26,782 nucleotides of DNA, taken from a virus. This document shows, piece after piece, positions 1-26,782 of this stretch; within the stretch, counting starts at the first letter, position 1; every line of letters begins with the position of its first letter. Both the position numbers and the translations under genes were made by a program. The stretch lies in the IMG/VR virus record IMGVR_UViG_3300030430_000366, positions 1-26,782 of that record. The stretch is one strand, 5' to 3'. The notes beneath the pieces were generated by a model. The model searched no databases, had not been told where the DNA came from, and saw nothing but the letters and a program-made list of their open reading frames with translations.

Positions 1-765
1 GTCAGCGCGTCACACCGATTCGTAGTAGAGGTGGTGAGGGGGGCATCAACCGACATTGCCAAGGTCTACCTCACGGCAAATACCAACAACAAGGCTCACT
101 TCGACCTGTCTAGTATCGTCAAAGACCTCTTGACTACTGACCACCTTCAGAGTGATGGGACTGGCACACTATGGGAGATGCCTACTGTTGTTGACCATAG
201 CTTCACAGGTACGGCAAAGTTCACCGTCAAGATTGGTACGTTCAACGGATCAACTGAGACAACTAACGAAGAAAGCAAGTCTATCTACCTCGTCAATGGC
301 TCTCAGCAAATCCGTGAGGGTCTACACCCCGACTTCTCAACCTACTACCCCACAACAACAAGCGTGAAGTCTTGGCTGACCGAGAGGACAAAGGATAGCA
401 CTAGTATGAGTGTTGCAGGCACGGTAATTGATGGGGCTATACGCTACAAGTTCGCGGACGAAGATGAAGCAGTAGCGGCATGGATACACGATAGCACAGT
501 AATAAGTGGACTTGATACAAGAGTAGGGTATGTCCTCTATGACTCGTCTAACACTATCCTTCAAACTAGCGTAGCGACTATTGCATCGAGTGGAGGCAAT
601 AGCCTTACGTCTACCGCGTATGGTCAAAAGCTGCACTTCACGGGGTTAGCACCAGCGTCGCTCAAGTTCACGTCAACGGCATTGCCTGCAAACAACCCGA
701 CTTGGGCATACTACCTCTTGTACCTCGATTCGGGGGGGTTCACACAAAGAAGAAGTCACATCTTT
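1..765. repeat. Left copy of the divergent terminal redundancy
   Basis: This stretch matches 26018-26782 base for base at a fixed offset of 26017 with no insertions or deletions. By hand count about 52 of 765 positions differ. The first 77 bases and the last 45 are identical; differences cluster around 181-290 and 481-705. It looks like the overlap of a circular genome assembled from two strains, not a classic exact terminal repeat. Confidence 0.9.
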
Positions 766-1236
766 AGGGTAGACAAGGATTGTGGCATCTACAAGAACCA
801 AAGGGTACAAATTGCATACGCTAACCGCTTAGGAGGGTGGGACTACTTGACCTTTGATGGCAACACGTCCAAGAAGGTCACGACGCAAAACAAGCCATAC
901 TACAAGGCTCTCGGTGACTACGACGCGGCTGCCTACACCTTCGACCCTTCAGACAGGACAAGCGTACCATATCAGATAACGTCTGAGAACAAGTACACCT
1001 TACGCGCTCAGAACTTTGGGGTAGAAGAGAACTTCATGCTTGAGGGTCTGATGATGAGTGACAATGTCTACATGAGGTATGGTGACTCGACCTCTATTGT
1101 CGGAGGCATGACGGATCGTGACAAGTGGCTTCCCGTCCTTGTCGACACGAATAGCCTTGTCATCAGGGACAAGGTTGAAAGCCGAATCTTTGACGTGAGC
1201 CTTGATGTCACACTAGCCCAAGAGACGCGATGCTAA
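1..1236 (+). CDS. Putative tail/baseplate structural protein, 5' end missing at the window edge
   Basis: The frame is open from base 1 to a TGA at 1236 (411 codons). It continues without a break from the gene that starts at 25928, since both copies of the repeat are in the same frame; the intact protein would be 441 residues. The sequence is rich in Thr, Ser, Val and Tyr with few charged runs, as expected for a beta-rich virion protein. I recognise no catalytic motif. It sits between a gp10-like protein and the large tail hub-like gene, and overlaps the latter by 7 bases, so a role in the tail tip or baseplate is inferred from position. A GTG at 31 is internal and not the true start. Confidence 0.8.
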   Translation, partial: VSASHRFVVEVVRGASTDIAKVYLTANTNNKAHFDLSSIVKDLLTTDHLQSDGTGTLWEMPTVVDHSFTGTAKFTVKIGTFNGSTETTNEESKSIYLVNGSQQIREGLHPDFSTYYPTTTSVKSWLTERTKDSTSMSVAGTVIDGAIRYKFADEDEAVAAWIHDSTVISGLDTRVGYVLYDSSNTILQTSVATIASSGGNSLTSTAYGQKLHFTGLAPASLKFTSTALPANNPTWAYYLLYLDSGGFTQRRSHIFRVDKDCGIYKNQRVQIAYANRLGGWDYLTFDGNTSKKVTTQNKPYYKALGDYDAAAYTFDPSDRTSVPYQITSENKYTLRAQNFGVEENFMLEGLMMSDNVYMRYGDSTSIVGGMTDRDKWLPVLVDTNSLVIRDKVESRIFDVSLDVTLAQETRC

Positions 1237-3494
1237 GACTACGACTATGGAACTTTGCTGAGTCAGAACAATATGACTTAGACCTCTATGAGAACGCCCC
1301 CATCAACCTGAACTATCGCTTCACCGATGTCAGCCAGGTCAATAAGTCAAAGGGCAGCTTCTCTCAGACCTTCCGCGTGCCAGCTACCAAGAAGAACTTG
1401 GACTTCTTTGGTGCGGTCATCAACCCCGATGTGAGAGAGTCATCAGGTCTTATCAATGCGAACTGGAACATCAAGCGCAAGGTTCGAGCTGAACTATCCT
1501 ACAAGACCATTCCCATCATGAATGGTAGTGTACAACTCAAGAGGGTGGTGCGTCAGAAAAAGCAATTCTTTGACTTGGAACTTGTCTTCTTTGGTGAGAG
1601 CGTAGACATCGCTCAGAGCATCGGACAAAAGAAGTTGAGTGACCTCAATCTTAACTCTATCAACCATAGCGTAACTGCCGTGAATATCATTCAAAGTTGG
1701 TTTGAGACGGGCAGCTTTCCTTTGAATGGAGATGTCAAATATGGCCTGATGGACAAAGGCTCTAACTGGTCGGGAGATGTATGGAATGCTACTGACCCCT
1801 TGCTACAAGCCGAGTTTACTCCCTACCTCAGAGCGTACTACATACTCAACAAAATCTTCACCGAGGCAGGCTTCAGCATCTCAAGCACCTTCTTGAATAC
1901 CGATGCTTTCCAAGACATCTATATGCCGTTGTTTTCGGGCGGGCCTGACCTTCTCAAGAGCAATGACTTTGGCGACAATACGGCCAAAGCTGGACTAGTC
2001 TCACAACAAACAACTACGACGATGTTTGCTGAAACGGTTGAACTAGTAGATACGGTGGATGGAGGACACGACCCAAGTTCACGCTTCAACAATTCGACCC
2101 ACAAGTACACCGCACCAGCAAATCAATTTGTAGTGATTACAGGATTTGTTATAGTCTCAAACGGTGTAGTACGGGTTGTCCACACCATAGGGAGTACTCA
2201 AACCACTTTGCTCACGCTTGATGGAATCTCAGGCTTCCCCTCTCCCAACAACCCTATTGAGCAGATCTATATGCCAGCAGGATCGACCTTGCATATGGAG
2301 GTTGTTGACACTACGGGTAGTGGGGCCACCGTGGCGGGAGGCAACCAAGCCTTTGGCGGGGGAACGCATCTATCAATCGAATTTGCATCAGACCCTATAA
2401 GCGGGTTCACGATGGACACGGCTCTCAATATGCCTGACTTCAAGCAGATTGATTTTGTCAGCTCACTCCAAAAAATGTTCAACCTCGTCTTCATCCCCGA
2501 CGCTCTTGATCCGACCAAGATTACGATAGAGCCATTTCAAGACTTTATAGCGTCAGGGACTAAGAAGGATTGGACGAACAAGATTGACTTCACGAGTGAC
2601 ATCGTCATTGAGCCTACTACCGACATCCAATCTTCAAAGTACAAGTTCACCCATGCCGAGGGTCAGGACTTCTTAAATGATGCGATACAACAAGGTGCGG
2701 GTAGGGTGTATGGTCAAATGGAGATACTCGACTTGGAGAACGATTTTAGCAGAGGAGACTACGAGAGTAGAACAGGGTTTGCGCCACACACGATGAGTCT
2801 ATTGCCTGACAATAGCTTCATCTTGCACCGATGTATCCAAGCCAATGGAGCAGGTGTGTCAAAGCCTAAGCCACGGCTTGCGTATTGGAATGGTGTGAGC
2901 AGTCAGTACCCTGACATTGTATTGCGGCTTGACGACGGCTCTAATGGCGCTCCACAACCCTTCTTCCCTGTTTTCAGTAATTACTCAGCAACCGCAGCCT
3001 CGGAGGTTTTGCCTACCGTCTCTAGCCTTGACCTCAACTTTGGGTATGAGTTTCCTATAATCCCCAATATCGCGCACCCGTTCAACACCCTCTACCAAAC
3101 CTATTGGGCTGGGCTGGTCAATGAGTTGTACTCATCAGACGCAAGGATGCTGACTTGCAAGATGCTCTTGACTACCCAGGACATCCAAGACTTTCAATTC
3201 AATGACCAAATCTATATTGAGGGGACTTACTACCGAGTGCTTGAGATAACAGGCTTTGACGCTACTCAGGTTGCCCCATGTAGTGTGAAGCTGATCAAAG
3301 TCCTTAGTGACATCGCGGATTGCGATGACATACCGACTGGTGTTAGTGCCCAAGGCTTCATCACCTTCAACAACTCAACTACGGACTTTGGCTCGGAAGA
3401 GTGTTGCGTGAAGTATGGGTACATCTACTTTCCTGATAGAGCTGGAGGCAACCCCCGTTGTCTTACCGCTGGCACTTTCCCGTCCCCCGTCTAG
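1230..3494 (+). CDS. Large tail hub/baseplate-like protein
   Basis: A 754-residue protein starting at an ATG that overlaps the previous gene by 7 bases. The N-terminus (about residues 15-60) has the pattern 'DLYENAPINLNYRF ... KGSFSQTFRVPATKKN', which I recall from a family of large tail-associated proteins in Bacteroidota phages. The rest is beta-rich with Gly/Ser/Thr loops. The C-terminal ~30 residues carry a paired Cys (EECC) and look like a separate small module. Together with the upstream 441-residue protein it probably forms the distal tail or host-contact structure. No enzymatic motif is visible. The structural role is well supported by context; the exact part is inferred. Confidence 0.75.
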   Translation: MLRLRLWNFAESEQYDLDLYENAPINLNYRFTDVSQVNKSKGSFSQTFRVPATKKNLDFFGAVINPDVRESSGLINANWNIKRKVRAELSYKTIPIMNGSVQLKRVVRQKKQFFDLELVFFGESVDIAQSIGQKKLSDLNLNSINHSVTAVNIIQSWFETGSFPLNGDVKYGLMDKGSNWSGDVWNATDPLLQAEFTPYLRAYYILNKIFTEAGFSISSTFLNTDAFQDIYMPLFSGGPDLLKSNDFGDNTAKAGLVSQQTTTTMFAETVELVDTVDGGHDPSSRFNNSTHKYTAPANQFVVITGFVIVSNGVVRVVHTIGSTQTTLLTLDGISGFPSPNNPIEQIYMPAGSTLHMEVVDTTGSGATVAGGNQAFGGGTHLSIEFASDPISGFTMDTALNMPDFKQIDFVSSLQKMFNLVFIPDALDPTKITIEPFQDFIASGTKKDWTNKIDFTSDIVIEPTTDIQSSKYKFTHAEGQDFLNDAIQQGAGRVYGQMEILDLENDFSRGDYESRTGFAPHTMSLLPDNSFILHRCIQANGAGVSKPKPRLAYWNGVSSQYPDIVLRLDDGSNGAPQPFFPVFSNYSATAASEVLPTVSSLDLNFGYEFPIIPNIAHPFNTLYQTYWAGLVNELYSSDARMLTCKMLLTTQDIQDFQFNDQIYIEGTYYRVLEITGFDATQVAPCSVKLIKVLSDIADCDDIPTGVSAQGFITFNNSTTDFGSEECCVKYGYIYFPDRAGGNPRCLTAGTFPSPV

Positions 3495-3522
3495 TAAGAA
3501 ATATGAAGGAGAGAAGTTATAT
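3494..3522 (+). promoter_or_regulatory. Candidate phage promoter: GTAAGA-N17-TTATAT
   Basis: In the short gap after the hub-like gene, GTAAGA (3494-3499) is followed 17 bases later by TTATAT (3517-3522). The same arrangement occurs at 7211, 22625 and 19003. Here the second box ends one base before the ATG at 3524, so a transcript starting a normal distance downstream would miss that start codon and mainly serve the tape measure gene. That is a weakness of the promoter reading at this site. Confidence 0.35.
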
Positions 3523-3523
3523 C

Positions 3524-3679
3524 ATGGAAGCGATTGACCTCCTGGTCAATGACGCAGAACCGATGAAGAAACCCTACCAAGTACCACGATGGGTAGACTA
3601 TCTAGCTACCAGCATCTATCTCCTTGCCTATGGCTTGGGGGTGGTGTGGATCGTGTGTGCCGTAATTGAATTGCTCTGA
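3524..3679 (+). CDS. Small single-pass membrane protein
   Basis: A 51-residue protein. I chose the ATG at 3524 because it follows a purine-rich AGGAGAGAAG tract; ATG 3503 is an alternative adding 7 residues. Residues ~1-28 are charged and polar; ~29-50 form one hydrophobic helix (YLLAYGLGVVWIVCAVIELL). Its stop overlaps the tape measure start as TGATG, so the two are likely translationally coupled. Function is unknown; its place between hub and tape measure suggests a tail-assembly or membrane-entry accessory, which is inference. Confidence 0.6.
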   Translation: MEAIDLLVNDAEPMKKPYQVPRWVDYLATSIYLLAYGLGVVWIVCAVIELL

Positions 3680-5658
3680 TGGCTGACGCTAAAAAGGTGA
3701 TGACCCTTGAGGTCGATATGGATACTGGTGAAATCACCAAGCAGCTCAATGAGGTAAAAGAACGACTTGAAGACGTTGGTGACTCGGCTGGTGATGTAGG
3801 CAAGAAGGGGGGCAAGGGGTTTGCAGGCTTGGGCAAAGCGGCCAAAATGGGTGCAACAGGCTTCAAGCTATTGGGCAAGGCTATCATTGCCACAGGCATT
3901 GGGGCTATTGTAGCTATTGTCGGGGGGCTTGTTGCCAAGCTACTCGAACTGAAGCCAGTCACCGACGCAATAGAGAAGGGAATGGCTATCCTTGGGGCAA
4001 CCTTCAAGGTGCTTGCTGACCTTGTCATGCCCTTGGGTCAAACCCTGATTGATGCCTTCAACAATCCAAAGGAGGCCGTTGAAAGCCTTAGAGAGAAGTT
4101 CGTTGCCTTGGGTGACTATATGAAGACGCTTCTTGACGCTTCTATCAACCCCGTCAGACGAGGTCTCCTTAACATCAAGAGGGCTGCCTTTGAAGCGGCC
4201 ATCGGCACCAAGGAGTTTTTTGGTGGCGACGCTTCAGAGATGAAGCAAGCCGTTAGAGAGATTGATAACCAACTTGCCGACCTTGTAGTCAAGCAAGAGG
4301 AGAACAAGGAGAAACTTAAAGAACCATTTGTAGAGCTTGCCACCTACATCAAAGAAGAGGTCATCCCAGCCGTCGTCGAAAATGCCACGGCAGCCGTCGA
4401 CTTGGCTGACAAGCAGATTAAGCTACGAGATGCCCAACGTGCATTGAACCTTGAGCAAGCTACCTCACGGGCTGAGATAGCAGAACTAAAGCGGCAGTCT
4501 GATGACTTGACGCTCTCTATCGAGGAGCGTGTAGCAGCCGCACAAGAAGCAGCCGCAAAAGAGGAGGCATTGAGGGCAAAGAGAGAGGGTCTCATCAATA
4601 GGGAGATAGCCTTGCTGAGAGAAGAACAAGCCATTCAGGGCGAGACCGAGGAGAGGACTCAGCGGATCAATGAGCTTCGGATTGAACAACAAGCCATCAT
4701 TGAGGAGGGTCTAGGTATCCAAACTGAGATGATGACCAAGGTGCAGGGTCTAGAGCAAGAGTTGGAAGATGCGCGTATCGCATTTGCTGACGCTCAGGAA
4801 GCCCGTGAACGTGGCTTGAATCAACTCAAGGCTACGTTGCTCAAAGATGAAGAGTCCATACGAAAGGCAGCACAAGAGCAAGAGTTGGCCGACTTAGCCC
4901 TACACTATGAGGAGCAACTACGTCAAGCGGAGAAGTATGGCTTTGATACGAAGGAACTACTAGAGACCCAACAAGCCGAGCTTGACGCGATGGAGGAGGC
5001 TCATCGCTTGGCTGACCTTGAGGCCGATATGGAGCAGAGGGAGAAAAAGCTACAAATGGCTATGGAGGGTCTGAGCGCATTGCAAGCGTTGAACGAAGCC
5101 TTCAGTTCACAAACCATTGCAGAGCAAGAGGCAGAGGCCGCGTTGCGGACTCAGATTGATGAGACCGAGAACGTGGCTGAGAAGAACCGTCTTATCAAGA
5201 AGTTCAACGAACAACAAGCACTTGAGACCAAGGCACAAAAGAGAGCGTTCAATAGGGGTAAGGCTTTGCAAATTGCACAAGCCCTCATCTCTACCTACCT
5301 CGGTGCTACCAAAGCATTCACCTCCCAACTGATTCCAGGAGACCCAACGAGTCCTATCAGGGCGGGTATCGCGGCTGGTATTGCGGTGACAAGTGGACTC
5401 GCTCAAGTGGCGGCTATCAAGAAGCAAAGATTTGAAGCACCAGCCCCTATGCCTTTTGTCGAGCCAGCGAGCGTAGCTGACTCAGGTGGTGGGGGTGGTG
5501 GTGGAGGTGCTGGTACGGGGGCAGCCCCTACCCTTGACCTATCCTTTTTGGGAGATGGGGCAAGCACCAACCTTCAAGCCTTCGTTCTAAGCAACGAAGT
5601 CACCAACTCCCAACAACAAGACCAACTCATTTCAGACCAAGCAAGCCTTCCAGGATGA
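3679..5658 (+). CDS. Tail tape measure protein
   Basis: A 659-residue protein with the classic tape measure layout. A charged N-terminus of ~45 residues is followed by a Gly/Lys/Ala region and a long hydrophobic stretch (about residues 60-92, GAIVAIVGGLVAKLLEL). Next comes a long Ala/Glu/Gln/Lys/Arg-rich coiled coil (about 190-530), a second hydrophobic patch and a poly-Gly run near residue 610. Tape measures set siphovirus tail length at roughly 0.15 nm per residue, so this would give a tail of about 100 nm. It overlaps the protease gene by an ATGA. It lies upstream of the capsid genes and far from the chaperone-like gene at 23184, an unusual order. Confidence 0.88.
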   Translation: MADAKKVMTLEVDMDTGEITKQLNEVKERLEDVGDSAGDVGKKGGKGFAGLGKAAKMGATGFKLLGKAIIATGIGAIVAIVGGLVAKLLELKPVTDAIEKGMAILGATFKVLADLVMPLGQTLIDAFNNPKEAVESLREKFVALGDYMKTLLDASINPVRRGLLNIKRAAFEAAIGTKEFFGGDASEMKQAVREIDNQLADLVVKQEENKEKLKEPFVELATYIKEEVIPAVVENATAAVDLADKQIKLRDAQRALNLEQATSRAEIAELKRQSDDLTLSIEERVAAAQEAAAKEEALRAKREGLINREIALLREEQAIQGETEERTQRINELRIEQQAIIEEGLGIQTEMMTKVQGLEQELEDARIAFADAQEARERGLNQLKATLLKDEESIRKAAQEQELADLALHYEEQLRQAEKYGFDTKELLETQQAELDAMEEAHRLADLEADMEQREKKLQMAMEGLSALQALNEAFSSQTIAEQEAEAALRTQIDETENVAEKNRLIKKFNEQQALETKAQKRAFNRGKALQIAQALISTYLGATKAFTSQLIPGDPTSPIRAGIAAGIAVTSGLAQVAAIKKQRFEAPAPMPFVEPASVADSGGGGGGGGAGTGAAPTLDLSFLGDGASTNLQAFVLSNEVTNSQQQDQLISDQASLPG

Positions 5659-7205
5659 AGATATTAGAACTAGTGATAGATGATGATGCCGAGTTGTTTG
5701 GCATCGACGCGATTAGCCTCGTAGAGTTTCCCGCTATTGAGTCAGACTTTGTAGCCCTGAAGCGTCATGCTCAGATGACCCACTTTGCCAAGGTGGATGG
5801 TGACAAGCGTATCGTCATGGGGGCGGCTCTGATTCCTGACAAGCCTATCTACCGAAAGGACAACGAAGGGGAAGAGTACTACGTCTACTTCAGCAAGTCG
5901 ACCGTGCGTAAAGCAATGGAGTTGTTCTTGTCCTATGGCAACCAAACGAACATGACCCTTGAACATGAGCATACGATCCGTGGGCTGAGTGTTGTAGAGT
6001 CGTGGCTTGTCGAAGATGACGAGATGGACAAGAGCCGAAAGTATGGCCTTGACGCTCCGGTAGGAACATGGATGGTGTCTATCAAAGTAGAGAACGAGGC
6101 TATATGGAACGAGTACATCAAGTCGGGCAAGGTCAAGGGCTTCTCTATTGAGGGCTTCTTCGTAGACCGCATGGAGGTAGAGAAGCGTGAGAAGATGGCT
6201 CGGTATGGTGTCAAGAAAGACAAGCGAAAGAAGTCAGGGTACAACGTCTTTGAATCGTACACCGACTACCCCGATGCAGTCAAGAACAATGCAAAGAGAG
6301 TGATGGAGTATGTAGAGAAGAATGGGTGGGGGTCTTGTGGCACGGCAGTCGGGAAGCAAAGGACTAGCCAACTAGCCAAGGGAGACCCCGTGAGCGTGGA
6401 TGTCATCAAGAGAATGAAGTCATATCTAGAGCGTCATGCTGGAGACCTAGAGAAGTCCAAGTCATACGATGACGGGTGTGGCAAGTTGATGTATGACGCT
6501 TGGGGTGGCAAGGCTGGTCTCAGGTGGGCAACGTCCAAGCTCAAAGAGTTAGAGTTGTTGTCAGCCCTTGAGGTTGAACTAGGACTACACGCCCTTGAAC
6601 AAATGCTACAAACCTACTTAGAGAGCCGAGTAGTCAACGAGCATCAAGCCATCATCAATGACCGACTAGCCTACTCTACGGAAGAGGCAGCTCTCAAGGC
6701 TGCCAAGGACATCGGGTGTGACGGATTCCATACCCACGACTTCCAAGGCAAGACTTGGTATATGCCATGCAAGGAGCATAACCTAGCTGAGGTAGGGCCA
6801 CGGGGTGGGGTGCGACCAAGCAAGAAAGCCCCTAAGTCTGACACGCCCAACAAGAACCCCAAGGGCAAGGGGACGGCTAAGGGTGATGCAAGTGACACTC
6901 GATCCGCTAAGGTGAGCAAGAAGGATGAAGCCACCTTGAAACAAAAGAGTGATGACTTCAACGAACGCTACAAGGAGAAGCTAGGATACGGGGTCAATGT
7001 TGGGATGCTCAAGGCAGTCTTCCAACGTGGGCTAGGGGCATTCAATGTCAGCCACTCACCCAAGATCAAGAGCGCAAGTGCTTGGGCTTTTGCCCGTGTC
7101 AATGCCTTCTTGTACCTCGTCAAGAACGGCAGACCTCAAAACAAGAAGTACACGGGAGACAATGACCTACTTCCCAAGAAGCACCCCAAGTCGCAAAAGG
7201 CTTGA
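5655..7205 (+). CDS. XkdF-like prohead protease polyprotein
   Basis: A 516-residue multidomain protein. Residues ~1-175 resemble the XkdF-type serine protease family of phage heads (GIDAISLVEFPAIESDF at the start, later MTLEHEH and GFSIEGFF), expected to cleave scaffold and capsid during prohead maturation. Residues ~197-300 form a second conserved module with paired Cys (GSCGTAVG ... DDGCGKLMYDAWGGK). After a Cys/His segment (CDGFHTHDFQGKTWYMPC) and a Lys/Pro/Gly linker comes a C-terminal domain (~420-512) ending in KNKKYTGDNDLLP-like sequence, which I recall from a family of unknown function in phages and large viruses. It is immediately upstream of scaffold and capsid. The protease assignment is from family memory; the catalytic residues are not pinned. 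Confidence 0.75.
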   Translation: MKILELVIDDDAELFGIDAISLVEFPAIESDFVALKRHAQMTHFAKVDGDKRIVMGAALIPDKPIYRKDNEGEEYYVYFSKSTVRKAMELFLSYGNQTNMTLEHEHTIRGLSVVESWLVEDDEMDKSRKYGLDAPVGTWMVSIKVENEAIWNEYIKSGKVKGFSIEGFFVDRMEVEKREKMARYGVKKDKRKKSGYNVFESYTDYPDAVKNNAKRVMEYVEKNGWGSCGTAVGKQRTSQLAKGDPVSVDVIKRMKSYLERHAGDLEKSKSYDDGCGKLMYDAWGGKAGLRWATSKLKELELLSALEVELGLHALEQMLQTYLESRVVNEHQAIINDRLAYSTEEAALKAAKDIGCDGFHTHDFQGKTWYMPCKEHNLAEVGPRGGVRPSKKAPKSDTPNKNPKGKGTAKGDASDTRSAKVSKKDEATLKQKSDDFNERYKEKLGYGVNVGMLKAVFQRGLGAFNVSHSPKIKSASAWAFARVNAFLYLVKNGRPQNKKYTGDNDLLPKKHPKSQKA

Positions 7206-7210
7206 TTGAA

Positions 7211-7241
7211 TGTAAGAATACAACCCCTTAAATCGTTATAC
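7211..7241 (+). promoter_or_regulatory. Candidate phage promoter: TGTAAGA-N18-TTATAC
   Basis: In the 40-base gap before the scaffold gene, TGTAAGA (7211-7217) is followed 18 bases later by TTATAC (7236-7241). An almost identical pair lies upstream of 22673 (17-base spacer). The downstream genes, scaffold and capsid, need high expression. The ATG at 7246 is only 4 bases past the second box, so the scaffold mRNA would be leaderless or nearly so. Confidence 0.45.
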
Positions 7242-7245
7242 TATC

Positions 7246-7902
7246 ATGAATCTCAAAGACCGCATTCAAGACATCTTTGAACAATACTCAGTCCACCTCG
7301 ACAAGCACGAGGAAGAAGAAAAAAAGATGGACGAGCACAAAGATGATAAGACCGAAATGGCAAAGAAGACTCTTGCCAACGGCACGGAAATCTATACCGA
7401 CGCTGACGCTTTTGCCGTTGGTGTTGATGTATTCATCGTCAATGAGGAGGGTGAGCGTATGCCACTTCCTGACGGAGAATACGAGTACGCTGAAGGAGGC
7501 AAGACCGTTGTTGCTGACGGGAAGATTGCCGAAATGGTAGAGGCTGAAGAACACGAAGACGAAGAGAAGAAGATGGGTGACCATGAGGAGGAAGACAAGA
7601 CCGCTATGGAGGAAGACAAGAAAGAAGAAGAGACGTTCAACGTGACCGAGGAGGAGTTGACCGCAATTATTGACAAGGCAGTTGACAAGGCAGTAGAGGC
7701 AGCGAAGAAGGCTTTTACTGAAGAGGTCAAAGACACCAAGGAAGAACTTTCAACTATGAGAGATATGCTCTCTAGCCAACGTGCTGAGGGTGGCCTTCGT
7801 CAGAGCAAGGCCAATGCAAAGCGCATGACGTTCTCTGACATCAAGAGCCTCGACGCTAAGGATCGCGTCAACGCTATTTACGAAATCTATTCAAATCAAT
7901 AA
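7246..7902 (+). CDS. Capsid scaffolding protein
   Basis: A 218-residue, strongly acidic protein. Residues ~20-40 and ~95-130 are Glu/Lys/Asp-rich helices, and ~140-180 is a likely coiled coil. A central module (~42-95) with TLANGTEIYTDADAF and PLPDGEYEYAEGGKTV matches, from memory, the small beta domain found in scaffold proteins of Bacteroidota phages. It is directly upstream of the major capsid gene (6-base gap) and downstream of the protease, the standard place for a scaffold. The high charge and coiled coil fit a chaperone removed by the protease. It is read by a candidate promoter at 7211-7241. Confidence 0.8.
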   Translation: MNLKDRIQDIFEQYSVHLDKHEEEEKKMDEHKDDKTEMAKKTLANGTEIYTDADAFAVGVDVFIVNEEGERMPLPDGEYEYAEGGKTVVADGKIAEMVEAEEHEDEEKKMGDHEEEDKTAMEEDKKEEETFNVTEEELTAIIDKAVDKAVEAAKKAFTEEVKDTKEELSTMRDMLSSQRAEGGLRQSKANAKRMTFSDIKSLDAKDRVNAIYEIYSNQ

Positions 7903-7908
7903 GAGACA

Positions 7909-8892
7909 ATGGCTAAATCATTGGACATCAACTCTAGTTCGTATGCAGGCGAATTGGCGTTGCCATACATTGCCCCCGCGATTCTTAGTGCTGACACTAT
8001 CGCTAGTGGGTATATCACCGTTCACGAGAACGTAAAATTCAAGGCAGTACTCAAGAAGTTGAGCAATGCGGCTGAAATCATCGACGCTTACGGGTGCGAC
8101 TTCTCAGCCAACGCAAATGACCTCGACCTTGACGAAGTGGTGTTGACACCAACCGAGTTGAAGGTCAATCAGGAACTTTGTAAGGGTGACTTCCGTTCTG
8201 ACTGGGAGGCTCTCCAAACTGGACGCTCTTTGATGGGCGACCGCTTGCCTCCAAACTTTGAGACCTTCTTGCTCCAGTTCTTGGCTGGCAAAGTCTCAGA
8301 AGGTGTGGAGCGCGCTATTTGGCAGGGTAACTTCAACGCTACTACGGGTGCAGCTACGGGCGGTATTGCCCCTCACTTTGACGGCATCTTCCACAACATC
8401 GTAGACAACAACGGAAGCCTTGCAGCTACCCCAACCAACTTGACTGGGGGATTGTCTTCAGGGAACATCCTTGACAAGGTTGATGAGGTTGTAGGCAACG
8501 GATCAAGCGCGGTATTGAACAATTCTGACGCGAAAATCTTTATGAGCCGTAAGTCATTGTACCTCTTTCAACGTGCGTTGGGTGGTGTTACTACTGACCT
8601 TGCAGCCGCAAGCGCACCAAATCAAGGGGCTATCTTGACTGGGGCAGTCCCAACTACCTACATGGGTTATCAGATTATTGCTCCAGCAGGCATGCCGAAT
8701 GACGCTCTCATCTTCACTACGATTGAGAACCTCCACTTCGGTTGCAACCTCGCTACTGACCAAATTGAGGCAACGCTTGTTGACATGACTTTGACTGACG
8801 CTTCAGACAACGTCCGTGTTGCAATGCGCTTCAGCGGTGGTACGCAAGTAGGCAACTACGGTGACGTGTCAACGGGATACATCTACTCTTAA
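7909..8892 (+). CDS. Major capsid protein (HK97-fold type)
   Basis: A 327-residue protein with the composition and length of HK97-fold capsid proteins. It has an acidic-helix region near residues 70-120 (FSANANDLDLDEVVLTPTEL, then KGDFRSDWEALQTG), a Gly/Thr-rich E-loop-like part, a P-domain helix (EGVERAIWQGNF) and a late GYQIIAPAGMP segment typical of the A-domain. It lies between scaffold and tail tube genes with 6- and 10-base gaps, consistent with strong co-expression. No signal peptide or enzyme motif. The fold is inferred from context and pattern, not from alignment. Confidence 0.87.
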   Translation: MAKSLDINSSSYAGELALPYIAPAILSADTIASGYITVHENVKFKAVLKKLSNAAEIIDAYGCDFSANANDLDLDEVVLTPTELKVNQELCKGDFRSDWEALQTGRSLMGDRLPPNFETFLLQFLAGKVSEGVERAIWQGNFNATTGAATGGIAPHFDGIFHNIVDNNGSLAATPTNLTGGLSSGNILDKVDEVVGNGSSAVLNNSDAKIFMSRKSLYLFQRALGGVTTDLAAASAPNQGAILTGAVPTTYMGYQIIAPAGMPNDALIFTTIENLHFGCNLATDQIEATLVDMTLTDASDNVRVAMRFSGGTQVGNYGDVSTGYIYS

Positions 8893-8902
8893 TCCCTGAC
8901 GC

Positions 8903-9427
8903 ATGGCTTGTAGTATTACTATCACAGGACGCGCACTTCAATGTAAAGATGCGCTTGGAGGAATCAGAGAGGTTTACATTGCGCCCTACGCTGGCACAGG
9001 TGGCTTTGCCGCCCCCTCATCGGGTGCGATTAGCGATAGCGCAGCGGCTCTCCAAGTCTTCCAATTTGAGATGCAAGCCGGATCATCTTCGTTCACTCAG
9101 ACGGTGAATGCTTCTACTGAGAATGGAAGTGTACACTACCAACAGGTGTTGAGTCTGAGCTTCAACAAGATGGCAGCGGCTGACGTTGCTGAGATTGCAG
9201 ACCTGAACAAGGCACGTCTCACAGTTATCGTTCGTGACAAGAACGATGTGTACTGGGTGATGGGTCACGTCAATGGGTGTGAGGTTACTGGTGGCACGTT
9301 CGTTAGCGGACAAGCCGTGGGTGACTTGAATGGTGCAACCGTCGAAATCACCGCAATGGAGTTGACGGCAGCCCCTCAGTTGACTACCACTTCAGGTGGT
9401 AACATCACCTTTACGGCAGCATCGTAA
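8903..9427 (+). CDS. Putative major tail tube protein
   Basis: A 174-residue protein beginning MACSITITGRALQCKDALGGIREVYI, a start I recall from tail-tube-like proteins next to the capsid gene in Bacteroidota phages. It alternates polar and hydrophobic residues throughout (beta sandwich), with few helices and a Thr/Ser-rich C-terminus. It is the last gene of the head block and is followed by a strong hairpin terminator, so it is probably made in amounts similar to the capsid protein. A head decoration protein is the main alternative. Confidence 0.65.
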   Translation: MACSITITGRALQCKDALGGIREVYIAPYAGTGGFAAPSSGAISDSAAALQVFQFEMQAGSSSFTQTVNASTENGSVHYQQVLSLSFNKMAAADVAEIADLNKARLTVIVRDKNDVYWVMGHVNGCEVTGGTFVSGQAVGDLNGATVEITAMELTAAPQLTTTSGGNITFTAAS

Positions 9428-9446
9428 GAGAGTTTTGGTTTAACTG

Positions 9447-9485
9447 AAAGGGGGAGGTTGCTCAATGCTTCCTCCCCTTTTTGTT
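9447..9485 (+). terminator. Rho-independent terminator after the capsid block
   Basis: The stem GGGGAGG pairs with CCTCCCC around the loop TTGCTCAATGCTT. Flanking AAA/TTT extends the stem, and a run of five T follows directly. It is the clearest terminator in the window and lies 20 bases after the tail-tube stop codon, so it should cap the strongly expressed scaffold-capsid-tube transcript. The next gene starts only 9 bases after it. Confidence 0.88.
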
Positions 9486-9493
9486 TATCTAGC

Positions 9494-9916
9494 ATGGTCA
9501 CACTACAAACAAATACCGCAAGTCAGACGATGTACGTCACCCCGTTCCAACGCAAGAAGGACTTCCCTGGGCTGACATTCAGGTCTTACCTCGTGCAGAT
9601 TCAATCGCTTCAGAGCGACAAGAAATACTATGCTCTCTTCTCCACCTCTCAAGGCACTTTGCAACAAGACAACGAGAGATACTCTGAGTTAACTATTAGC
9701 ACTCACGCTCATAGACCCGACCAAGGGAGCATCTTGATTTCCGAATCAGGCCAGTACTCCTACATCATCTATGGTCAAAACTCAGATAGCAACCTTGACC
9801 CTACCAACTCAGCCGTATGGGGTGAGTTGGAGCGTGGCTTGATGACCTTTCTCGGTGAAGATGCGTGGTCTATGCCTAGTATCACCATCCCTGATAACGT
9901 CGTATATTACGAATAA
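9494..9916 (+). CDS. Putative neck/tail structural protein
   Basis: A 140-residue protein. I chose ATG 9494; a TTG in frame at 9458 would start inside the terminator hairpin. The sequence is beta-rich with aromatic residues (YALFSTSQGTLQ, SGQYSYIIYGQNSDSNLD) and no catalytic motif. It resembles, from memory, short beta-sandwich proteins found in structural operons of Bacteroidota phages. Its stop abuts the portal start. A virion role near the head-tail junction is inferred from context. Confidence 0.6.
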   Translation: MVTLQTNTASQTMYVTPFQRKKDFPGLTFRSYLVQIQSLQSDKKYYALFSTSQGTLQQDNERYSELTISTHAHRPDQGSILISESGQYSYIIYGQNSDSNLDPTNSAVWGELERGLMTFLGEDAWSMPSITIPDNVVYYE

Positions 9917-11892
9917 TGGACATACTGAAACTATCCCAATACCAAGAGAGGTCATACAATGAGACTCCCAACCCACGAGGGTGGGTGAACTATGGTGATG
10001 ACAACCTCTTCCCACAATACCTCGTTGACCTCTACAAGTCGAGTGCGGTGCATGGTGCTTTGTGCAATACTATCAGTCAGATGGTCTTCGGCAATGGTGT
10101 CAGCGCGTCAGACATTGAGACACGATTGAAGCTACAAGAGTGGGGCTTTGATGACGAACTACGGAAGGCTTGCCTTGACCTCAAGATTCAAGGTGGCTTC
10201 GCTCTAGAAATTGGCTTCAGCATTGACCGCACAACGGTTGCGAGTATCAAGCATTGCCCTTTTGAGAACTTGCGTAGTGCCGAGGCCAATGAACAAGATG
10301 AGGTTGACTTCTATTGGTTCTCTAGAGATTGGAGCGACCAAAGAGAAGAGCCAGTCAAGGTCAAAGCCTTTGACCCCGAACACAAGAACGAGTACCCCAA
10401 CCAAGTACTCTACGTCAAGCCCTTTGCTCCAGGGTCATTCTACTACCCCAAGCCCGACTATATCGGTGCAGTCAACTACATCGAGCTTGACAAGGAGATT
10501 AGCAAGTACCACGTCAACAACATCCGCAATGGCCTTGCCCCTTCCTTTACTATCCACTTCAAGAATGGTGTGCCAGCACCTGAAGAGCGTAGGAAGATTC
10601 GCAATGACATAGAGCGTCAGTTGTCAGGCACTACCAATGCGGGCAAGTTCATTGTGACCTACTCGGATCAACCCGATAGGAAGCCCGACTTTGAACCGTT
10701 CCCCTTGTCGGACGCTGACAAACAATACGAGTTTCTCTCGACTGAGGCCACGGACAAGGTGATGATTGGACACCGCGTGGTAAGTCCAGCTATGTTCGGT
10801 GTGAAGACGGCAGGGCAGCTAGGCAACCAACAAGAGTTAGATATTGCCTCTGACCTTTTTGATGAGCAAGTAGTCAAGCCCTTCCAACGCATCATCAAGG
10901 ATGCGGTCAAGCGTATCCTTGTAGCAAGTGGGTTGAACCCATCCATTGTTATTGACGTAGCTGAAGTGGTGAGCGCACCAAGCGCAAGCACCGAGGAGGC
11001 TACACAAGACGCACCACAAGAAGAATCAACCGAGAGCGTGGATGAAGTGACCATCGACAAAGAAGCCTCGTACAACGGGGCCCAAATCACATCAGGTCTA
11101 GACATCATTGTCAAGGTTGGAGAAGGTCTCATCACCAAAGAGCAAGCTATTGTCTTCTTGATTCAAATGCTTCAGTTTGATCCCGATGTAGCTAAGGCTC
11201 TCTTCCAAGACAACGCAAAGGCTGAAGATGCCATCGAGCGTCTAGCCTCAATCAAAAAAAAAAGGAAGCATGAGCATGGGTGTTGCACCCATCTCAAGTC
11301 TGACTACGACCTCAGCCCCACCCTTGCATACCTAATGGAGAAGGGGGAGAAGGTAGATGAAGCCTATGAGTTAATTGATGAGGTAGAGGTTGACCTAGAA
11401 CTTGAGGAGGCTCGTGACCAGTTGTGGCACTTTGCTCGTCGTGTACCTGGAGACTCCAAGCGTCCAAGCGAGATGGACAATGACATCGTTCGTATTCGCT
11501 ACAAGTATGACGGGAAGTTGCAAGACAATAGCCGTGACTTCTGCAAGAAGATGGTGAGGGCTAGAAGGGTGTGGCGTAAAGAAGACATCATCGCTGCCGA
11601 GAAGCTGGCGGTGAATCCTGGCTTTGGCAAGGCAGGGGCTGACACCTATTCCATTTGGGAGTTTAAGGGCGGCCCTCAATGTGGTCATAGGTGGATTCGT
11701 CAGACCTACTTAAAGAAGGCTCAAGACGGATTCAAGAACAATGAGAAGATTAGCGTAGCTGAGGCACGACGCATCATCTCTCGACTGCCTATCGAAGAGC
11801 GTAAGGCAAACCAAATCAAAAGCGAACCCAAAGGGAGGCAAGACATCAAGCCTCGCAATATGCCCAACCAAGGCTACATCAACCCCCGATAA
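9916..11892 (+). CDS. Portal protein with extra C-terminal domain
   Basis: A 658-residue protein. Residues ~1-335 look like a phage portal: GWVNYGDDNLFPQYLVDLY near the start, then VHGALCNTISQMVFGNG and GHRVVSPAMFGVKTAGQLGN, features of the ring through which DNA is packaged. A linker with many Glu, Ser and Pro follows (~345-385), then a helical part. Residues ~450-640 form an extra domain containing SEMDNDIVRIRYKYDGK, FCKKMVRARRVWRKEDI, VNPGFGKAGADTYSIWEFKGG and RWIRQTYLKK. I recall this as a module widely attached to head proteins in Bacteroidota phages. The two halves meet at an A10 run (11254-11263) where -1 slippage would end the protein at about 452 residues, a normal portal length. Confidence 0.82.
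   Translation: MDILKLSQYQERSYNETPNPRGWVNYGDDNLFPQYLVDLYKSSAVHGALCNTISQMVFGNGVSASDIETRLKLQEWGFDDELRKACLDLKIQGGFALEIGFSIDRTTVASIKHCPFENLRSAEANEQDEVDFYWFSRDWSDQREEPVKVKAFDPEHKNEYPNQVLYVKPFAPGSFYYPKPDYIGAVNYIELDKEISKYHVNNIRNGLAPSFTIHFKNGVPAPEERRKIRNDIERQLSGTTNAGKFIVTYSDQPDRKPDFEPFPLSDADKQYEFLSTEATDKVMIGHRVVSPAMFGVKTAGQLGNQQELDIASDLFDEQVVKPFQRIIKDAVKRILVASGLNPSIVIDVAEVVSAPSASTEEATQDAPQEESTESVDEVTIDKEASYNGAQITSGLDIIVKVGEGLITKEQAIVFLIQMLQFDPDVAKALFQDNAKAEDAIERLASIKKKRKHEHGCCTHLKSDYDLSPTLAYLMEKGEKVDEAYELIDEVEVDLELEEARDQLWHFARRVPGDSKRPSEMDNDIVRIRYKYDGKLQDNSRDFCKKMVRARRVWRKEDIIAAEKLAVNPGFGKAGADTYSIWEFKGGPQCGHRWIRQTYLKKAQDGFKNNEKISVAEARRIISRLPIEERKANQIKSEPKGRQDIKPRNMPNQGYINPR
11254..11273 (+). promoter_or_regulatory. 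A10 slippery run with a stop three codons away in the -1 frame
   Basis: Ten A residues occupy the end of the portal core. The zero frame reads Ile-Lys-Lys-Lys-Arg-Lys and goes on. A one-base backward slip reads Lys-Glu-Ala and then TGA at 11271-11273. This is the arrangement of bacterial dnaX, where an A-rich slip site next to a -1 stop makes a shorter product. RNA polymerase slippage on A10 would have the same effect. I see no clear stimulatory hairpin or upstream Shine-Dalgarno. Confidence 0.45.
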
Positions 11893-11894
11893 CT

Positions 11895-12476
11895 ATGGCA
11901 CTAACCGCAGAAGTCTTATTCGTAAACACCGACCTCGTCAAGCGTCTCACCTCTCTGAACGGGAGTGTAGAAGATAGCATCATCGTCCCAGCCATCATCT
12001 TGGCTCAGGACAAGTACCTACAAGCCTACTTGGGGACTGACCTCTTGGTCAAGCTCAAGAGCGACATCAGCGGGGGTAGCGTGAGTGGGGTGTATGAAAC
12101 CCTCCTTGATAGCTACGTTCGGAAGGTCACTTGTTGGTGGACTCTCGTAGAGTTGATTCCCAACCTCTATGTGCGTCTTGACAACGGGGGCTTGATGATC
12201 CGTAGTGCTGACAATGCCCAACCCATTTCCGAGCAAGACCTACACCGAGAGGTAGAGCGAGCGCGTCAGAACGCTCAATTCTACACCGAGCGTCTAGTGT
12301 CTTACTTAATTCATAACGCGTCTAGCTACCCTGAGTACACGAGCAACACCAGTCCCGATATGCAGCCTGAGCGCATCTCGTACAATCAGAATGGTATGAC
12401 CGTGAGCCACGGGGTAGAAGACATCAAGTACACCTACCGAAAGGCTAACGTGCTTGATAGATGTATTGATTGTTGA
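11895..12476 (+). CDS. Head-tail connector (gp6-like adaptor)
   Basis: A 193-residue, mainly helical protein. The N-terminal third (FVNTDLVKRLTSLNG ... IIVPAIILAQDKYLQAYLG) and the middle (YVRKVTCWWTLVELIPNLYVRLDNGG) match the pattern of connector proteins that sit under the portal ring in Bacteroidota phages. It follows the portal gene by 2 bases, the usual place for this protein. The C-terminus ends in Cys-Ile-Asp-Cys. No enzymatic motif. It would join the capsid to the tail after packaging. Confidence 0.75.
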   Translation: MALTAEVLFVNTDLVKRLTSLNGSVEDSIIVPAIILAQDKYLQAYLGTDLLVKLKSDISGGSVSGVYETLLDSYVRKVTCWWTLVELIPNLYVRLDNGGLMIRSADNAQPISEQDLHREVERARQNAQFYTERLVSYLIHNASSYPEYTSNTSPDMQPERISYNQNGMTVSHGVEDIKYTYRKANVLDRCIDC

Positions 12477-12477
12477 T

Positions 12478-12624
12478 ATGGCACAAACAAGAAAGGAGAA
12501 CGTAAAGCGATTGCAAACATGGCTCAAGAAACAGCATGGAACTAGAAGTGATATTGACCTCATTGCTCCCAAGCATCGGAGCGATTCTAGGGGTCTGGGT
12601 AAAGATGAACACCGAAGTAGCTAA
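12478..12624 (+). CDS. Possible small basic protein overlapping the holin-like gene
   Basis: A 48-codon frame beginning with ATG one base after the connector stop: MAQTRKENVKRLQTWLKKQH, then a Ser/Arg/Asp-rich tail. It overlaps the next gene by 89 bases in another frame. The first 20 residues look like a basic amphipathic helix; the rest is low-complexity and may just be the shadow of the overlapping gene. It could act mainly as a translational bridge into the holin-like gene. No known family. Confidence 0.35.
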   Translation: MAQTRKENVKRLQTWLKKQHGTRSDIDLIAPKHRSDSRGLGKDEHRSS

Positions 12625-12748
12625 ACTGAAGGGAAGAGTACACGTCCTAGAGCGTGACAGGTCAGAGATTAAAGACCTTGTCAAGGAGTGCGTAGAGGGT
12701 ATTCAAGAGTTGAAGCTACTCATAGCGCGAAAGGGATATGACTCTTAA
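12536..12748 (+). CDS. Holin-like protein with one membrane helix and a coiled coil
   Basis: A 70-residue protein. Residues ~3-23 form a hydrophobic helix (VILTSLLPSIGAILGVWV), followed by a charged coiled coil (~25-66, NTEVAKLKGRVHVLERDRSE). This layout is shared by small phage membrane proteins of the hemolysin/holin-like group next to endolysins. It overlaps the M15 peptidase gene by 11 bases, so it is part of the lysis unit. Either a holin or a spanin-like or regulator role is possible; the assignment rests on topology and neighbours. Confidence 0.55.
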   Translation: MELEVILTSLLPSIGAILGVWVKMNTEVAKLKGRVHVLERDRSEIKDLVKECVEGIQELKLLIARKGYDS

Positions 12749-13112
12749 ATACTTCAAGAGAGAAGAGTTTGACTCGCCCGACAAGCCAGGCTCAGGGGAG
12801 ATGATGGACGATGACTTCTTGGAGCGTCTAGACATTGCGCGTGACATCTATGGGTATCCCATGATTGTGACGAGTGGCTTTCGCACGGTGGAGCATCATC
12901 GAGACCTTACCCAGCGTGGATACAAAACCTCCAAGAATAGTAGCCACCTCCTTGGCATAGCCGCTGACATTCATTGTGACGATAGCCGAAAGAGGTACTT
13001 GATGATTGAAGCGTTCCTTGATGCTGGCTTTAGACGCGTTGGAATAGGCTCTACGTTCATTCATGTAGACCTCGACGAAGCCAAACCTCAAGATGTGATT
13101 TGGACATACTGA
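12738..13112 (+). CDS. Endolysin: M15-family zinc D-Ala-D-Ala peptidase
   Basis: A 124-residue single-domain protein with the hallmarks of the M15 family. These are SGFRT at 46-50, the SSHLLGIAADIH box at 68-79 giving zinc ligands His70 and Asp77, and FIHVDLD with the third ligand His109. The fold cleaves peptide cross-links of peptidoglycan. There is no signal peptide, so it needs a membrane-permeabilising partner; candidates flank it at 12536 and 13825. Length fits the small M15 peptidases of Bacteroidota phages. It overlaps the previous gene by 11 bases. Confidence 0.9.
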   Translation: MTLKYFKREEFDSPDKPGSGEMMDDDFLERLDIARDIYGYPMIVTSGFRTVEHHRDLTQRGYKTSKNSSHLLGIAADIHCDDSRKRYLMIEAFLDAGFRRVGIGSTFIHVDLDEAKPQDVIWTY

Positions 13113-13141
13113 GAGAGATACGACCACGCATAAAGGGGAGC

Positions 13142-13828
13142 ATGAGGAGAGCCTACGACTGGCTCACCGAGAAGACTTCTCGTGTCCTAGTCATTGGTGA
13201 CCTTCATTGTCCCTTTGACTTAGATGGATACCTAGAGCATTGCCAAGACATCTACTCTCGGCACAACTGCAACCGCGTCGTATTCATCGGTGACATCATC
13301 GACAATCACTACTCGTCCTATCATGAGACTGACCCCGATGGGTTTGGTGGTGGGGAAGAGTTAGAGAGAGCCATATACCATGTAGCCCGATGGAGCGAAG
13401 CCTTCCCCAAGGCTCATGTTCTCATAGGCAACCATGATAGAATCATCATGCGTAAGGCATTCAGCTCGTCTATACCTAAAGCGTGGGTCAAGTCGTACAA
13501 CGAAGTGCTAGGCACTAACTGGGATTGGGTTGAACACCTGGAGATAGACGGTGTCCAATACGTCCACGGGGAGGGAGGCACGGCACGAACCAAGGCAAAA
13601 AACGATATGATGTCCACGGTTCAAGGCCACATTCACACGGCTTGCTACGTTGACTGGATGGTAGGACGGAACTTCAGAATCTTTGGAATGCAGGTAGGTT
13701 GTGGCATAGACCATGAGGCTTATGCGGCTGCCTACGCACGACACTACAAGAAGCAAGCCATAGGGTGTGGTGTGGTGATTGGTGGAGAGGTCGCTATCAA
13801 CTGCCTTATGACACTCGGATCAGAATGA
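13142..13828 (+). CDS. Calcineurin-type metallophosphoesterase
   Basis: A 228-residue enzyme with all core metal-binding motifs in order: GDLH (19-22), GDIIDNH (50-56), GNHD (96-99), and GHIH (162-165). An additional His lies in YVHGEG near 142. These define the two-metal phosphoesterase fold acting on phosphomonoesters, phosphodiesters or nucleic acid ends. I chose ATG 13142, preceded by AAAGGGGAG; a TTG at 13100 would add 14 residues and overlap the peptidase gene. It overlaps the next gene by ATGA. Its place inside the lysis module is odd. The substrate cannot be read from sequence. Confidence 0.87.
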   Translation: MRRAYDWLTEKTSRVLVIGDLHCPFDLDGYLEHCQDIYSRHNCNRVVFIGDIIDNHYSSYHETDPDGFGGGEELERAIYHVARWSEAFPKAHVLIGNHDRIIMRKAFSSSIPKAWVKSYNEVLGTNWDWVEHLEIDGVQYVHGEGGTARTKAKNDMMSTVQGHIHTACYVDWMVGRNFRIFGMQVGCGIDHEAYAAAYARHYKKQAIGCGVVIGGEVAINCLMTLGSE

Positions 13829-14052
13829 AAAAACCCAACCCCCTACTCAACTTCCTCAGCAAGTTGGATGTGACTGAAGTCTTCAAGAGCAAAGGTGACC
13901 TCAAGCGATGGAGCGCAAAGCGAACCATAGGAGGCACAATAGTCATCTATGCTCTGACTAGTATGAATGGAGAGATAGAACCCCTAGGGGTTTTGCTTTG
14001 CTTCATAGGCATACTTCCCCTTTGTCTCAGCTTCTTCGAGCAAAAATCTTGA
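13825..14052 (+). CDS. Putative two-helix holin
   Basis: A 75-residue protein starting at an ATGA overlap. The N-terminal ~33 residues are basic (KSKGDLKRWSAKRTIGG). Two hydrophobic segments follow, ~35-48 and ~54-71 (LGVLLCFIGILPLCLSFF), separated by a short polar turn. Small two-helix proteins at the end of a lysis operon are typical holins, which open the inner membrane at a set time. A similar protein is, from memory, common next to lysis genes in Bacteroidota phages. The proposed ncRNA promoter begins two bases after its stop. Confidence 0.55.
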   Translation: MKKPNPLLNFLSKLDVTEVFKSKGDLKRWSAKRTIGGTIVIYALTSMNGEIEPLGVLLCFIGILPLCLSFFEQKS

Positions 14053-14053
14053 C

Positions 14054-14061
14054 TATATTTG
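14054..14061 (+). promoter_or_regulatory. TATATTTG, a Bacteroidota-type -7 promoter box
   Basis: This exactly matches the TAnnTTTG -7 consensus of Bacteroidota primary-sigma promoters and lies at the very end of the lysis operon. I do not find a good -33 TTTG at the usual 19-21-base spacing. The expected start, about 13 bases after the TA, falls near 14067, just before the base of a long stem. Support is the box and its position only. Confidence 0.4.
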
Positions 14062-14066
14062 TGTGG

Positions 14067-14239
14067 CCTATGGGCATCACAGGTCACGAGGGCTAGAGAG
14101 TTAGAACGCTAACCCTATCCCTCTCATCAGTTTTTTTCAGCAGTACGGGTGATGTCCTACCATCAAGAGTGGTCTACTTTACGGACTTAGTTTCATAGTG
14201 TTTTGGTAGCGGCTCTCAAAAGGGGTCGCTACTTTTTTT
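14067..14239 (+). ncRNA. Candidate structured RNA in the largest non-coding gap
   Basis: The gap 14053-14294 has no convincing coding frame. It does hold nested complementarity. An outer stem pairs GGGCATCAC (14072-14080) with GTGATGTCC (14149-14157), 9 pairs with one G-U. An inner stem pairs GAGGG (14088-14092) with CCCTC (14119-14123). At the tip GTTAG (14100-14104) pairs with CTAAC (14109-14113) around AACG. A T7 tract lies inside the outer stem. The 3' end is a good terminator. Together with the box at 14054 this suggests a ~170-base transcript. It could instead be the long 3' trailer of the lysis operon. Confidence 0.4.
14206..14239 (+). terminator. Rho-independent terminator before the early operon
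   Basis: GTAGCGGCTC pairs with GGGTCGCTAC around a short A-rich loop (6 Watson-Crick pairs at the base, then mixed G-U and G-C), and seven T follow at once. It ends either the lysis transcript or the proposed small RNA and insulates the early genes that start at 14295. Confidence 0.8.
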
Positions 14240-14260
14240 GAATAAATCTTGCTTATGGGC

Positions 14261-14290
14261 TTGGATTATTACAATTCGTTTGTACATTGC
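14261..14290 (+). promoter_or_regulatory. Weak candidate promoter for the early operon
   Basis: TTG (14261-14263), 19 bases, then TACATTGC (14283-14290) approximates the Bacteroidota TTTG-N19-TAnnTTTG promoter, with two mismatches in the second box. It lies between the terminator and the first early gene, where a promoter is required. The predicted start coincides with the ATG at 14295, implying a leaderless mRNA or use of the in-frame ATG at 14316. Confidence 0.35.
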
Positions 14291-14294
14291 GACC

Positions 14295-14597
14295 ATGAAA
14301 CACAATTCAAACACTATGAAAGACGTACTAGAATACATTGAGAAGAGGATTGAGAGTGAAGAATGGACAAAGAACTATCACTCTGAGAAAATCCAAAAGG
14401 CCACTAACGCTCTCGAAGTTTGGAAGGAGAAGGTAGGTATCTCAAACGAGATCGATGAGAGCCTCATTGAACACCTACGCAAAGACCTAGACTATCACAA
14501 GGGGAGGTTACAATCATCCCTTTTTGAGTTGGACATCTTGTACACCGCAAGAGATGCCAAGCACGACAAGCATCACCAAACCATATCGGGACGATGA
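14295..14597 (+). CDS. Small helical early protein, unknown function
   Basis: A 100-residue protein, first gene after the terminator gap. ATG 14295 is used here; ATG 14316 (MKDVLEYIEKRI) is nearly as good and would suit a start site just upstream. The sequence is almost wholly charged helix (KDVLEYIEKRIESEEWTKNYHSEKIQKA on, split by a short polar turn), likely a coiled coil, with no Cys and no membrane segment. It overlaps the next gene by ATGA and heads a run of tightly coupled small genes, as in phage early regions. No family recognised. Confidence 0.7.
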   Translation: MKHNSNTMKDVLEYIEKRIESEEWTKNYHSEKIQKATNALEVWKEKVGISNEIDESLIEHLRKDLDYHKGRLQSSLFELDILYTARDAKHDKHHQTISGR

Positions 14598-14752
14598 GTA
14601 AAGGATTCAAGACCTCCTACCCTGAAGAGCCGATCCACGACTTCAATGAATGGCGCAAATGGATTAGCAGACAAGTCGTGAAGGCTAATGAGAGACGCGC
14701 AATAGAGGACTTCAAGCGTCACGTCAAGGAAGCGTTTAGCAAGAAGCCATGA
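14594..14752 (+). CDS. Small basic protein, unknown function
   Basis: A 52-residue gene supported by ATGA overlaps at both ends: its ATG overlaps the previous stop, and its own TGA overlaps the next ATG. The sequence begins MSKGFKTSYPEEPIHDFNEW and continues with a basic helix (RKWISRQVVKANERRAIEDF). It may bind nucleic acid or a host protein, but nothing specific can be read. Coupled translation on both sides makes it a real gene despite its size. Confidence 0.7.
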   Translation: MSKGFKTSYPEEPIHDFNEWRKWISRQVVKANERRAIEDFKRHVKEAFSKKP

Positions 14753-15015
14753 GTTTCAGAGAACCCCCCTACACCAGCAAGAAGACTCTCATCCAGGAGA
14801 ACGAAGATTTGAAGTTTTGGCTGACCTACATTCAATACCGCGCTCACCATTTTTGGGCGGGGAGACCGAGTGCCTATTGCACTATGGACATAGACAACAT
14901 CTTGATACGCATAAAGAATGACCTCATCAAGTATGGGAATGACACCACTCTTAGACGTATCTCATTTGAAGAAGAACAAGTAAACCCAAAAACCCAAGAC
15001 GATGGCAACATCTAA
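14749..15015 (+). CDS. Small early protein, unknown function
   Basis: An 88-residue protein coupled to its upstream neighbour by ATGA and overlapping the next gene by 14 bases. It has a helical, aromatic-rich centre (LKFWLTYIQYRAHHFWAGRPSAY cut by Gly/Pro), then a charged helix (IDNILIRIKNDLIKYG) and an acidic tail. No Cys cluster, transmembrane segment or catalytic motif. I do not recognise a family. Confidence 0.65.
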   Translation: MSFREPPYTSKKTLIQENEDLKFWLTYIQYRAHHFWAGRPSAYCTMDIDNILIRIKNDLIKYGNDTTLRRISFEEEQVNPKTQDDGNI

Positions 15016-15397
15016 AATCAAAACGGTGGTCAAGACCGAGAACACTTGGCAAGGACAATCAGGTACAATGTATGACTATGAGGTCGAAATGGAAGACGGA
15101 TCAAAGGGCGTTGCTTCTAGCACCTCACCCGACTCCCCTCCCTATGGGGTAGGTGACGAGGTAGAGTACACCTCAACTACAAACAAGTTTGGAACGAAGC
15201 TACGCATCAAGAAGGCTGGCAGCTTCACTCCAAGGGGTCAAGACCCAGCCACACAAAAGAGAATCGAAAACTCTTGGGCGTTGCAAACGGCAGTAGCCAT
15301 CATGGGCGAGTGTGCCGAGGACGTGTCGTACAAGGACTACTTGAATCAAGCACTTGACTTGGCTCGTGTACTCATCCAAACAAGAGACGCGGTATGA
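15002..15397 (+). CDS. Possible OB-fold (single-strand DNA-binding-like) protein
   Basis: A 131-residue protein. Residues ~4-72 form short alternating strands with turns (KIKTVVKTENTW, then GTMYDYEVEMEDGSKGVAS, and GDEVEYTSTTNKFGTKLRIKK), a layout compatible with a small OB-fold barrel. The last ~50 residues are helical (RIENSWALQTAVAIMGECAE). It precedes the winged-helix, RecE-like and initiator genes, which supports a role in DNA metabolism. The OB-fold reading is a guess from pattern; a structure prediction would decide it. It overlaps the next gene by 4 bases. Confidence 0.55.
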   Translation: MATSKIKTVVKTENTWQGQSGTMYDYEVEMEDGSKGVASSTSPDSPPYGVGDEVEYTSTTNKFGTKLRIKKAGSFTPRGQDPATQKRIENSWALQTAVAIMGECAEDVSYKDYLNQALDLARVLIQTRDAV

Positions 15398-15789
15398 GCC
15401 TGAGAAGCCTACAAGCGTATCAAGACATCTTGCCTACGCTACCCGACAAAGAGCGACGCATCATGTACGCTCTTGGAGACCGATTCCTTAAAGCCGAGGA
15501 GGTAAGCTATCGCATTGGCGTTAGTGTCATCACCGTCAGAGCAAGGCTGAGTGAAATGAATGACAAGGGGATAGTAGGCCAAACCGACAAGGGCTACTAC
15601 TTCATTCCCCATCCGTCTGACAAGACTCGCATTGAGAAGGCTAGGCTCGAAGCCAAGTACGAGAAGTGGAAGAAGCTCGGTGATAAGCATGGCTGGCACT
15701 TCAGATATGACACCACCGACAAGCATGGAGAGCCACAACCTGAAGACTACAAACAAGGCAGCCCAATATTTGGAGAACTGCCATTCTAA
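15394..15789 (+). CDS. Winged-helix DNA-binding protein
   Basis: A 131-residue protein. Residues ~18-70 read as a winged helix: helix (DKERRIMYALGDR), a recognition-type helix-turn-helix (KAEEVSYRIGVSVITVRARLSEMNDKG) and a wing (IVGQTDKGYYF). This motif senses or binds DNA in MarR- and replication-type regulators. The C-terminal part is charged and helical, then polar. It lies in the early operon, so it may regulate early genes or assist replication. It starts with a 4-base overlap. Confidence 0.65.
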   Translation: MSLRSLQAYQDILPTLPDKERRIMYALGDRFLKAEEVSYRIGVSVITVRARLSEMNDKGIVGQTDKGYYFIPHPSDKTRIEKARLEAKYEKWKKLGDKHGWHFRYDTTDKHGEPQPEDYKQGSPIFGELPF

Positions 15790-15800
15790 AACCAAAAGAC

Positions 15801-16043
15801 ATGAAGAGAAAGCATCATGAAAACGACCTCAAGAAGTTCATCAAGAAGAAGTTTGGATCGCAGTTGAATTGCGCCAAAGCCCTTGAGGTACGGCCTCAGA
15901 CCGTGTACAACTGGCACACGGCAAACCCAAGGGGAATGCTGAAGTATGCCCCTGAGATTGTTAGCCTATGTGATACCACTTGGACTCAACTGAGTGCCGA
16001 GGTGTTGCACCGAGAAAGCGAACTGAAAACTAAGAAACGATGA
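15801..16043 (+). CDS. Small helix-turn-helix protein (Cro-like)
   Basis: An 80-residue basic protein. The segment FGSQLNCAKALEVRPQTVYNWH (about 18-39) fits a Cro-type helix-turn-helix, with the second helix VRPQTVYNWH as the reading helix. The surrounding residues are Lys/Arg-rich, as in small DNA-binding regulators. It is coupled to the nuclease gene by ATGA. No integrase or other lysogeny gene is present, so an early-gene regulator is more likely than a prophage repressor. Confidence 0.65.
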   Translation: MKRKHHENDLKKFIKKKFGSQLNCAKALEVRPQTVYNWHTANPRGMLKYAPEIVSLCDTTWTQLSAEVLHRESELKTKKR

Positions 16044-16753
16044 CCCCAAGTAGACCACTCTCATACTCTAGCCTCAAAGCGTTTGGCAAGAGTCCCAATC
16101 ACTATCTCTCATACATCGCTGGAGACTCTAAACCGAGTCCAGCTATGGAACTAGGAACGGCCATACATTGCGCGGTGCTAGAGCCTGACCGATTTGATGT
16201 AACGTATGACCTCAGCGAACATCGCAAAAACACCAAAGCCTATCTTGAGATGGCTGGTCAACGCCCTGAGACAACCTTTCTCAACTCGTCTGACTGGAAC
16301 ACGGTGAGTAGGGTCAGCGATGCGGTGAAGATGCAAGACCACCACGACCTCATATCCCTTGCGGATCGCTATGAAGTAGAGGTCACGGGTGACATCAAAG
16401 GTCTTCCCTTTCGTGGCTTTGTTGACGCGATGGGTGTGAACTACCTAGTAGACCTCAAGACGTGTCGAGATGCAAGCCCCCAAGAGTTTCAGCGTAGTGC
16501 CTGGAACTTTGACTACTACTTGCAAGCTGCCGTCTATTGCGAGTTGACGGGCTTGCGTGACTTTTGGATAGTTGCTTGTGAGACTCAAGCACCATACAAC
16601 GTGGTCAGCTACTACATCTCTGACGAGTACCTCGACAGGGGTAGAGCCAAACTCTATGACCTGATTGAGAAGTTCAAGGCTTGGGATGGTGAGCCACAAG
16701 GCTACGCTCAGGCAGACAACTTCTTCACCCTTGATGCTCCACGCTGGGCATAA
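16040..16753 (+). CDS. PD-(D/E)XK exonuclease, RecE-like
   Basis: A 237-residue protein with the layout of RecE/exonuclease VIII-type nucleases. The N-terminal LSYSSLKAFGKSPNHYL and ELGTAIHCAVLEPDRF (His43) are typical. The core has FRGFVDAMGVNYLVDLKT, giving the catalytic Asp and the D-x-K pair, followed by YYLQAAVY as the conserved Gln/Tyr helix. Such enzymes resect double-strand ends for recombination. No annealing protein (RecT/Bet) is recognisable beside it; the OB-like protein at 15002 is the only candidate. It overlaps the next gene at TAATG. Confidence 0.8.
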   Translation: MTPSRPLSYSSLKAFGKSPNHYLSYIAGDSKPSPAMELGTAIHCAVLEPDRFDVTYDLSEHRKNTKAYLEMAGQRPETTFLNSSDWNTVSRVSDAVKMQDHHDLISLADRYEVEVTGDIKGLPFRGFVDAMGVNYLVDLKTCRDASPQEFQRSAWNFDYYLQAAVYCELTGLRDFWIVACETQAPYNVVSYYISDEYLDRGRAKLYDLIEKFKAWDGEPQGYAQADNFFTLDAPRWA

Positions 16754-17442
16754 TGGAAAGGCAATTCAAAGGCATTTGGATTGATGCTGAGATATGGCTA
16801 CACCCTAGGCTATCGGCAGTAGACAAGGTGCTACTTGCTGACATACACTCCTTCACAGGAAATGGCAAGACCTTCTACAAGACGAACGACACCCTTGCAC
16901 AAGAGTTGTTCGTGTCAGTCAAGACGGTCTCACGCTCTATGAAGAAGCTAAGTGAGATGGGTTTGATCCGTATAGGTGGGACGAAGCGCAAGAGGCTTGC
17001 GTGGTCGCTCTACCAATCGGGACAAATTGACCATGATGCTGGACACAATGTCCTTGATACGAGTCAAAATGTCTCTTCAAACGGGTCAGATTGTCCCACT
17101 ACTAATACAAGTACTAGTCCAAGTACTGATACATCTACTGTAAGGGAATTGGTTTACCCTTTTGAAGATGAACGATTCAAGAAGGCATGGGCTGAATGGA
17201 TACAAGAGCGACGAGATAGGAGGCTACGCAAGTACACCTTGAGGGGTGAGCAAAGCGCACTCAGCAACCTAGGCAAAATCTCCAACCTCGACCTTGAGAC
17301 TGCCCTAGCCATCATTCAACAAAGCATTGCCCAAAACTATCAAGGGCTATTCCCAATCAAAGATGACAAAAGAACTAGCAAAAAATTCGATTCACTCAAG
17401 TATAGAGACTATCTCAGCACCCTCGGTCAAGATGACCCTTGA
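16753..17442 (+). CDS. Replication initiator-like protein with N-terminal winged helix
   Basis: A 229-residue protein. Residues ~5-85 form a winged helix of the type found in phage replication proteins: WIDAEIWLHPRLSAVDKVLL, then NDTLAQELFVSVKTVSRSMKKLSEMGLI as helix-turn-helix. A low-complexity Ser/Thr/Asp linker (~100-130) joins it to a helical C-terminal domain (FKKAWAEWIQERRDRR on). Phage O-like initiators and DnaD-like loaders share this design. No origin iterons were found by eye inside or beside it. It overlaps the next gene by 11 bases. Confidence 0.7.
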   Translation: MERQFKGIWIDAEIWLHPRLSAVDKVLLADIHSFTGNGKTFYKTNDTLAQELFVSVKTVSRSMKKLSEMGLIRIGGTKRKRLAWSLYQSGQIDHDAGHNVLDTSQNVSSNGSDCPTTNTSTSPSTDTSTVRELVYPFEDERFKKAWAEWIQERRDRRLRKYTLRGEQSALSNLGKISNLDLETALAIIQQSIAQNYQGLFPIKDDKRTSKKFDSLKYRDYLSTLGQDDP

Positions 17443-17971
17443 GAAGGCATGGGATACCGGACTCAACGTGAAGGGCGCGTTCAAGAGAGAACCTCAACTC
17501 GTCCACATGACCCTCACCGCACTCCTCAAAGATGCGGTTGACTACCTAGAAATGAACAAATCTTTCAGGCATGAGGGTGATTACATCGAAGCGGTGAGCT
17601 ATCTCATTGAGGAGTTTCCCGTCATGAAGCTCGAAGAATGGAAGGTCATTTGCACACGCTTGAAAGCGGGGTACTATGGCAAGATGTACGAGCGTCTCAA
17701 GCTGCCTGAGCTGGTAGATATATTCAAGAGCCACGAGTCAGAGCGTGCCGAGTACATGGAACGTCAGCACGATCGATCCAAAGCCCAGGTTAAAAACTTG
17801 CCACCTATAACCCCTGAGCAGCAGGCTAAGTGGAAGGCTTTTGTCAACTCTCTTGACTTGCCTCAACGCGCCCCCGAACGCTGGGAGTTTATCCCATACC
17901 CCAACACCGACATAGAAGAATACGAACAACGCAAGAGAGATGAGCAAGACACTACACGAGAAGACTCTTGA
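17432..17971 (+). CDS. Replication-region protein, unknown function
   Basis: A 179-residue, mostly helical protein. I chose ATG 17432, which overlaps the initiator stop by 11 bases; an upstream frame extension to 17327 would overlap too far. The centre (YIEAVSYLIEEFPVMKLEEWKVICTR split by acid residues, then GYYGKMYERLKLPELVDIF) resembles, from memory, proteins next to initiator genes in Bacteroidota phages. The tail is highly charged (YEQRKRDEQDTTREDS). A helicase-loader or initiator partner is possible but not shown by any motif; no Walker box is present. Confidence 0.65.
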   Translation: MTLEKAWDTGLNVKGAFKREPQLVHMTLTALLKDAVDYLEMNKSFRHEGDYIEAVSYLIEEFPVMKLEEWKVICTRLKAGYYGKMYERLKLPELVDIFKSHESERAEYMERQHDRSKAQVKNLPPITPEQQAKWKAFVNSLDLPQRAPERWEFIPYPNTDIEEYEQRKRDEQDTTREDS

Positions 17972-18095
17972 GGCAACCGTAAAAGCCTTGCGTGAGCAAA
18001 TCGCTGACATGAGTGCTGACATGGTTGAAGATGCCAAGACTATAAAAGACTTGAGAGAGCGACTGGAAATCAGTACCCAAACAGGACACCTATGA
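17940..18095 (+). CDS. Small coiled-coil protein
   Basis: A 51-residue gene starting inside the previous one (32-base overlap) and ending in an ATGA overlap with the methyltransferase remnant. Nearly all of it is a charged heptad-like helix (KTLEATVKALREQIADM, then VEDAKTIKDLRERLE). Function is unknown. Its coupling to the methyltransferase start shows that the methyltransferase was once the next gene of this operon. Confidence 0.6.
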   Translation: MSKTLHEKTLEATVKALREQIADMSADMVEDAKTIKDLRERLEISTQTGHL

Positions 18096-18292
18096 CTCTT
18101 GAAAAAGACACCATCTATTGCGAGGACTGCCTATAAACAAAGAGCAAGATGCCTGATGACTTTGTAGATGTAGTCATCACCTCGCCCCCCTACAATCGCA
18201 AGCGAAATGATAAGTACGCTCACTATGACGACAGGATCAAGGACTACCAACCCTGCCGAGTTGAGGGTGTTCAGCAACCAACTCTCACTTGA
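18092..18292 (+). pseudogene. Remnant of a DNA methyltransferase (TSPPYN type)
   Basis: The frame from ATG 18092 begins MTLEKDTIYCEDCL, then meets TAA (18134-18136), and continues KSKMPDDFVDVVITSPPYN, with YAHYDDRIKDYQ soon after. 'D-x-I-x-x-x-D-C-L ... VDVVITSPPYN' is the start and catalytic motif IV of N6-adenine/N4-cytosine DNA methyltransferases. Homology stops near 18249, where an unrelated ~40-base tail runs to TGA at 18292. Usual family length is 200-400 residues, so the S-adenosylmethionine-binding part is missing. A restart at ATG 18149-18151 would make only ~47 residues. It is inactive as it stands. Confidence 0.8.
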
Positions 18293-18301
18293 TAGCTGAC
18301 C

Positions 18302-18544
18302 TCATACCCAAGTGATCTTGATGGTGAGAGCCATGTCTTGAAGGTCTAGAAACTCGTCACGCACAATCTTGTCAATGATGGGGTAGAGATAGACGTGGGC
18401 TACGTCGCTCTCACTCGTGTCAGTTACGATCCGTTGTATGCCGTTGTCCCCTATGCCCGCATCAATGTGGATGAATTTGAAGTCCTTGGACACGACGGCC
18501 TTGACAACCTGATGGTATTGCTTCTTTGGTCTGAAGTCATCCAT
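18302..18544 (-). CDS. Third gene of the minus-strand cassette, unknown function
   Basis: An 80-residue protein whose ATG shares a base with the stop of the upstream minus-strand gene (TGATG). It begins with a basic helix (MDDFRPKKQYHQVVKAVV) and continues with short strands (KFIHIDAG, AHVYLYPIIDKIVRDEFLD) and a hydrophobic C-terminus. It has no Cys, no signal peptide and no known motif that I can name. Coupled overlap supports it as real. Its stop lies 9 bases from the end of the methyltransferase remnant, so the two converge. Confidence 0.6.
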   Translation of the reverse strand: MDDFRPKKQYHQVVKAVVSKDFKFIHIDAGIGDNGIQRIVTDTSESDVAHVYLYPIIDKIVRDEFLDLQDMALTIKITWV

Positions 18545-18702
18545 CAGAGAGGGGGTTGTTGTGCGAGCATTTCAAGAAAGTCGTACATACCTATCAGGCC
18601 GTCACCATTGAAGTCAAGCTCGAATGCCTGACTACCAGGATGTGGGCTTGTGCCATACGCTTGTAGCAACAAGAGCAAGTCCATGATGTATGTAGACCAC
18701 AT
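18544..18702 (-). CDS. Miniature dockerin/EF-hand-like protein
   Basis: A 52-residue protein. Residues 30-46 read DFNGDGLIGMYDFLEML. Asp30, Asn32, Asp34, Gly35, Ile37 and Asp41 fall at positions 1, 3, 5, 6, 8 and 12 of the dockerin/EF-hand calcium loop, followed by the expected helix. Residues 8-17 (DLLLLLQAYG) look like the helix ending a first half-motif. So it resembles one dockerin unit without the rest of the protein. An AGAGGGG sequence precedes ATG 18702. It overlaps the next gene at TGATG and lies 30 bases after the lipoprotein gene. Dockerins normally bind cohesins; none is seen here. Confidence 0.65.
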   Translation of the reverse strand: MWSTYIMDLLLLLQAYGTSPHPGSQAFELDFNGDGLIGMYDFLEMLAQQPPL

Positions 18703-18732
18703 ACCCCTCTAACGAGATTTGATGTCAAAAGG

Positions 18733-18993
18733 TTAGTCAATCACCACTTGAAGAGCAAACTGAGTAGGGTCATCGGTAGCCACTAGACGATATTCCGTCT
18801 TGAAGTATGGGTCAATGTACACGGCATCCAGTTGAAAAACCTTATGAAAGGTCTTCACAGGATAGGTCGAGTCCCACTCGGTTTCTAGAATCAACTCACA
18901 CTTGTAGCGTTCGGGATGCTCGTAGAGCCGAGAGGGTGCGGACGCGATGCAACCTGAGAGGAAGACCACGAAAATCAATAGTACTTGTTTCAT
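18733..18993 (-). CDS. Small lipoprotein
   Basis: An 86-residue protein with a lipoprotein signal: MKQVLLIFVVFLSGC, where Leu-Ser-Gly-Cys is a good lipobox and Cys15 would be lipidated after cleavage by signal peptidase II. I chose ATG 18993; ATG 19014 adds 7 residues before the signal. The mature part is polar (YEHPERYKCELILETEWD) and ends FALQVVID. It is the first of three genes on the minus strand, opposite to every other gene here. Phage lipoproteins often alter the host surface, for example in superinfection exclusion; that role is inferred only. Confidence 0.75.
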   Translation of the reverse strand: MKQVLLIFVVFLSGCIASAPSRLYEHPERYKCELILETEWDSTYPVKTFHKVFQLDAVYIDPYFKTEYRLVATDDPTQFALQVVID

Positions 18994-19002
18994 CGTCCCC
19001 AA

Positions 19003-19032
19003 TGTAAGGCGCATATATTTGGTTTGTAATAC
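19003..19032 (+). promoter_or_regulatory. Candidate phage promoter: TGTAAGG-N17-TAATAC
   Basis: TGTAAGG (19003-19009) is followed 17 bases later by TAATAC (19027-19032), one change in each box from the pairs at 7211 and 22625. It lies in the divergent gap between the minus-strand cassette and the ninG-like gene, exactly where a plus-strand promoter is needed. A TATATTTG (19014-19021) inside the spacer could be a separate host-type box for the same gene. Confidence 0.4.
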
Positions 19033-19055
19033 TATATGTATTTATATTAAAGCCC

Positions 19056-19460
19056 GTGCCAACGGAACGCCAAAGGCTGGTGAAGAAACTAGACCAAGTA
19101 TTCAGCCGATATATCAGAACACGGGTCGCAGATGAAAGGGGCTTCTCCCCTTGTTTTACGTCAGGTATTGTCAAGCATTGGACTGAGATGGACGCAGGCC
19201 ATTTCATGAGCCGCGCTTGCATGAGTACTAGGTGGAACGTCAAGAATGTGCAATGCCAGTCCAAGAGGGACAATGCCTTTAGGGGTGGAGAGCAATACAA
19301 GTTCGGTCAAGAGTTGGACAAGAAGTATGGGGAGGGTACGGCTGAGGAGTTGTACCACCTATCCAAGACAACCAAAAAGTACGGGGTGCATGAACTGAGG
19401 GAGATGATAGAAGTATTCAAAGTCGAGTGTGAAAGAATCAACGAGGAGAAAGGACTTTGA
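19056..19460 (+). CDS. NinG/Rap-like recombination nuclease
   Basis: A 134-residue protein like lambda NinG (Rap), a structure-specific endonuclease that processes recombination junctions. Seen: FSRYIRTRVADERGF with CFTSG in the first 40 residues, then DAGHFMSR, NVKNVQCQ and RGG with spacing typical of the family, and KFGQELDKKYG after it. The start is a GTG at 19056; no in-frame ATG lies between it and the TAA at 19005. It is the first gene after the minus-strand cassette and overlaps the sigma gene by 32 bases. Confidence 0.78.
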   Translation: MPTERQRLVKKLDQVFSRYIRTRVADERGFSPCFTSGIVKHWTEMDAGHFMSRACMSTRWNVKNVQCQSKRDNAFRGGEQYKFGQELDKKYGEGTAEELYHLSKTTKKYGVHELREMIEVFKVECERINEEKGL

Positions 19461-19926
19461 TGAATGGCTCACCAAAGAGTACCCACAACTTGTGAGGTAT
19501 GGTAGGAGGTATCACCGCGATGCCTCCGACCTAGTCAACCACGTCTACTTGAGGGTTGTCAGGCAAGACCTAGAGAAGGTCATGCGCAATCCCGATGGCT
19601 ACTTCAGAAAGGCCATGTACATAGAGGCCACGCGGGGCAAGTTCAAGCGTGACTACACCATCACCCAAGAGATATTGTATGACATTCCTAGTGAGCGCGT
19701 TAGTATAGATGATGCACTCAATAGGGAACAACTGGAACTGTTCACCGACCGCTTGTCTTGGTTTGACCAAACGGTCTTTAGGCTATGGCTCAATGGGGAG
19801 AATATCTCTGAGCTTTCGCGTGAATCGGGGATCGCTCTAGAGACGCTTCACACATCACTACATAGAACAAAGAAGAAGATCAAGGATGCTTTTAGTTACC
19901 TCAGAAATCAGAAATCAGCGACTTGA
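19429..19926 (+). CDS. Sigma-70 family (ECF-like) sigma factor
   Basis: A 165-residue protein with two helical domains. The N-terminal part has DASDLVNHVYLRVVRQ, a sigma region 2-type helix that contacts the -10 element. The C-terminal part (about 100-158) has FDQTVFRLWLNGENISELS followed by a helix-turn-helix (SGIALETLHTSLHRTKKKIK), typical of region 4. There is no region 1 or 3. Start is GTG 19429, as no in-frame ATG lies nearby; it overlaps ninG. Such a factor could direct host RNA polymerase to phage promoters; the recurring motif in the gaps is a candidate target. It could also be a sigma-like packaging regulator. Confidence 0.75.
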   Translation: MKESTRRKDFDEWLTKEYPQLVRYGRRYHRDASDLVNHVYLRVVRQDLEKVMRNPDGYFRKAMYIEATRGKFKRDYTITQEILYDIPSERVSIDDALNREQLELFTDRLSWFDQTVFRLWLNGENISELSRESGIALETLHTSLHRTKKKIKDAFSYLRNQKSAT

Positions 19927-20293
19927 GATATGTCGCAAGTGTAAGCACTTCGTCAAGGCTACCCAGTCATGTGGTACGCTTGGACTAGGAGAGCGTGTCA
20001 AGTACAAGAACACCACCAAGAAGCTATGCGGCTGCATTATGCCCGTCAAGACCCATCTCAAGATAGCTAGTTGCCCTATCCACAAGTGGAGAAGCACCAT
20101 CAAACCGAGCGACCTCAAAGAGTTGAGGGCATTGCTGAAGGAGATAAATGACAACCGTATCACAGGAGAGCAGAACAAGAGGCTCACCACGCTCTACAAT
20201 GCCATCACTCGAAAGAATCAGAAGGTCAGCGGGTGCGCTCCATGCGTGAAGAAGATGATCAAGGAGATGAACGAACTACTAGAAGAAGCATGA
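19886..20293 (+). CDS. Zinc-ribbon-like Cys-rich protein
   Basis: A 135-residue protein. Cys16-x2-Cys19, Cys29, Cys48-Gly-Cys50 and Cys63-Pro form a zinc-binding pattern (RLEICRKCKHF, LCGCIMPVKTHL, SCPIHKW) that I recall as a small Bacteroidota-phage family of unknown function. The C-terminal half is helical and basic, with a second pair (GCAPCVKKMIKEMNELL). It overlaps the sigma gene by 41 bases and the next gene by ATGA. A nucleic acid-binding or regulatory role is plausible. Confidence 0.65.
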   Translation: MLLVTSEIRNQRLEICRKCKHFVKATQSCGTLGLGERVKYKNTTKKLCGCIMPVKTHLKIASCPIHKWRSTIKPSDLKELRALLKEINDNRITGEQNKRLTTLYNAITRKNQKVSGCAPCVKKMIKEMNELLEEA

Positions 20294-20532
20294 CATCAAG
20301 GAAAGCAAAGAGATTCATCAATCAGGCTGATGAGTGGGTAGTCTTCACGTCCGAAAGGAAGGAGGACAACCAGCACTTCAAGGTATTGGTGTCCAACGAC
20401 GAAGCGTGGGAGGTGCTTTTAAACCTCGCAGTCAATGACTACCACATACGAGAGACCTTCAGGAACATAGTAAAAACCGCAGATGACTACATCAAGAATC
20501 AACGAGATTCGGGAGAATCCCTCGAACCCTAG
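20290..20532 (+). CDS. Small protein, unknown function
   Basis: An 80-residue protein. I chose ATG 20290, which overlaps the previous stop as ATGA, rather than an upstream extension to 20233. It starts with a basic stretch (MTSRKAKRFINQADEWVVF), has an acidic middle and helical end (NDYHIRETFRNIVKTADDYI). No motif recognised. It overlaps the ParB-like gene by 50 bases. Confidence 0.6.
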   Translation: MTSRKAKRFINQADEWVVFTSERKEDNQHFKVLVSNDEAWEVLLNLAVNDYHIRETFRNIVKTADDYIKNQRDSGESLEP

Positions 20533-20998
20533 AACCATATCTAAGGACAAGTTCAAGAAGCTAGTTCAAAGCATCAGGGACTTTCCTGAGATGCTCCAGG
20601 CTCGTCCTATTGTAGTTGACCCATCGTACACGATCCTTGGGGGCAACATGAGGTATCGTGCTTGCATTGAGGCGGGGCTACAACAAGTCCCAGTTTATGT
20701 AGCAACGTGGGAGGAGAGCAAGAACCCTCGCTTCATCATCCAAGACAACGCATCCTACGGGGAGTGGGACTACGATGCTCTTGCCAACGACTGGGATGCA
20801 ACCGTCCTCAATGAGTGGGGCTTGGACTTGTGGGATCAAGAGGAGGAGTCAGAGCCTCAGCCTAAGTCCCAAGGCATCAAGATTGAGTTTAGAGACCAGG
20901 ACTATGACACGGCTCTCGAATTGGTCAACGCACTCAAGGGGTCTGACACCTACATCGGAGGTATAGTCCTCAAGGCACTCATGGAACAATTCAAATAG
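20483..20998 (+). CDS. ParB/Srx-type nuclease-fold protein
   Basis: A 171-residue protein. Residues ~6-75 match the ParB N-terminal (Srx-like) fold: ENPSNPRTISKDKFKKLVQS, the RPIVVD strand, and GGNMRYRACIEAGLQQVPV with the GG-x-x-R-x-x-A box at 53-60. In phages this fold occurs as a nuclease or a CTP-binding adaptor, often just before terminase or beside DNA methyltransferases; here a dead methyltransferase lies 2.2 kb upstream. The C-terminal half is acidic, then a polar/helical end. No HTH of full-length ParB is present, so it is not a partition protein. Confidence 0.75.
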   Translation: MTTSRINEIRENPSNPRTISKDKFKKLVQSIRDFPEMLQARPIVVDPSYTILGGNMRYRACIEAGLQQVPVYVATWEESKNPRFIIQDNASYGEWDYDALANDWDATVLNEWGLDLWDQEEESEPQPKSQGIKIEFRDQDYDTALELVNALKGSDTYIGGIVLKALMEQFK

Positions 20999-21004
20999 AC
21001 ACGA

Positions 21005-21337
21005 ATGGCACACGATAAAAAAGACTTTCTTGAGGCACTAGAGAGGTCACTAGGTGTGGTGACCACGGCAGCTAGAGCCTGCAACATCTCACGACGCACC
21101 CACTACCGATGGCTTGAAGAGGACGAGGACTATGCCGAGTCAGTCAAGGACATCCAAGAATCAGCGATTGACTTTGCCGAGTCGAGCTTGCACCAGCAAA
21201 TCAGGGAGAAGATACCTAGTTCAACCATCTTTTTTCTCAAGACTAAGGGCAAGCATAGGGGCTATGTAGAGACCCAAGACATAAGCATCAGCGAGGGCAA
21301 CAAGAAGCCCTCATGGTTTGACGAGAACAACGATTGA
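21005..21337 (+). CDS. Terminase small subunit
   Basis: A 110-residue protein with a helix-turn-helix in the first 35 residues (FLEALERSLGVVTTAARAC then NISRRTHYRWLEED). An amphipathic helix follows (AIDFAESSLHQQIRE), then IFFLKTKGKHRGYVETQ. This pattern is, from memory, the usual small terminase of Bacteroidota phages, which recognises the packaging site and loads the large subunit. It lies 129 bases upstream of the large subunit, separated by one tiny gene. Confidence 0.75.
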   Translation: MAHDKKDFLEALERSLGVVTTAARACNISRRTHYRWLEEDEDYAESVKDIQESAIDFAESSLHQQIREKIPSSTIFFLKTKGKHRGYVETQDISISEGNKKPSWFDENND

Positions 21338-21338
21338 C

Positions 21339-21470
21339 ATGACCGACTACTTGTACCACGCTCTTGGCATTTGTGGAGAGCATACGCACCCTCACCTCTT
21401 GAACGTATCACTCATCGGAATGGTGGTGTACGTCATCTACAAACTCATGAAGCGAGAGGCTAAGGCTTGA
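21339..21470 (+). CDS. Tiny membrane protein between the terminase subunits
   Basis: A 43-residue protein, ATG one base after the small-terminase stop. Residues 1-20 are polar and His-rich (HALGICGEHTHPH), then a hydrophobic helix (LLNVSLIGMVVYVIYKL) and a basic end. Its stop overlaps the TTG start of the large terminase, which suggests that its main task may be translational coupling. No known family. Confidence 0.55.
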   Translation: MTDYLYHALGICGEHTHPHLLNVSLIGMVVYVIYKLMKREAKA

Positions 21471-22624
21471 AGCAACCCACGACATACTACCAAGCCAAGT
21501 CTTGTAAGGCAAGAATCCAAGTGCATCAAGGGGGCACTCGTAGTGGCAAGACGTATAGTCTATGTCAAGTCCTGATTGAGAATTGCTGGAACAACAAGAA
21601 CCTAGGTCTTGTGGTCACGATATGTCGTAAGACCTACCCCTCACTCAAGGCATCGGTGATGAGGGACTTCTTCACCATCTTGGAGAGCCAAGGGTGGTAC
21701 GATCCGTCCAAGCACAACAAGGTCGAGAGTACATACAAGCTCTTTGGCAACCTCGTCGAGTTTATCTCAGTTGACCAGCCTACCAAGGTGCGTGGTAGGA
21801 AGAGGGATATACTCTTCATCAACGAGGCCAATGAGTTGAACCTAGAAGACTGGAGGCAGCTAGTCTTGAGGACGAAGCAACGCATCATCATTGACTACAA
21901 CCCTTCGGATGAGTTTAGCTGGATATATGACCAGGTTCTCACACGCCCCGACCACCAGTTCTTCAAGACCACCTACAAGGACAACCCCTACTTGAGTGAG
22001 GAGACCGTCAAGGAGATTGAGAGACTGAGGGAGGCAGACGAGAACTACTGGAAGGTGTTTGGGCTTGGAGAGCGTGGGGTCAGTCGAACAACGGTCTTCA
22101 CCCATTGGAAGGAGGTAGACCAAATCCCTGACGGCTTCGAGCTGATGAACGTGGGGCTAGACTTTGGGTACACCAATGATCCGACTGCGATTGTCAAGGT
22201 CTTCACCGATGGTCATGGCTTTTGCCTTGATGAGGTGTGCTACTCTACGGGGTTGCTCAATACCGATATATGCCAAGTGCTAAGAGGTGCGGACATCTCA
22301 CGAACAACCAACATCATTGCTGACTCAGCCGAGCCAAAGAGCATAGATGTCATCCACGGGCAGGGCTTCAACGTCTACCCATGTCGCAAGGGTCGTGACT
22401 CGGTGAGGAGTGGCATCGACTACATGAGGTCAAAGCCCCTGATGATTACGTCCAGGAGCATCAACGGGATCAAAGAACTACGCAACTACAAGTACAAGGA
22501 AGACAAGAATCAACGACCTTTGAACGAGCCAATAGACGCGTTCAATCACTTCATAGATGCGAGTAGGTATGCCATCACCTTCAACGCTACCAACCCCAAC
22601 TACGGAAGCTACCAACTTGGCTAG
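21467..22624 (+). CDS. Terminase large subunit
   Basis: A 385-residue packaging motor. Walker A is GGTRSGKT (22-29). Walker B is DILFINE (114-120) with the catalytic Glu120. The RNase H-like nuclease half has DFGYTNDPTAIV (Asp232), IIADSAEPKSI (Asp286) and PIDAFNHFIDASRYA (Asp357). It belongs to the PBSX-type terminases, and the short length fits. The start is TTG 21467: TAA at 21461 closes the frame upstream, and the next Met lies beyond Walker A. The TTG overlaps the upstream TGA. The Bacteroidota origin is supported by its neighbours. Confidence 0.93.
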   Translation: MKQPTTYYQAKSCKARIQVHQGGTRSGKTYSLCQVLIENCWNNKNLGLVVTICRKTYPSLKASVMRDFFTILESQGWYDPSKHNKVESTYKLFGNLVEFISVDQPTKVRGRKRDILFINEANELNLEDWRQLVLRTKQRIIIDYNPSDEFSWIYDQVLTRPDHQFFKTTYKDNPYLSEETVKEIERLREADENYWKVFGLGERGVSRTTVFTHWKEVDQIPDGFELMNVGLDFGYTNDPTAIVKVFTDGHGFCLDEVCYSTGLLNTDICQVLRGADISRTTNIIADSAEPKSIDVIHGQGFNVYPCRKGRDSVRSGIDYMRSKPLMITSRSINGIKELRNYKYKEDKNQRPLNEPIDAFNHFIDASRYAITFNATNPNYGSYQLG

Positions 22625-22654
22625 TGTAAGAGATAGAATCATTCATAGTTATAC
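22625..22654 (+). promoter_or_regulatory. Candidate phage promoter: TGTAAGA-N17-TTATAC
   Basis: TGTAAGA (22625-22631) and TTATAC (22649-22654) are separated by 17 bases in the 48-base gap after the large terminase. Both boxes are identical to those at 7211-7241. The ATG at 22673 is 18 bases past the second box, a normal leader length, making this the best-behaved copy of the motif. Confidence 0.5.
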
Positions 22655-22672
22655 ACACGAAAACCCATACAA

Positions 22673-22924
22673 ATGGCAAAGAAGAAAACAACAACCCAAG
22701 CTACCCAAGCACCTCAAGACCCCTATGCGGTAGCTCTCGGTCTCATCCAGGAGGCCAAAGAGGACAAGGACAAGATTGCAGAGGCAGCTACTCAGCTTGC
22801 CTCCCTGATGGCTCGTGCCAGCAATGCAGAGAGAAAGGTGTTGCATGAGTCGTGCGCTGCCCTACTCAAGATGGAGTACGACAAGGCTGAGTTTCACTTG
22901 ACCCACCTTATGCGTAGCAAATGA
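22673..22924 (+). CDS. Small helical protein downstream of terminase
   Basis: An 83-residue protein. The first 20 residues are Lys/Thr/Gln/Ala-rich and probably disordered. The rest is helical (PYAVALGLIQEAKEDKDKIA, then AERKVLHESCAALLKMEYDK). No motif is recognised. It starts a new run of tail genes after a 48-base gap with a candidate promoter and overlaps the next gene by ATGA. A tail-assembly role is possible from position only. Confidence 0.65.
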   Translation: MAKKKTTTQATQAPQDPYAVALGLIQEAKEDKDKIAEAATQLASLMARASNAERKVLHESCAALLKMEYDKAEFHLTHLMRSK

Positions 22925-23184
22925 GTTTCACCAAGACTCAAGACACTACCGACATGACCAACCTCAAGGCCGACATTCAGACGGTGATAAGCAACCGAGG
23001 TGGAGGGCGTGAGGCAGGGGCTTTGTCGCGTTACGAATCTGAAAGGAATACTATTAACGGGAGAAGCACAAAGAATGGCAAGCGGCTGGGCTTGGATTAC
23101 ATTGACCGCATGATCAGCGAGGGGAGAGACGCAAATGCTTTGCGGCATTGTCAAATGGTTCTTGATCTCATAGCCTTGACCTAA
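22921..23184 (+). CDS. Small protein, unknown function
   Basis: An 87-residue protein starting at an ATGA overlap and ending one base into the next gene (TAATG). It is polar, with a Gly/Arg loop (SNRGGGREAGALSRYE) and a helical end (LDYIDRMISEGRDANAL, then CQMVLDLIALT). No recognised motif or membrane segment. It lies directly before the chaperone-like gene, which suggests tail or head completion. Confidence 0.6.
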   Translation: MSFTKTQDTTDMTNLKADIQTVISNRGGGREAGALSRYESERNTINGRSTKNGKRLGLDYIDRMISEGRDANALRHCQMVLDLIALT

Positions 23185-23774
23185 TGAAGATCGAACTGCC
23201 CAACTCATTTGAAGACCTGACCATCAAGGACATGGTCACACTTCACACCAGTCCTAGTGACGAGGTGTGTTTGATGAACCTATGTGGGGTGCATCGTGAA
23301 GACCTATTGAAGCTACCCAAAAGGTTGCTTGACGAAGCCTACGACCACCTCAATACGCTACGCTCTCAAGAGGCTGGGCAACACCTGACGCGCTTGACCT
23401 TGGATGGCAAGCCTTATGGCTTCATCAACGATTGGGACTCGTTCTCATTTGGTGAGTACATCGACATGACCACCTATGCTCAGGATGTCTACACCAACGC
23501 TACCAAGATGATGGCTCTCCTCTATCGACCTATTGTGATTGACCAAGGTGACACCTACACCATTGAACCCTACACGACCAAGGAGAATCACCACATCTTT
23601 GAGGCTGCACCAGCCACACTCTTTGGAGGTGCGATGCTTTTTTTTTGCAATTCCAAAAGGAGACTTCTGAGCAGTTTGCGAGTCTCTTTGAGTCAGACCA
23701 TAACTCAAGCGAGTTTGGGGCTAAGTGGGGATGGTATCCCGCTATCTACTCCCTCGCTAATGAAAACTTCTTGA
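23184..23774 (+). CDS. Tail assembly chaperone-like protein, zero-frame product
   Basis: The zero frame encodes 196 residues. Residues 1-154 look like a normal helical protein: FEDLTIKDMVTLHTSPSDEV, then LDGKPYGFINDWDSFSFGEY and MMALLYRPIVID, ending ATLFGGAMLFF. This matches, from memory, a tail-assembly-type family next to tail genes in Bacteroidota phages. After a T9 run (23638-23646) the zero frame turns into Ser/Leu-rich sequence with no likeness to the first part. The -1 frame instead continues naturally into the 80 residues at 23645-23887. A joined protein would have 234 residues. Confidence 0.72.
   Translation: MKIELPNSFEDLTIKDMVTLHTSPSDEVCLMNLCGVHREDLLKLPKRLLDEAYDHLNTLRSQEAGQHLTRLTLDGKPYGFINDWDSFSFGEYIDMTTYAQDVYTNATKMMALLYRPIVIDQGDTYTIEPYTTKENHHIFEAAPATLFGGAMLFFCNSKRRLLSSLRVSLSQTITQASLGLSGDGIPLSTPSLMKTS
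23638..23647 (+). promoter_or_regulatory. T9 slippery site for -1 frameshift
   Basis: Nine T followed by G. The zero frame reads CTT TTT TTT TGC. Slipping back one base after the second TTT makes the next codon TTG at 23645, leading into the 80-residue downstream frame. Programmed -1 frameshifting in tail chaperone genes is well known (lambda G/GT). A sequencing error in the homopolymer would look the same, so raw reads must be checked. Confidence 0.55.
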
Positions 23775-23887
23775 AGATGAATGAGGTGACTGAGAAGCCC
23801 CTTGGGACGATCCTGACTCACCTCGCTTACCTCCAAGACCTAGACCACAAAAGACGCAATGATAACCTTCAGCAACATCGTAGATAG
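23645..23887 (+). CDS. -1 frame extension of the tail chaperone-like protein
   Basis: Eighty codons, open from the T9 run to a TGA at 23887, with no good start codon of their own (only TTG at the slip site). The sequence is protein-like: QFQKETSEQFASLFESDH, then KWGWYPAIYSLANENFLK and EVTEKPLGTILTHLAYLQDL. It is the kind of helical end expected for the upstream family. It overlaps the next gene by 29 bases. Most likely translated only as a fusion with residues 1-154 of the upstream frame, either by frameshifting or because the run is really one base different. Confidence 0.68.
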   Translation: MQFQKETSEQFASLFESDHNSSEFGAKWGWYPAIYSLANENFLKMNEVTEKPLGTILTHLAYLQDLDHKRRNDNLQQHRR

Positions 23888-25070
23888 GTTTGAGACCTTC
23901 GTTGAAAACCACTTCTTCTTGAAGTCATTTTCATTCGGCTCACCTGAAGACCTAGACCTAGACAAGTTCGAGAACTTCCCTCTATGTCACCTCGTGTACA
24001 CGTCAGGCTCTTACGCTGACAAGGTCAAGTCCTACACCTTGGAAGTCTACATCTTGGATTGCCCAAGAGGTGAGGACTCACGCAAGGAGTTTGAGAAGGA
24101 CACTATTACTCAATGTGAGATGGCAGCCGAGGACATCCTAGCTGACCTGGAGAACGGAGGCAACATCTTTGACTTTGACTTTGCCTATCAGTTGGAGAGC
24201 GCGTCTATCACACCTCTTGAGGAGATGGAGACCAACGTGCTGAGTGGCACTCTCCTTCAAATCTCGATAGGTGTACCCTACCTCTACGACACTTGCAACG
24301 CCCCCTTGACTGGGGTCAGCCCACAAGGGACGAATACGACCTTCTCAGCTCGTGGCCTCTTGAGGGTCAAGGAGGTTGACGGATCACCTGACGTGACTAC
24401 CGTCAAGACCATCAATGTGAGCAACGGCACTCTCACCGACAACGGAAGTGGAGAGGTCACCATTGACACGGGAGGTGGTGGAGCGTCAAGCCTGAATGAG
24501 TTGAGTGATGTCACGCTCACTAGCACGGCCAATAACCAAAGCCTTGTCTTCAACTCTACATCAAGCAAGTTCGAAAATGGCAACCCTATCTCTGAGGGGC
24601 AAGTAAGCGTCTTCAAAAGAATCTCATCAAGTGGAGGCGGGGCAGTAGTGTCACTCGTTCCAGGAGGAAGCGTAGGGGCAAAGTTTGGGCCATACCTATC
24701 AGGAGGTTTGACGTATGACAACCAACTTAGAGCAGGGGTTTCCTTCGGTATGAATTTTACCGCTGACCTTTTGCAGATGACTCCCGTCTCAGTCAATAGC
24801 ACAATCTCTATCGAACTTCAATATGAGGTGACTCTTGACACGGCTGGTGCAGTTGTCATTAGTGTCGTGAACGCAAATGGTCAACTTCAGTACGGGCATC
24901 CCGTATTTCAAGTAGAGACCACGGCTGGTACTCACCTCAGAACAGCCACAGGCACGGCTCAAGCCATCCCCTTCTTTGCATACTCAAACACTATTGGATT
25001 CACCATACTCAGCTCAGTTACTGGGACATTCAGAACCAAACATCTTAAAGTAACCATCAACCATGCCTAA
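23859..25070 (+). CDS. Tail terminator-like protein fused to a fibre-like domain
   Basis: A 403-residue protein with two parts. Residues ~1-145 (FLKSFSFGSPEDLDLDKFENFPLC split, then SYTLEVYILDCPRGED and FDFAYQLESASITPLEE) resemble a tail completion/terminator protein of Bacteroidota phages, which caps the tail tube. Residues ~155-403 are beta-rich with Gly/Ser linkers and contain SLNELSDVTLTSTANNQSL followed by FNSTSSKFENG, a repeat seen in phage fibres (LxDV...T...GQxL.WNG-like). The C-terminus looks like a jelly-roll with many Thr/Val strands. The fusion of a capping domain with a fibre-like domain is unusual and needs confirmation by read coverage. Confidence 0.68.
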   Translation: MITFSNIVDRFETFVENHFFLKSFSFGSPEDLDLDKFENFPLCHLVYTSGSYADKVKSYTLEVYILDCPRGEDSRKEFEKDTITQCEMAAEDILADLENGGNIFDFDFAYQLESASITPLEEMETNVLSGTLLQISIGVPYLYDTCNAPLTGVSPQGTNTTFSARGLLRVKEVDGSPDVTTVKTINVSNGTLTDNGSGEVTIDTGGGGASSLNELSDVTLTSTANNQSLVFNSTSSKFENGNPISEGQVSVFKRISSSGGGAVVSLVPGGSVGAKFGPYLSGGLTYDNQLRAGVSFGMNFTADLLQMTPVSVNSTISIELQYEVTLDTAGAVVISVVNANGQLQYGHPVFQVETTAGTHLRTATGTAQAIPFFAYSNTIGFTILSSVTGTFRTKHLKVTINHA

Positions 25071-25236
25071 GCCATTTGAACTACAAGGAGAAGAGAAGGC
25101 AGCAGCCACTTGTGAAGCCCAACTCGCAATGTTCGAGAGGCTTGTTCAATTCGTCAACGATAGGCTCTCAGACATCGAGTCTCTTGAGGCCAAAGTTGAA
25201 AATCTAGAAAACACCAACCCCAATACAAATGATTGA
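25063..25236 (+). CDS. Small coiled-coil protein
   Basis: A 57-residue gene: ATG 8 bases inside the previous gene, stop 8 bases inside the next. It is acidic and helical (KPFELQGEEKAAATCEAQL, then LSDIESLEAKVENLEN), with a clear heptad pattern at the end. No known family. Overlaps at both ends support expression as part of the tail operon; it may be an assembly accessory. Confidence 0.6.
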   Translation: MPKPFELQGEEKAAATCEAQLAMFERLVQFVNDRLSDIESLEAKVENLENTNPNTND

Positions 25237-25402
25237 TTTCATCGTAAACAACTGGGCAGAATTGCTCATCGGATTCATGGCCTTTGCTAAGGTCGTGGTC
25301 AACCTCATCCCTAGTGAGAAGCCTATTCAAGTGTGGACTTGGGTAGACACCCTCATCAATGCCATCGTAGCTGACAAGAGAAGCAATGGGCAAAAGGACT
25401 GA
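25229..25402 (+). CDS. Small single-pass membrane protein
   Basis: A 57-residue protein. Residues ~3-27 form a hydrophobic helix (FIVNNWAELLIGFMAFAKVV), followed by NLIPSEKPIQVWTWVDTLIN and a basic end. This pattern (short N-terminus, helix, 'LxPSEK', second amphipathic helix) is, from memory, a recurrent tiny protein in Bacteroidota phage tail regions. It overlaps the next gene by 17 bases. Function unknown. Confidence 0.6.
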   Translation: MIDFIVNNWAELLIGFMAFAKVVVNLIPSEKPIQVWTWVDTLINAIVADKRSNGQKD

Positions 25403-25928
25403 CAAAGTCCTCGATGAGTTTTCTGAAGAGTGGAGGCTTGCGTCTATGCGTAACCTCGGCACTCGAAGGATTGGCAAGAATAGAAGCTATGGCGCTACTC
25501 GCTCACGCAAGTTGGCAAAGAGCCTCTATGTCAAAAGGACTGGGGGTGAGATAGTAGCAGGCTCACCCCTGCCCTATGCCAAGTTCATTCACTACGGGGT
25601 AAGTGGCACAAAGAAGAAGCGCAACACGCCCTACTCGTTCACCACCAAAGCACCTCCTACCAAGCCTATTGAGAAGTGGCTAGGAGCAAAGCCCGTCCGC
25701 TTGCGCGATCCGAAGACAGGTGAATTTGTGAAGAAGACCAAGTGGAGACTCAAGAGCGCGGCTTGGCTCATTGCCCAAAGCATCAAGAAGAGGGGGGTTC
25801 CAGGTCTAGCCTACTTCTCTGAAGCCTTCGACACCATGTACCCACGCTTTCAAAGTAAGATAGCAGAGGCTATCGCGTTAGATGCACTAGATGACCTCAC
25901 CGACCTTGACAACCCCAACTTGAAGTAA
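25386..25928 (+). CDS. gp10-like tail completion protein
   Basis: A 180-residue basic protein. Residues ~35-80 (RSRKLAKSLYVKRTGGEIVAG split, SPLPYAKFIHYGVSGTK) match the HK97 gp10-like pattern 'L...SL......VG...YA.f.eyG', found in neck/tail completion proteins that join the tail to the connector. The C-terminal part (GVPGLAYFSEAFDTMYPRF) is helical and also typical. It ends one base into the start of the next tail gene (TAATG). Confidence 0.68.
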   Translation: MGKRTDKVLDEFSEEWRLASMRNLGTRRIGKNRSYGATRSRKLAKSLYVKRTGGEIVAGSPLPYAKFIHYGVSGTKKKRNTPYSFTTKAPPTKPIEKWLGAKPVRLRDPKTGEFVKKTKWRLKSAAWLIAQSIKKRGVPGLAYFSEAFDTMYPRFQSKIAEAIALDALDDLTDLDNPNLK

Positions 25929-26782
25929 TGGCAGCACAATTCGACTCCCATCCCGCTGAGACATATATGCCAGCGAACCAAGCCCTCATCTACACGATTA
26001 GTGATACGGGGGGTGCGGTCAGCGCGTCACACCGATTCGTAGTAGAGGTGGTGAGGGGGGCATCAACCGACATTGCCAAGGTCTACCTCACGGCCAATAC
26101 AAACGGGAAGGCTCACTTCGACTTGTCTAGTATCGTCAAAGACCTCTTGACTACTGACCACCTTCAGAGCGATGGGACTGGCACACTATGGGAGATGCCT
26201 ACTATCGTTGACCATAGCCTGACAGGTACGGCAAAATTCACCGTGAAGGTTGGTACGTTCAACGGATCAACTGAGACCCTCAACCAAGCAAGCAAGTCTA
26301 TCTACCTGGTCAATGGCTCTCAGCAAATCCGTGAGGGTCTACACCCCGACTTCTCAACCTACTACCCCACATCAACAAGCGTGAAGTCTTGGCTGACCGA
26401 GAGGACAAAGGATAGCACTAGTATGAGTGTTGCAGGCACGGTAATCGATGGGGCTATACGCTACAAGTTCGCGGACGAAGATGAAGCAGTAGCGGCATGG
26501 ATACACGATGACACGGTAATAAGTGGACTTGATACAAGAGTAGGGTATGTCCTCTATGACTCGTCTAACACTATCCTACAAGCTACGGCAGCAACTATTG
26601 CATCGAGTGGAGGCAATGCCCTTGCGTCCACCGCGTATGGTCAGAAGCTGCACTTCACGGGGCTTGCTCCAGCATCGCTAAAGTTTTCGTCAAGTAATCT
26701 CCCTTCAAACAACCCGACTTGGGCATACTACCTCTTGTACCTCGATTCGGGGGGGTTCACACAAAGAAGAAGTCACATCTTT
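25928..26782 (+). CDS. Putative tail/baseplate structural protein, 3' end cut by the window
   Basis: The frame runs from ATG 25928 to the window end (285 codons, no stop). The first 30 codons are unique; from 26018 it copies the gene at 1-1236 in the same frame with 18 amino-acid changes in 255 by hand count. Changes include Asn to Gly, Thr to Leu, Ser to Asp and Ala to Asn. The start MAAQFDSHPAETYMPANQALIY supplies the N-terminus missing at position 1. This is the same gene seen a second time from a different strain, not a second gene, if the genome is circular. Confidence 0.82.
   Translation, partial: MAAQFDSHPAETYMPANQALIYTISDTGGAVSASHRFVVEVVRGASTDIAKVYLTANTNGKAHFDLSSIVKDLLTTDHLQSDGTGTLWEMPTIVDHSLTGTAKFTVKVGTFNGSTETLNQASKSIYLVNGSQQIREGLHPDFSTYYPTSTSVKSWLTERTKDSTSMSVAGTVIDGAIRYKFADEDEAVAAWIHDDTVISGLDTRVGYVLYDSSNTILQATAATIASSGGNALASTAYGQKLHFTGLAPASLKFSSSNLPSNNPTWAYYLLYLDSGGFTQRRSHIF
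26018..26782. repeat. Right copy of the divergent terminal redundancy
   Basis: It pairs with 1-765 at about 93% identity and with no indels. Its left edge is simply where the window's first base begins, not a visible junction in the sequence. This copy continues a complete gene start, showing that the left end of the window is an arbitrary cut. Confidence 0.9.

Follow-up and report, generated by a model that had tools for sequence, protein, structure and literature searches.

Three genes on the minus strand of a 26,782-nucleotide viral sequence from IMG/VR (the window, meaning the whole stretch that was analysed) form a real, selected unit, and this unit is very probably an acquired, accessory cassette of the moron type. 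The first cassette gene, LIP (18733..18993), encodes an 86-aa lipoprotein with a signal peptide and a lipobox. DOC (18544..18702) encodes a 52-aa half-dockerin in which one complete 12-residue EF-hand/dockerin loop, DFNGDGLIGMYD, is flanked on either side by a helix, the helices being read from the sequence. T (18302..18544) encodes an 80-aa protein whose model contains three strands and one long helix, with an uncertain fold class. A gap of 30 bases separates LIP from DOC, and base 18544 is common to the DOC stop and the T start. According to the ORF list, overlapping plus-strand ORFs tile the rest of the window.

An earlier note on this DNA, made from the sequence alone, had described an opposite-strand three-gene cassette in an otherwise plus-strand genome, and this description is borne out by protein conservation and purifying selection. 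LIP, DOC, and T are each conserved at the protein level across many contigs. All three are under purifying selection, such that every pair has a dN/dS below 1 and the medians are 0.08–0.12 (0.078 for T over 55 pairs, 0.087 for DOC over 65 pairs, and 0.123 for LIP over 10 pairs). On these two grounds, the three ORFs are not a product of chance. The two ends of the window, positions 1–765 and 26018–26782, align over 766 columns with 93.5% identity. Most likely the record covers the whole of a circularly permuted genome of ~26.0 kb, with its ends contributed by two strain variants.

Further loci were collected from IMG/VR contigs with T, LIP, and DOC queries and with alignments of T and DOC. After copies with identical surroundings were dropped, 45 loci remained, the window included, in which genes were called with profiles at E under 1e-6, together with two weaker T matches (E 3e-4 and 4e-4). 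The window LIP used alone as a query of viral contigs, with exact short patterns, retrieved nothing; LIP was nonetheless found beside DOC. LIP-DOC-T is complete in 29/45 loci, and the partial loci comprise eight with DOC-T, one with LIP-DOC (L086), three with T alone, and four with DOC alone. Two of the last group (L028 and L106) cannot be judged, as their contigs end 176 and 167 bases past DOC, respectively. Gene order and strand are identical in all 45 loci, and DOC lies directly ahead of T in all 37 co-occurrences. The LIP-DOC spacer measures 29–33 bases, with the exception of L086, in which the two genes touch. Searched for as a unit in other phages, the three genes are thus coherent and not scattered. 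DOC-T persists best of all pairs and could form the functional core; the loci with DOC and T but no LIP, and those with T alone, argue against LIP being needed for the role of T.

The genes flanking the cassette, the cassette itself excluded, sort the 45 loci into five unlinked sets at a linkage threshold of two shared genes and 20%. These are the lineage of the window with its far kin (10 loci), the 60-kb phages (18 loci, including two with DOC only), a UDG-bearing set (11 loci), L062/63/66/74 (4 loci), and L057/58 (2 loci). Some sets have single genes in common at low identity (for example, one gene at 25–31% between the window and the 60-kb phages), so the phages may be distantly related.

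In a profile built from one representative of each of four sets, the window not included, between-set identity followed from ATG-150 stays near the background of ~0.4 until about ATG-70 to ATG-60, reaches 0.60–0.69 over ATG-70 to ATG-30, where a promoter-like motif lies, and is 0.65–0.72 at the end of T. It falls from 0.72 to 0.42 at the T stop and is at background (~0.4) beyond. The DNA common across sets therefore starts ~65 bases before the LIP start, with the promoter-like motif, and stops at the T stop codon; the fixed unit is the motif plus LIP, DOC, and T, ~0.75 kb in all. A search of 29 loci for the ends of a mobile element gave no 9-mer direct repeats common to both flanks, and inverted 9-mers between the flanks occur in 2/29 loci and are taken as chance.

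In the window, the corresponding place (19041..19052, minus strand, ~48–60 bases before the LIP start) has instead an A+T-rich element, TTTAATATA, that is promoter-like. It is proposed from its position and its conservation in relatives, and a sigma-70 consensus scan did not pick it up. Other backbones have CATAANNATCATTATA where the lineage of the window has the A+T-rich element, and loci of the L071/L068 kind have a variant of it. CATAANNATCATTATA is found once in each of 71/115 loci, many of which overlap, and once, at the cassette and with no second copy, in 12/14 whole records. The idea that CATAANNATCATTATA marks a wider regulon was dropped: a scan for the exact 17-mer gave 80 new loci, of which 11 contain cassette parts; the remaining 69 seem to match by chance, often through similar stretches that recur. 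No terminator was found after T in the window.

Gene trees, run in quick mode, require 8 changes of backbone label for T, 5 for LIP, and 10 for DOC, where the minimum is 4. The window LIP groups with L087, near L020 and L079, all same-genus relatives. The window T groups with the 60-kb phages (SH-aLRT 93, not starred), and the window DOC is not a member of the clade of L087, L079, and L020, which is starred. Strong branches are few in the T and LIP trees, and some branches are long; overall, the trees suggest, not strongly, that single genes, the window DOC and T among them, have been exchanged between unrelated phages.

The cassette occupies a defined site. Its left side is an accessory slot whose edge is a conserved plus-strand gene (17327..17971), and its right edge is a NinG-like gene (PF05766, E 1.6e-11) on the plus strand at 19056..19460, divergent from the cassette. 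The variable slot adjoining the cassette holds, in the window, the remnant of an N6/N4 DNA methyltransferase gene (18092..18277, plus strand). This N-terminal quarter is 59% identical over 61 residues to residues 3–63 of the intact 232-aa enzyme of L084 (PF01555, E 1e-33), and it has an in-frame TAA at 18134–18136; the remainder of the enzyme is missing.

The earlier note held that the cassette had replaced the 3′ part of this methyltransferase gene and that it was acquired late; the replacement does not hold, and late acquisition is not supported. L020, L079, and L087, whose core proteins are mostly 70–97% identical to those of the window (same genus by eye), and L084, a distant backbone relative with a terminase at 61%, all carry the cassette in the same place and orientation, between the variable slot and NinG, beside other, apparently complete genes. 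The slot contents in these relatives are Dcm with a PAPS-reductase-like gene, Dcm with a SAM-dependent gene, Dcm, or an intact N6/N4 methyltransferase, all named by eye except for the PF01555 methyltransferase. Because the four relatives keep the cassette with differing neighbours, it is the neighbouring slot that varies, and by this comparison the cassette is older in the lineage of the window than the present methyltransferase content. No same-genus relative lacking the cassette was found, the three closest NinG matches being L020, L079, and L087. In L225 and L227, the homologue of the 17327 gene directly abuts NinG with no gene in between. Both are distant (NinG at 42–47% and the 16753 gene at 33–37%), and both have homologues of the genes 15801 to 17327. 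Since the junction is closed in these two phages, the slot and the cassette form a joint accessory region.

LIP carries the lipobox FLSGC, whose cysteine (Cys15) is invariant in 21/21 aligned relatives and which is followed by ~70 residues of an unmatched family. LIP has no PDB profile match, no Foldseek match in PDB under E 0.001, and no tblastn match in 50,697 GenBank phage records; against PHROGs, phrog_1119 'Cor' is reached only at E 0.36 and over the signal peptide only.

DOC is, by its sequence, dockerin-derived and harbors a calcium loop. The type I dockerin 12-residue loop D-x-N/D-x-D/N-G-x-I-x-x-x-D is present in 23/23 rows, such that positions 1, 3, 5, and 12 are Asp/Asn throughout and Gly6 and Ile8 are invariant. 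DOC resembles a type I dockerin (PF00404) in having the loop D-x-N-x-D-G-x-I-x-x-x-D and a flanking helix. In contrast to type I dockerins, which have two loop-helix repeats, DOC has a single loop and is a free-standing protein of 52 aa with no evident signal peptide or export signal. In the window it scores 16.9 bits against PF00404, below the cut-off of 22.9, and no cohesin partner was found in 22 records of these phages. DOC has no GenBank phage match. It had been proposed as the calcium-binding partner of a surface lipoprotein; it has the calcium loop but no evident signal peptide, so it is at most a putative partner of LIP. An RNA hairpin around the DOC start was dropped as a candidate, as it seems to be explained by the conserved protein start. 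In L083 (4620–4936), two different DOC genes stand in tandem ahead of T, the first being of a variant type that is also found in L071. In L075, an M43 metallopeptidase (3086–4321; PF05572, E 2e-19) is encoded directly upstream of T, and the C-terminal part of this protease is dockerin-like, with what looks like a full loop pair.

T likewise shows no evident signal peptide or export signal. It is single-copy in 20/22 records searched and belongs to no assigned family in Pfam, PHROGs, and others, the best PHROG E being 0.0057, in one of 20 members. It has no PDB profile match of weight and no GenBank phage match, and neither T nor DOC has a homologue in 84,980 bacterial and archaeal species genomes at the thresholds used. 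The PADLOC anti-phage defence models gave no family for six proteins. The T model has a mean pLDDT of 78 and a pTM of 0.50 and has no Foldseek match under E 0.001 in PDB or BFVD. A fold assignment from VIA-align (best Z 3.2; COMMD, Pur-alpha, HpFlaG, and others) was rejected as not interpretable.

The carriers point to Bacteroidota. Sorting tails of the type IX secretion system (T9SS) are encoded in 14/27 carrier records: TIGR04131 in five (three over the cut-off) and TIGR04183 in ten (eight over the cut-off), with one record having both. Secreted proteins with T9SS tails of type A or type B, which would be host-surface proteins made by the phage, are encoded at L071:3714–5471, L086:3079–4395, and L115:2994–4367 and in records G001–G007, G010, G011, and G015. 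In L071, L069, L077, L078, and L086, such a protein is the product of the gene just ahead of the cassette or T. Because the phages encode these tails, their hosts are taken to be Bacteroidota with a T9SS. T9SS cargo is thus encoded in many of the same phages and sometimes directly upstream of the cassette; in contrast to this cargo, the cassette proteins have no T9SS tail, and there is no cargo in the lineage of the window (0/5 records). The window terminase is nearest to those of Bacteroides phages (40%). In the 60-kb phages, one of the genes convergent with the cassette encodes a thioredoxin-like protein that scores slightly below the Pfam threshold; others among these convergent genes have signal-peptide-like starts.

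Tyrosine integrase (PF00589) was not found in any of the 27 carrier records, many of which are fragmentary, and was found in 14/14 control genomes; this result makes lysogenic conversion unlikely. The designation as a moron therefore fits in structure, given the unit, the unlinked backbones, and the closed site in distant relatives, and does not fit in the lysogenic sense. A change of the host as a lysogen, as the earlier note envisaged, is further disfavored by the absence of T and DOC homologues from the species genomes.

As an overall explanation, it is tentatively proposed that phages of Bacteroidota with a T9SS, themselves probably lytic, carry the cassette as a self-contained accessory operon that acts at the host envelope. 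The cassette would be transcribed from its own promoter. LIP would be anchored in the host envelope, and DOC, a calcium-binding piece presumably taken from dockerin modules of secreted proteins, would work with T, probably in the cytoplasm. The three proteins would jointly alter the host envelope or block rival phages. The envelope role in lytic infection, the leading reading of function, is suggested because LIP is a lipoprotein and surface-protein neighbours occur in other phages; that the cassette changes the envelope or blocks rivals during lytic infection is possible, if somewhat unlikely, and the case for it is weakest in the lineage of the window itself, to which the T9SS context does not extend.

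The rival that survives best is an unlikely one, in which DOC-T is the working core, a cytoplasmic pair for host takeover or gene control, and LIP is a separate passenger. T would bind nucleic acid or a host factor, and DOC would tune T with calcium. DOC precedes T wherever the two co-occur, even with T only 26–32% identical to that of the window (L091, L094, and L095), LIP is missing in 8 of these 37 loci, both proteins lack an evident export signal, and Pur-alpha and a guide-RNA binding protein (Z about 3) are among the weak structural matches of T. However, the model of T is of modest quality and each of its fold matches is weak. LIP is the leading gene of the operon, at its near-constant spacing, in 29 loci, and L086 retains LIP and DOC without T.

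It is distinctly unlikely that the genes are a virion or assembly module, in which DOC and T would be structural proteins or chaperones for surface-exposed fibres and LIP an envelope helper. In the L081–L083/L113 phages, the gene ahead of DOC and T is indeed very large, with 683 to 1526 aa in view, and exported or adhesive proteins are encoded nearby in many carriers. However, in the window and in the 60-kb phages the operon is opposed in direction to the genes on one side at least, and in the latter it has its own motif. Moreover, virion genes are seldom exchanged singly between unrelated phage backbones, which is at odds with the swapping of single genes suggested here. A lysis accessory, with LIP as an outer-membrane spanin subunit or lysis regulator, would suit a small phage lipoprotein in a short operon but is very improbable, as the cassette has no evident transmembrane partner, DOC and T exist without LIP, and the endolysin-like gene of the window (named by eye) lies elsewhere, at 12738–13112 on the plus strand.

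Small-lipoprotein morons of phages include T5 Llp, phi80/N15 Cor, and lambda Bor. Like these, the cassette encodes a small lipoprotein and is a self-contained unit between conserved phage genes. Unlike these, it has three genes, two without an export signal, its carriers are without tyrosine integrase, and its hosts are Bacteroidota; no sequence similarity was found. LIP shares a lipobox with superinfection-exclusion lipoproteins and has no sequence homology to known ones. Searches of openly licensed PMC papers turned up nothing on a dockerin-like phage protein of the DOC kind or on a LIP-DOC-T cassette, and neither LIP nor T is convincingly matched by any family in Pfam, PHROGs, NCBIfam, or PADLOC or by a protein of GenBank phages. 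A more specific proposal, which we regard as doubtful, would make the cassette a system of Bacteroidota phages not described before, directed against other phages or at the host envelope. It would be tagged by its promoter and would exchange single genes among unrelated lytic phages. At its centre would stand a piece of dockerin taken over from proteins secreted by the T9SS and serving, in dependence on calcium, as a decoy or adaptor at the cell surface or the secretion machinery.

The wider interest is that one small accessory unit is common to phages of 26 kb and 65 kb without linked neighbouring genes, and that signs of shuffling of its single genes are seen in uncultivated phages of T9SS-bearing Bacteroidota. 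At ~0.75 kb, the cassette is small enough for testing whole.

A further feature, absent from the lineage of the window, is a stem in the leader of LIP. Among 19 leaders less than 80% alike, nine (L054, L055, L060, L053, L065, L067, L074, L070, and L102) have, within the 26 bases before the LIP start, a stem of at least 5 pairs ending 0–2 bases from the start codon, compared with an average of 2.1 and a maximum of 7 for shuffled leaders in 2000 trials. The stem sequences differ among these leaders, and a role in translational control is possible.
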